59,308 bases of DNA from SAR92 bacterium BACL16 MAG-120619-bin48 (lineage in GTDB: Bacteria > Pseudomonadota > Gammaproteobacteria > Pseudomonadales > Porticoccaceae): NCBI GenBank assembly GCA_001438605.1, contig LIDE01000020.1:1-59308 (forward strand). Reading direction: 5' to 3'. The notes under the pieces were generated by a model that ran no database searches, was not told where the DNA came from, and worked only from the letters and a program-made list of their open reading frames with translations. How positions within the stretch are numbered: the stretch's first letter is position 1; each line of letters starts with the position of its first letter. Position numbers and translations under genes: made by a program. Shown in pieces: positions 1-59,308 of this stretch.

Positions 1-17
1 GGGCGCGGAATTGTCTT

Positions 18-482
18 TTAGGCGCCGCCGGCAAATCCAAGCTGCCGCCACGCCTCGTAGACGACGATCGACACCGTATTTGACAGATTCAGGCTGCGGC
101 TATTCGCTTGCATGGGCAGCCGCAGCACGTTGGCTGGGCCTAACGCATTTCTCATCTCCTCGGGGAGGCCGCGGGTCTCTGGGCCAAATAGCAGCGCATC
201 GCCCGGCGCAAATGCGACTGCTGCATAGCTCACCGATCCTTTGGTGCTCAGGGCGTAGATGTTTTTTGGTTGCGCGTTGAGACAATAGGCGTCCCAGCTT
301 GGGTGCACGGTCAGCGACTGAAACTCCTGATAATCAAGTCCGGCTCGGCGCAGCTTTTTGTCATCGAGATCGAACCCAAGGGGTTCGATCAGATGCAGGC
401 GAAAGCCGGTATTGGCGCAGAGGCGAATAATATTGCCGGTGTTGGGTGGAATCTCAGGCTGGTAGAGAACAATATCGAGCAT
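18..482 (-). CDS. trmL: tRNA (cytidine/uridine(34)-2'-O)-methyltransferase TrmL
   Basis: A 154-residue SPOUT-class RNA methyltransferase, the usual TrmL length. It 2'-O-methylates the wobble base of leucine tRNAs with S-adenosylmethionine in the cytosol. The N-terminus reads as TrmL ([18 protein letters not shown]), and the C-terminal half carries the SPOUT knot motifs [14 protein letters not shown] and the region around [19 protein letters not shown]. The gene is read toward the left edge, and its stop is 18 bases inside the window, so it is complete. It follows gcvR on the same strand with a 15-base gap. The family call is secure from the motifs. Confidence 0.95.
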
Positions 483-497
483 AGTGGTTGCGCGGGT

Positions 498-1010
498 CTA
501 GCCCTCGACAATCTCCACCATAAGGTCATCGGATAAACTTTCAAGCAGCTCGGTGAGCTGATCTTCTGACATTGTCTCAGGCAATTGAGCGAAGATTTGC
601 GCGTGGAACATCATATCTGCCGACATCGGGGCGCTCTCACAAAAGGTTTCAAGGGAAACAAGGTTGACGCCATTTTTTGCCAGCAGTGCAGAGATTTCGC
701 CGACGATTCCTGCGCGGTCATTGGCCACAATCTCAAGGCAGCTTAGTTCTGTTTCATCGTCGCTGTTCGCATCGCTTTTATCGATGCTGATTTTTATCCC
801 TTGGCTGGCAAGCGCGGCGAGATCTTTTTCTAACCCCGCCTGTTGGGCTGGGTCGACTTCAAGCATAAGAATGCCAGCGAATTTGCCCGCTAGACGCGAC
901 ATACTGCTTTCCATCCAGTTGCCATCATGGTTCTTAATAGTGGTGGCGATTTGATTAACAATACCGGCGCGGTCGTCCGCGAGCACGGTCAGAACTAAAT
1001 AATTGCTCAT
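498..1010 (-). CDS. gcvR: GcvR-type ACT-domain regulator
   Basis: A 170-residue protein with two ACT-like modules, at about residues 5-80 (motif LADDRAGIVNQIA) and 90-165 (motif NDRAGIVGEISALLA). This is the layout of the glycine cleavage repressor GcvR, which in Escherichia coli binds GcvA and senses glycine. No DNA-binding domain is present, so it would act through protein contacts. It lies upstream of trmL on the minus strand and diverges from the UPF0270 gene. Whether it controls gcv genes here cannot be judged, since none is in the window; a general ACT-domain regulator is the alternative. Confidence 0.85.
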   Translation of the reverse strand: MSNYLVLTVLADDRAGIVNQIATTIKNHDGNWMESSMSRLAGKFAGILMLEVDPAQQAGLEKDLAALASQGIKISIDKSDANSDDETELSCLEIVANDRAGIVGEISALLAKNGVNLVSLETFCESAPMSADMMFHAQIFAQLPETMSEDQLTELLESLSDDLMVEIVEG

Positions 1011-1137
1011 TTTTGACTCCTAGTCTTAAATGCGTGTGATTATGGCACTATTATGCACAGCATTGGTATTTTCCGCAGCCGCGCTTTACTGGTTGCATCC
1101 TCTTGGAGATAGATGTGTTTTTGAAGGCCGCCACTCG

Positions 1138-1407
1138 ATGATTGAAATTCCCCCTGACATGCTCACGTCCGAGATTTTGCGCGCCATTATCGAGGAGTTT
1201 ATTTTGCGTGAGGGAACAGATTATGGCGATTACGAGGTGAGTCTTGAGCGCAAGATCGAGCAGGTGTCCAAGCAGTTGCAGCGCGGCGACATACTCATCA
1301 CCTTCGACCCTGCTACGGAAAATTGCACCCTGCTCACGCGGCATCAATTTCAGCAATACAGTCTGGAGCGTCAGCAGACATCGACCAATTCCAATGACGG
1401 AGCCTAG
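1138..1407 (+). CDS. UPF0270 (YheU-like) family small protein
   Basis: A small cytosolic protein of 89 residues. The core matches the YheU/UPF0270 family, with IPPDML near the start and REGTDYGDYEVSLERK and VSKQLQRGDI later. Function is unknown. The frame is open back to an ATG at 1030, which would add 36 residues beginning like a signal peptide. I prefer the ATG at 1138 because family members begin just before the IPP motif, because GAAGG lies 10 bases upstream of it, and because the 1030 start lacks a ribosome binding site. The stop is 5 bases before the tilS start, which suggests coupling. Confidence 0.8.
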   Translation: MIEIPPDMLTSEILRAIIEEFILREGTDYGDYEVSLERKIEQVSKQLQRGDILITFDPATENCTLLTRHQFQQYSLERQQTSTNSNDGA

Positions 1408-1412
1408 ACCCT

Positions 1413-2798
1413 TTGACTAGCGCAGTTACTCAACCCATCGAACCACTCAATGCAGAAACCCTGTTTGCCGGTTGGCGTGCGCAGCTGCTGGCGGCACCGC
1501 AAATTCTTGTAGGCCTGAGTGGTGGGCTGGATTCAGTGGTGTTGCTAAAACTGCTCTGTGAGGTTGTGGCGGCTGACAAGATTACTGCCGTGCATGTGAA
1601 TCATGGCCTATCGCCAAATGCGACTAGCTGGCAGCAGCACGCTGAGGCTGTTTGTGATGCTCTAGGCGTCGCCTGCCACAGCGAAACCGTTGCGGTTGTT
1701 GCTGCTGGCGAGGGGCTTGAGTCAGCTGCGCGGGAGGCGCGCTATACGGTTTTTGAAAGGCTTCTGGTCGCGGATGGTCTGCTGCTGTTAGCGCATCACG
1801 CGGACGATCAAGTGGAGACTGTTTTATATCGCCTGTTAAACGGTGCTGGTAGTAAAGGTTTGGCGGGTATTCCTGCGCAGCGCGCAGTGGGCAACGGACG
1901 GTTGATTCGACCGCTTTTGACGCAACCGAAAACTGCGCTGCACAACTACGCCATTGCGAATAATCTGAGCTGGGTTGACGACGAGAGCAATCAGCGCGAG
2001 CACCATGACCGCAACTATTTGCGCCATGGGGTGGTGCCTGCGTTGGCAAAACGTTGGCCCAACTATTTCCAGCGCATTGGTCGCAGTGCCCAGTTGAGTG
2101 ATGAAGCAGATCAGTTGTCTACATTATTTGCGCAGCAGGATTTAAACACTTTGAGTCTTCGCGATGAGCGCGCCGGCTGGTCGCTGTCACTGTCACAGCT
2201 GACGACGTTGGATCTGTTGCGGCAAAAAAATGTGCTGCGCCACTGGCCTGCGATGCATGGATTTGCAGCACTTAATCAGCGAGTTATTGCTGAAATTTTA
2301 GATACCCTAGTCACAGCGCGTGACGATGCCGCGCCCAAGGTTTTGCGCGGCGAGATTCAGTTCTGTCGTTTTCGCGAAAAACTCTATTTGATAAGACTCA
2401 ACGATCAAAGTGCTGCGGCTGATCGGGTGCGTGCTGCGTCGAGCGGTGCCGACGTTGACCTGTGGTCACTGGAAGAGACTTTTTCACTGCCTAGAGGTCA
2501 GCAGCTGAGTGCGAGTTTTGTGCAAGGCGCGGGCTTGAAATTACCCCCAGGAAGCGCCCTTCGAGTGCGCTTTCGGCTGGGCGGAGAGCGCTGCCAGCCA
2601 GCGGGTCGCGGCCATTCGAATACTGTTAAGAAATTGCTTCAAGAGTATGCGCTCGAGCCTTGGTGGCGCGATCAAGTGCCGCTCTTATATCTCGATGATG
2701 AGCTGGTTGCGGTGGGGGATTTATGGGTCTGTCAGGGGCGGCAGGCAGGACCCCTCGAAAACAGCCTAAAAATCCATTGGCAGACAAACTCTCTGTAG
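1413..2798 (+). CDS. tilS: tRNA(Ile)-lysidine synthase TilS
   Basis: A 461-residue N-type ATP pyrophosphatase that attaches lysine to cytidine 34 of the tRNA-Ile CAU anticodon, so that it reads AUA and is charged with isoleucine. The PP-loop SGGLDS is at residues 36-41, followed by VHVNHGLS and LAHHADDQVETVLYRLLNGAG, which are typical of TilS. The C-terminal region with PAGRGHSNTVKKLLQE is the tRNA-binding TilS_C domain. The start is a TTG 5 bases after the UPF0270 stop; no ATG or GTG lies close by in frame. The gene is essential in most bacteria. accA, the common upstream neighbour, is not here. Confidence 0.95.
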   Translation: MTSAVTQPIEPLNAETLFAGWRAQLLAAPQILVGLSGGLDSVVLLKLLCEVVAADKITAVHVNHGLSPNATSWQQHAEAVCDALGVACHSETVAVVAAGEGLESAAREARYTVFERLLVADGLLLLAHHADDQVETVLYRLLNGAGSKGLAGIPAQRAVGNGRLIRPLLTQPKTALHNYAIANNLSWVDDESNQREHHDRNYLRHGVVPALAKRWPNYFQRIGRSAQLSDEADQLSTLFAQQDLNTLSLRDERAGWSLSLSQLTTLDLLRQKNVLRHWPAMHGFAALNQRVIAEILDTLVTARDDAAPKVLRGEIQFCRFREKLYLIRLNDQSAAADRVRAASSGADVDLWSLEETFSLPRGQQLSASFVQGAGLKLPPGSALRVRFRLGGERCQPAGRGHSNTVKKLLQEYALEPWWRDQVPLLYLDDELVAVGDLWVCQGRQAGPLENSLKIHWQTNSL

Positions 2799-2989
2799 AA
2801 TCATCAGCCCCTTTCTGTTAACCTACGATCCCATCTTGGTAGGGTGGGCCTCGGTCGATTTCACGACTAAATAAGCCTCTCTTGATAATAATTGGTTGCA
2901 TTTTTTAGATTCAACTCTTGCTTGATATCGTCGCGGTTAAACGCGTTTATGGCGTTTTTGCTATTTGGCAGCGAGTGACAGAGTCGTGA

Positions 2990-5502
<2,513 letters not shown>

Positions 5503-5531
5503 TGATACCGCGGTCTCTGTCAAAGAGATGA

Positions 5532-6902
<1,371 letters not shown>

Positions 6903-6979
6903 CTCAGGCGCGCTACCTTCAAGCGCTTTGTATGGCGAGCGGATATATGCAAGCCGCAGTAAAGTGAATAGAATGCCCT

Positions 6980-7288
6980 ATGCGTTGGTTACTGCTTATT
7001 TTGCTTGTTCTCCTTGCCGGCCTGCAGGTACGACTGTGGGTTGGAGAGGGTAGTCTCGCCCATCGCGCAGAGTTAAATCAGCAGCTGGAAGAGCAAGAGC
7101 GCGAAAACAAGTTACTTCGCGAGCGCAACGCAATTATTGCGACCGATGTCGAAAGCTTGAAGACGAATCTCGACTCCATTGAAGAAAAAGCCCGCGCTGA
7201 CCTCGGTATGATAAAAGAGGGCGAGATGTTCTATCTTGTCATCGATAAAAAAGCGCCCGCTCAAACGCCCAAGAGCACCGACGAGTGA
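6980..7288 (+). CDS. ftsB: Cell division protein FtsB
   Basis: A small bitopic inner-membrane divisome protein that forms a complex with FtsL and FtsQ. The 102 residues have one transmembrane helix at about 3-20 (LLLILLVLLAGLQVRLW), then a coiled coil of roughly 40 residues rich in Glu, Leu and Arg, and the typical end region ARADLGMIKEGEMFY. Its place between eno and ispD is the conserved gammaproteobacterial one. Its stop overlaps the GTG start of ispD by four bases. Confidence 0.94.
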   Translation: MRWLLLILLVLLAGLQVRLWVGEGSLAHRAELNQQLEEQERENKLLRERNAIIATDVESLKTNLDSIEEKARADLGMIKEGEMFYLVIDKKAPAQTPKSTDE

Positions 7289-7998
7289 CCTCCGCACGCT
7301 ACTGGGCGATCGTTCCAGCCGCCGGATCAGGACAGCGTTTTGGCGCTGAACTGACCAAACAGTTTCAGTCCATTGCTGGACGGACTGTCGCCGACCACAC
7401 TCTCAACCGATTACTGAGCATTCCAGCGCTGACAAAAATCATTGTTCCCTGCGAGATCGCAAACGGCGGTTGGCAACAGGTTGTAGCGCTGCAAGATCCG
7501 CGCGTGCAGCGCGTTGCCGGTGGCGAGCAGCGCGTGCACTCTGTTCTGCTAGGGCTGCGCGCCTTGAGCGACATTGCCGACGACCAAGACTGGGTGCTGG
7601 TGCACGATATGGCGCGTCCCTGTATTACTGCGGGTGACATCAAAAAACTGATGACGCAACTTGTCGATCATGCCGTGGGCGGAATACTCGCCACCCCGGT
7701 GAGCGATACGCTGAAACAGGTGACAGCTAATAGCGCCATTCAAGGCACACTCGACCGCAGCCACTATTGGGCCGCCCAAACGCCACAGATGTTTCGCTAC
7801 GGACTGCTGCTCAAGGCGTTTGAGACTATGCTAGCTGCTCAGCAGGTGCCTACGGATGAGGCGTCAGCGATAGAGTACCTTGGCGAGCAGCCCGCAGTGG
7901 TTGCCGGTCGCCGTGACAATATTAAAATTACCCATCGCGAAGATATGATTATTGCCGAGGCGATTATGGCTTATCAGGAGAGTGAACAGTGCGTATAG
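7285..7998 (+). CDS. ispD: 2-C-methyl-D-erythritol 4-phosphate cytidylyltransferase
   Basis: Third step of the MEP isoprenoid pathway, joining CTP and methylerythritol phosphate. The 237 residues show the nucleotide-binding motif [10 protein letters not shown], then [12 protein letters not shown], and the C-terminal [11 protein letters not shown]. It starts at GTG 7285, overlapping the ftsB stop by four bases, and its end overlaps ispF by ten bases, so the three are translationally coupled. CTP from upstream PyrG is a substrate. Confidence 0.96.
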
Positions 7999-8474
7999 GT
8001 CATGGTTACGATGTGCATGCCTTTGGCGACGGCGACAAATTAGTGCTGGGCGGAGTATCTATTCCTTACCACCACAGCTTTATCGCGCATTCGGATGGCG
8101 ATGTCCTAATTCATGCGTTGATTGACGCACTGCTCGGCGCGCTGGCGCTGGGGGATATTGGTCAGCACTTTCCCGATACAGACGAAACTTGGCGTGGCGC
8201 TGATAGTCGCCAGTTACTCTCTGCTGTGATGAAACTGGTCAGCGAAAAGGGGTATCGCGTGGGTAATGCCGATATCACTATTATTGCGCAGCAACCGAAA
8301 ATGTTACCGTATCTCGCGCAAATGAAAGCTAATCTCTGCTCGGATCTCATGTGCAGTTCGGAACAGCTCAACATTAAAGCGACAACTACCGAAGGGTTGG
8401 GCTTTACAGGTCGCAAAGAGGGTATCGCCTGCCACGCTGTGGCGCTGCTAATCAATAACCCATCGGAAGAATAA
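7989..8474 (+). CDS. ispF: 2-C-methyl-D-erythritol 2,4-cyclodiphosphate synthase
   Basis: Cyclises CDP-methylerythritol phosphate in the MEP pathway as a zinc-dependent homotrimer. The 161 residues carry metal ligands Asp8 and His10 ([10 protein letters not shown]) and His42 ([12 protein letters not shown]), and the C-terminal [15 protein letters not shown]. It starts at GTG 7989 within the end of ispD. Its stop TAA (8472-8474) shares its last base with the ATT from which truD appears to begin. Confidence 0.97.
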
Positions 8475-9457
8475 TTATCACACCTGAACAATTCGCATTT
8501 TCGTCGTTACCACGGCGCTATCCAGACAGTTTTGGCCGAGCCATGTACCGCGCTCAGCCAGAAGATTTTCAAGTCGATGAAATTTTGGGCTTCGAGCCCA
8601 GCGGTGAAGGCGAGCATCTTTATCTTCAGATTAAAAAGCGCGATCAAAATACCCAGTGGGTAGCGGGTCTGTTGGCAAAACTTGCGGGTATCAAGCGCAA
8701 TGATGTCAGTTTTGCCGGCCTTAAAGATCGCTTTGCTGTCACCACACAGTGGTTCAGTCTTTATCTACCGCGCCGTGAACTGACGCTTACGCAGCTGCAA
8801 CATGACGACTTCGAGGTGCTGACCCTCGTGCGGCACAATAAGAAGTTGCGTCGTGGCATGCACAGCGGTAATCAATTCAAACTGGTTTTAAGGGAGTTTG
8901 AGCATCTGCAGCAACACTGGGCCGAGATTGAGTCGCGGTTGCAGGAAATTGCCGCGCAAGGCGTGCCCAACTACTTTGGCGAGCAGCGATTTGGGCATGA
9001 TGGCGGCAATTTGGTAGAGGCACAGACCTTGATCGAACGCGACCAGCTAAAAGGCAACCGCAGCGGTACAGGCATGTATTTGTCTGCCGCGCGCTCATGG
9101 TTGTTTAATTTGGTTTTGGCGGAGCGCTTGCGTCGAGACTGTTGGCAGTCGCCGCTGGACGGGGAAATTGAACCATCGGGGCCGCTTTGGGGGCGTGGCC
9201 GCTCGGTGGTAACCGGTGATTTGGCAGACATTGAACAGACCGTATTAGCTAACTGGCAGAGCTGGTGCTACGCACTTGAACATGCGGGCTTGCAGCAAGA
9301 GCGTCGCCCGCTGATTCTGCGGCCTCAATCGATGGCTTGGCGGCGTCTGCAATCCGATCAATTGGAGTTGTCATTTGTTTTAGCCAGCGGTTGTTTCGCC
9401 ACTGTGATTTTGCGCGAGGTTGCTGAATTATTCCGCCCCCAATTTAAGCCTCTGTGA
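8474..9457 (+). CDS. truD: tRNA pseudouridine(13) synthase TruD, apparent ATT start
   Basis: Makes pseudouridine 13 in tRNA-Glu. Core motifs are QPEDFQVDE, GEGEHLYLQI, the catalytic region FAGLKDRFAVTTQWFS, GVPNYFGEQRFG and YLSAARSWLFN. The first ATG is at 8543 and would give 304 residues lacking the family's N-terminal stretch. Reading the same frame back to 8474 adds 23 residues that look like TruD (LPRRYPDSFGRA before the PEDF motif). No ATG, GTG, TTG or CTG lies between the upstream in-frame stop at 8456 and 8543. ATT 8474 overlaps the ispF stop in the position of a usual TAATG junction; GGAAG is at 8465-8469. ATC 8477 is an alternative start, as is a base error at 8476. Confidence 0.88.
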   Translation: MITPEQFAFSSLPRRYPDSFGRAMYRAQPEDFQVDEILGFEPSGEGEHLYLQIKKRDQNTQWVAGLLAKLAGIKRNDVSFAGLKDRFAVTTQWFSLYLPRRELTLTQLQHDDFEVLTLVRHNKKLRRGMHSGNQFKLVLREFEHLQQHWAEIESRLQEIAAQGVPNYFGEQRFGHDGGNLVEAQTLIERDQLKGNRSGTGMYLSAARSWLFNLVLAERLRRDCWQSPLDGEIEPSGPLWGRGRSVVTGDLADIEQTVLANWQSWCYALEHAGLQQERRPLILRPQSMAWRRLQSDQLELSFVLASGCFATVILREVAELFRPQFKPL

Positions 9458-9537
9458 TATATTGGCCGGCAGATATATAACCGAATTGTGACGAAAAAGT
9501 AGCACTACAAGACGAGTGTTGAGAGAGAGGATTTTGT

Positions 9538-10209
9538 GTGAACTCGATTGAATTGGCCGGTATTGGTATGACCTCTCAGCGCACTCGCGAGCGTCTAATT
9601 CAACGTCTGCGCGATCAAGGCATTACCAATCAGCGTATCCTTGATGTTTTTCGTATTACCCCGCGCCATATTTTTCTCGATGAAGCCCTGTCTCATCGCG
9701 CCTACGAAGACACCGCATTGCCGATTGGATTTTCTCAAACGCTGTCTCAGCCGTACATTGTTGCGCGCATGACCGAGATATTGCTGGCAGGTGGGCCGCT
9801 TAAAAAAGTCTTAGAAATTGGTACCGGTTCTGGATTTCAGGCGACCATACTCGCGCAACTGGTCGAGCAGGTCTATTCCGTCGAGCGCATAGAGCCCCTT
9901 TTAATCAAGGCAAAAGAGCGTTTTCGCAAGTTGGCTCTGCGCAATATTACCGCTGAGCTATCTGACGGCAGTTTCGGTTGGCAAAAGCACGCGCCCTACG
10001 ACGGCATCATTACCACGGCAGCGCCGCACGCCATTCCAGATGGACTATTGCATCAGCTGGCGCCTAACGGCATTTTGGTGATTCCCGTTGGCGATGGCGA
10101 TCAGCAAGATTTGCGCGTAGTTCGGCGTATAGATGATACATCAGAATTTGAAGAAGAAGTCGTTGAAAAAGTAAAATTTGTGCCGCTTTTAGGTGGTATC
10201 TCTCGTTAG
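9538..10209 (+). CDS. pcm: Protein-L-isoaspartate O-methyltransferase
   Basis: Methylates isoaspartyl residues in damaged proteins so that they can be repaired. It is 223 residues, with the PCMT signature regions [24 protein letters not shown], and the SAM-binding motif [16 protein letters not shown]. It starts at GTG 9538 with AGAGAGG 7 bases upstream. In many gammaproteobacteria surE lies between truD and pcm; here the gap is only 80 bases and surE is absent. Confidence 0.96.
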
Positions 10210-10252
10210 CTTGCAGGCCCTAAACCCCCGTTAAAAACTTTCTGGAGTCATC

Positions 10253-11203
10253 ATGCGCAGCCTCGGTCAATATATATTACTTTTTTCCAAAGGCTTGGCG
10301 ATGGGCGCCGCTGATGTGGTGCCCGGTGTGTCCGGCGGCACTATTGCATTTGTTAGCGGTATCTATGCCGAACTGATCAATACCATTAAATCACTGAATA
10401 TTCAGGCGCTTAAGACCTTGAAGTCTGAGGGGATCGGCGCGGCGTGGAAGCATATCAACGGTAATTTTTTAGTGGTCTTGCTGGGCGGTATTTTAACCAG
10501 CCTGTTTTCCCTCGCCGTTGTAATGCAATATCTGTTGGCCGAGTATCCGCTGCCAGTCTGGTCATTTTTTGTGGGTCTTATTATTGGCTCAGTGATCTAT
10601 TTGTTGCGCCAACATCCGCTGAAAAATAATCGCGATAGACTTTTATTTTTGGCTGGCACTGCAATTGCCTGGGGTATTTCGATGGCGCCCTCTGTGCAGC
10701 TTGAAGGCACGCTTCTGATCATGTTCTTTGCCGGCAGTATTGCACTCTGCGCGATGATTTTGCCAGGGATCTCTGGGTCATTTATTTTAGTTCTGCTGGG
10801 CTTGTATCCAGTTTTTATCGGGGCGATTGCCGATTTTAATCTGCAAATACTGGCTGTTTTCGCTCTTGGCGGCATTCTTGGTCTAATGCTGTTTAGCCGA
10901 TTGTTGTCTTGGTTGTTGACGCATTATGAAGCGGCCGTTATCGCTATGATGTGCGGATTTCTTGTCGGCAGTTTAACCATTATTTGGCCGTGGAAAGAGG
11001 TTTTACAATCGGTTGTCAGTCATTCAGGTAAAACCATTGTGTTAGCATCACAGAATCTTTGGCCGAGTCAGTACAGCCAAGTGGTGGGTGCCGATCCGAA
11101 AACCTTGGTTAGCTTTTCAGCGATGGCGTTTGGCTTGCTGTTGGTGTTGGTGTTGGAATATGTTGGTGCACGATCGCAGAAAAAATCTTTACAGGTGGGC
11201 TAA
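10253..11203 (+). CDS. DUF368 family membrane protein, probable polyprenyl-phosphate carrier
   Basis: A 316-residue integral inner-membrane protein with about eight or nine hydrophobic segments. The signature GAADVVPGVSGGT is near the N-terminus (about residues 19-31), and a related LPGISGSFILVLLG lies in the second half; such a paired PG-SG motif is characteristic of DUF368. Some members (PopT) are reported to recycle undecaprenyl phosphate across the membrane for cell-wall synthesis; assigning that role here is by family. It sits between pcm and nlpD, a place empty in Escherichia coli and Pseudomonas. An SD (CTGGAG) precedes the ATG. Confidence 0.88.
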   Translation: MRSLGQYILLFSKGLAMGAADVVPGVSGGTIAFVSGIYAELINTIKSLNIQALKTLKSEGIGAAWKHINGNFLVVLLGGILTSLFSLAVVMQYLLAEYPLPVWSFFVGLIIGSVIYLLRQHPLKNNRDRLLFLAGTAIAWGISMAPSVQLEGTLLIMFFAGSIALCAMILPGISGSFILVLLGLYPVFIGAIADFNLQILAVFALGGILGLMLFSRLLSWLLTHYEAAVIAMMCGFLVGSLTIIWPWKEVLQSVVSHSGKTIVLASQNLWPSQYSQVVGADPKTLVSFSAMAFGLLLVLVLEYVGARSQKKSLQVG

Positions 11204-11204
11204 T

Positions 11205-12026
11205 GTGTCTCCCGTCACGACTGGCTTAATGGGCATTAGATCGCGCAGCGTCGCACTTTTAAGTGCGCTCGTTATGGCCTTGCTAGTGTCGGGTTGCAGT
11301 TCTCTTGCGCAAAATCATGCTGCGCCGGTAAGTGCGCGCGTGCAGCCGCCGAGTAAAAAAATTCAAGTGCATCAGGTTGAAGCGGGAGAAACCCTTTATT
11401 CAATCGCTTGGCGTTACGATTTGGACTTCCGCCAATTAGCGCGAGCCAACGGTATTCGCGCGCCTTTTGTGATTAACCGGGGTCAGTTGATTTCACTCGA
11501 CACTAGCAAAATCAGAGAGACCGCAGTAGCATCCGCCCCGGCACCGGTGGAAAAGACGGCTGCCAAATCCACCCGTTCGGGCGCTCCGATTGTTGTCAAA
11601 AAACCTTTAAAAACAGCGTCTGTGCCGCGTGCGGCAGAGAAGCCTGCGGCAACGTCCGAGCCAATATATGCCACAGATTGGCAGTGGCGATGGCCGGTAA
11701 AAGGCAATGTCGTTGAATCTTTTAATCCCGATGATCTGCGCAAGGGCATCAAAATTAAAGCGGTCAGTAATTCCGCTGTTCATTCCGCCGCCCCCGGCGT
11801 TGTTGTTTATGCAGGAGAGGGTTTACGTGGCTATGGTAAGCTGGTTATCATCAAACATAGCGAGACGCTTTTGAGCGCGTACGCGCAGAATGCGCAACTT
11901 CTCGTTAAAGAGGGCCAGAGTATTAAACAAATGGAGATTATTTCCAGATTGGGGTCTAATGGCACTCTTCATTTCGAAATACGCAAGGATGGCTATCCAG
12001 TTAACCCTGCAGCGTATTTGAAGTGA
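11205..12026 (+). CDS. nlpD: NlpD-type lipoprotein, amidase activator
   Basis: An outer-membrane lipoprotein that in relatives activates the amidase AmiC at the septum. The signal peptide ends in a lipobox (LLVSGC). A LysM domain follows (VEAGETLYSIAWRYDL to INRGQLISL), then a linker rich in Ala, Pro and Lys, then a LytM/M23 domain to the end. The M23 domain is degenerate: the usual first metal-ligand motif reads KGIKIKA and the final one TLHFEIR, so metal binding is unlikely, as in NlpD. The frame is open from 11088; I chose GTG 11205, with AGGTGGG just upstream and one base after the DUF368 stop. ATG 11229 is the alternative. Confidence 0.9.
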   Translation: MSPVTTGLMGIRSRSVALLSALVMALLVSGCSSLAQNHAAPVSARVQPPSKKIQVHQVEAGETLYSIAWRYDLDFRQLARANGIRAPFVINRGQLISLDTSKIRETAVASAPAPVEKTAAKSTRSGAPIVVKKPLKTASVPRAAEKPAATSEPIYATDWQWRWPVKGNVVESFNPDDLRKGIKIKAVSNSAVHSAAPGVVVYAGEGLRGYGKLVIIKHSETLLSAYAQNAQLLVKEGQSIKQMEIISRLGSNGTLHFEIRKDGYPVNPAAYLK

Positions 12027-12075
12027 GTGGTAAATTATTTATCTATATATGAGTAGAAAAGGTATACTGGGAAAA

Positions 12076-12125
12076 CGCACGCAGTGAGATTGACTGCAAG
12101 TGCGTGAAGCTGTGGGGTTCCACAG
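12076..12125 (+). promoter_or_regulatory. Structured rpoS leader, two hairpins
   Basis: The 185 bases between nlpD and rpoS hold two stable hairpins. The first pairs CGCACGCAGT (12076-12085) with ACTGC and GTGCG (12093-12104) around a two-base AA bulge. The second pairs CTGTGG (12110-12115) with CCACAG (12120-12125) over a GGTT loop. No T-run follows, so they are not intrinsic terminators. A structured leader would fit post-transcriptional control of rpoS, as known in enterics, but that is inference. Confidence 0.5.
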
Positions 12126-12211
12126 TGGTAAAAAAGGAAGAGGTGAGGTTCCGGATAGGTCACTAGATTGGTGATTTGGAACATGGAGTAACTTGCAAAG
12201 GGGATGCAGAC

Positions 12212-13135
12212 GTGACGGATGAAGCGTTAATACTAGATGAAGAAGATCCAGATGTAACCGATATTCAAGAAGAATTGTCGGAATCAAGCCATCAAATCAT
12301 TGATGCAACCAGTATCTATCTCAAAGAAATTGGTTACACGCCGCTACTGACGGCACAAGAAGAAGTCTTCTATGCCCGGAAATTTCTCAAGGGCGATGAA
12401 TCAGCACGACACCGAATGATTGAAAGCAATCTGCGACTGGTTGTTAAGATTTCGCGCAGGTACGTCAATCGTGGTCTCGAATTACTCGATTTAATTGAGG
12501 AAGGCAATATCGGCCTGATGCGTGCGGTTGAGAAATTTGACCCCGAGTTGGGTTATCGGTTTTCAACCTACGCAACCTGGTGGATTCGGCAGACCATAGA
12601 GCGGGCGCTGATGAATCAGACTCGTACTATTCGCTTGCCCGTCCATGTGGTGAAAGAGCTCAATGTCTACGTGAGAGCAAGTCGCAAGCTAGCTCAGCGC
12701 TTGGATCACAGTCCTACGCCAGAGGAAATCGCTGCGGAGGTCGATAAGCCGGTTGCAGATGTGCTCAAAATACTCAGTCTCAGCGAGCGTATTTCGTCGA
12801 TTGATATTCCCATCGCGGACAATGAAAAAAGTTTGGTTGAAACGATTTCCGCGAGTAGTTCCTTTTGCCCTGATCGTGAGATTGAGAGCAATGATCTTTC
12901 CGAGGCGCTCAATGAGTGGCTGTGCCAGTTGCCGGAAAAACAGCGTGAAGTTTTGGTGCGACGATTTGGCCTTCTCAATCACCAATAAGAGACTCTCGAA
13001 CAGGTTGGCCTTGAAATTGGGCTCACCCGCGAGCGAGTTCGGCAGATCCAAGTTGATGCGCTTCGGCGGCTACGTGAAGTACTGCGAAAAAATGGCCTTA
13101 ACGGTGATGTCTTGTTCGAAGAGCTGGATGACTAA
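12212..13135 (+). pseudogene. rpoS: RNA polymerase sigma factor RpoS, interrupted by in-frame TAA in region 4
   Basis: Stationary-phase/stress sigma factor. Region 1.2 ([16 protein letters not shown]), region 2 ([33 protein letters not shown]) and region 3 are intact. At 12986-12988, inside region 4 after RRFGLLNHQ, a TAA ends the frame. The same frame then continues without a stop for 48 codons to TAA 13133-13135 with conserved region 4.2: [20 protein letters not shown] and [14 protein letters not shown]. The made product would be 258 residues and lack the -35-binding helix-turn-helix. One base change from CAA, GAA or AAA explains it. I chose GTG 12212, with AAAGGGG 8 bases upstream, over TTG 12176. 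Recent null allele, readthrough and sequence error are all open. Confidence 0.85.
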
Positions 13136-13193
13136 CGGCTCTTAAATTAAGATCATGAACGCCTTTGTGTGGTCGTGGCTGGAGCGAGACAAT

Positions 13194-13224
13194 AAAAAAC
13201 CCCAGTGAAGTGCTGGGGTTTTTT
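13194..13224. terminator. Bidirectional rho-independent terminator between rpoS and ppa
   Basis: The stem CCCCAG (13200-13205) pairs with CTGGGG (13213-13218) over a 7-base loop. It is preceded by A6 and followed by T6, so it works in both directions between these convergent genes. Confidence 0.9.
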
Positions 13225-13231
13225 ACATTCT

Positions 13232-13290
13232 TTTACTTCTTATGTGCAGATTACTCTGCTCTTTACTTCTTGTAAGCAGATTACTCTGCT
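13232..13290. repeat. Tandem 30-bp duplication at the 3' end of ppa
   Basis: Two 29-base copies, 13232-13260 and 13262-13290, share TTTACTTCTT and GCAGATTACTCTGCT and differ at only three or so central bases. The second copy contains the ppa stop and its last codons; the first lies just after it and repeats them. It looks like a local slippage duplication. Confidence 0.85.
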
Positions 13291-13811
13291 AGGTACCGCT
13301 CACGCGAGGCAATAACTTCAGCGCGGGCTGAGGCTGCATCTTCCCAGCCATCAACTTTTACCCACTTTCCAGGCTCCAGCGCTTTGTAGTTCTCGAAGTA
13401 GTGAACGATCTGCTTCAGTAATAATTCGGGCAGATCAGAACATTCCTGAACGTGATCATAAATTTTTGTCAGCTTGCTGTGCGGGACGGCCAGTAATTTG
13501 GCGTCAATACCGGACTCATCTGTCATTTTCAATACGCCAACAACGCGGCTGCGAATCACTGAGCCAGGCATAACCGGATACGGCGAAACAACCAACACAT
13601 CTAGTGGGTCACCGTCTTCAGACAGCGTTTGCGGGATGTAACCGTAGTTGGCTGGGTAAAACATAGGCGTTGCCACAAAGCGATCGACGAACATCGCGTC
13701 ACTGTCTTTGTCGACTTCATACTTGATGGGGTCGTGGTTGGCAGGGATTTCAATAACAACGTTAACGTCATTTGGCAGATCTCTGCCGGCGGGAATGTCT
13801 TTATAGCTCAT
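13281..13811 (-). CDS. ppa: Inorganic pyrophosphatase
   Basis: Family I soluble pyrophosphatase, hydrolysing PPi to drive biosynthesis. The 176 residues carry the substrate- and metal-binding motifs [42 protein letters not shown] and VPHSKL. The length is that of bacterial hexameric enzymes. It is convergent with rpoS across a bidirectional terminator. The final codons and stop lie in a 30-base tandem duplication; the protein is unaffected. Confidence 0.97.
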
Positions 13812-13915
13812 AATGGTAAGTCCGAGATAGTTCCGTGAGTGTTCCGAGAATGTTCCTAATAGGGCGTTTGTTTTTCGCAGGCGCGGATTATAGACAGTTG
13901 TTGAAAAATTGGCCA

Positions 13916-13970
13916 GCGGTGCGAGGAGAAAGGCCCTCGCACCGCCTTTTTGACGCGCTTTGTGCGCGTC
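13916..13970. terminator. Two adjacent hairpins between the TonB-fusion gene and ppa
   Basis: GCGGTGCGAGG (13916-13926) pairs perfectly with CCTCGCACCGC (13935-13945), followed on the plus strand by CTTTTT. GACGCGC (13952-13958) pairs with GCGCGTC (13964-13970). On the minus strand, used by both flanking genes, the second hairpin comes first and A5 separates the two; TGGCCAATTTTT follows the large stem, a weaker tail. Probable terminator of the minus-strand TonB-fusion gene. Confidence 0.6.
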
Positions 13971-13979
13971 GAGTTGTGA

Positions 13980-15230
13980 TTACTGAAGTCTGAAGGTGAT
14001 GGGAATGCTCAATTCAAATAGCTGAGTTTTCATTTCCTCAGGACGTGCGTCAAAAGGAGCCGCTTTTTCCACTGCTCTCAGTGCGGCTTTATCAAGACTC
14101 GCGTAGCCGGACTCCTGAGTTGTGACAAGCCCAACCAACTCGCCGTGACGATCGATGGTGACTGCAATGCGAACAGTTCCCTCCTGTTTTTTCGTCACAG
14201 CGCGGGAGGGGTAGCTGATATGTTTGTAAATTTCTTGCACAACACCAGGGGTATAGTCTCTCTGTGCCAGCGCCTCAGCGACGTTAAAATCGGCGATATC
14301 GTCATCTTCACTGTTAGCGGGAGCCTCTTCTGCGGTTGCCGATTCCCCGGTTGGGGCAATTTTTGCTGCCGAGTCAGCGGAAGAGTTTGACGCAGCGGAA
14401 CCTGCCTGCAGTGCCACTTGCGCTGGTGCCTGCTCTTCAGGGACCACGGCTGGAATAGTAGGTTTGGTGATGGCAATGTCGTTCTTTGGTTTGGTCTTCG
14501 ATATTGTGGGTTCGGTTTCCGCAATAGTAGGCGCTGGAGCAACCCAGGAGGCGACTAGAGCGATACGCGCGTCGCTCGGTTGCGTGTTCGACACCAAGCC
14601 CTGCACGCGGCTATTGATCTGAGTGCCTAATAATTCCTCTTTAAAGCTGGTGCTTGGCGGGATTGCGCCGATCCACGTGCGCAGCAATAGATCAAAAACA
14701 TCAGTCGACAGACCAGAGATTAGTTCAGTACCGTTGAAGATCATGGATGTGCCGCCCTTCGGGGTCGAAATATATTCGATAATATCCCCCGTCTGTGGCG
14801 CTGATTTAGGCGCCTGCATTAGCGCAATAAGCTGTTGGGCGGACTCTGAAAATGTCTCACGGCTATTGTTAATCGAGATGCTTTGCATCCACATATTGAC
14901 CCAGCGTCGCATTGAATAGTTGTTGAGCACACGAAGTTCCATGCGCTTTTCACTTTTCATCGTCTCGATGATGTGCGCTTCTTTTTGCGCGGTTTCGAGA
15001 AATAAACTGGCGACAAACTGGTCTTTGCCAAGGTCGGTATAGATGCTGCTGCCATTGAGGCGCAAATCTGCTTGCGCGCTGAAACTCAACAGTAATAACG
15101 AGATGACTCCAGCGAGACTGCATAAAAAATTCCGAGAAAGCCGCCGATAAACCTGTGCTGACGTTTTTGAGCAACGATACATTGCGGCATTTTTCGGCGA
15201 GCTGTGGTGGTTCGAGCTATACGGCGCCAT
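13980..15230 (-). CDS. Chalcone-isomerase-like domain fused to TonB C-terminal domain
   Basis: About 416 residues. A basic N-terminus is followed by a hydrophobic segment ending SFSAQA, which is either a signal peptide or a membrane anchor. Next, roughly residues 55-215 resemble the bacterial chalcone-isomerase-like domain (DLGKDQFVASLFLE, KRMELRVL, MIFNGTELI, FDLLLRTWIGAIPPS). Then comes an Ala/Pro/Glu-rich linker and a C-terminal TonB-like domain (YPSRAVTKKQEGTVRIAVTI, ASLDKAALRAVEKAAPFD). The frame is open to 15311; I chose ATG 15230 because AAGGA lies 9 bases upstream. Its role is unknown; it may deliver or sense a ligand in the periplasm or energise a receptor. It diverges from the RND pair. 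Confidence 0.75.
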   Translation of the reverse strand: MAPYSSNHHSSPKNAAMYRCSKTSAQVYRRLSRNFLCSLAGVISLLLLSFSAQADLRLNGSSIYTDLGKDQFVASLFLETAQKEAHIIETMKSEKRMELRVLNNYSMRRWVNMWMQSISINNSRETFSESAQQLIALMQAPKSAPQTGDIIEYISTPKGGTSMIFNGTELISGLSTDVFDLLLRTWIGAIPPSTSFKEELLGTQINSRVQGLVSNTQPSDARIALVASWVAPAPTIAETEPTISKTKPKNDIAITKPTIPAVVPEEQAPAQVALQAGSAASNSSADSAAKIAPTGESATAEEAPANSEDDDIADFNVAEALAQRDYTPGVVQEIYKHISYPSRAVTKKQEGTVRIAVTIDRHGELVGLVTTQESGYASLDKAALRAVEKAAPFDARPEEMKTQLFELSIPITFRLQ

Positions 15231-15676
15231 GGTAATACATCCTTTTAAGTCCAATCTGGGGTGGTGCGTGAGTGCCATTGTCATCAGCGCTAGCGCGACA
15301 TCAAGAGACAAATTTTACAATGCCAACTAGCGCACTAACTGTAGCTAGGTTTTGCCAATCTGATCACAGTTGAGGGCTAAATCTATGCTCTGTGCCCACA
15401 CAATATTAGGGCTACTTCAGGTTGAAAAAACGACTGAGAGCACGGCGTTTTTGAGAGGGCCGTTTTCAAGGCTGAAACTGATAGCCTTTTTTTGGTTAGA
15501 CGACTTAAGTCCAAAAAGAGTAAACTACTGAGCTTTCCGCGACGTATATACGCCCGCATGCTGCAGGCAAAAAAGCCGTCTATAGTTAGCTTTCGGTCAA
15601 GGGAACTCTTGCGAAGGTCGATTGTTTGGGATTTTCGTTGCAGAGACAATTAACACTTCAATTTGGAGGGGTGCTC
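15231..15676. other. Divergent intergenic region
   Basis: 446 bases between the start of the TonB-fusion gene and the RND operon. The plus-strand frame of the adaptor gene opens at 15626, but its ribosome binding site GGAGGGG is at 15665-15671. I see no RNA gene, repeat or clear operator; promoters for both divergent units must lie here. Confidence 0.6.
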
Positions 15677-16741
15677 GTGAATATTAATGTCCGTATTTCA
15701 ATCGCTATTGCCGTCGCTATATTTGTTTGGCTGTTCAGCGGTCTGTTTATTTCCTCTGCGAACGAAGCTGAGGGGACGCAAGTTCAAGCGCCGCTGACGC
15801 ATATCGAGGCGGTGTGGTCAGAGACCCAAGAATACAAACCCAAGTTGATGTTGCGTGCAAAAACAGAAGCCAATCGTGAGGTCAATATCAAAGCGCAGGT
15901 TGGCGGCCGCATTGTCGCTGTACCCGGTGCCGAGGGTGTTCTGGTGAAAAGTGGTGAAACTCTGTGTGAAATTGATGCGGAAGACCGCGCGCGCCAGATT
16001 GACTTTGCCACATCTGCTCTGAATCAGGCGACCATTGAATACCAGGGTGCACAGCGACTGAAACAGGGCGGCTATCAGTCAGAATTGGCCATTGCACAGG
16101 CGAAAACACGGCTCGAGTCGGCTCGGGCCGCTTATGAACGCAGTCAAATCGATTTTGCCAATCTGGCGATCAAAGCACCTTTTGACGGCATAATTGAACG
16201 CCGTCCGGTGGAAATCGGCGATTTTGTCCAGCCAGGTCAGTTGTGCGCGCAGATTGTTGAACTAGATCCTTTAAAGGTTAGCGCGCTGATATCGGAGTCG
16301 GAGATTGTTAAAGTTTCTCTGGGCAGTGAGGCGACGTTGACTCTGGTTAACGGCGAAGTATTGACCGGAGTGGTCAGCTATTTATCTCATCAGGCTGATC
16401 AGGTTACGCGCAGTTACCGCATTGAAGCAACAGTGCCTAATCCACAAATGAATTTTCGTGCGGGTATGTCTGGGCGGCTTGAGCTTGAGGAGCAACCTAT
16501 TGAGGCGCATCTTGTTGCCGCGAGCATGGTTCTCTTGGACGATGTAGGCAATCCAGCCGTGCGCGCGGTCAGTGAAGACGGGCTGATCAGCACACTGCCG
16601 GTGAAGATTGTCGGCGAACAAACCAATGGCGTTTGGGTTGTTGGATTACCGCAGCGTGCAGCTCTCATAACAGTCGGCCAGAACTATGTGGCGTCTGGCG
16701 AGAAAGTTGTCGTCTCATTCGCCAGTTCTCTCGCTCTTTAG
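15677..16741 (+). CDS. RND efflux periplasmic adaptor (membrane fusion protein)
   Basis: A 354-residue HlyD/AcrA-type adaptor linking an RND pump to an outer-membrane channel. It has an N-terminal hydrophobic anchor (about residues 6-25), a lipoyl-like half around GGRIVAVPGAEGVLVKSGETL, an alpha-hairpin with Ala/Gln/Glu-rich helices, the second lipoyl half APFDGIIERRPVEIGDFVQPGQ, and then beta-barrel and membrane-proximal domains. The start is GTG 15677, 5 bases after GGAGGGG. The RND permease follows after 24 bases; no TolC homologue is in the window. There is no lipobox, so it is probably anchored by the N-terminal helix. Confidence 0.9.
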   Translation: MNINVRISIAIAVAIFVWLFSGLFISSANEAEGTQVQAPLTHIEAVWSETQEYKPKLMLRAKTEANREVNIKAQVGGRIVAVPGAEGVLVKSGETLCEIDAEDRARQIDFATSALNQATIEYQGAQRLKQGGYQSELAIAQAKTRLESARAAYERSQIDFANLAIKAPFDGIIERRPVEIGDFVQPGQLCAQIVELDPLKVSALISESEIVKVSLGSEATLTLVNGEVLTGVVSYLSHQADQVTRSYRIEATVPNPQMNFRAGMSGRLELEEQPIEAHLVAASMVLLDDVGNPAVRAVSEDGLISTLPVKIVGEQTNGVWVVGLPQRAALITVGQNYVASGEKVVVSFASSLAL

Positions 16742-16765
16742 CCATCTAGCTCGGACACAGGTCTC

Positions 16766-19700
16766 ATGAAGTTTCTAAATTTGATAGTGGACCATGCGAG
16801 AGCGACGCTTTCGATCATGGTGTTAATCCTGTTTGCCGGAACCATGGCGAGAATCGCTATGCCCGTCGAAGTGAATCCCAATGTTACCCTGCCGGTCGTG
16901 ATGATTATGGTGCGCCACGACGGTATATCTCCTGAAGATGGCGCTCGCCTGCTTATCCGTCCCATTGAGAAAGAGCTGAAAACCTTGGATGGCTTAGAAG
17001 AGATTCACGCCACCGCTAGGGAAAGCATGGTCTATATCATGGTTGAGTTCGATATCAGTGAAGATATCAGCGTGGCGGTGGCTGAGGTGCGCGAAGCGGT
17101 TGATCGTGCAAAAGCAGAGTTTCCTCAAGAGACCAAAGAACCGATCGTTCAAGAGCTGAGTCCCAGCCCAGAACCCACCGTGGTGGTGACGTTTTCCGGT
17201 GAAAATGTCTCTGAGCGCGACCTTTACACCGCGGCGAAGTACTACCAGCGCCAACTCGAAATTCTTCCCGACGTCCTGAAAGCAGACATGTCTGGCCACC
17301 GAGACGAAGTGGTCGATATTATTCTCGACCCCTACCGGCTTGAGCAGTACAACATTACCGCCACTGAATTGTTGCGCTCGGTGCGGGCCAACAATTTACT
17401 CATTCCCGCCGGTGAAATGGACGCTGCCCAAGGTCGGTTTGGCATTAAGCTGCCCGCCCTCATTGAAACAGCAGATGATATTCGCAGTTTGCCACTGCGC
17501 TTTACCGCTGACGGTGTGATTACCGTTGGCGACGTCGCTGAGGTGCGTAGAACCTTCAAAGACCCTGTGGGTTTTAGCACGATCAATGGTGAAAAAACCA
17601 TTGCTATTGATGTGCGCAAGCGCCTCAAGGCGAACTCTATTGAAACGGTTGCCGCGGTGCGTGAGGCTATTGCTAACGCGCCCGCAAAATTTTCCCAAGA
17701 AATTGAAGTGAACTTTATTTTTGACAGCTCCGATTACGCGCAATCGATGGTCAGTGAGTTGCAGGGAAATATTTTAACCGCCATGAGCCTGGTGTTGATC
17801 TTAGTTGTCGCCACGCTGGGCGTTCGCTCAGGATTGTTGGTAGGTTTCGGTATTCCCTTTTGCTTGCTGGGCTCGATGATCATCGTCAACCTGCTTGGTT
17901 TTAGTTTTAACTTTATGGTGATGTTCGGTCTACTGTTATCGCTCGGTATGTTGATTGATGGCGCGATTGTAGTGGTTGAGTTTGCCAACACGCAGGTTGC
18001 CGATGGGCTGTCGAATCGTGAAGCCTACATCACTGCTGTGCGGCGCATGGCCATCCCTGTTATCGCCTCGACTGGCACCACCCTCGCGGCTTTTTTACCT
18101 CTGCTGTTCTGGCCCGGTGTCGCGGGCGAGTTTATGTCTTACTTGCCGATTACGGTGTTTTCTGTATTGGCGTGGTCACTCACCTATGCACTGATATTTG
18201 CGCCTACTCTGGGGATTGTGATTGCTCGTAAGCGCAGTAAGACGATGACTGTCGCCGAGGCCCATGCCTCAGAAGAGTCTGCCCAGGAACTCTTGCAGCC
18301 GCTGCTTAATCTCTATTTGAAATTACTTAATCCCATCATTGAGCGACCGGTTTTCTGGAGTGCCACTGCAGTCGCATTTCTGATTTCTATCTTTTTTGCC
18401 TACGGCAAATTCGGAGCAGGCCAAGCATTTTTTGCCGATATTGAGGAGCGCTATGGCATGGTTAATGTTCGCGCGTTGGGGAATTTGTCCGTTGATGAAC
18501 AGCGCCAGATCACGGCCGAGGTGGAGCGAAAAATTAGCGCATTGCCTGCTGTGCAGCAGCTCTACGGATTCAGTGGTAGCAATTCACTGGTGCTCGAGCG
18601 CGGCGGCAGCCGCGATAAAATAAGCTCTTTTTTGGTTGAGCTCTACCCGCCGAAAGACCGTGAACAGAGCAGCCTCGAGGCGTTCGCAGAAATTCGTCGT
18701 GTGACGAACGATATGCCCGGTATTTATGTCAGCGGCAAAGAATTGGAGAGTGGTCCACCCGTTGGCAAAGATATTCAGATACAGATATCCTCCACAGACC
18801 GAGAGGCTATGTACAAAAAGACCGCTGAAATTCGTCAGTGGATCACCGCTAACATTAAAGGATTGCGTGATATCGAAGATACATTGCCGCTGGCGGGCAT
18901 TCAGTGGGAGATGACGGTTGATCGATCTCAGGCGATGATGCTTGGCGTCGATGTTGGCAGCGTCGGTCAAATGGTACAGATGGTCACCAATGGTGTGATT
19001 GTCGGTGAATTCCGCCCCAGTGATGCTGACGACGAAGTCGAGATGCGACTTCGTTACCCCGACGAAAATCGCCAGTTAGCAGCACTTGATGAGCTGCGTG
19101 TGAACACTCCGTCGGGCCCAGTGCCAATCAGCAGCTTTACTCAGCGAGTGGCAATGCCACGAGTGGATGCTATTCAGCGCTTCGATCGACAAGAGACGGT
19201 GTTTATTATGGCGAACACTGAAGATGGCTATCTCGCCGACAATCAGACGAGAGAGATTGGCGAATGGCTGAGCACTCAGGATATCGATGATTCGATTAAA
19301 GTGAAGTTCCGCGGCGCTAACGAAGAACAGGCAAAGTCAGCAGAGTTTCTTTCTGTTGCCTTCTCGCTGGCGATGTCGCTAATGCTGATTATGTTAGTGA
19401 TGCAGTTCAACAGCTTCTATCAGGCGTTCCTGATCTTGTTCTCGGTGGTTATGTCGACCGCTGGCGTGTTGTTGGGTCTGATTATTTCGCAGTCAATTTT
19501 CAGCACCATTTTAACCGGTGTCGGTATAGTTGCTTTGGCAGGCATTGTCGTGAACAACAATATTGTGTTGATCGATAGTTACAATTATTTGCGTCGGACC
19601 AACACTGCTATGACCCCTGCAGAGGCTGTCTTTATCGCAGCAAAGTCTCGCTTTAGGCCTGTGATGTTGACCACCGTCACCACTATCGTCGGCTTGCTGC

Positions 19701-19927
19701 CTTTGGCTAATGGATTCAGTGTTGATATTGTCAATCGCAGCTGGGAGGCAGGAGGCATGGTCTCCTCCTGGTGGCAACCGCTAGCTAGTGCTATTGTCAA
19801 CGGGCTGACCTTGGCAACGGTGTTAACTCTGCTGTTGACCCCGGCCATGCTACTGTTGCCAGAAATTGTTGCACAGCGTTTTGGTGTCCGAGTGGCAGCT
19901 TATCAGTTTAAGGATGACGAGGCCTAA
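16766..19927 (+). CDS. RND family efflux permease
   Basis: A 1053-residue inner-membrane proton-driven pump of the AcrB superfamily. It has an N-terminal helix, a large periplasmic loop, a helix block (about residues 330-490), a second loop and a final helix block (about 865-1035). The TM4 motif reads LGMLIDGAIVVVEF, with Asp398 and Gly399 where AcrB has two Asp. The position of AcrB Lys940 is Asn930 (VVNNNIVLID). Such residues are seen in RND branches other than AcrB, so the substrate cannot be named. It lies 24 bases behind the adaptor gene. Confidence 0.92.
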   Translation: MKFLNLIVDHARATLSIMVLILFAGTMARIAMPVEVNPNVTLPVVMIMVRHDGISPEDGARLLIRPIEKELKTLDGLEEIHATARESMVYIMVEFDISEDISVAVAEVREAVDRAKAEFPQETKEPIVQELSPSPEPTVVVTFSGENVSERDLYTAAKYYQRQLEILPDVLKADMSGHRDEVVDIILDPYRLEQYNITATELLRSVRANNLLIPAGEMDAAQGRFGIKLPALIETADDIRSLPLRFTADGVITVGDVAEVRRTFKDPVGFSTINGEKTIAIDVRKRLKANSIETVAAVREAIANAPAKFSQEIEVNFIFDSSDYAQSMVSELQGNILTAMSLVLILVVATLGVRSGLLVGFGIPFCLLGSMIIVNLLGFSFNFMVMFGLLLSLGMLIDGAIVVVEFANTQVADGLSNREAYITAVRRMAIPVIASTGTTLAAFLPLLFWPGVAGEFMSYLPITVFSVLAWSLTYALIFAPTLGIVIARKRSKTMTVAEAHASEESAQELLQPLLNLYLKLLNPIIERPVFWSATAVAFLISIFFAYGKFGAGQAFFADIEERYGMVNVRALGNLSVDEQRQITAEVERKISALPAVQQLYGFSGSNSLVLERGGSRDKISSFLVELYPPKDREQSSLEAFAEIRRVTNDMPGIYVSGKELESGPPVGKDIQIQISSTDREAMYKKTAEIRQWITANIKGLRDIEDTLPLAGIQWEMTVDRSQAMMLGVDVGSVGQMVQMVTNGVIVGEFRPSDADDEVEMRLRYPDENRQLAALDELRVNTPSGPVPISSFTQRVAMPRVDAIQRFDRQETVFIMANTEDGYLADNQTREIGEWLSTQDIDDSIKVKFRGANEEQAKSAEFLSVAFSLAMSLMLIMLVMQFNSFYQAFLILFSVVMSTAGVLLGLIISQSIFSTILTGVGIVALAGIVVNNNIVLIDSYNYLRRTNTAMTPAEAVFIAAKSRFRPVMLTTVTTIVGLLPLANGFSVDIVNRSWEAGGMVSSWWQPLASAIVNGLTLATVLTLLLTPAMLLLPEIVAQRFGVRVAAYQFKDDEA

Positions 19928-19945
19928 GCGGGCCTCGCACCTGTT

Positions 19946-20278
19946 ATGAAGTTCCTCTTTAGGCTGCTCTATCAGTGTTTGATGGTCTCGACGCTGTTAA
20001 GTAGCTGCTATTTTGCGGCCTATGAAATGCGCAGTTATTGGCTTGCGCTGCTGCTGATTGCGGGAGCACCCCTGCTTCAAATGATCGTCCCCTACGATAA
20101 GTCAGCCGTCGGCGCTCAGCCGCCTGTCAGCAAGATCAAGCTGCCCTTGGTCACGTTGCCGGTTATGCTGGGCAGTGCGTGGTTGCTGGCAACAGTGCCT
20201 CAAACAGGCTTGGCACTGTGGCTTGGACTGGCGGGCATCGCCGGTTTTATTCTCAATAACTATTGGGTTGAGTCCTAA
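19946..20278 (+). CDS. Small membrane protein, unknown function
   Basis: A 110-residue protein with three or so hydrophobic segments (about residues 8-25, 32-48 and 68-105) and a short polar stretch between. I do not recognise a family. It begins 18 bases after the RND permease stop on the same strand and is probably co-transcribed, so an accessory role at the pump is possible but unsupported. Confidence 0.6.
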   Translation: MKFLFRLLYQCLMVSTLLSSCYFAAYEMRSYWLALLLIAGAPLLQMIVPYDKSAVGAQPPVSKIKLPLVTLPVMLGSAWLLATVPQTGLALWLGLAGIAGFILNNYWVES

Positions 20279-20334
20279 ATACGTTATTCTAAGGTGCTGA
20301 CGACCTCCCCAACTTGAATCTGCGATAGCCTGTC

Positions 20335-21417
20335 ATGAGCATCATGAGTAGTGCCACTCGAAAAATTATCCACTGTGATTGCGACTGCTTTTACGCTGCC
20401 GTAGAAATGCGCGACGATCCTCGGTTACTCCATCTCCCGATTGCCATCGGCGGAAAATCTGATCGTCGTGGTGTCGTGGCAACCTGCAATTACAAAGCTC
20501 GAGAGTACGGTGTGCGCTCAGCCATGCCAACGGCTCAAGCACTCAAACTCTGTCGTGATTTAGTGGTTATTCCTGCAACCATGGCGAAATACCGAGAGGC
20601 GTCACTGCGCATTCGCGAGATTTTTTATCGCTACACTGACAAAGTTGAGCCCCTCTCTTTAGACGAAGCCTATTTGGATGTTTCGGACTGCACGCAATGT
20701 GGCGGCAGCGCCACGTTAATCGCTGCTGAAATTCGCGACGCTATCGCCAAGGAAGTGGGTGTGACGGCATCGGCGGGCGTTGCACCGAATAAATTTCTCG
20801 CCAAAGTTGCCAGTGACTTAAACAAGCCCAACGGACAGTATGTGATTACTCCCCAGCAGGTCGACACGTTTGTGCAGTCGTTGGCGGAGCGGCGAATTAA
20901 TGGCGTGGGCAAAGTGACCAATGAAAAGCTAGAGCGCTTAGGGATCAAAACCTGCGGTGACTTGCAGAAATTTGATCTTTTGGCTCTGGTTAATAAATTT
21001 GGCACCTTCGGTTCACGGCTCTACGATTTGTGTCGGGGAGTTGATGAGCGTCCGGTGAATGCGGACAGTCGGCGCAAATCCTTGAGCGTTGAACATACCT
21101 ACGGTGATGATTTGCCTGATTACGACGCCTGCACCAAGAAACTGCCTGAACTGCTTATGGAGTTGCGCAGTCGATTGCGCCGAGTCGACAGTGACTATGC
21201 GGTGACTAAGCAGTTTATTAAAATTAAGTTCGATGACTTTACCAGCACAACACTAGAGCGAGCGGTGGTAAAAGGATTGCCCCTCGAAAGCTTTGAGCAA
21301 ATAGGGGCTGAAGCGTGGCAGCGCAACCCGAGACCGGTACGTCTGCTCGGTATTGGTGTGCGCTTTATCGATGAAAGCGAGCCTGGCAGGGCAATTCAAT
21401 TGGATCTTTTCCACTAA
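20335..21417 (+). CDS. dinB: DNA polymerase IV (Y family)
   Basis: A translesion DNA polymerase of 360 residues. The palm active site is IIHCDCDCFYAAVEMRD near the N-terminus and SLDEAYLDVS around residue 110; the finger motif GVVATCNYKAREYGVRSAMP is present. Helix-hairpin-helix segments (INGVGKVTNEKLERLGIKTC) and the little finger follow. The extreme C-terminus QLDLFH is a beta-clamp binding motif. Start ATG 20335 or ATG 20344; neither has a strong ribosome binding site. No LexA box was recognised upstream. Confidence 0.95.
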   Translation: MSIMSSATRKIIHCDCDCFYAAVEMRDDPRLLHLPIAIGGKSDRRGVVATCNYKAREYGVRSAMPTAQALKLCRDLVVIPATMAKYREASLRIREIFYRYTDKVEPLSLDEAYLDVSDCTQCGGSATLIAAEIRDAIAKEVGVTASAGVAPNKFLAKVASDLNKPNGQYVITPQQVDTFVQSLAERRINGVGKVTNEKLERLGIKTCGDLQKFDLLALVNKFGTFGSRLYDLCRGVDERPVNADSRRKSLSVEHTYGDDLPDYDACTKKLPELLMELRSRLRRVDSDYAVTKQFIKIKFDDFTSTTLERAVVKGLPLESFEQIGAEAWQRNPRPVRLLGIGVRFIDESEPGRAIQLDLFH

Positions 21418-21481
21418 CACGGTGGGCAAGTTACGGTGAGACTGGTAGACTGGGCATTCGTTAAAAATCTGGTGTTGAGTT

Positions 21482-21823
21482 GTGGTTGAACGGGCAAGTA
21501 AAAACAGTATTAGAGATGATATTCGTCGAAAGACCGAGGCCTTTCTGTCTGGCGGTGGCGAAATCAAAAAACATGAGCGCGGCGCAACTGGCGAGCCCGC
21601 CGATAAGCCGAGAACGAAAGCGGTATTTGTCAGCAGCCAGCCACGGCAAACGCGAACCTATCTCAATGATGTTGTTTCAGCCCTAGACAGCCGTAAAAAC
21701 AAATCGTCGAAGACAACAACGAAAGCACCGAGTAAAACACCCAAGCGCCCGCACAAAAAAGTGATTTACGATGATTTTGGTGATCCTTTGAGAGAAGTCT
21801 GGACGGACGATAAAGAAAAATAA
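21482..21823 (+). CDS. Small basic hydrophilic protein, unknown
   Basis: 113 residues, lysine- and arginine-rich, predicted disordered in its second half, without a signal peptide or membrane segment. The N-terminal segment RRKTEAFLSGGGEIKKHERG resembles a short motif (FL-x-GG-x-I) that I associate with small regulators such as SutA; that link is weak and from memory only. It starts at GTG 21482, 64 bases after dinB. It is convergent with lipA. Confidence 0.6.
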   Translation: MVERASKNSIRDDIRRKTEAFLSGGGEIKKHERGATGEPADKPRTKAVFVSSQPRQTRTYLNDVVSALDSRKNKSSKTTTKAPSKTPKRPHKKVIYDDFGDPLREVWTDDKEK

Positions 21824-21866
21824 TGTCAGCCTTTCTTGGACCAAATTTGCCAGCTCTTGCCAATCC

Positions 21867-21887
21867 GGCCTCACTGCTTAGGCCTTT
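21867..21887 (+). terminator. Possible weak terminator
   Basis: GGCCT (21867-21871) pairs with AGGCC (21880-21884), then TTTCT. The short stem and interrupted T-run make this doubtful, but it lies between convergent genes where a terminator is expected. Confidence 0.3.
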
Positions 21888-21913
21888 CTACCCAAGCGTA
21901 TTGCTTAGCTCTT

Positions 21914-21950
21914 AGCAATCAGCAATCAGCAATCAGCAATCAGCAATCAG
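21914..21950. repeat. Five-copy 7-bp tandem repeat
   Basis: The unit AGCAATC is repeated five times without error from 21914 to 21948 and then begins again (AG). It lies between the small basic-protein gene and lipA, 40 bases beyond the lipA stop. It is likely to vary in copy number. Confidence 0.95.
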
Positions 21951-21989
21951 TCTAGGTCAGTCAGCACCTAGACACCGCGATGCTCGTCT

Positions 21990-22967
21990 TTAGTTAATAC
22001 TCTCACCGCGAGCTTGTTTGTCCGCGTGGTAGCTTGAGCGCACCAGAGGCCCACAGGCGGCCTGTGCGAAACCTATGCTATCAGCGTATTCTTTGTATTC
22101 CGCGAACTCATCGGGATGGACAAAACGATCAACTGGCAAGTGGCTTGCCGACGGCTGCAGATATTGTCCAACAGTCAGCATCTCGACGTCGTGCGCACGC
22201 AGATCGTCCAGTGTGCGCAGCAGCTCATCCTTCGTCTCTCCCAAACCAACCATCAGGCCTGACTTTGTCGGCACATTGGGATTGAGCGCTTTGTAGTCTT
22301 TCAACAGTTTCAGGGACCACTCGTAGTTGGCCCCCGGGCGTGCTTCGCGGTACAGGCGTGGAATGGTTTCCATATTGTGGTTGAACACATCTGGGGGTGT
22401 GGCCGTGAGTATTTCGAGGGCTGGCGCCATGCGGCCGCGAAAATCTGGAACAAGCACTTCAACTTTAAGCCCCGGCGATAGTATGCGCGCCTCGCGGATA
22501 CAGTCGGCAAAATGCTGTGCGCCGCCGTCGCGCAGGTCATCGCGATCGACAGAAGTGATGACCACATAACTCAGGCCCATTTCATGGATGGCTTTGGCTA
22601 GATTGGCCGGCTCTTCTGTGTCCAAAGGATTGGGCTTGCCATGGCCTACATCGCAAAACGGGCAGCGGCGGGTGCAGATCTCACCCATAATCATAAATGT
22701 GGCTGTACCGTGGCTAAAGCATTCATGCAAATTTGGACAGGCGGCTTCTTCACAGACCGTGGCCATTTTGTGGTTGCGCAAAATTTTCTTAATTTCTTGC
22801 ACTTTCGGTGATGATGACAGACGAATGCGCATCCACTCAGGTTTGCGTTGCACATCAACGGTAGGAATAACCTTCACCGGTATTCGCTCCACCTTGTCGG
22901 CGCTGCGAAGTTTTTCACCCTGTTGCAGGCGACGGGTGCGTTGTGGGGGCGTGACGGGCTCTGTCAT
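21990..22967 (-). CDS. lipA: Lipoyl synthase
   Basis: A radical-SAM enzyme that inserts two sulfurs into octanoyl groups on 2-oxoacid dehydrogenases and GcvH. The 325 residues include the auxiliary cluster cysteines 72, 77 and 83 ([13 protein letters not shown]) and the radical-SAM cysteines 98, 102 and 106 region in [12 protein letters not shown]. The C-terminal RSSYHAD supplies the conserved serine. It is downstream of lipB on the minus strand (9-base gap), so the octanoyl transferase and sulfur-insertion steps are co-transcribed. Confidence 0.97.
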
Positions 22968-22976
22968 GACATTCCT

Positions 22977-23654
22977 TTAATGGAGTTCTTCGAGTACGGG
23001 CATCGAGGGCCCAATTTGGTGGCCATTATAGCCGAGTCCCGCAGTTAAAAAATCGGCTAATTTTGTCATCACTTGCTGAATATCGGGGGGATTATCGACA
23101 ATATCGGCAAGTTGTGTCATTGGCACACCGAGACCACAGGGGTTAATACGCTGCCAAGGTGTTAAGTCCATGGCGACATTGAAGTTCAACCCGTGGTAAC
23201 TGCAACCCTTGCGAATACGCAGGCCGAGGGACGCAATTTTGTGCCCATTTTCGAGGTATACGCCTGGCGCATCGCGGCGAGGCGAGGCTGTTATCTGCCA
23301 GTGCTGCAGTGTTGACACCAGGGCCTGCTCAATCAGGCTGACCAGTTCCCGTACGCCGAGTTTAAGACGCTTTAAATCAACTAAAATATACGCCGTAATC
23401 TGCCCCGGCCCATGATAAGTGACATGTCCACCACGGTCACTTTTAACCACGGGGATATCGCCGGGGAAGAGTATGTATTCCTCTTTGCCGGCCTGACCTT
23501 GAGTAAATACCGGATGGTGTTCGAGCAGCCAAATTTCATCGGGACTGTCACTGTCGCGCGCGTCGTTAAATGCCTTCATTTTGGCAAAAATAAAACCGTA
23601 GTCTTGCACGCCAAGATAACGAACTAACAATGGCATGGTGGGCTGCACGTTCAA
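22977..23654 (-). CDS. lipB: Octanoyl-[ACP]:protein N-octanoyltransferase
   Basis: Transfers octanoate from acyl carrier protein to lipoyl domains, making the substrate for LipA. The 225 residues show the signature [12 protein letters not shown], the catalytic lysine in [22 protein letters not shown], and the catalytic cysteine in [12 protein letters not shown]. It overlaps the upstream ybeD-like gene by four bases. Confidence 0.96.
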
Positions 23655-23920
23655 ATGACCATCTTGACTCGAGCGCTGGTTTTTAGGTCGGCAAAAAGGG
23701 CATCGAGTTGTGGTTTCCCAGTCGCTCGGATAACAACAGTAATTGATTGCCAGCTACCTTTACTGCTATCGCGCACAGTGACGCTATTGAGATCGAATCC
23801 TGGGGCATGAATATGCATGACGTTTAACACATGGGCATGCAGTTCGGGATGCGCTGCGCCTAACACCTTAATGGGATAGTCGCAGGGGAATTCTAACAGG
23901 GGTGGCTGTTGGTCTGTCAC
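23651..23920 (-). CDS. YbeD/DUF493 family protein
   Basis: An 89-residue cytosolic protein matching the UPF0250 (YbeD) family: [11 protein letters not shown] near the N-terminus, then a small alpha-beta fold resembling an ACT domain. Its function is unproven. Its place between dacA and lipB is the classic one. The stop overlaps the lipB start by four bases. Confidence 0.9.
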
Positions 23921-23928
23921 GGAGTTCC

Positions 23929-25104
23929 TCAGGACATCAGTCGGGTAATTAACAGCACGATCCAGTCAACAAAGCGTGAGATAAATCCTGACTCTTCGAC
24001 GGCCGTTGCTGAAACAATTGGCTTGTCGACGAGTATTTCTCCGTCCAGAGATACCTGAAGTCGGCCCAATTCTTGGCCAGCGGAAATCGGTGCTTTAATT
24101 TGTTCGTTGACAAGAATATTCGCGCTGAGGTTTTTCTGTGCCCCGCGTGGCAGTGTTAGAGCGATATTGTCGCTGATGGACAGGTTGATAAACTCGTCTT
24201 TGCCATACCAGACTTTGGCATTTTCTTTAATGACATCGCCTGCTCTGTAGATGGTTTTAGTTTCGAAATGACGGAAGCCGTAGGAGAATAATTTTTGTGA
24301 TTCTGTCGCTCGTGCGGCGTCACTGGTGGCGCCCATCACCACTGAAATCAAACGCATATCTTTGCGCTTGGCTGAGGCGACCAAGCAATAGCCTGCGGCA
24401 TTGGTGTGGCCAGTTTTGAGGCCGTCAACACTGCTGTCGCGCCAGAGCAATCGGTTTCGATTGGGTTGGTTTATATTGTTGTACTTGAAATATTTTTCGG
24501 AATAGATGCTGTAATGATCGGGATGATCTTGAATGATCGCGCGGGCCAAAATAGATAAGTCGCGGGCGGTGGATACCATGCCCTCGTAGGGTAAGCCTGT
24601 CGCATTAAAATACTCTGTGCCTGTCATACCCAGCAGTTCTGCTTGCTTGTTCATGCTGTCTGCGAAAGCGCTCTCGTCGCCACTGACATGCTCGGCCAGC
24701 GCGATTGACGCGTCGTTGCCCGACTGAATAATCACGCCGCGCATCAGATCATCTACAGATACTCGAGTGCGCGGGCTGAGGAACATGGTTGAGCCATCGG
24801 TTTTAGCACCGCCTTTTTCCCATGCATTGTCGCTTATAAGCACCATGTCGTCGCGCTTGATACGCCCAGCGTCTATCTCGTTGGCGACAATGTACGTGGT
24901 CATCATTTTTGCTAGGCTGGCAGGCGGCAACTGCAAGTCTGCGTTGCTTTCTGTAATGATATAGCCGGTATCGGCATCCATGAGAATCCAGGCTTTTGCC
25001 GCAAGTTCTGGTGGCGCAGGAATCAGTTTTTGAGCATGAGCAGAGGTGAATGCCAACAGACAAAGAGTGATAGTGAGCGGAGTTAAAATCCATTTTTTGA
25101 GCAT
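23929..25104 (-). CDS. dacA: D-alanyl-D-alanine carboxypeptidase (PBP5/6 type)
   Basis: A low-molecular-weight penicillin-binding protein that trims terminal D-Ala from peptidoglycan pentapeptides. 391 residues. The signal peptide ends at SAHA (about residue 24). Active-site motifs are Ser63-x-x-Lys66 (SLAK), Ser128-Gly-Asn130 and Lys230-Thr-Gly232. The C-terminal beta domain is followed by an amphipathic end (about residues 374-391, FVDWIVLLITRLMS) that attaches to the membrane. It sits downstream of rlpA and mltB in the elongation cluster. Confidence 0.96.
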   Translation of the reverse strand: MLKKWILTPLTITLCLLAFTSAHAQKLIPAPPELAAKAWILMDADTGYIITESNADLQLPPASLAKMMTTYIVANEIDAGRIKRDDMVLISDNAWEKGGAKTDGSTMFLSPRTRVSVDDLMRGVIIQSGNDASIALAEHVSGDESAFADSMNKQAELLGMTGTEYFNATGLPYEGMVSTARDLSILARAIIQDHPDHYSIYSEKYFKYNNINQPNRNRLLWRDSSVDGLKTGHTNAAGYCLVASAKRKDMRLISVVMGATSDAARATESQKLFSYGFRHFETKTIYRAGDVIKENAKVWYGKDEFINLSISDNIALTLPRGAQKNLSANILVNEQIKAPISAGQELGRLQVSLDGEILVDKPIVSATAVEESGFISRFVDWIVLLITRLMS

Positions 25105-25245
25105 AATAGACCACGGCTTAGTTGAAATTTAGACGGCCGACAGTCTACCACTTCACAGTGGAGGATGCCCACCCACCTAAGCCTGAACGCGCGTAATTTT
25201 TAGCGGCCTGGGCTACGCTGGCAAAGCCGCTTTAATGGCAGAGGC

Positions 25246-26124
25246 TCAGGGGCTTACCGCAAATGCGCTGAGATTAGCAGTGGTTTTGAGCATTTCTTGA
25301 ATACTTTGCAGTTCTAGATGATTGGCAATCGGTCCAATCCACAATTTAAACAGATTGTTCTGATTGCGCACGGTCATTGGGTAGCTGACCAAACTGCCGA
25401 TTTTGCCGCGCAGTTGGTCGGCCAAACTGGCATCGCTAAAGGCGCCGACTTGCAGGTACTGCCCTTCGTAACTGGCCGTGACGGGCGCAGATTGCGGCAG
25501 CCCTGCGGCGACGATTGAGGGTGTTGCTGTGACCAGCGGTGGCTCGGGGGCTTTGGGATCTGTATCAATTGCTTCCACCAATACTTTGGCGGTGCCCTTG
25601 TCGACGTAACCGAGTTTCATGGCGGCGACATAGGATAAATCAATAATACGGTCGCCGTGGAAGGGGCCGCGGTCGTTGACTCTGACCACAATTGACCGGC
25701 CATTCTCGACATTGGTTACTTTCACATAGCTTGGAATGGGGAGGGTTTTATGCGCGGCGGTCATGCCATACATATTGTAAATTTCACCGTTTGAGGTGAG
25801 GCGGCCATGAAATTTTGTGCCGTACCAAGAGGCGATGCCGGTTGCGCTGTAATTCTTGTTGGTAGGCATGACTTTGTAGGTCTTACCGAATACCTCATAG
25901 GGGCTTTTGTTGCCTGCCTTGGTGATGGGCTCGGGTTTGGGTTTGGCGTTGGGGATCACGCTGGTATCAATGGCCTTACCCGCGCTATCTTTTTCGATCA
26001 TGACTGGCGCCGGCGTCGAGTCGGGAGTCGATGCGCAGCTTGCCAGCAACAGTATTGCGACAAAAGCCGCTAAAAGGCGAGCAGCGCTGGGGACGATTAG
26101 AGTATTAGCAATCAGTTTGCGCAC
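25246..26124 (-). CDS. rlpA: Septal ring lytic transglycosylase RlpA with SPOR domain
   Basis: A 292-residue outer-membrane lipoprotein. The lipobox LLASC ends the signal peptide (about residue 30). The double-psi beta-barrel domain contains GIASWYGTKFHGRLTSNGE and VRVNDRGPFHGDRIIDLS, with the Asp and His expected of active RlpA. The C-terminal SPOR domain (about residues 215-292) binds denuded septal glycan. It starts at GTG 26124 inside the end of mltB (20-base overlap). Confidence 0.93.
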   Translation of the reverse strand: MRKLIANTLIVPSAARLLAAFVAILLLASCASTPDSTPAPVMIEKDSAGKAIDTSVIPNAKPKPEPITKAGNKSPYEVFGKTYKVMPTNKNYSATGIASWYGTKFHGRLTSNGEIYNMYGMTAAHKTLPIPSYVKVTNVENGRSIVVRVNDRGPFHGDRIIDLSYVAAMKLGYVDKGTAKVLVEAIDTDPKAPEPPLVTATPSIVAAGLPQSAPVTASYEGQYLQVGAFSDASLADQLRGKIGSLVSYPMTVRNQNNLFKLWIGPIANHLELQSIQEMLKTTANLSAFAVSP

Positions 26125-27139
26125 AGCGACCGTCCTGAATTAATTCACTCAACTGATAGACCGCCATGGCATATTTTGTGCGCGGATTGTAGCGGCTGAT
26201 AACGTAAAAATTGTGCAGTCCGAGCCAGTATTCATTGCCGTATTTTGCTTCAAAGCGCAACGGCAATGCGCTGCTGTCTTCGGGCAGCTTTTCCAGTGTT
26301 TTGTAGCCTTGGGCCCGCAGTTCAGAAAGGCTGATGCCTGGCTTAAACAATTTATTTAGGCTGTCTTCGGCGGGGTCGCTGTTGATATTTGCCCGCACAG
26401 CAACCAGTTCGCCTTTTTTCCAGCCATGCTTGGCGAAGTAGTTGGCAACACTGCCTATCGCATCCGTTGGGTTATTCCATATATCGACAAATTGGTCGTT
26501 GTCGAAGTCAACCGCATAGTTGCGATAACTACTTGGCATAAACTGGCCCCAGCCCATGGCGCCGGCGTAGGAGCCTTTGAGTTCGAGCGGGTTTTGTTTT
26601 TGTTCGCGGGCGAGCAGGAATAAATTCTCTAATTCAGCGGCGAAAAAGGTCTGTCGCGCGGGGCGTTTATCGATGCTGATGTAATAGTCAAACGCCAGCG
26701 TGCAGAGTGCGTCGATCACCTTATAGCTGCCGGTGTTACTGCCATAGTTAGTTTCAACGCCAATAATGCCGACAATAATGGCGGCATCGACACCTAACTC
26801 TTGTTCGGCTCTCTCAAGGGTTTCTTGGTTGTCTTGCCAAAATTTAACGCCGCCTTTTATGCGTGCATCGGAGATAAAGTGTTTGCGGTATTCGTACCAG
26901 GGTTTGACTTTTTCTGCGGGCCTGCTCATGGCCTTGACGATGGACTCTTGATATTCCGCAGCGGCCAGCCAAGCCACAATATCGTCGCGCTGAAACTCGT
27001 GCTTATCTACCATGAGGTCAATAAATGCCGACACTTCGGGGTGGGTTGAATAGTCAGCCTGGCTCAGGGAAGAAAGGCTCATCACTGGGGCTGTGAGGAG
27101 GCAGAGGGCGAGCAGTTTTCTGGCGCAATATTTTTTCAA
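26105..27139 (-). CDS. mltB: Membrane-bound lytic murein transglycosylase B
   Basis: A 344-residue family 103 lytic transglycosylase that cleaves peptidoglycan glycan strands. It has a signal peptide (to about residue 29) without a clear lipobox cysteine, so it may be periplasmic rather than lipidated. The catalytic glutamate lies in IVGIIGVETNYGSNTG; GSYAGAMGWGQFMPSSYRNYA is the second family signature. It lies between rodA and rlpA. Confidence 0.93.
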   Translation of the reverse strand: MKKYCARKLLALCLLTAPVMSLSSLSQADYSTHPEVSAFIDLMVDKHEFQRDDIVAWLAAAEYQESIVKAMSRPAEKVKPWYEYRKHFISDARIKGGVKFWQDNQETLERAEQELGVDAAIIVGIIGVETNYGSNTGSYKVIDALCTLAFDYYISIDKRPARQTFFAAELENLFLLAREQKQNPLELKGSYAGAMGWGQFMPSSYRNYAVDFDNDQFVDIWNNPTDAIGSVANYFAKHGWKKGELVAVRANINSDPAEDSLNKLFKPGISLSELRAQGYKTLEKLPEDSSALPLRFEAKYGNEYWLGLHNFYVISRYNPRTKYAMAVYQLSELIQDGRCAQTDC

Positions 27140-27148
27140 AGTGTCACC

Positions 27149-28276
27149 TTAAATTCGTTTTTGTTCGGTGCTGATGGCCATCAGAATACCAAATCCAAGA
27201 AACAGAGTCACAATTGCAGTGCCACCGTAACTGATAAAGGGTAAGGGTGCGCCAACCACGGGTAAGATACCTGAAACCATGCCCATGTTGACAAAAATAT
27301 AGACGAAAAATGATAGACCCATGGTTCCTGCCATTAGGCGGCCGAACATGGATTGCGCGTTTAATGCGATCACCAGACAGCGGCCAATCAACAGTAAGTA
27401 AAGGGTGAGCATGGTGAGCACGCCCACCAACCCGAACTCTTCCGCCAGAACGGCAATAATAAAGTCTGTGTGGCTTTCCGGTAAAAAGTTAAGCTGTGAT
27501 TGAGTGCCCTCCGTCCAACCTTTCCCGCTCCACCCGCCAGAGCCGATCGCGGTGGTGGACTGCATGATATTCCACCCAGCGCCGAGCTTGTCCTGTTCTG
27601 GGGAGAGCAGCGTTAAGACGCGCTGCTTTTGGTAGTCGCGCATAACGTAAAACCACAGGGTGGGCAGTGCGGCCATGGCCAGTAGTGCAGTTGTCACGAG
27701 ATAGCGCTTGCCGAGACCCGCCAAAAAAAGCGCGAAAAAGCCAGAGGAGAAAACAATCAGCGACGTGCCGAGATCGGGCTGTCGAGCAATTAAAAATACA
27801 GGAATGGCAGTGGCCACGAGGGCAAAACAGACGTGTTTAAAACTCGGGGGCAGATAGCGTTTGCTGAGAAATGCTGAGAGCATCATAGGGACAGCAATTT
27901 TCATTAACTCGGATGGTTGAAAACGAGTAACTCCGAGATCGAGCCAGCGCTGCGCGCCTTTTGCGCCAACGCCCACAAACAGCACTGCAATTAATGCCAA
28001 GAGGCCGCCGAAGTAGATCAGCATTGCATAGCGCTCCCACCCTCGAGGGGGAAACTGTGCCATAAAAATCATTGAGATCAATCCGATCACCATAAAGGTT
28101 GCTTGACGTTCGACGTAGAAAAGATTTTCACCACTGGCGCTGTAAAGCACTGCAAGACCAATGCCGCAGAGGATAAGTAAGATTACCAGCAGGGGTATAT
28201 CGATATGCATCCTGCGCGACGGTCGACGATCCCCGCCGGGGCTGCTGAGTTGCCTGACAAAATCATTTCTATGCAT
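27149..28276 (-). CDS. rodA: Peptidoglycan glycosyltransferase RodA
   Basis: A SEDS-family polymerase of the rod (elongasome) complex, working with PBP2. The 375 residues have about ten transmembrane helices. Typical SEDS motifs are RWLDLGVTRFQPSELMKIA, RQPDLGTSLIV, FLPESHTDFIIAVLAEEFG and the C-terminal PFISYGGTAIVTLFLGFGI. It lies 6 bases after mrdA, its functional partner. Confidence 0.96.
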   Translation of the reverse strand: MHRNDFVRQLSSPGGDRRPSRRMHIDIPLLVILLILCGIGLAVLYSASGENLFYVERQATFMVIGLISMIFMAQFPPRGWERYAMLIYFGGLLALIAVLFVGVGAKGAQRWLDLGVTRFQPSELMKIAVPMMLSAFLSKRYLPPSFKHVCFALVATAIPVFLIARQPDLGTSLIVFSSGFFALFLAGLGKRYLVTTALLAMAALPTLWFYVMRDYQKQRVLTLLSPEQDKLGAGWNIMQSTTAIGSGGWSGKGWTEGTQSQLNFLPESHTDFIIAVLAEEFGLVGVLTMLTLYLLLIGRCLVIALNAQSMFGRLMAGTMGLSFFVYIFVNMGMVSGILPVVGAPLPFISYGGTAIVTLFLGFGILMAISTEQKRI

Positions 28277-28282
28277 CGTATG

Positions 28283-30142
28283 TCACTCTGATTCTGACGG
28301 TGAGGCTGCGTTTGAGTCCATGTAAGCATCGAAAACGGCGCGGGCAATCGGTGCCGCGCTTGAACTTCCGTGCTCGCCATTTTCAACAATAAGACCTATG
28401 GCTATTTTGGGGTCGTCTGCTGGCGCAAAGGCGACAAAGAGTGCGTGGTCCCACTGTTCTTTGTCAATTTTAGTGCTGTCGTATTTATCTTTCGCGCCAA
28501 TACTGATGACTTGAGCGGTACCGGTTTTGCCTGCAATTTTGTAGTCAAGATCGCGACTAATACCTTTGGCGGTGCCACGAGGGCTGTGTACAACGTCGAC
28601 CATGGCTTGGTGGACGTAGTCCCAATATTGCTTATCCATCTTAATCGTTGGTGGTTCTTCTGCAGGCACTTGATCTACGCCGTTGATCGCCTTAACTAAC
28701 CGTGGGGTTTGCACTTCACCGCGACTAGCAATTCGCGCGGTCATAACCGCGAGCTGCAGGGGTGTTGCGAGCATATAACCTTGACCGATACTCACGTTGA
28801 TAGTGTCACCGTTGTACCAAAACTGACGGCGCTCTCCCTGTTTCCAAGCACGACTTGGCATAATGCCGTTGCGCTCGCCAGGCAGATCTATGCCGGTGAG
28901 CACGCCGAGACCGAATTGGTTGCCGTAAGTGGACAGCATGTCGATACCGGTGCGCACGCCAAGTTCATAAAAATAGACATCGCAGGACTCAATGATCGCC
29001 TTGGCGAGATCGATGCCGCTGCCGTGACCACCGCGCGCGAAGTTATGGTCGCGCCAAGGTCGCTCAACCCCCTTAAAGTAGAAGAAGCCGTTATCTTGAA
29101 TTTTGAAGTTAGTGGTCACTGTACCTTTTTGCAGCGCAATCAAACCAAACAGTGGTTTTACCGTTGAACCCGGCGGATATTGCCCACGAATGGTGCGATC
29201 AAACAACGGCCTGCTTTTATCGTAGAGCAGGCGGTCGTAATCTTTTTGGCTGATACCGCCAACAAAGAGGTTGGGGTCGTAACTGGGGGCGCTAACCATG
29301 GCGAGAATACCGCCCGTTTTGACATCGATGGCGACCAGCGCGCCGCGTTCGCCATTAAAGGCGTCGAGGCCGACGCGCTGCAACTCACTGTCGATAAAAA
29401 GCGTTAGATCGTCGCCCGCGATCGGGGCATTTTGCTCGAGCACACGCATAACGCGCCCCAAGGCATTGGTCTCAACCTGCTCGCTGCCCACTTGGCCGAG
29501 CAAGCGGTCTTCGTAGAATTTTTCCAGCCCATTTTTACCAATCGAGTCAGTGCCACTGTATTGCACTTTGTCGATGGTCTCACTTTCGGCCTCGTTGATA
29601 CGTCCGACATAGCCGACCACGTTGGCAAACAATTCCGCTTCGGGGTAGTAGCGATTTAAGCGTGCCGAGGTTTCCGTCCCAAGCAGTCGATGGCCATGCA
29701 CCGCAAGCGTGGCGCGCTCTTCTTCACTGAGATTAAACTTTAATGTGGTTTGCTCGTACGGGCGTCGCTGTTTTAAACGCTTGCGAAAATTCTCAATGTC
29801 GCGCTCTGACACTGTGATTAGCGCGCTGAGGTCACTGAGCAGCTGTTCTAGATTGGCGCTGCGTTCAGGGACTATGGTGAGGTTGAAGCTGGGACGGTTG
29901 TCGGCAATAAGCTCGCCGTCACTGGCGTAAATTAAACCGCGGGAGGGGGCGAGTGGGCGAACCAAAACACGGTTGTTGTTAGATTGGGTGGCAAAATCGT
30001 CGTGCCGCGATATTTGCAGGTTGAAGTAACGCGCGGCTAGCAGCCCTGATAAAACAAGCGTTATCACTGCCGTGATAAAGAGACGCTGAGCAAACAGCAG
30101 ACGTTCGCGAGCCGGATCGGAAAAGGCGCGGTCCTGCATCAT
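28283..30142 (-). CDS. mrdA: Penicillin-binding protein 2
   Basis: A class B transpeptidase for lateral wall growth. 619 residues: a short cytosolic tail, one transmembrane helix (about 21-40), a dimerisation/pedestal domain, and the transpeptidase domain with active-site Ser326-x-x-Lys329 (GSTVKP), Ser386-Cys-Asp388 and Lys539-Thr-Gly541. The length matches the family. It heads the rod cluster, followed by rodA, mltB, rlpA and dacA. Confidence 0.97.
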   Translation of the reverse strand: MMQDRAFSDPARERLLFAQRLFITAVITLVLSGLLAARYFNLQISRHDDFATQSNNNRVLVRPLAPSRGLIYASDGELIADNRPSFNLTIVPERSANLEQLLSDLSALITVSERDIENFRKRLKQRRPYEQTTLKFNLSEEERATLAVHGHRLLGTETSARLNRYYPEAELFANVVGYVGRINEAESETIDKVQYSGTDSIGKNGLEKFYEDRLLGQVGSEQVETNALGRVMRVLEQNAPIAGDDLTLFIDSELQRVGLDAFNGERGALVAIDVKTGGILAMVSAPSYDPNLFVGGISQKDYDRLLYDKSRPLFDRTIRGQYPPGSTVKPLFGLIALQKGTVTTNFKIQDNGFFYFKGVERPWRDHNFARGGHGSGIDLAKAIIESCDVYFYELGVRTGIDMLSTYGNQFGLGVLTGIDLPGERNGIMPSRAWKQGERRQFWYNGDTINVSIGQGYMLATPLQLAVMTARIASRGEVQTPRLVKAINGVDQVPAEEPPTIKMDKQYWDYVHQAMVDVVHSPRGTAKGISRDLDYKIAGKTGTAQVISIGAKDKYDSTKIDKEQWDHALFVAFAPADDPKIAIGLIVENGEHGSSSAAPIARAVFDAYMDSNAASPSESE

Positions 30143-30172
30143 ATTAGTCTGTCGCCATAATCGGTTGCCCTG

Positions 30173-30643
30173 TCAGCTGCGATGATAGGGGTGATTTGCG
30201 TTGATGGTCCACGCGCGATACAGCTGTTCCATCAATACAATTCTTACCAGTGGGTGGGGCAGGGTTAAATCTGACAGCGACCAGCGCAGATCGGCGCGCG
30301 CGAGGCACTGGTCGGAGAGCCCATCGGGACCGCCAATAATTAAACATATATCGCGCCCATTCATCTGCCACTCGGCCAAGCGGCCGGCCAGCTTTTCTGT
30401 GCTCATACCTTTGCCGAGCACATCCAGGGCGACTACGTAGTCCTGTTCACCAATGGCTTTGAGAAGCGCTTGGCTCTCTTTTTCAATAGCGATTGAGGGC
30501 GGCTGGTTTTTGCCGCGCACGGCAAGTGCTATCTCAACAGTTTCAATACGCAACTCGGGAGGCATGCGCTTGCCATATTCGTTGCAGCCAGCGTCCACCC
30601 AGCTGGGCATTCGGGTGCCGACGGCGAGAAGTTTAAGCTTCAT
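30173..30643 (-). CDS. rlmH: 23S rRNA (pseudouridine1915-N3)-methyltransferase RlmH
   Basis: A 156-residue SPOUT methyltransferase acting on assembled 70S ribosomes at helix 69. It begins MKLKLLAVGTRMPSWVD, and the SAM-binding knot carries CLIIGGPDGLS and LTLPHPLVRIVLMEQLYRAW, which are family hallmarks. It lies between rsfS and mrdA as in most gammaproteobacteria. Confidence 0.96.
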   Translation of the reverse strand: MKLKLLAVGTRMPSWVDAGCNEYGKRMPPELRIETVEIALAVRGKNQPPSIAIEKESQALLKAIGEQDYVVALDVLGKGMSTEKLAGRLAEWQMNGRDICLIIGGPDGLSDQCLARADLRWSLSDLTLPHPLVRIVLMEQLYRAWTINANHPYHRS

Positions 30644-30658
30644 CTCGCGTCAGTCGTC

Positions 30659-31033
30659 CTAGCTCAGATCGCCAAGCAGGTGCTGGTCGTCGCCATGATC
30701 CGGCGCATCGCCTGGACGCATGGACCAGAGGCGCTCTAGGTCGTAAAACGCGCGGGTAGCGGGCAGCATGATGTGCACAATCACATCACCAAAGTCGACT
30801 AGTATCCACTCGGAGGTGTCGTCACCCTCTATGCCGATCATGTCGTAGCCTGCTTTCTTGCCCTCGACCACCACATTGTTGGCCAGTGATTTCACCTGAC
30901 GGTTTGAGGTGCCGCTGGCAACCACCATGGTATCCATCATGCCTGTAAGCTCGCGCACGTCGAGCGAGACAATGTTTTGCGCTTTAACTTCTTCTAGCGC
31001 TGCGATAACAATTTCTTTTAGTGATTGGGTCAT
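30659..31033 (-). CDS. rsfS: Ribosomal silencing factor RsfS
   Basis: Binds L14 on the 50S subunit and blocks subunit joining in starvation. The 124-residue protein shows ALEEVKAQNIVSLDVREL, VVASGTSNRQVKSLA and the typical EWILVDFGDVIVHIMLP. The frame is open to 31105, but that start lies inside nadD; ATG 31033, 10 bases after the nadD stop, gives the family N-terminus. The C-terminal tail is Asp/His-rich. Confidence 0.92.
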   Translation of the reverse strand: MTQSLKEIVIAALEEVKAQNIVSLDVRELTGMMDTMVVASGTSNRQVKSLANNVVVEGKKAGYDMIGIEGDDTSEWILVDFGDVIVHIMLPATRAFYDLERLWSMRPGDAPDHGDDQHLLGDLS

Positions 31034-31043
31034 ATTAAACAGA

Positions 31044-31676
31044 TTACTCGTATAGATGATGTTGTTGAATGTAGTTGACCACCGCCGCTGGGGTGAGGTA
31101 GTCAATGGCCTCGCCGCGTTTTACTTTATCGCGTATAGAGGTTGATGAAACTGCCAGCATCGTGAGGTCGCAAAGGTGCAGTTTACCAGTGCTGAGCAGT
31201 TTTAGTTGCTGTAAATCGTCGCAGCGGTGTTTTTTTACCCACTCAGCTAAGGCGCCCGTTGTGGGCAACTGGCAGCCTGGCCGCGAAGAGATGATGAGAT
31301 GGCAGAAGTCTGTCAGTTGCTGCCAGTCGCGCCACGTGTCGAGTGTGGCGAGTACATCGAGGCCGATACAGAGGTAGAGCGGGCGGTCTGGCCCAATTTG
31401 TTGGCGCACAGCGCGCAGGGTATCGATGGTGTAGCTTGGACCTTCACGCCGCAGTTCGATATCGTCAGCGACTAATTTGTTATGGTTGGCGATACCTGCT
31501 CGCAGCATAGACAGACGATGCTCAGCGGATACTGAGGGGGATTGACGATGTGGCGGCAAGGCGCAGGGCACCATGCGCAAGCTATCGACTTGCAGGAGTT
31601 CGGCCAGTTCTATAGCAATGCGCAAATGACCGATATGCACTGGGTTAAAGGTGCCTCCAAATAACGCCACAGACAT
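31044..31676 (-). CDS. nadD: Nicotinate-nucleotide adenylyltransferase
   Basis: Adenylates nicotinate mononucleotide in NAD synthesis. The 210 residues have the nucleotidyltransferase motif GGTFNPVHIGHLRIA at the N-terminus and SSTSIRDKVKRG near the C-terminus. It starts one base after the proA stop, so the two are coupled. Confidence 0.95.
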   Translation of the reverse strand: MSVALFGGTFNPVHIGHLRIAIELAELLQVDSLRMVPCALPPHRQSPSVSAEHRLSMLRAGIANHNKLVADDIELRREGPSYTIDTLRAVRQQIGPDRPLYLCIGLDVLATLDTWRDWQQLTDFCHLIISSRPGCQLPTTGALAEWVKKHRCDDLQQLKLLSTGKLHLCDLTMLAVSSTSIRDKVKRGEAIDYLTPAAVVNYIQQHHLYE

Positions 31677-31677
31677 A

Positions 31678-32949
31678 TTAAAGCCTTATCTGCCCATCGC
31701 CGTAGACAACCCACTTCTGACTGGTCAGTCCTTCCAGTCCGACGGGCCCGCGGGCATGTATTTTGTCTGTTGAGATGCCAATTTCGGCGCCCAAGCCGTA
31801 CTCGAAGCCATCGGCAAAGCGTGTTGATGCGTTCACCATGACGGAACTGGAATCCACTTGCCGCATAAACTGCGCGGCACGGTCAGCGTCTTCGGTGACA
31901 ATCGCATCGGTGTGCTTAGAGCTGTAGTGATTGATGTGCGCAATCGCTTGCTCAAGCCCAGCGACAATTTTAATGGATAAAATCGGCGCCAAGTATTCCT
32001 CGTACCAGTCTTCCTCGCGAGCAGGTTTAGCGGCCTTAATAAGTGCACAGGTTTTTTCGCAGCCGCGCAGCTCCACGCCGTGCTCGGCGTAGCGGGCGGC
32101 CAGCGCAGGCAGCACGCTGGCGGCAACAGATTCTGCCACTAATAGCGATTCCATGGCGTTACAGACGCCGTAGCGATGTGTCTTGGCGTTCACGGCGATG
32201 GCTATAGCTTTGTTTAAGTCGGCCTTGTCGTCGATATAGACATGGCAGTTGCCGTCCAAATGTTTGATCACAGGGACGCGCGCCTCTGCGCTAATGCGCG
32301 CAATCAGACTTTTCCCGCCGCGGGGCACAATGACATCAACATACTCGGTCATGGTGATGAGCTCGCCGACGGCTGCGCGGTCAGTGGTATCGATAATTTG
32401 GACCACGGATTCGGGTAGGCCCGCGGTGGCGAGCCCTTGCGCAATGGCTGTGGCGATGGCTCGATTTGATTCGATTGCCTCGCTACCGCCGCGCAAAATG
32501 GTGGCATTGCCTGACTTTAAACAGAGGCTTGCAGCGTCGATTGTGACATTGGGGCGCGATTCATAAATGATTCCGACCACGCCGAGGGGTACCCGCATCT
32601 TGCCGAGTTTAATTCCGCTGGGACGATCCTGCAGATCGGTGATATTGCCAATAGGGTCGGGCAGCTCAGCGACCTGCTTTAGGCCGTCAATCATGGCGCT
32701 AATGCGCTCGGGGGTGAGTTCCAGTCGATCGAGCAGCGCGTCATCAAGGCCATTGGCGCGGCCATTTTGCATATCGATGGCATTCGCCGCTAGCAGCGCG
32801 TTGTGATTGCTCTGCAGTGCCTCTGCAATGGCATGCAGGGCCTGATTTTTGAGCGCGGTATCGGCAGCAGCAATAATCTGAGATGCCTCACGAGCACGCA
32901 AGCCAACTGTCTGCATGTAGTTTTTAATGGTCATAGCAATTCGTCGCAT
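31678..32949 (-). CDS. proA: Gamma-glutamyl phosphate reductase
   Basis: Second step of proline synthesis, reducing glutamyl 5-phosphate with NADPH. 423 residues as drawn, an aldehyde-dehydrogenase fold. The catalytic cysteine is in [30 protein letters not shown] and [14 protein letters not shown] are cofactor-site motifs. An ATG at 32934 ([11 protein letters not shown]) is an equally likely start, five codons in; neither has a strong ribosome binding site. proB is not adjacent. It leads the nadD-rsfS-rlmH run. Confidence 0.95.
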
Positions 32950-33106
32950 CTAGTCTTTACAAATTCAGGCCGCATTATACGGTTAGGCTAACCATAATGC
33001 CTGCCTTTAAATGCAGTTGCTGATGGGTGCTCATAGTCGTAGAGCCGACGCGCCTGCCGCTGGAGTGGCAGACCCTGGTGACAGTTGCGCCATTTGCAGG
33101 GGGGTG

Positions 33107-34126
33107 TTAGCGCGACAAATACTGTCCGGCCAGCTCAGCCAAGGCTTCGATATGCAATGGATCATCATTCAAGCAGGGTATGTAGTGGAACTCTTGGCCA
33201 CCCGCATCGAGAAAAATATGCCGCGCCTCAACATTAATTTCCTCAATGGTCTCCAGACAATCTGACGAAAATCCAGGACAGATAATCGCAATATGGTTTA
33301 TCCCTTCGCTCGGCATGGCTTCCACAGTTTTGTCGGTGTAGGGCTGCAGCCAAGGCTCGCGACCAAAGCGCGACTGGAAGGTGGTCATAATTTTATCTTC
33401 TGCAAGGCCCATGCGCTCGCGCACCAGTCTCGTGGTTTGATGGCAGAAGCAGTGGTAGGGATCACCTTTGTTGAGGTAGCTTTGCGGCGTGCCATGGTAG
33501 GAGAAAACCAATTTATCGGGCTCACCATGAGCAGCAATATGGCGGCGAATACTGTCGCACAGTGCATCGATATAGCCGGTGGATTGCTGGTAACCTCCGA
33601 TAAAATGCAGTTCCGGCACCCAGCGTGTTTTGGTAAACGTTTGCGCCACAGCATCAAAGGTTGAGCCGGTAGTCGCGCCTGAGTACTGCGGATACAGGGG
33701 CAAAACAGTAATGTCGCGGACATTCTGTGCCGTGAGTTCGGCGATCGCAGATTCAATCGACGGGTTTCCATAACGCATGCCCAAAACCACGGGAACATCC
33801 TCGCCAAATTTTTGATCGAGAATTTTTTTAACGCCGGCAACCTGCGCTCGGCAGTTAATCAGCAGTGGCGAACCACCCTCAGCCCATACGCTCGCATAGA
33901 GTTTGGCGGAACGGCGCGGGCGAATACGCAAAATAATTAGATTGAGAATCATCCACCACAGCAAGCGCGGCACTTCCACCACGCGCGGGTCGCTCAAGAA
34001 CTCTTTGAGGTAGCGGCGCAGCTCGGCCGTGCGCGGCGCATCGGGCGTTCCCAAATTACACAGCAGCACACCGCGGCGCGGCGAGGGTCCTTTGTGGTCG
34101 TACTCGGTTTGGCCTTGGTACTTCAT
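33107..34126 (-). CDS. hemH: Ferrochelatase
   Basis: Inserts ferrous iron into protoporphyrin IX, the last step of heme b synthesis. 339 residues. Motifs include GVLLCNLGTPDAP, LPLYPQYSGATTGS, the metal-site histidine in FSYHGTPQSYL, and CPGFSSDCLETIEEI. It is monocistronic on the minus strand, with an ATG preceded by AGGAGC. Confidence 0.96.
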   Translation of the reverse strand: MKYQGQTEYDHKGPSPRRGVLLCNLGTPDAPRTAELRRYLKEFLSDPRVVEVPRLLWWMILNLIILRIRPRRSAKLYASVWAEGGSPLLINCRAQVAGVKKILDQKFGEDVPVVLGMRYGNPSIESAIAELTAQNVRDITVLPLYPQYSGATTGSTFDAVAQTFTKTRWVPELHFIGGYQQSTGYIDALCDSIRRHIAAHGEPDKLVFSYHGTPQSYLNKGDPYHCFCHQTTRLVRERMGLAEDKIMTTFQSRFGREPWLQPYTDKTVEAMPSEGINHIAIICPGFSSDCLETIEEINVEARHIFLDAGGQEFHYIPCLNDDPLHIEALAELAGQYLSR

Positions 34127-34537
34127 GAAAAGCTCCTGAAATCGGGTTGCACTGGCTGAGATGCGCGAAAGGCTGAGACGATACTGTAAGCCGTTCGGTT
34201 AGCCAAATTTTATTCAATCGGGACTATACGCCGATGGCGGCTCGAGAGATTGGTTTTGGCTCTGCCAATCACTGATAAAACCCGTGATAGGGGCGCCTAG
34301 GATCAGAAAATCGCAAGAGATCTCCGGAGTAGAGATTGATGGCAAAGGGGCTTTAGGCTTAAAGGATATGTAGCGCTCTGCAATATATCCATAAAGTCCT
34401 ATATTAGGTACATAAATAGGTAAAAAACCACTTAATGTCGCCAGTATAGCCCTTAATAATTTGTTTGATGAACACAATAAAAACCAAGAAACCTTTGGCG
34501 ACCCGCTTGGCTACGATGCTGAGACAGTAGGGAATAA
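34127..34537. other. AT-rich intergenic stretch
   Basis: Between hemH and the small broken ORF. The base composition is visibly more AT-rich than the flanks. A minus-strand 87-codon frame (34214-34477) has one hydrophobic stretch but no recognisable family and no good ribosome binding site, so I do not call it. A short direct repeat GGCTGAGA occurs twice near 34151-34178. Otherwise nothing is seen. Confidence 0.5.
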
Positions 34538-34769
34538 ATGAGTAAACAGTCACTGCATGAGTCTCAATGGAAAAAGGGACAATTTTAGTCGTGCCGATTT
34601 TTACAGCTTAGAAAAGTTAAGTCCCTTGTTTAGCAAAAGAAAGATTGACGACACCCTCGACGCCACGATCGAGCAGGTGTCAAGTTGGCGACAACTCGCT
34701 AACGAGTGGGAAGTACCTAAAACATTGCAAGAAGAAATTAACAGCAATCTGCGGCTTAGTCTCCCGTAA
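34538..34769 (+). pseudogene. Small ORF apparently broken by one extra T
   Basis: ATG 34538 has a good ribosome binding site (TAGGGAA) and reads MSKQSLHESQWKKGQF, then meets TAG at a TTTTAG run near 34584-34588. Removing one T continues into the frame open to 34769: SRADFYSLEKLSPLFSK, then an Asp/Glu-rich helical stretch ending NLRLSLP. The joined product would be about 77 residues, hydrophilic, of unknown family. Alternatively translation begins at ATG 34557 in the second frame (70 residues). Frameshift mutation, programmed slippage and sequencing error cannot be separated here. Confidence 0.45.
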
Positions 34770-34807
34770 CGTAATGCCCCGTAACGTAATGTCGCGTAAC
34801 TTAATAG
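34763..34807. repeat. Three 15-bp tandem repeats
   Basis: The unit CCCGTAACGTAATGC at 34763-34777 recurs at 34778-34792 with one change and at 34793-34807 with four. The first copy includes the stop codon of the small ORF. No function is recognised. Confidence 0.85.
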
Positions 34808-34923
34808 AGCGCACATAAACAGCAGACTTGATCGCGAAGCACAGACACAGGCCTACCTTTTCTGCAACTTGCAATGGTCAATAAAGCCCCTCGGCCGCGT
34901 CTGCGACAGGCGAGGTAAAACCC

Positions 34924-34980
34924 CTAACATCAGCAAGAGGCATGGCATATAATGCGCGGCTTCTCTGCGGCAGGCCGCAG
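34924..34980 (+). promoter_or_regulatory. Likely prfC promoter and leader hairpin
   Basis: A perfect -10 TATAAT is at 34948-34953, with CTAACA (4 of 6 to consensus) 18 bases upstream at 34924-34929. The early transcript would carry the hairpin CTGCGG (34965-34970) with CCGCAG (34975-34980). The prfC GTG is at 35023. Confidence 0.6.
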
Positions 34981-35022
34981 ACGGTATGAATATAAATTTC
35001 AGTACAAAATAGGGTAGTCAGC

Positions 35023-36609
35023 GTGTCAGATAGCAATTTTCTTCAACAAATTCAGAAGCGTAGAACCTTCGCTATCATCTCGCACCCGGACGCGGGCAAG
35101 ACTACCATCACAGAAAAGTTATTGCTGCTCGGCAATTTGATTCAAGTGGCCGGTACCGTTAAGGGTCGCAAAAGCGACCGCCACGCGACCTCAGACTGGA
35201 TGGCGATGGAGAAAGAGCGGGGCATTTCTGTAACCTCGTCAGTGATGCAGTTCCCCTATCATGATTGCATGGTCAACTTGCTCGATACCCCAGGTCACGA
35301 AGATTTTTCGGAGGATACCTACCGCACTCTCACCGCCGTGGACTCCTCCTTAATGGTCATTGACGGCGCCAAAGGTGTTGAAGATAGAACCATTAAGTTG
35401 ATGGAAGTTTGTCGGCTGCGTGACACGCCGATCTTTGCTTTTGTCAACAAAATGGACCGTGAAATTCGCGAGCCGATAGAGTTGCTCGATGAAATAGAAG
35501 CAGTGCTAAAAATTAAGGCCGCGCCGATAAATTGGCCGATTGGTATGGGTCGAGGCTTTCGCGGAGTTTACAACCTCTACACCGACACCATCCACGTCTA
35601 TGTGCAAGGCAAGGGTCACACACTCATGGATGATATTCAGATTAAAGGCTTAGACTCACCTGAAGCGCGCGCGGCCCTTGGGTCCTATGCCGCCGACGTC
35701 CTCGATGAGCTGGAGCTGGTAAAAGGGGCCACCCACGCCTTCGACATGGAGGAGTTTTTAACCGGCCGTATGACGCCTGTTTTCTTTGGCACGGCGCTGG
35801 GGAATTTCGGCGTGCGTGAGATGCTAGATGACTTTGTGCGTTGGGCACCGCAGCCGCAGGCGCGTGAAACCGCCAACCGCGAGGTGGTTGCCAGCGAGCA
35901 AAACTTTAGTGGCTTTGTATTTAAAATTCAGGCCAATATGGACCCCAAACACCGCGATCGCATTGCGTTTTTGCGCATCTGTTCGGGTAAGTACACGCGC
36001 GGAATGAAGATGCATCATGTGCGCACGGGCAAGTCTGTGCGCATCGCAGACGCCTTTAGTTTTAAAGCGGGCGAGCGCATTTCGCTCGAAGAAGCGGTGG
36101 CGGGCGATATTATTGGTCTGCACAACCATGGTTCGATTCAAATCGGCGACGCATTTACCGAAGGGGAAGATCTCAAGTTCACCGGCATTCCACACTTTGC
36201 CCCCGAACTGTTTAAGCGCATTCGACTCACCGACCCTCTCAAAGCCAAGCAGCTGCAAAACGGTATTCGGCAGCTGTCGGAAGAGGGCAGCACGCAGGTA
36301 TTTTTCCCCTTTCGCAATAACGATATTATCGTTGGCGCGGTGGGCCAATTGCAGTTTGAAGTGGTCGCCTATCGACTTCGCGAGGAGTACGGTGTAGACG
36401 CGATTTATGAAGCGGTAAATGTGCATTCTGCCCGCTGGGTTGACTCAAAAGACAGCAAAAAATTAGAGTCCTTCAAAGACAAAACACAAGATAACTTAGC
36501 TGTGGACGGCGGTGGGCATTTAACCTATCTTGCTCCGACGCGAGTCAACCTATCACTGGCGGAAGAGCGCTACCCCGAGGTTGTGTTTAGAGCAACTCGA
36601 GAACATTAA
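35023..36609 (+). CDS. prfC: Peptide chain release factor 3
   Basis: A translational GTPase that recycles RF1/RF2 from ribosomes after termination. 528 residues. G-domain motifs are [15 protein letters not shown] (G1), [14 protein letters not shown] (G3) and FVNKMDRE (G4), followed by the RF3-type domains II and III. It begins at GTG 35023, and the family length is normal. Confidence 0.97.
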
Positions 36610-36651
36610 TTCGAACATGATCCTTGATAAGAAAAATAGAAAGAGGGTGTT

Positions 36652-37257
36652 ATGACTAAGAAGCAAGTCAGTGTTAGCCAAGATCAGACACCAGTGCATC
36701 TGCGCGCCAATCGCAGTGCCTTTGCCCAGTGGTTTGGTCGCACGGTGCTCGATGTTTTTGGCTGGCGCGTTGTGGGTGAACTGCCAAATTTGGAGCGCGT
36801 GTTGGTCATTGGTGCCCCGCACACCTCGAATTGGGATTTTGTCTATGCGATGGCTGCGATTTTGGGTTTAAACCTGAAACTGCGATGGCTCGGTAAGCAC
36901 ACCATTTTCAAATTTGGTGTGACTTGGTTTATGAACTGGCTGGGTGGTATCCCCGTCAATCGTGGCAAGCCAGAGTCGATTGTAGAGAATGTTGCCCGTC
37001 TGGTTGAGCGCGACAAAGGTATTATTATCGGCATAGCGCCTGAAGGCACGCGCAAGAAAGTTGAAAAGTGGAAAACAGGCTTTTTGCGTATTTCTACAGC
37101 CCTCGATTGTCCGCTTTTTCTGGTGGGTTTAGATTTCCCGAACAAACTTATCGTGCTTGATCAGCTGTTTTACCCGACCGGCGATAACGACGCGGATATC
37201 GCCACACTCAAGGCCTTTTATGGTAAATACACAGGCAAATATCCCGACCAGTTTTAA
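36652..37257 (+). CDS. PlsC-like 1-acylglycerol-3-phosphate acyltransferase family protein
   Basis: A 201-residue acyltransferase-fold protein. The catalytic H-x4-D motif appears as HTSNWD (about residues 48-53), with the binding motifs GGIPVNRG and APEGTRKK. It is shorter than PlsC and has no strong membrane helix, as in a PlsC-related group often annotated as lysophospholipid acyltransferase-like. The exact acyl acceptor is unknown. It follows prfC by 42 bases, with GAGGGTG before the ATG. Confidence 0.82.
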   Translation: MTKKQVSVSQDQTPVHLRANRSAFAQWFGRTVLDVFGWRVVGELPNLERVLVIGAPHTSNWDFVYAMAAILGLNLKLRWLGKHTIFKFGVTWFMNWLGGIPVNRGKPESIVENVARLVERDKGIIIGIAPEGTRKKVEKWKTGFLRISTALDCPLFLVGLDFPNKLIVLDQLFYPTGDNDADIATLKAFYGKYTGKYPDQF

Positions 37258-37335
37258 ATGCCGGGCCGCTGCGGAACGATTCGGATTAGCGCAATTTCTC
37301 TGGTTGTTTGAGCGCTCTTTTTATAAGCTCTTGCT

Positions 37336-37695
37336 ATGACCTTTATCGTTACAGTAGTACTTACTTTTCTTTTAATCTGTGCCGCGCTGCTGGTGTTTCA
37401 CTATGCAGGTGTGCCGGTTTATCGTGTCGATGCGACCAACGTGCAGGTGCTTTTGCAGTCGGTCCTGAATGAAACGGCCACCGAAGATGACTGGGACGTG
37501 TTTATCGCTGTCCCTATCCACAGCGACCCAGAGTTGGATAAAATACGTCTTCACTGCGCGGCGCTGGCGGCCCATGATATGGCAGTTCGCCAACAGCGGA
37601 TTCAATTTTCCGCCAGTGGGCGCAAACAAATTGAAGCTATGCTGAATGAAATAAAGACTAAATTATTGACACAGACGGAGCAAAATCATGACTGA
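37336..37695 (+). CDS. Small membrane-anchored protein, unknown
   Basis: 119 residues with one N-terminal transmembrane helix (about 3-23) and a soluble alpha/beta tail (WDVFIAVPIHSDPELDKIR) predicted to stay on one face of the membrane. No family is recognised. Its stop overlaps the start of the downstream transporter gene by eight bases, so the two are co-translated. Confidence 0.65.
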   Translation: MTFIVTVVLTFLLICAALLVFHYAGVPVYRVDATNVQVLLQSVLNETATEDDWDVFIAVPIHSDPELDKIRLHCAALAAHDMAVRQQRIQFSASGRKQIEAMLNEIKTKLLTQTEQNHD

Positions 37696-38782
37696 AAACA
37701 CATCACCGATTGCCCGATTTTTGGTTGTCTCCGCCGCATTTGTTATCGTTGTCTCGGGATTAAAAATGGCGGGTTCTCTGCTGGTCCCGTTCTTGTTGGC
37801 GGTTTTTATCGCCATGATTGTATCGCCGCTACTCAACGCATTAAAAAATCGTGGCATGCCCGGCGGTATATCTATCCTTGTGATTGTGTTGCTTATTCTT
37901 CTTGTTGGACTTGGCTTAATGGCCGTTGTTGGTTCCTCCGTCGACGATTTTCGTCAAGATATACCACTTTATTCGGCAAAACTGTCAGTCATGAGCGACA
38001 GCGCTCAACAGTGGCTGACTGCGCACGGCATTGAAATCGATCGGCAGCAGTGGCAGGCAAGTTTTGATCCGAGTGTGGTCATGTCGTTAGCGGGCAGTAC
38101 TTTAGCCTCGTTTGGCGGCGTGATGACCAATGCCGTGATGATCTTACTGACCGTTATTTTTATCTTGGCGGAAAACGTTGGTTTCAGCGAAAAGCTGCGG
38201 TTAGCGCGAGGAAAAGAGGCGTCACACACCTGGTTAAAGACGTTTTCTGAAAGCGTTAACAGTTATCTTGCGATTAAAACCGGCATCAGCTTGATCACCG
38301 GTGTGCTCATATTTCTTTGGTTGACTATTTTAGGCGTCGATTACGCTGTTCTCTGGGGATTGGTCGCATTTCTACTGAACTTCGTCCCTAACGTTGGCTC
38401 CATTATCGCAGCAGTTCCCCCAGTGTTATTGGCAGCGGTGCAATTGGATCTCTTTACCGCCAGTCTCACCTTGGCCGGATTTGTCGCTGTCAATTTAGTG
38501 ATGGGCAATGTTGTTGAGCCGCGCTGGATGGGGAAAGGGTTAAATCTGTCGCCGCTGGTCGTATTTGTCTCTTTGGTGCTTTGGGGCTGGGTACTCGGGC
38601 CTGTGGGTATGCTGCTCTCCATTCCGCTGACAATTATGATCAAAATCGCTTTAGAGAATCAGCCAGAGACCCGCTGGATTGGTGTGCTGCTGGGGTCGGG
38701 ACAGGCGCTTGAATCATTTGATGTCACGCATCGGAAAGATGGTGCCGTCGAACTGCCTGCAGGCGAAAAGGCCTCTGAGTAA
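37688..38782 (+). CDS. AI-2E family (TqsA/PerM) transporter
   Basis: A 364-residue polytopic inner-membrane protein of the AI-2E transporter-like family. It has about seven transmembrane helices, a central cytosolic/periplasmic segment between the first and second groups, and the family region FVPNVGSIIAAVPPVLLA and NVVEPRWMGKGLNLSPLVVF. Members export autoinducer-2, or act in ion or organic-acid transport; the substrate here is unknown. It is coupled to the preceding small membrane-protein gene. Confidence 0.9.
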   Translation: MTENTSPIARFLVVSAAFVIVVSGLKMAGSLLVPFLLAVFIAMIVSPLLNALKNRGMPGGISILVIVLLILLVGLGLMAVVGSSVDDFRQDIPLYSAKLSVMSDSAQQWLTAHGIEIDRQQWQASFDPSVVMSLAGSTLASFGGVMTNAVMILLTVIFILAENVGFSEKLRLARGKEASHTWLKTFSESVNSYLAIKTGISLITGVLIFLWLTILGVDYAVLWGLVAFLLNFVPNVGSIIAAVPPVLLAAVQLDLFTASLTLAGFVAVNLVMGNVVEPRWMGKGLNLSPLVVFVSLVLWGWVLGPVGMLLSIPLTIMIKIALENQPETRWIGVLLGSGQALESFDVTHRKDGAVELPAGEKASE

Positions 38783-38994
38783 GGATTGTCGCGGCCCATT
38801 CCTTCTCAATTGGATAACCACGCGAAATTTTTAAAAAACCAAAATGCGTACTAGCTCAGTGGATTTTTGTCGACAGAAGCCATTGCAGGCAGTCACCACC
38901 GCTCAGCGATATGGCATTTCGTAAACCATTCGGCAACAAGCAAAAATCTCACCTACTATTAAAGCCGAACTAAACGGATTTAATAAGGGTAAAC

Positions 38995-40122
38995 ATGAGG
39001 TTTAAAATAATTGCGGCTTTGTCGCTTGTGCTCAATTTAGGGCTGCTAACGCATATTTTCGCGGGCCAATCTTTGACCGACTCTACAGTCGATAACCGAA
39101 TAGGGTTATCAGACCAGACCACCCAATCTCTCAGCCCATCGCAGCGCGACCAAGTATTTATCGATCAGCTCGTCGGCAGAGGATTGGACTCACATCAGGT
39201 CAACCTCCTAGTGTTTGACAAGCTCCAAACCGAACTTTTGGGAGTGCAGACGGACAATGACAGCTACTGGCTACCGACAAGTTCCAGCGACAATGCCGCC
39301 TCACTGCAGCAACAGCTAAAGGCTGAAAGGGCACTGCGACTGAGGTTGACAGCGTTATTGGGAGAGCAGGCACGCTATGCACTGGCCTTCCAGCAGGTCT
39401 TTAGGCCGTTCGCGTCACAGATGGACTTCCTGACCTCGGAAGATCAAATAGCACTTCGAGAAAGCCAACTTCAGCAACAGATTAGCGTCCTAAGCAACAG
39501 CGAGCCAGGCTCAGAGGGCTCTCCGACCGCCGCTGGGCTGTCACTGCAAGCCTTTTCCGGCGTGCTGCACGAGCAGTCGATCAGCGAAATACTGGGCCCA
39601 GACGAGACATTTGAGTACAGTCTTCGCTACTCCCCCTTGGCCGACCAGCTTCGTTTGAGTGGCGTAGTGTTTACTGAACCCGCATTTCGTCAGGTCTACG
39701 GCATACTGGCAAAGACTCAGAACTCTGCGCAACTGGGCAAGCCCAACCCGCAAGCACTCATTGATCAGCGCAACCAGTTGACCCAACTTTTGGGAAAAAA
39801 TAATACAGTTAAGGTACTGGCTGCACTGGACAAACGCTTTAAAAACTTGCAGATCGCCGGGCAAGACTACGATTTAACTCAAGAACAGCTTTTGGCTGCC
39901 TATGAAATTATTTCTGACAGTGAGATGGCAATGATTGAGGGCTATTTTGTCCGCAAGATAAACGCTGAAGAGGGCATTAATTTGATTCGAATCGCTGCGC
40001 GCAACCGAGAATCGCAGCTGATAAATCATTTCGGAGAAGATGTGGCGCGAGAGTTAATGGCCAAGTTTAGTCGTGGTTATAGCGCTGGGATAAGCGCGGA
40101 TGGAATTGTCTCGCGACAATAG
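38995..40122 (+). CDS. Secreted alpha-helical protein, unknown function
   Basis: 375 residues with an N-terminal signal peptide (about 1-24). The mature part is hydrophilic and helical, with two similar modules: one around ISEILGPDETFEYSLRYS to VFTEPAFRQVYGI, the other around LTQLLGKNNTVKVLAAL to LTQEQLLAAYEI. This 'LG..x..Y/L..(10-20)..T..x....Y.I' pattern I also associate with uncharacterised proteins of other phyla, but no function is known to me. It is monocistronic, 212 bases after the transporter. Confidence 0.7.
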   Translation: MRFKIIAALSLVLNLGLLTHIFAGQSLTDSTVDNRIGLSDQTTQSLSPSQRDQVFIDQLVGRGLDSHQVNLLVFDKLQTELLGVQTDNDSYWLPTSSSDNAASLQQQLKAERALRLRLTALLGEQARYALAFQQVFRPFASQMDFLTSEDQIALRESQLQQQISVLSNSEPGSEGSPTAAGLSLQAFSGVLHEQSISEILGPDETFEYSLRYSPLADQLRLSGVVFTEPAFRQVYGILAKTQNSAQLGKPNPQALIDQRNQLTQLLGKNNTVKVLAALDKRFKNLQIAGQDYDLTQEQLLAAYEIISDSEMAMIEGYFVRKINAEEGINLIRIAARNRESQLINHFGEDVARELMAKFSRGYSAGISADGIVSRQ

Positions 40123-40210
40123 TGAAATTGTATTGGGCATTTTTTGGGCTACCTGTAAAATGTCGCCGATAACAAAGTGATATTGTCGATTTTAAACAGG
40201 AGTTTGACGC

Positions 40211-40831
40211 TTGAAGAAATTAACCCATCTTTTTGAACGAAATGTTGCTTGGGCCAATGAGATCAAGGAGAAAGATCCTGATTTTTTTGCCCAGCTATCC
40301 AAGCAGCAAGCCCCAGAGTATCTATGGATCGGCTGTTCTGACAGCCGCGTGCCAGCGAACCAGATAGTTGCGCTGCCTCCCGGTGAGGTCTTCGTGCATC
40401 GGAATATAGCCAACGTTGTTGTTCACACCGATTTAAATTGCCTCTCAGTCATTCAATTCGCTGTCGATGTCCTAAAGGTGAAACATATTGTCGTTTGCGG
40501 CCACTACGGTTGCGGTGGCATTAAAGCAGCGATGAATAACGAAGAGCATGGTTTGATTGATAACTGGTTGCGTCACATTAAAGATGTTGACCGTTTTCAC
40601 ACTGAAGAGCTGGATGCGTTAGAGCATCATGATCGCTTGAACAGACTCTGCGAACTCAATGTTCTTGAGCAAGCCGCCAACGTCTGTAATACCAGTGTGG
40701 TGCAAAATGCTTGGAAAAATGGCGCCGATCTATCAGTGCATGCGTGGATCTACAGCATTAAGAATGGGCTATTAAGAGATCTAAATCTGTCAGTGTCATC
40801 TTGCAAAGAGCTAGAAGAGAAGACCGCCTAA
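40211..40831 (+). CDS. can: Beta-class carbonic anhydrase
   Basis: Interconverts CO2 and bicarbonate. 206 residues. Zinc ligands are Cys42 and Asp44 (WIGCSDSRVPANQI), His98 and Cys101 (CGHYGCGGI). The start is TTG 40211, with AGGAG 8 bases upstream. Length and motifs match the Can enzymes of gammaproteobacteria. Confidence 0.96.
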   Translation: MKKLTHLFERNVAWANEIKEKDPDFFAQLSKQQAPEYLWIGCSDSRVPANQIVALPPGEVFVHRNIANVVVHTDLNCLSVIQFAVDVLKVKHIVVCGHYGCGGIKAAMNNEEHGLIDNWLRHIKDVDRFHTEELDALEHHDRLNRLCELNVLEQAANVCNTSVVQNAWKNGADLSVHAWIYSIKNGLLRDLNLSVSSCKELEEKTA

Positions 40832-40916
40832 ACAGCCTTTTTTTCCTCGTCAATGGGTCCAGAAATGCTCTTTGCCACTGTCGCCGAGAGCATTCTCCTT
40901 ACTTCATCCTTCCAAC

Positions 40917-40980
40917 AAGAGTGCGTGCACAAAAAAGCCCCAGTGTTAACTGAGGCTTAAATGTGGTGCCCGGTCTCGGA
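40917..40980 (-). repeat. Duplicate of tRNA-Phe 3' end plus terminator, copy A
   Basis: A 64-base sequence that matches 41085-41148 with two mismatches, 168 bases away. On the minus strand it holds the last 17 bases of tRNA-Phe including CCA, then the terminator hairpin (AGCCTCAGT with ACTGGGGCT, T6). It has no tRNA body. Confidence 0.93.
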
Positions 40981-41084
40981 CAAGACGCGCTGCGTCTTGG
41001 GCGTCTTCGTCAGCGAAGACGGGGTGAAACCCTGAGCGCTTGCGCGAACCAATCTAACCAAGGTTTCCTTGGTTCGACCGCCGA
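40981..41084. other. Palindrome-rich spacer between the tRNA-Phe 3'-end copies
   Basis: 104 bases with a row of short hairpins: CAAGACGC/GCGTCTTG (40981-40999), GTCTTCG/CGAAGAC (41003-41020) and AACCAAGG/CCTTGGTT (41056-41074), with a smaller GCGC/GCGC between. No convincing protein or known RNA was recognised. Confidence 0.8.
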
Positions 41085-41100
41085 AAGAGAGCGTGTACAA

Positions 41101-41131
41101 AAAAGCCCCAGTGTTAACTGAGGCTTAAATG
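41101..41131 (-). terminator. tRNA-Phe terminator
   Basis: On the minus strand AGCCTCAGT pairs with ACTGGGGCT over TAAC and is followed by T6. It lies just after the CCA of tRNA-Phe. The hairpin is repeated in copy A of the duplication. Confidence 0.85.
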
Positions 41132-41207
41132 TGGTGCCCGGTCTCGGAATCGAACCAAGGACACGAGGATTTTCAATCCTCTGCTCTACCAACTGAGCTA
41201 ACCGGGC
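41132..41207 (-). tRNA. tRNA-Phe (GAA)
   Basis: 76 bases including encoded CCA. The acceptor GCCCGGT/ACCGGGC is fully paired; the D arm is GCTC/GAGC with AGTTGGTA; the anticodon stem GAGGA/TCCTC encloses TTGAAAA with anticodon GAA; and the T arm CTTGG/CCGAG holds TTCGATT. Its genomic place behind mutY-yggX is as in Pseudomonas. Confidence 0.98.
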
Positions 41208-41245
41208 GTCGCAATCTAATTTCTAGCAGGCTGCGAGAGGCGCGT

Positions 41246-41274
41246 ATTAAAGCGTCTGAATTGCGGTTCGTCAA
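41246..41274 (-). promoter_or_regulatory. tRNA-Phe promoter
   Basis: On the minus strand TTGACG (41269-41274) and TTTAAT (41246-41251) are separated by 17 bases, each 5 of 6 to the sigma-70 consensus. A GC-rich discriminator (ACGCGCC) follows, as in stringently controlled stable-RNA promoters. The predicted start is about 30 bases before the tRNA. Confidence 0.75.
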
Positions 41275-41278
41275 GGGA

Positions 41279-41551
41279 TTATTCGGTCGGTGGAACGTAT
41301 CCTTCTGCTTGATCAACCTCTTCTCCTGCAAAGAACTTTTCACGCTGCTCCGAGAGGTAGTTTCGCGAGGTTAAGTCCATCATATTAAGGCGCATTTCAT
41401 TGATTAGCGTCGTTTGGTGAGTCATCCAGTCAGCCCATGCTTGCTTGGAAACATGCTCAAAAATCTCCTGACCTTTGGGGCCTGGAAACGGCGGCATATC
41501 GAGCCCGGGAAGTTCCTGCTTAAGTTTGCGACAAAAAACCATACGCGCCAT
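41279..41551 (-). CDS. yggX: Fe(2+)-trafficking/oxidative damage protection protein YggX
   Basis: A 90-residue cytosolic protein that protects iron-sulfur enzymes and is linked to iron handling. It begins [18 protein letters not shown] with the conserved Cys7, followed by [19 protein letters not shown] and the C-terminal [16 protein letters not shown]. It is downstream of mutY, an iron-sulfur enzyme, in the usual operon. Confidence 0.97.
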
Positions 41552-41571
41552 AACATACCTCTATTTTTTGG

Positions 41572-42657
41572 TTACTTGTGCGCCACTGAACTGACGTTCT
41601 CCAGCAGCGCTTTGATGGGGGCCGGCATTCCCAATGATAGCGGCTTCCGCGGGTTATACCAGACTTGATTGCTTGCTTCCGCGACATTCGCCCTGATGTG
41701 CGCAGAGTTTACCCTCGTAAGCATGACGGGTTGGTAGTCGAGGTGAAAATGGCTAAAGGTATGGCGCTGAGGTGGCAGCAGCTCATAGCCTTCACTCTCG
41801 ATGGCCAGCGCCCTTAAAACCTCTGGCATGCTGTCGAGGGTTTCACACTGGGGAAATACCCACAGGCCGCCCCAGAGACCAATGGGAGGATTTTGTGTCA
41901 ACAGCAACGCGCCCTCATCATCAGCAATCAGCAAAAAGAGGGTGGTGCGCACAGGGAGCTTTTTCGTGGGTTTTTTGCCGGGATAGTCCTGCGGATTACC
42001 TTGTCGAAAGGCTTGGCAGCTCTCTGATAAAGGACACTGGACGCAGTTGGGCGATGAGCGCGTACACAGCGTGGCGCCAAGATCCATCATTGCCTGAGTG
42101 TAGTCGGCGATACGCTCATAGGGGGTCAATGTTTCGGCGATCAACCAGAGTTTCTCAACCACATCACTTTTCCCTGGCCAACCCTCTGTTGCACTGTAGC
42201 GCGCCAGCACTCGTTTGACATTGCCGTCTAATATTGTGGCTTGGTGCTGAAAGGCGATAGAGCTGATAGCACCAGCCGTCGAGCGCCCAATACCGGGTAG
42301 ATCGCAGAGCTGCGACACTGTGTCTGGGAACTGACCGTTGAGTTCGCTCACGACGATTTGGGCGGTTTTGTGCAAGTTTCGTGCGCGGGCGTAGTAGCCT
42401 AAGCCTGTCCAGTGGTGAAGCACCTCATCGAGAGGGGCTTCGGCCAGTGCTTGTACATTAGGGAAGCGCTGCATAAAGCGCTCGAAGTAGGGAATTACTG
42501 TGGCGACTTGTGTCTGTTGCAACATAATTTCCGATAGCCACACCCGATAGGGGCTTATGTCCTGCTGCCACGGCAGGTTGCTGCGACCGTGAAGGTCGAA
42601 CCAGTTGAGCACTGCCTGCTGAAATTGGCTTGTTAGCATGGTCGGGCTAGCCGTCAC
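41572..42657 (-). CDS. mutY: Adenine DNA glycosylase
   Basis: Removes adenine mispaired with 8-oxoguanine. 361 residues. The helix-hairpin-helix region [15 protein letters not shown] contains the catalytic lysine/aspartate surroundings, [10 protein letters not shown] is the catalytic-helix motif, and the [4Fe-4S] cysteines lie in [19 protein letters not shown]-terminal NUDIX-like domain recognises 8-oxoG. It starts four bases inside the asmA-like gene end. Confidence 0.97.
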
Positions 42658-44528
42658 TTAGTGTTTTTTTCAAAAATATTCTTCAGCAAATTTTTAACCG
42701 GATCGGGTTCCTCTTCTTTGCCATCAACTGTGACAGGGGTTTTGAACAGCTGTTTGCCAAGATTTTCAAGGACGGTGTTTTTCAGCAGATCGTTGATCAA
42801 CTTTTGATCGGGTTTGCAGCTGGTTTTGCCGCTGCCGTCGAAGCTGCCACTGCAGATGAAGGGCAGATTGCGGTTCTGCAGTTTTTTGTTCACGGGGCAG
42901 CCATTGGGGCCGGTAGTCGCGCCATTGACTCGCGCGTTGGCGGTCAGACTGAAGCGCTTGGGCAAAAGCTCGACAGTGCCCTTAGCGGCGATGGCAATAT
43001 TACCTGTCGCGGTTTTTAGGTCGCTGAGCAGAAGGTTGCCTTTGTCAAGGTTAAACTGGCTCGTCAATGTCTCTAGCTGAGTGCCTTTTGCCCATGTTTT
43101 ATCCTCGTTGCCACCGCTAAAGAGCGCGGCGGCACTGCAGAATGTCTCTTCGGCGTTCAGACTCGAGTAGCTGGGCGCTGCGACAGTAAGTTGGCCGCCG
43201 CCCAGCAGAGATTGAACAATGGTGTCGCCATCGTTGCCTGACCCTTGCAGCGTCGCTTCCACACTGAGTACGCCGCTGACTTCACTGCTCTCGGCAATAA
43301 TCGGCAACGCTTGGTCTAGGTCAATATTGGCCACGGATGTTTGCAGGTTAAAGACAGGTTTGGCAGGGCGCATATCGAGCCGTCCAGTGCCGTTGACGTG
43401 GCCGCCAAACAGGTCGGCATTAAAAGAGCTGAGCCGCAAAACCTTTTGATTGCCAAATAGATTGAGATAGATATTTTTCACGGCGAATTGGTCAAATTCG
43501 ATTTGCCCTAGGGAAAGCTCCATTTGGCTTTGTCCGAGCCAAAGTGCAAAGGGCAGCGCCAGTGGCGCGAACAATCCGCTGTTTTGATCGCTCGGGGCTG
43601 CGTCGCTGGCAAGATAGTTGGCCGCGGCGAAATTGTTGCCGTTCACGCGAAGTATCAAGCTGCGCTTGGCGTGCTCAATGCGTGTGTTTATGGTGAAGGG
43701 CTGATTGTCGAGGTTGAGCTGTGTGGCAATGGTCGAGATGTCAGCGGTGTTGACGTTGAAATTGCTGTTGAAGTTTATCTCAGTGAGAGCTTGGGCCGAC
43801 GCCATTTTAGGTATCTGTAGCGTGGGGAAGGCTTTTTGTAGCGATTTTAGTTGTTCAATAAGGTTAAAGTCGCTGCTCTTTATGGTGCCGTTAATCTCGG
43901 CGAGAGGATTTTCTGGGTTTCGCGTTTCGACGGTGAATTGCCCGACCAATGCCAGCTGGTTGAGCGCAAGTTCAAGTCCATCAACCGAGATTTTAGTCAA
44001 GGTGTGATCGCTTACGTCTAATGCTACCTCTGCATTTGCCCGAATATCGACAGCATTAAAGACGGTCGCTGTGAGGGCGAGTGGAAACTGCTCGCCCTCC
44101 AGTGAGAGGTTGCGAATGGTGGCATTGACGTTAGTCAGGGTTAAGAGCGGTTGGCTTGGCGCCGCAGGCTGTAAAACGATTTTGGAATCGCTGATGCGCA
44201 CTGTGTCTAAGGGTATTTTCTCGGCGGCACGGTCAAACTGGAGCAGCTCGCGCCAGTTGATAGCCAGCGTCAATTCACCAATAGTGCCTGCGGCTTTCTC
44301 TAAATAACGAAATTCTACCTGCTGAACTTTTATGCCTACTTGCGGGAAAAACTGCCAAGCTAAATCGCCATCCAGTGACAGCACCAGCCCCTGATCTGCG
44401 GCGGCTGTCTTGATCTCCGGTTTGTAATCATTGAGATCGACAACCGCGACCAGATAGATAATCCCTAACACTACCACGATGACCGCAGTCAGTACGGTTC
44501 TGATCAACCACTTTATAAGCACACCCAA
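42654..44528 (-). CDS. AsmA family protein
   Basis: A 624-residue AsmA-like protein with one N-terminal transmembrane helix (about residues 7-29) and a large periplasmic beta-rich body. The C-terminal domain has the family-typical [16 protein letters not shown] and [17 protein letters not shown] regions. AsmA-type proteins are thought to bridge phospholipid or lipid transport to the outer membrane. It lies immediately upstream of mutY. Confidence 0.88.
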
Positions 44529-44561
44529 AATGTCACCTTACGCTTTTATGCGTTCACTATT

Positions 44562-46670
44562 TTAGAACTGATATCGTAAACCAATGGTCAGATTACGTCC
44601 CGCCTCTGGCGCAATTTCGCGCAAAAATGAAGTGGCGTTGCGGATATCGCGATCGGTGAGGTTTTGCCCCTGAATAAAGATAGACCAGTTGGGCTGATTA
44701 TAGGACAAGGAGGCATCCAGCCTAGTATAGCCGAGGGTGCTCATCTGATTTTCGCCGGCATTGTTTTGCGCGGCTGCGCGAGTGATGTTGAGAGCAGCGC
44801 GCCAATGGTCGCTTTCAACAACATAGCTGGCGCGAATCTTGGCGGGCGGTAACCGTGGGATATCGCGGTTTGACCCTGCCGTAAATTGGCCGCGAACAAG
44901 ATCTGCTTGCAGTTCAATACTCTGGGAATCGGAAAGCTGATAGCTGCTCTCAAGTTCAATCCCGCTGAATGTGGCATCACGCTGCTCAAAAAGATAACAG
45001 GTGATAGCGTCAGTGTATTCGTCCAAGCTGTTAGAGAAATCCGCCAGTGCTGACGAGCAGGCTTGCAGTCCTTCAAAACCCATATCCTCCAAGTCATGGC
45101 TCAAAGAAAGGCCAGTGTCTTGTTGGAAGATAAAATTGCTGAACTGATTGTGGTAGACACTGCCTCGAAACGTTAGCAGGCTCTCTTCGTCACCCTCATA
45201 CACCCAGGTTAGTTCAATAATGTTGGATGATTCACCGCTGAGGCGCGTGTTGCCGATTTCATAGCTATTGGTGGCCACATGAGTGCCTAGGGTTAATAGC
45301 TCCTCTGCCGCGGGGGCACGCTCACTGTGGGCTAAGGTCAGGCTCAGACGGTGGTGTTCGCTGAGGGGTGCAATCCAGCTGGCACCGATATTGACGCTAT
45401 CGTGATCAAGAGACAGCGATTGGTCTGCCATCTCAATTTTTTGACGATCGAAACGGATGCCAACTTCGAGGTTGTTGTCGGCAATCGCGGTTTCTTCAAG
45501 CCAGTAGAGTCCCTGTCGCGACGTTGTTGAGGCTGGAATAAAAGACTCTTCGCCACTGCTGCCAAAATCCCGCGAGCTGACTTGCAAACCCATGGTGCCA
45601 AACCAGCCGGCTCGCTCAAGATGGGTAAGCTCTGCGCGTAATTCTCGGCTCTGGGCTTCAATCGTTGAAGAGATGGCTCTGTCGCCTGTGTCGAGATCAA
45701 ATTCTTGCTCTTTGTGCTGGTAGTCGGTGTAGCTGACATCAACATTCAGACGATCAAAGAAATCTCCCAGGTTACTTAGCAGCAGTTTTCCCTGATAGCT
45801 GGTTTGCTGCATATCGATGCGCACCACAATATCGTCGTGGCCGACATCGGAATCTTCGCTGTGGGCACCATGGCTGGCGGGCGGCAGGCCGTAGTTGTTG
45901 TCGAGATGGCTGACGCTAAAGCCCATTACACTGTTGCCTTGAACCCACGACGCGCCTGCAGAAAGTGAATCTGCACGGGCGTCACTGTTGGCAATAAAGC
46001 CGTTGCTACTATCACTGTCATCGAGATCGGCTAGGCCCGGAATTTTGACATCGTTGCTGTCGCGACTGACGCCATCGAGATGCAGGTTGAGCGGACCATT
46101 GCCCGCATCAAACCGAGCGACAGTGGCGACACCGTCGTTACCGCTGGAGTAGCGCGATTCGAGGGCACCTTCGATACCTTCAAAAGCGCTGAGATGAATA
46201 CGGTTGTCGATTACGTTGACAACACCGCCAATAGCGCCGGGACCGAAACGCAGTGTGGCCGGCCCGCGCAATATTTCGATGCGCTCAGCCAGCAGCGCTT
46301 CCGTGGCGATAGCATGGTCGGGGCTGATGTCTGACGCATCACCCACCGACGAGCTATTTTGCAAAATCTCAATGCGTTTTCCGCCAAGTCCGCGGATCAT
46401 CGGAATGCCCACCCCTGGTCCGAAGGAACTGGAGGCAATGCCAACTTGGTTTTGCAGTGTATCGCCAAGGGTCGCCGCGGCGTCCCGCTGCAATTCGTCA
46501 CCTGCGATAACGTTAAACGAGCCCGCAACTTCCTGGGCGCTTTTTTGGTGTGCGGAGGCGCTAATGATGATTTCTTCAATATTATTGTTGGCAAATGCTG
46601 GTACGGTAAAAGGTAGCATTGCACAAGAAATCGCCGTCAAAGATAGGGCAACGTAAGGATGTGATTTCAT
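44562..46670 (-). CDS. TonB-dependent receptor, ZnuD-like (probable zinc uptake)
   Basis: A 702-residue outer-membrane receptor with a signal peptide to AFA (about residue 27) and the TonB-box-like EEIIISAS. The plug domain includes GIPMIRGLGGKRIEILQN and ERIEILRGPATLRFGPGAIGG; a 22-strand barrel ends in Phe. A loop reads PPASHGAHSEDSDVGHDD, His/Asp-rich as in ZnuD zinc receptors, and a second loop has a Cys pair. A small secreted His/Cys-rich gene lies upstream. Copper is an alternative ligand. No clear Zur box was seen. Confidence 0.85.
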   Translation of the reverse strand: MKSHPYVALSLTAISCAMLPFTVPAFANNNIEEIIISASAHQKSAQEVAGSFNVIAGDELQRDAAATLGDTLQNQVGIASSSFGPGVGIPMIRGLGGKRIEILQNSSSVGDASDISPDHAIATEALLAERIEILRGPATLRFGPGAIGGVVNVIDNRIHLSAFEGIEGALESRYSSGNDGVATVARFDAGNGPLNLHLDGVSRDSNDVKIPGLADLDDSDSSNGFIANSDARADSLSAGASWVQGNSVMGFSVSHLDNNYGLPPASHGAHSEDSDVGHDDIVVRIDMQQTSYQGKLLLSNLGDFFDRLNVDVSYTDYQHKEQEFDLDTGDRAISSTIEAQSRELRAELTHLERAGWFGTMGLQVSSRDFGSSGEESFIPASTTSRQGLYWLEETAIADNNLEVGIRFDRQKIEMADQSLSLDHDSVNIGASWIAPLSEHHRLSLTLAHSERAPAAEELLTLGTHVATNSYEIGNTRLSGESSNIIELTWVYEGDEESLLTFRGSVYHNQFSNFIFQQDTGLSLSHDLEDMGFEGLQACSSALADFSNSLDEYTDAITCYLFEQRDATFSGIELESSYQLSDSQSIELQADLVRGQFTAGSNRDIPRLPPAKIRASYVVESDHWRAALNITRAAAQNNAGENQMSTLGYTRLDASLSYNQPNWSIFIQGQNLTDRDIRNATSFLREIAPEAGRNLTIGLRYQF

Positions 46671-46738
46671 AATTTTCTCTTCGCTTCAAATTCTAAGGAG
46701 CCTGCTAAAAATAATTCCAGCAGTCGGTAAACTAGGAT

Positions 46739-47014
46739 TTAAATAACAAGCGAAGCGGGCGGTGCGCGTGCGAGGTGAGTTTTTCTTTCATTGCAGCCGC
46801 AATGGGGTGTGCTGAGAGTAATGTGAGAAAGAGGAACAAAATCCGGTTTGGCAAGGCTGTTGACCGCACCGACAATGACGGCGGAATCGTGGACGACACA
46901 AACGCTGCAAGCGGCATTGCTGTGCTGATTGTGATTGTGCGCGCTGGCGATCACCGAGCTGGCTGCTAAAGCCAAGCTGAGAACGATTGCGGCTACCCAT
47001 TTATAGTTATTCAT
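46739..47014 (-). CDS. Small secreted His/Cys-rich protein
   Basis: 91 residues with a signal peptide (about 1-25, ending ASA) followed by HNHNQHSNAACSVCVVHDSA, a possible metal-binding cluster. Late residues hold another Cys pair (HCGC). It resembles small CopL/DUF2946-like proteins that accompany metal receptor genes, but I am unsure of the family. It lies 68 bases upstream of the ZnuD-like gene on the same strand and diverges from hisB by 87 bases. Confidence 0.6.
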   Translation of the reverse strand: MNNYKWVAAIVLSLALAASSVIASAHNHNQHSNAACSVCVVHDSAVIVGAVNSLAKPDFVPLSHITLSTPHCGCNERKTHLARAPPASLVI

Positions 47015-47040
47015 GGTGCAAAGTGTATCAGGTAATTGTT

Positions 47041-47070
47041 TCGAAAATCTAGTTCATTTGCGGTTATAAT
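47041..47070 (+). promoter_or_regulatory. Likely hisB promoter
   Basis: A perfect TATAAT at 47065-47070 and TCGAAA (4 of 6) at 47041-47046 with an 18-base spacer. It lies in the 87 bases between the divergent small His/Cys gene and hisB. Confidence 0.55.
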
Positions 47071-47101
47071 GCGGCCTCAAAATGAGCTGCTGGAGAATGT
47101 C

Positions 47102-47695
47102 ATGGCTGATCGCATCGCGACGGTAACACGGAATACACTTGAGTCTCAGATAACCGTCACGGTTAATCTGGATGGCACGGGTAAAGCAAATTTTGCTACC
47201 CCCGTACCCTTTCTCAACCACATGCTTGACCAGATAGCGAGACACGGGCTGGTAGATCTTGATATTCATGCGGTGGGCGACACTCACATTGATGACCACC
47301 ACACAGTTGAAGATATTGGTATCACCCTCGGAATGGCGGTGGCCAAAGCCATTGGCGACAAAAAAGGCCTGACCCGCTACGGCTCAGCGTACGTTCCACT
47401 GGACGAAGCGCTGTCTCGGGTGGTGATGGATTTTTCCGGTCGTCCAGGCTTGATTATGAAAGCCGATTTTGTCCGCAGCCATGTCGGTGATTTTGATGTC
47501 GATCTGACGCGGGAATTTTTCCAAGGGTTTGTCAATCACGCGCTAGTAACCTTGCACATCGACAACTTGCGCGGCGCCAATGCTCACCACCAAGTTGAGA
47601 CCATTTTTAAAGCCTTTGGCCGCGCCCTGCGTGTGGCTGCCAGCGAAGATCCAAGAATGGTCGGCGTTATGCCATCGACCAAAGGCACTCTTTAA
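47102..47695 (+). CDS. hisB: Imidazoleglycerol-phosphate dehydratase
   Basis: A manganese enzyme of histidine synthesis, the single-domain 197-residue form. Metal-site motifs are [20 protein letters not shown], and [18 protein letters not shown]. The frame is open from 47036, but ATG 47102 has GGAG 6 bases upstream and gives the family N-terminus. hisH follows after 48 bases. Confidence 0.97.
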
Positions 47696-47743
47696 TCTCG
47701 CTGCTTTTGGCGCGGGTGTTAGTGGAATAACAAAGTAATCTCT

Positions 47744-48394
47744 ATGAGCGATTTTCGAAGTCATATTGCTGTGATCGACTACGGCATGGGCAACCTCCAC
47801 TCGGTTGCCAAAGCGCTGGAACATGTCTGTCCTGGCGCGAAAGTGTCGATTACTGCCGATCCCGCCGTTGTTGAAGACGCCGACCGCGTGGTCTTTCCTG
47901 GTGTCGGTGCTATTCGCGACTGTATGGGTGAAATTCGTCGGCTCAACGTGGGCGATGTGGTCAGTCAGGCGATGAAAACCAAGCCAGTGCTGGCGATCTG
48001 CGTCGGTATGCAGGCGCTGATGGAGCACAGTGAAGAAAATGGCGGTGTCGATTGTCTTGGGCTACTGCCGGGGCGCGTTAAATTTTTTGGCAACCAGCAT
48101 GTCGATGCCGCAGGGGCCAAGCTCAAAGTTCCGCATATGGGTTGGAACAATGTTCACCAAACCATTGATCATCCGCTGTGGCAGGGTATCGACCAAGACA
48201 GCCGCTTTTATTTTGTTCACAGCTATTTTGTGGCGCCAAGCGAGCCGCAGCATATTGCAGGCCGCTGCGACTATGGGGTTAATTTTGCTGCCGCGCTGAG
48301 TTACAACAACCTTTTCGCTGTGCAATTTCACCCAGAGAAAAGCGCCGATGCCGGACTCCAACTACTGCGCAATTTTTGCCATTGGATGGGCTGA
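47744..48394 (+). CDS. hisH: Imidazole glycerol phosphate synthase, glutaminase subunit
   Basis: A class I glutamine amidotransferase that feeds ammonia to HisF. 216 residues. Motifs are [15 protein letters not shown], the nucleophile in [11 protein letters not shown], and the catalytic histidine in FHPEKSAD. Its partner HisF and HisA are not downstream as they usually are; the next gene is DUF2288. Confidence 0.97.
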
Positions 48395-48399
48395 AGACC

Positions 48400-48744
48400 A
48401 TGGAGCAATCCTCTGAGCAAGTGCTGATTGCGCGACTCAACAGCGAAACCGCAAAGATCTCGTGGCATGACTTGCAGACACATTATGCCGCGGGCAATGT
48501 TCTCGCCGTTGCAGAGCAGGGCGATTTAATTCAAGTGGCTGTGGCACTGCATAACGACAATACAGCGCGGGTGAAGCAGTGGCTCGCAGAGCACGTGGTT
48601 TTTCACGTTAGCGATCAGCAGGCCCTTGATTGGCATGAACAAAACACCCTTGTCTGGGCTTTGGTTATTCCACCCTTTGTCCTGGTTCAGGCGGTTGCGG
48701 CGCAGGCCTTTACATCGCCGCGAGACAGCCGTTCACTCAATTAA
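48400..48744 (+). CDS. DUF2288 family protein
   Basis: A 114-residue protein matching DUF2288: ISWHDLQTHYAAGNVLAVA, then LIQVAVALHNDNTARVKQWL, then LVWALVIPPFVLVQAVA. Function unknown. ATG 48400, 5 bases after the hisH stop, is the likely start (the frame is open from 48376 inside hisH). It may be co-transcribed with hisBH. Confidence 0.82.
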   Translation: MEQSSEQVLIARLNSETAKISWHDLQTHYAAGNVLAVAEQGDLIQVAVALHNDNTARVKQWLAEHVVFHVSDQQALDWHEQNTLVWALVIPPFVLVQAVAAQAFTSPRDSRSLN

Positions 48745-48770
48745 AAAAGCAGCAGCAAAGGAGTTGTAGA

Positions 48771-49928
48771 ATGTATTTAGAACTGACTGAAGAACAACAA
48801 TTTATCCAGCAGACAGCGGCGCGATTTGCTGCCGATGAGCTGCTGCCAGTCTCAGAGATACTCGACCGTGGCGAGGGGCGCGACTTACTTCTCACCAATC
48901 TGCAAAAACTCGCCAATCTCGGTTTTATGGGCCTCAATATTGACAGCGATTATGGTGGCACCGAAGCGGGCTCGGTAGCCTTTAGTGTGGCGCTGACTGA
49001 ACTGGGTCGCGGCTGCGCCTCCACAGCGGTGACCGTCTCAGTTACCAATATGGTTGCTGAAGTGATTCAGGCCTGTGGCACCGAGCAGCAAAAACAGCAC
49101 TATCTGCCCAAACTCTGCTCGGGCGAGTATCCCGCAGGAGCCTTCTGTCTCACCGAATCAGGTGCCGGTTCCGACCCCGCAGGCATGAAATGTCGCGCCA
49201 CTAAAGAGGGCAATGACTGGCTGTTGAATGGCACCAAGCTCTACATCACCAGCGCCGAATTCGCAGGATTGTTTGTTGTCTGGGCAGTCACAGACCCTCA
49301 GGCCAAAAAAGGTAAAGGTATTACCTGTTTCCTCGTTGAAGCGAGTAATCCTGGCGTTGTTATCGGCAAAACGGAACAAAAAATGGGGCAGAAGGGCTCC
49401 TCTACTAACGAAGTGATTTTCACCGATTGTCGTGTCTCTGCAGAGGCTATTTTGGGGCAAGAAAATCAGGGCTTCAAAATTGCTGTGGGTGAGCTGGCGG
49501 GTGGGCGCATTGGCGTCGGTTCGTTTGCCCTTGGTATAGGCTTGGCGGCCATGGATTACGCGCGCCGGTATTTAACTGAACGCCAGCAATTTGGCCAGCC
49601 CCTGTCTAACTTTCAAGGCTTGCAGTGGCAGCTGGCAGATGCCTACACCAACCTGGAAGCAGCGCGATTATTGTTAATGCAAGCAGCGTCACGCAAAGAG
49701 CGCGGCTTGAGTTTTGCCAAAGAAGCGTCGATGGCGAAAGTATTTACCAGCGAAAAAGTGAACGCGGCCTGTTACACCGCGTTGCAGATGTTGGGCGGAA
49801 ATGGTTACAGTGCTGAATATCCGCTTGAGCGCTGGTCGAGAGATGCGCGTATAACCAGTATCTACGAGGGTACCAGTGAAATTCAGCGGATTATTATTGC
49901 CCGCGAATTATTATCAGAGATTATCTAG
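48771..49928 (+). CDS. Acyl-CoA dehydrogenase
   Basis: A 385-residue FAD-dependent acyl-CoA dehydrogenase acting in fatty or branched-chain acid beta-oxidation. It has the family signatures AFCLTESGAGSDPAGMKC and KVFTSEKVNAACYTALQMLGGNGY, and the catalytic glutamate in ITSIYEGTSEIQR. The chain-length specificity is unknown. An SDR gene follows after 9 bases. Confidence 0.93.
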   Translation: MYLELTEEQQFIQQTAARFAADELLPVSEILDRGEGRDLLLTNLQKLANLGFMGLNIDSDYGGTEAGSVAFSVALTELGRGCASTAVTVSVTNMVAEVIQACGTEQQKQHYLPKLCSGEYPAGAFCLTESGAGSDPAGMKCRATKEGNDWLLNGTKLYITSAEFAGLFVVWAVTDPQAKKGKGITCFLVEASNPGVVIGKTEQKMGQKGSSTNEVIFTDCRVSAEAILGQENQGFKIAVGELAGGRIGVGSFALGIGLAAMDYARRYLTERQQFGQPLSNFQGLQWQLADAYTNLEAARLLLMQAASRKERGLSFAKEASMAKVFTSEKVNAACYTALQMLGGNGYSAEYPLERWSRDARITSIYEGTSEIQRIIIARELLSEII

Positions 49929-49937
49929 GAGTCGATT

Positions 49938-50711
49938 ATGAATTTGAACAATAAAGTAGCCGTCGTCACCGGCGGTGCATCGGGCTTGGGTCGTGCAGCG
50001 GCACAGGCGCTGGTTGAGCGCGGGGCAACAGTGGTTATTTTTGATATGAATGCAGCGGCGGGCGAGACTGCGGTGCAAGAGCTGGGAGCATCAAAGGCGC
50101 GGTTTATGAAGCTTGATGTGTCCAGCGGGGCAAATGTTGAGGCGGCTTTTGCACAGATTGTCAGTGACCTTGGTCGTGTGGACGTCTGCGTTAACTGCGC
50201 CGGTATTGGCATCGCCGTCAAAACCATTAGCCGCGAGGGCATTCCCCACGATCTCGATCTCTACCGCAAAGTGATTGAAGTCAATTTAATTGGTACCTTT
50301 AATATCGCCCGTTGCGCTGCCGCCGCGATGGCGCGCAACACGCCCGATGAGAAATCTGAAAAAGGTGTCATCGTTAACACTGCATCTATTGCTGCGTTCG
50401 ATGGCCAAATGGGGCAGGTCGCCTATTCGTCAACCAAGGGCGGTATCGTCGGAATGACTCTGCCGATGGCGCGCGACTTGGCCTCCGAGGGCATTCGCGT
50501 GAATACCATTGCTCCAGGTGTTATGGCGACGCCGCTGATGATGGGCATGCCGCAAAATGTGCAAGATGCGATTGTGTCAAATATCCCCTTTCCCAAGCGC
50601 CTTGGTGACCCCGCCGAGTTCGCCCAGCTGGTGGTGCATATTGCCGAAAACAGCTACCTGAATGGCGAGACCATTCGCCTCGACGGCGGCGTGAGAATGC
50701 AACCGCGCTAA
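49938..50711 (+). CDS. Short-chain dehydrogenase, 3-hydroxyacyl-CoA type
   Basis: A 257-residue SDR resembling type II 3-hydroxyacyl-CoA dehydrogenases (HSD17B10 group). Cofactor motif TGGASGLG at the N-terminus, NCAGIGIA, and catalytic YSSTKGG. It lies 9 bases after the acyl-CoA dehydrogenase gene, so the pair could carry out successive beta-oxidation steps, but no enoyl-CoA hydratase or thiolase is adjacent. Confidence 0.85.
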
Positions 50712-50731
50712 AAAGGCAAAAGGCCTCAAAC

Positions 50732-51823
50732 ATGACGTCAGTCCAATCATCGCTTAAATCCCAGTGCCGCTCCTTGAGTGGCCATGGATTCAGTAAACCA
50801 GCAGCTGTGCTGGCAGAGATTGCGGATTGGTGCAAACAGCACGATTGTGAGTTTGAAGCCTATGGCAGCGGTGATTTAATTGAGTCGTTTGAACGCAAAA
50901 TAGCCGATTTACTCGGCTTCCCTGCGGCGCGTTTTATGCCTAGTGGTGTGTTGGCTCAGCTGACAGCGCTGCGAATCTGGAGTGATCGGTCGGGCTGCTC
51001 GCATTTCGCCATGCATCCTACCTCGCATATCGAACTGCACGAAGAGTCCGGCTATCGTCACCTCTATGGTCTTACCGCTACCTTAGTGGGTCCGCGTAAA
51101 TCGCCACTGTTGGCAGACCATTTTGACGCGTTAACAGAGACCTTCTCAACCCTGCTTATTGAACTGCCAATCCGTGAGGCAGGCGGGCAGTTGCCCACTT
51201 GGGAGGCGTTGGAGGCACTCAAGCACAGCGCTAAAGCCAGAGGTGTGCGCCTGCATCTGGACGGTGCGCGCCTGTGGGAAGCTAAACAATTTTACAATCG
51301 CGAGTACAGCGAGATCTGTGCCGGTTTTGATTCTGTCTACGTCTCCTTTTACAAAGGTATTGGCGCTCTGCCTGGCGCTATGTTGCTAGGGCCAGAGGAT
51401 TTTATTGCTGAGGCTAAGTTGTGGCAGCGGCGGGCGGGTGGAACCTTGCAGACGCTGGCCTCTAATGTGGCCTCGGCAGCGATGAAATTTGATAGCGCTA
51501 TCGCACGGTTTCCCGCTTATTTCGCTCGAACAATCAGTCTGGTTAAGGCTATAGAAGGGCTCGACGATCTTGTGATTATGCCTCCTCTTCCGCAGGTTAA
51601 TATGTTGCATATTTATTTGCCCTGCACACCAGAACGGGCCGACGCGGCTCGCGATCAGATTGCTGCGGAATTTTCGCTGTGGTTGTTTAACAAGGCTAAT
51701 CAGGGCGATAGCGCGAACAGTTGTTATTTTGAGTTGTATATTGGCGAGGCGTTGATGGATATCTCTGACCCGCTGGCAGCACACGTCTTTGCGCGCCTCC
51801 TAGCGATTATCCGCGCTGGCTAA
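50732..51823 (+). CDS. PLP-dependent threonine aldolase family protein
   Basis: A 363-residue fold-type I PLP enzyme of the beta-eliminating lyase/low-specificity threonine aldolase family. The PLP lysine is in VSFYKGIGALPGAML; HLDGARLWEA is the cofactor-binding aspartate motif. The substrate is not determined (threonine or another beta-hydroxy amino acid). Its 3' end overlaps the end of the convergent mnmH by 24 bases. Confidence 0.85.
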   Translation: MTSVQSSLKSQCRSLSGHGFSKPAAVLAEIADWCKQHDCEFEAYGSGDLIESFERKIADLLGFPAARFMPSGVLAQLTALRIWSDRSGCSHFAMHPTSHIELHEESGYRHLYGLTATLVGPRKSPLLADHFDALTETFSTLLIELPIREAGGQLPTWEALEALKHSAKARGVRLHLDGARLWEAKQFYNREYSEICAGFDSVYVSFYKGIGALPGAMLLGPEDFIAEAKLWQRRAGGTLQTLASNVASAAMKFDSAIARFPAYFARTISLVKAIEGLDDLVIMPPLPQVNMLHIYLPCTPERADAARDQIAAEFSLWLFNKANQGDSANSCYFELYIGEALMDISDPLAAHVFARLLAIIRAG

Positions 51824-52942
51824 CCATTCCATCACGGCACTGCGGTCGCCGCGAAATACCACCCGCTCTTTGCGCTTTTCGAGCTGATAAATATACATGG
51901 GATCGTAATAATCTTGAGTGAGCGCCGTGAGCCAATCGCGGTGACTGGCAAACTTGTCCTCTGCTTGCCGTGCAATAGCGGCTTCCATTAAGGCCAAAAT
52001 TTCCTTCGTTCTCTGTCCGCCAAGACGTTTTTGCACACGCATAAGGCTGTCGATTAAGTACTGCGCAAACGCGTGCTCGGCCCTTTCAGAGCCCTCGGCT
52101 ATTTCAGAGCCTTCGCCGCTCGCGCTGTAAAAAGCCAGTGTCTGCTGATGGCGCTCGACCACATACTCTTGCCAAAGCTTTTCAATGCGCTCTGCGAACG
52201 GGACTTCAATCACCACGCGCGGACTCTGTGCCATTTTATCGGCTAAACAGGGAGGCAAGTGGCGCCCACCAATACTGCGACTTTCGTCCTCAAGTACCAC
52301 TGTTCGATGGGGGTGTTGGGCTTCGACGCGAAGAAGATCGATGGCAACTCTATTTTCGAAATCAATTTGTGCGGGCTGGCCGTCGAGAGGACGTCCAAAA
52401 CTTGAGCCCTTGTGGTTTGCCGCGCCCTCAAGATCGACCGCATTGGGCAGCTGACGAATAATGTCGGTTTTGCTGGTGCCGGTCATGCCGGAGAGAATCA
52501 GTAATTGGCCCTGAGTGCAGAAGTCATTGATATAGTTCAATAAAAATCCGCGCAGCGACTTAAAACCGCCCTCAACCTTTGGGCAGATGATGCCTGCGTC
52601 AGCCAACCAGTCCTGACTAAGTTGAGAGCGCAACCCGCCGCGGGCGCAATAGAGTACCGCCGAGGGATTTTCTGCCATAAACGCGCGCCACGCATCAATG
52701 CGCTGATCTTTAAGTGCACCCGTCACTAAGCTGTGGCCCAGTTTTATCGCCGCGGCTTGCCCCTGCTCTTTGTAGCAAATACCGACACGGTGGCGCTCTT
52801 CATTGCTCATCAAGGGCAAGTTGACCGCACTAGGCAGCGCGCCCGAGGCAAACTCAATGGGTGCGCGCACATCAATCATCGGAGTGTCTGCGATCAGCAG
52901 TTCCCGATAGTGGTTGACCAATGGCAGTGGTGGCCGATTCAA
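51800..52942 (-). CDS. mnmH: tRNA 2-selenouridine synthase
   Basis: Replaces sulfur by selenium in the wobble base of certain tRNAs via geranylated 2-thiouridine. 380 residues: rhodanese domain with catalytic Cys99 ([10 protein letters not shown]) and a P-loop GMTGTSKT at residues 152-159. It is downstream of selD and starts four bases before the selD stop; the two form a dedicated selenium operon. Its 3' end overlaps the convergent threonine-aldolase-like gene. Confidence 0.96.
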
Positions 52943-53985
52943 CGGATGACCTCAATGGTGGGAGGCTGGTCTGAGTGATAGAGCTCGCCAATAGGCTTGT
53001 GATAACAGCCCGCAGCAAGCAACAACTGACTCACTCGATCAATGCTGTCTGGATTCACTGCAATTAATAGTCCGCCACTGGTTTGCGGATCGCACAGTAA
53101 GGCTTCACTTACGCTGTCAGTGCCGGAAACAGAATGACTAATACTTTCCCAATTACGCTTGCTACCGCCGGGCACGCAACCTTGAGCGAGGTAATCGAGC
53201 ACGGCATCATCCAATAATGGCACTGCCTGTGCGTTCAGTTTGGCCGAGAGGTTGCTGCCTTGGCACACTTCCAGCAGATGCCCCAGCAAGCCGAAGCCGG
53301 TGACGTCAGTCATTGCGGAAACGCCTTTTACGGCGCCCAGTTCAGCGCCAACACTATTCATTTTCATCATGCTTTCAACCGCCAACCGGCTGTGTTCTGG
53401 GCGCAACTTGCCCTGTTTTTCTGCCGTGGTCAGAATGCCCACCCCAATGGGCTTGGTCAGAAAGAGCTGGTCGCCGGCCTCTGCCGTGCTGTTTTGTTTT
53501 AGCTGACTAAGGGCAACGCGACCAGTGACGGCGAGCCCAAAAATGGGTTCCGGCGAGTCGATGGAGTGGCCTCCCGCCAAACTAATCCCCGCATCGCGAC
53601 AGGCGTGACGACCGCCCTCAATCACCTGCTTGGCCACCGCTGCCGGCAGGCTGTTAATGGGCCAGCCGAGTATGGCAATGGCCATCATAGGCGTACCGCC
53701 CATGGCATAAATATCGCTGATCGCATTAGTGGCAGCGACGCGGCCAAACTCGAAGGCGTCGTCGACGATTGGCATAAAAAAATCTGTGGTGCTAATAACA
53801 CCTGTGCCATCGCCGAGGTCATAGACCGCGGCGTCGTCTTTGGTGTCGTTGCCCACCAAAAGCTTGGGGTCATCGGGGGCAATAAAGTCGGTTTGCAAAA
53901 AGGTTTCCAGCACGCTGGGCGCTATCTTGCAGCCGCAGCCAGCACCGTGGCTGTATTGTGTGAGGCGGATTTTAGTCTCTGACAT
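52939..53985 (-). CDS. selD: Selenide, water dikinase
   Basis: Makes selenophosphate from selenide and ATP, the selenium donor for MnmH. 348 residues from ATG 53985, with the catalytic Cys17 and Lys20 in SHGAGCGCK. The frame extends further upstream to 54099 but the added residues are not SelD-like. The nucleophile is encoded as Cys, not selenocysteine (TGC/TGT here, no in-frame TGA). Confidence 0.96.
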
Positions 53986-54234
53986 AGTGGATTCGCGGAG
54001 TGGTTTTGTAAGCGCGTAGGGTACTTGTTTTGCGGCGCTTATGTAAGGCTGCGACAGCGCGCAGACGCAGTGAATTAATCCCTGCGCAAGATGGCCCACT
54101 AATCCCTTTTGTGCACCCGCGTGGCGGTTATTTCTATTTTGTGTCAGCCCCTTAGTGTGTAGAATGCGAGGTTACGAATTGTGGCCACCCTTTGGGCCGC
54201 AGCGATGCACCAAACAGACATAGAATCATGACTT

Positions 54235-57200
54235 ATGCGGCTTAAATCGATAAAACTTGCAGGATTTAAATCCTTCGTTGATCCGACTACCGTCAATTTC
54301 CCGAGCAACCTCTGCGCCGTTGTCGGCCCCAATGGCTGTGGCAAGTCGAATATTATCGATGCCGTGCGTTGGGTCATGGGTGAAAGCTCCGCCAAGAATT
54401 TGCGCGGCGAGTCTATGTCCGACGTTATCTTTAACGGTTCTGGTGGTCGCAAACCTGTTGGCCAAGCATCCATCGAGCTGATTTTCGACAACTCAGAAGG
54501 CCGCATTGTCGGTGAATACGCCGCCTACGCTGAGATTGGCATCAAGCGCAAAGTGACTCGAGACGGTCAGTCGAACTACTATCTCAATGGCAGCAAATGC
54601 CGCCGCCGTGACATTACCGATATCTTTTTGGGCACAGGCCTTGGGCCGCGCAGTTACGCGATTATTGAACAGGGCATGATTTCCCGGCTGATCGAAGCGC
54701 GTCCCGATGAACTGCGAATTTATATTGAAGAAGCTGCGGGCATCTCTAAATACAAAGAGCGTCGCCGCGAGACCGAGAGTCGCATGGTTCGCACCATGGA
54801 AAATTTGGAGCGACTGACGGATATTCGCGATGAGCTCGGCCGTCAGCTGAGTCGCCTTGAGCGTCAGGCCAAGTCAGCAGAAAAATACACTGAGTACAAA
54901 AAAGAAGAGCGGCAAATATCCGCAGAACTGCTGGCCCTCAAGTGGCGCGGTTACAACGCCTCTGCCGTAGAGCAAAAACAGATCATCAACGCTCTAGAGA
55001 TCGAGCAGGAAAAAGTTCAGGCTCGACGCAGCGGCTGTGATACCGCGATCGAAAAACTGCGCAGTCAAGCGACGGATTTCGGCGATGCCTTCAACGAAGT
55101 GCAGGCGCGTTTTTACAAAGTGGGTGGTGATGTTGCGCGAATTGAACAGGCCATCGAACACGCCCAGCAGCGCGCCTCTGAGCTGCACAAAGATCTTGAA
55201 CAGACCGAGCGCAACTTCACTGAAGCCGAGCAGCACTTAAACAGCGACCTTGCAAAAGCCAACGGCTGGCAAGCAGAGTTTAACGAGCTGACCCCCGCGC
55301 TTGAGAAAGCCATTGAAGCAGAGAAGATCTCCGCAGAGGCCCTGCAGGCTGCCGAGCAGTCCATGCAGCAGTGGCAGCAGTCGTGGGACGAATTCAACCA
55401 GCAGTCGGCAGCGCCGCGCCAGCAGGCCGAAGTCCAGCAGTCGCGCATTCAGCATCTCGAGCAGTTGATGCGACGGTTGGGCGAGCGTCAACAAAATCTG
55501 ACCGCAGAAGCCTCTAGCTTTCAAGCCAGTCCCGCTGAAGAAGAGATGGCGTCGATACAAGATCAGCTCAATGATGCCGAGCTCTCACGCAAAACAATTG
55601 AGGCGCAGCGCCTCGAAAACAGTCAAGAAATTGATGCCGCGCGCAGCAGCGAAAAGCAGCTGGGCAGTGCGCTTGATCAAGCCCGCAGTCGTCTGCAAAC
55701 CCTCCAGGGCCGACGCGCTTCGCTGGAAGCCCTGCAGCAGGCAGCCATGGGTGATGGCAATGAGAAAAAATGGCTCGATGCAAAAGGTCTTGGCAAAAAC
55801 CCCCGCCTCGCGGATTTTGTTCAGCCCGCGGAAGGCTGGGACATTGCGGCCGAAACCGTGCTGGGCAGCTATTTGCAAGCTGTTAGCGTGGATGATGTGG
55901 CAGCCAATATTGGTTTGATCGACGACTTCAAAAAAGGCGAGCTGCTGCTGATTGGCAAAGCCACCAGTGCCGCTAACGTCAGCGCTAAAAAAGGTCGTCT
56001 ACTTAGTGAATTTGTCAGTGGTGATGCCGTACAGGGCTTGATAAGCCATGTTTATGCTGCCGAAAGCCTCGCCGACGCGCTGGCCCTGCAGCCACAGCTG
56101 TCAGCGACAGAGTCAGTGGTGACCCGCGAGGGTATTTGGCTTGGCAACAACTGGTTGCGTGTCGCTCGCGACAAAGATGCCACTGCCGGCGTGCTCAAGC
56201 GCAAGCAAGAGCTTGAAGTGATCGGTCGCGATAAGCAGCAGGCTGAACAGCAGGTCGCCGAACTGACCGAGCAGCGTCAAGCCAACGAACAGCAGCTGCG
56301 TGCACTTGAAGCGCAGCGTCAGGAAATAGCGTCAAAGGTTGCCCGTCAGCAGAGTATCTATGCGGATTTGCGATCAAAGTTAAGCGCATTCCAAGTGCAG
56401 ATAGAACAGTTAAAAGCGCGCAAAGAGCGTGCGGAAAAAGAGTTGTCCGACGTCCAGCAGCAACACGCCACTGAGCAGGAAAACCTCGCTGCAGCGCGCG
56501 AGATATTGCAGCAGTCGATTGAAAAGATGGAAGCGGATACCCAGCGCCGGGAGCAGTTGGTAGCGCAGCGCGACAAACAGCGCGAGCAGTTAGACACCTG
56601 CCGCCGACGCGCCAGCCAAGACCGCGATCTCCGTCAAAGTCTCGCCGTTCGCGAGGGATCGCTGACCACGCAGTTGAAATCAATTCGCGACGGCATTGAG
56701 CGCCTAACGGTGCAAGTGGCGCGCTTGCAAGAGCGCCGTGAACAGTTGCGTGAAGCATTCAATATTAAAGACGATCCATCTGAAAACTATCAGCAAGAAC
56801 TCGCTGAAAAGCTTGAGTTAAGACTGGCCATTGAGGCGGAAATGAACGCCTCTAAAGCAGCGCTAGATGACGTTGATCATCAGATGCGCGAGCAGGAAAA
56901 ACTGCGTTCCGAGCTTGAAGAAGAGCTGCAGGTGGTGCGCGCCAAACTTGAGGCAAAGCGTATTGCAGCGTCCGAAATCAAGACGTTAAGCCGCACCATC
57001 GAGGAGCAAATTGCCGAAAAACAGGCAGATCTTCACGCCCTGTTGGAAAATCTTGCAGACGACGCCGAATTGTTGGATTGGGAAGAGCAGTTGCAGATGA
57101 TGGCCAATCGTATTTCACGACTGGGGCCGATCAACCTCGCAGCCATTGATGAATATAAAGTAGAGTCCGAGCGCAAAGACTATCTCGACGCACAGAACCT

Positions 57201-57735
57201 CGAATTGGAAGAAGCGCTAAACACCTTAAAAACAGCGATTCAAAAAATTGACCGCGAAACACGCACGCGCTTTAAAGAAACCTTTGAACTGGTCAATACC
57301 CACATTCAAGAGCTATTCCCGAAACTGTTTGGTGGCGGTCACGCCTACCTTGAAATGACCGGCGATGATTTATTAGATACTGGTGTCACCCTTATGGCGC
57401 GGCCGCCCGGCAAGAAAAATGCCTCGATTCAGCTGCTCTCCGGGGGTGAAAAAGCACTTACCGCCATCGCCATGGTATTTGCAATATTCCGCCTAAATCC
57501 TGCGCCGTTTTGTATGCTTGACGAAGTGGACGCGCCATTGGATGATGCCAACGTTGGCCGCTATGCCGCGATGGTAAAAGAGATGTCAGATAACGTGCAG
57601 TTTATCTTTATCACGCACAACAAAATTTCAATGGAAGCGGCAAATCAATTGATGGGTGTAACAATGCATGAGCCTGGCGTGTCGCGTCTGGTTAGTGTTG
57701 ACGTCAATCAAGCGGCGGTATTAGCTGACGCTTGA
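54235..57735 (+). CDS. smc: Chromosome partition protein Smc
   Basis: A 1166-residue condensin. The N-terminal Walker A is GPNGCGKS (31-38), a long coiled coil with a central hinge (about residues 500-640) follows, then a second coiled coil and the C-terminal signature LLSGGEKALTAIAM and Walker B CMLDEVDAPLDDAN. It heads the smc-zipA-ligA run. No divergence from family length is seen. Confidence 0.97.
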   Translation: MRLKSIKLAGFKSFVDPTTVNFPSNLCAVVGPNGCGKSNIIDAVRWVMGESSAKNLRGESMSDVIFNGSGGRKPVGQASIELIFDNSEGRIVGEYAAYAEIGIKRKVTRDGQSNYYLNGSKCRRRDITDIFLGTGLGPRSYAIIEQGMISRLIEARPDELRIYIEEAAGISKYKERRRETESRMVRTMENLERLTDIRDELGRQLSRLERQAKSAEKYTEYKKEERQISAELLALKWRGYNASAVEQKQIINALEIEQEKVQARRSGCDTAIEKLRSQATDFGDAFNEVQARFYKVGGDVARIEQAIEHAQQRASELHKDLEQTERNFTEAEQHLNSDLAKANGWQAEFNELTPALEKAIEAEKISAEALQAAEQSMQQWQQSWDEFNQQSAAPRQQAEVQQSRIQHLEQLMRRLGERQQNLTAEASSFQASPAEEEMASIQDQLNDAELSRKTIEAQRLENSQEIDAARSSEKQLGSALDQARSRLQTLQGRRASLEALQQAAMGDGNEKKWLDAKGLGKNPRLADFVQPAEGWDIAAETVLGSYLQAVSVDDVAANIGLIDDFKKGELLLIGKATSAANVSAKKGRLLSEFVSGDAVQGLISHVYAAESLADALALQPQLSATESVVTREGIWLGNNWLRVARDKDATAGVLKRKQELEVIGRDKQQAEQQVAELTEQRQANEQQLRALEAQRQEIASKVARQQSIYADLRSKLSAFQVQIEQLKARKERAEKELSDVQQQHATEQENLAAAREILQQSIEKMEADTQRREQLVAQRDKQREQLDTCRRRASQDRDLRQSLAVREGSLTTQLKSIRDGIERLTVQVARLQERREQLREAFNIKDDPSENYQQELAEKLELRLAIEAEMNASKAALDDVDHQMREQEKLRSELEEELQVVRAKLEAKRIAASEIKTLSRTIEEQIAEKQADLHALLENLADDAELLDWEEQLQMMANRISRLGPINLAAIDEYKVESERKDYLDAQNLELEEALNTLKTAIQKIDRETRTRFKETFELVNTHIQELFPKLFGGGHAYLEMTGDDLLDTGVTLMARPPGKKNASIQLLSGGEKALTAIAMVFAIFRLNPAPFCMLDEVDAPLDDANVGRYAAMVKEMSDNVQFIFITHNKISMEAANQLMGVTMHEPGVSRLVSVDVNQAAVLADA

Positions 57736-57846
57736 TCGGCACACTAGAGATGCAGAATAGAGATTAAGAGGGCTGGAGTAGATTATTGCGCAGGCAATGG
57801 CCTACCCTTATAGATTCAAAAACGAAAACCTGAGTAGTTTGCCTTT

Positions 57847-58704
57847 ATGGATTCAATAGGACCAAGAGAAGTACTGATCGCTGTGGGTCTGCTGGTATTG
57901 CTAGCGATTATTCTGGATGGCGCTCGCCGCCTGAAACATCACCGCTATGAAAACTTGCATATGTCGTCGCGCAAATTGCAAAAAAACTCGCGGCCAGATG
58001 ACGACGATGATTTTATCAGGGACAGTGAGTTCCCTTCCGGTGGATCCCGTGTGGTCGGAATTCGCGACGACGACGATATTTTACAAGTGGAAGAAAACCT
58101 GCGCCGAGCACTGGCGCAAAAGCCCGATTTTGGCTTTTCGCAGCCTCGGCAGCAACAGTTCGATCTGATTGATACACCACCTCCGGCGTTAAAACCGCGC
58201 CCGCAGGCCGCGACAGCAGCAAAGCAGGAACCCGTCAAAAAAGTTGAGCGCGAGCCAGTTCAGACCCCAAGCCAGCTACAGCAAATATTGGTAATGCACC
58301 TAATGGCCCCCAAAGGCGAGAAATTGTCGGGGACAGATCTACAATCCGTGGCACTCAAAAATGGTTTGCGCTTTGGCGAGATGAAAATATTTCAACGCCA
58401 CCTGCAGCTTGATGGATCGGGCGCGGTTCTTTTTAGCATGGCCAATTTGGTCAACCCAGGTACTTTCGATTTAAAAACCATCGATCAAATGACTACGCCC
58501 GGTGTCACTTTCTTTATGGCGCTGGATGATCTTGACGATCCGGCCGGTGCATTGGATATCATGATTGAGTGTGTCGACAGTATGGCCGCCGACCTTGAGG
58601 CGTTTATTCTTGACGAGACCCGCAGCTCAATGACCCGCCAGACCCTAGACCATTATCGACAGCGCGCCCGCGACGTTGCATTTCGGCGCAGTCGCGAACA
58701 CTGA
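57847..58704 (+). CDS. zipA: Cell division protein ZipA
   Basis: Tethers FtsZ to the inner membrane at the septum. 285 residues: N-terminal transmembrane helix (about 8-26), a charged Asp/Arg linker and a Pro/Gln-rich region, then the C-terminal FtsZ-binding domain (about 145-280) with LQSVALKNGLRFGEMKIFQR and TPGVTFFMALDDLDDP. Standard neighbour of smc and ligA. Confidence 0.96.
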   Translation: MDSIGPREVLIAVGLLVLLAIILDGARRLKHHRYENLHMSSRKLQKNSRPDDDDDFIRDSEFPSGGSRVVGIRDDDDILQVEENLRRALAQKPDFGFSQPRQQQFDLIDTPPPALKPRPQAATAAKQEPVKKVEREPVQTPSQLQQILVMHLMAPKGEKLSGTDLQSVALKNGLRFGEMKIFQRHLQLDGSGAVLFSMANLVNPGTFDLKTIDQMTTPGVTFFMALDDLDDPAGALDIMIECVDSMAADLEAFILDETRSSMTRQTLDHYRQRARDVAFRRSREH

Positions 58705-58720
58705 TTTTATAGGCGTTTAA

Positions 58721-59308
<588 letters not shown>

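Follow-up and report, generated by a model that had tools for sequence, protein, structure and literature searches.

In Escherichia coli, loss-of-function alleles of rpoS have been associated with growth when nutrients are scarce (PMC2763269, PMC7527412), and mutations in the gene can improve nutrient acquisition while reducing stress resistance (PMC3484664, PMC2763269, PMC7527412). The natural frequency of such alleles is clouded by the fact that nulls can stem from laboratory handling: in a natural E. coli collection, RpoS-null strains made up only 2% and were traced to such handling (PMC3484664). The earlier note on this DNA had stated that rpoS acquires null alleles in other species under growth selection; this precedent stands (PMC2763269, PMC3484664, PMC7527412), with the restriction that such alleles are rare in nature according to PMC3484664. 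The codon-33 amber allele of E. coli rpoS is, like the allele described here, a single nonsense change, but its stop is near the gene start, and translation of a shortened protein can begin downstream of it (PMC2763269). The stop described here is in region 4, near the gene end, and in another lineage. Sigma-S without its C-terminal region 4 was reportedly studied in vitro by Gowrishankar et al. 2003, and is said to have kept activity on supercoiled templates. Those mutants resemble the present locus in that the -35-reading part of sigma-S is lost; they were, however, made in the laboratory by deletion of region 4, whereas the product predicted here would lose only the second part of that region.

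The window (the whole stretch of DNA analysed, 59,308 nucleotides with a G+C content of about 50-52%) is contig 20 of the SAR92 bacterium BACL16 MAG-120619-bin48 genome, which comprises 2,527,476 bases in 111 contigs and is 99.58% complete and 0.26% contaminated. A rhodopsin gene is present in this genome (145 bits), and the host is probably a marine gammaproteobacterium. An obviously broken mutS was looked for and rejected: the mutS match has no internal stop and begins at a contig start. The features of the rpoS locus are as follows:

11160..12023, + strand: nlpD-like gene (LysM and M23 peptidase domains), upstream of rpoS; named by domains and place
12212..12985, + strand: 258 codons of rpoS upstream of the stop, covering regions 1.2, 2 and 3 plus the initial part of region 4; profile matches
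12986..12988, + strand: in-frame TAA stop; frame reading, with a sense codon in 40/40 aligned relatives
12989..13132, + strand: 48 open codons in which region 4.2 is still encoded (Sigma70_r4 positions 22-50); profile match
13133..13135, + strand: TAA, the ordinary end of rpoS; frame reading
13193..13225, + strand: terminator-like hairpin and T run 3' of rpoS; consensus match only (four such sites in the region, compared with a mean of 1.0 in shuffles)
13281..13811, - strand: ppa, inorganic diphosphatase, downstream of rpoS; profile matches

Upstream of rpoS are the nlpD-like gene, a polyprenyl-phosphate-transporter-like gene, pcm and a truD-like gene, and ppa follows downstream; the proximity to pcm and an nlpD-like gene is the neighbourhood expected of rpoS. 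The nlpD-like frame scores under every NCBIfam cut-off (ActS, 152.9 of 375 bits; NlpD, 150.2 of 311 bits).

Read in the rpoS frame, the gene opens at GTG 12212 and has 258 sense codons before the in-frame TAA at 12986-12988, the residues directly before which are ...[10 protein letters not shown]. A further 48 codons ([21 protein letters not shown]...ELDD) are open up to the TAA at 13133-13135. Because the RpoS model TIGR02394 is passed by a match spanning the stop (417.5 bits against a curated cut-off of 378.7), and because the PDB entries that match best are chains of RpoS, among them 5ipl (query 3-257 to chain 26-283), the frame is assigned as rpoS. By itself, the 258-residue piece scores 353.4 bits on the same model, under the cut-off. 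The GTG start position is common to the near relatives G028, G048 and G047 (the window genome is labelled G000 in all comparisons, relatives G and loci L). A lost start codon was considered and rejected: the ATG of many relatives corresponds to an ACG in G000, but these three relatives share the GTG just upstream. A second rpoS copy was likewise rejected, as the genome yields, at the thresholds used, the rpoS match and one RpoD-level match only.

Sigma-70 regions 1.2, 2 and 3 are entire. Region 4 is not complete in any single RpoS product, since the TAA divides the domain: the part before the stop covers positions 1-18 of the 50 in the Pfam Sigma70_r4 profile (15.8 bits, under the family cut-off) and the part after it positions 22-50 (36.9 bits, over the cut-off). 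These results agree with the earlier note, which had placed a TAA in region 4, proposed that it removes the helix-turn-helix there, and read region 4.2 in the 48 open codons beyond. As predicted from the frame, region 4.2 would be lost from the product. This second part of region 4 carries the helix-turn-helix by which the -35 element is read, and it helps to hold sigma to the polymerase.

The comparison with close relatives that the earlier note had called for was made in a genus alignment with rows from 40 of the 49 other genus genomes. At the stop column these have Glu (33/40), Gln (6/40) or Arg (1/40), and none has a stop, so that relative to intact relatives the TAA is the kind of inactivating change that defines a null allele. 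The genomes absent from the alignment are G043 and G010 (missed by the anchor pattern), G011, G034 and G012 (not entered), G041 (cut by a contig end), and G008, G032 and G040 (without a full rpoS); Glu is also found at this position in G043, G010, G011, G034 and G012 by unaligned reading. Outside the genus, 47 of 80 loci were checked, and region 4.2 is open in 45 of them (three of which were initially set aside by the search pattern and were open on reading); one locus is cut by a contig end. The remaining locus, L083 of a Pseudomonadales MAG, is interrupted by a TAA that falls in region 4 of rpoS, a few codons past the position of the window's stop.

Decay was scored as departures, residues that differ where the other intact relatives of the genus are all identical. 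Under this strict rule G000 has none, the 38 intact genes have 0 to 2, G033 has 11 and G009 has 3; under a looser rule, in which one dissenting relative is allowed, the values are 0, 0 to 4, 12 and 3, respectively. The window rpoS thus lacks, under both rules, the departures at invariant sites expected of a pseudogene. G033 (L119), from another species of the genus, is a close parallel in form: it also has a single in-frame TAA in an otherwise open rpoS frame, but its stop is much earlier, and with 11 departures compared with 0 in the window it is judged to be a decaying copy. The departures and stop in G033 indicate that decay of rpoS occurs within the genus. For G009, decay is not clear (3 departures against an intact maximum of 2 or 4, depending on the rule), and of the three stop-bearing genes that of G033 alone is clearly decayed.

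Substitution patterns point in the same direction. Compared pairwise with five relatives, G000 has a pN/pS of 0.09-0.12 upstream of the stop and of 0.07-0.12 downstream of it; the corresponding values in five pairs among those relatives without G000 are 0.06-0.09 and 0.03-0.10. The slightly higher values with G000 are to be read with its long branch and with synonymous sites near saturation. With G024 as outgroup, the part before the stop has 12 unique amino-acid-changing and 39 unique silent changes in G000, compared with 5 and 27 in G048. As a control for relaxation, the three-way count was extended to all frames common to the window, G048 and G024: on the G000 side, N/S is 0.28 (14 to 50) for rpoS and 0.32 for the 34 other window frames pooled, and on the G048 side it is 0.29 for both. 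The raised share of amino-acid changes expected of a pseudogene is therefore not seen; by these counts the G000 branch is longer overall, and rpoS is no more relaxed than the remaining frames. This likeness to the other frames implies that the whole frame stayed under selection along nearly the entire G000 branch, and the conservation of the codons after the stop implies that full RpoS was under selection until recently, one of the options given in the earlier note; the absence of departures is in keeping with this.

A TIGR02394 profile search of 112 family genomes, with rpoH and pcm as control genes, places the window allele in a wider series. An RpoS-level match (314 bits or more; counted by eye, with G071 and G041 covering only part of the profile) is found in 86 of the 112 genomes, and three of these 86 matches, in G000, G009 and G033, contain an in-frame stop. 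In the same genomes, among the matches listed, no stop is found in rpoH (0/102) or pcm (0/108). The excess in rpoS gives p = 0.024 against both controls together (one-sided Fisher) and is not significant against rpoH alone (p = 0.094), and it depends on just three codons, one in each of three draft genomes. In G009 (L120), a 1.2-Mb relative, the stop is a single TGA within the segment corresponding to YATWWIRQ of the window; the rpoH, pcm and ppa matches of this genome have no internal stops.

Twenty-six genomes have no RpoS-level match, and the stretch following pcm was fetched for 15 of them. In nine of the 15 (G052, G063, G064, G075, G082, G090, G100, G105 and G106) an nlpD match is followed by other frames, with no rpoS match and no run of N longer than one base in the stretch. 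These nine genomes span five survey genera (g2, g6, g10, g11 and g14), and since four of the five (not g2) include members with an RpoS-level match, several of the losses in the family are probably independent. Behind nlpD, rpoS is found in pieces in different frames in G081 (L192) and G107 (L196), the latter also with a stop; these putative frame breaks are as read from the drafts. The absence of rpoS was rejected as real loss in G008, G032, G040 and G098, where the contig ends. Taken from these genomes, the pattern is that rpoS is loss-prone in this family, with breaks and losses recurring. No paper on rpoS loss in this group was found in the open-access literature.

Our interpretation of the window rpoS, which we hold to be probable, is that it is a very recent nonsense null allele. 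If the base is real, sigma-S would end after the first part of region 4 with the second part missing, the truncated protein would lose most of its activity, and the null would raise nutrient uptake and lower stress resistance, as described for E. coli; we infer this gain and its cost by analogy with that species. What stands against a null allele is that the gene has no other sign of relaxed selection, so that the stop cannot be separated from an error in the consensus or a minority allele. The main rival is accordingly that the TAA is a wrong consensus base or a minority allele in the assembly and that rpoS of the species is intact. We regard this as a rather unlikely reading that nevertheless has to be taken seriously: the genome is a draft in 111 contigs, the window rpoS has no signs of decay, and the finding comes from a scan, which preferentially picks rare single errors. 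An error-riddled assembly was rejected by comparison of the window with non-overlapping G048 frames of at least 90 residues and at least 50% identity. Three of 47 such frames were flagged with a stop (6/51 with G047 and 3/31 with G024, also non-overlapping), and rpoS is the sole one of the 47 in which the stop is well inside the frame. Of the other two, one aligns from a point that still overlaps the preceding frame and meets its stop after 30 residues, and the other has a stop 9 residues before the frame end; besides rpoS, the G047 and G024 flags fall, as judged from coordinates, at the beginning or end of a frame or antisense to a G048 frame. A first pass that included overlapping frames had flagged 19/66 (G048), 29/84 (G047) and 16/51 (G024), mostly short or antisense frames. 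Wide sequence error thus appears unlikely, and the family survey, with stops in rpoS and none in rpoH or pcm, also speaks against the error reading; a single wrong base at the stop is possible, as the frame comparison has no power over one base.

Two further readings keep the TAA and a working sigma-S. The shortened protein could still function but select promoters differently, favouring for example those not needing -35 contacts; regions 1.2, 2 and 3 are whole, and the in vitro work on sigma-S without region 4 reported for Gowrishankar et al. 2003 would offer a precedent. We consider this improbable, because the stop is inside region 4, away from any domain edge, because the codons after it have been kept, so that the short form cannot long have been the selected one, and because a stop is absent from this column in all 40 aligned relatives. 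Alternatively, the stop could be read through to give full-length RpoS at a useful level, as the earlier note had also proposed. A general case for the readthrough of in-frame stops in prokaryotes has been argued (PMC7918605), and the codons after the stop are conserved, but a young stop predicts this conservation equally. The genome checks give readthrough no support: no tRNA with a stop anticodon is among the 36 tRNA genes found and typed, and the three release-factor-domain matches contain no internal stops (a check that covers internal stops in these matches), so that within this scope no tRNA or release-factor change reading TAA was found. The 72 bases after the stop show no stronger fold than shuffled sequence (z = 0.51). 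Readthrough is the least probable of the readings weighed here. A combined form, in which the stop would gate sigma-S, with mostly the short form acting at promoters without -35 contacts and a little full-length protein made by readthrough, and with the family graded into intact, gated, broken and missing, is scarcely more probable.

Nonsense alleles of rpoS, of which the very recent null allele favoured here would be one, are already a known kind; more useful, and worth following, is the pattern across the family, in which erosion of the gene is graded. A family in which rpoS is found intact, freshly stopped, decaying, fragmented or missing would make it possible to ask under which conditions loss is favoured and what replaces the gene in the general stress response.

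In four of the rpoS-less genomes, G052, G105, G100 and G106 (L190, L195, L197 and L198), the next long frame after nlpD resembles a membrane H+-pyrophosphatase, a likeness based on Pfam for G105 only and on sequence likeness for G052, G100 and G106. The window carries the soluble diphosphatase gene ppa near the place where these rpoS-less relatives have the H+-pyrophosphatase-like frame.
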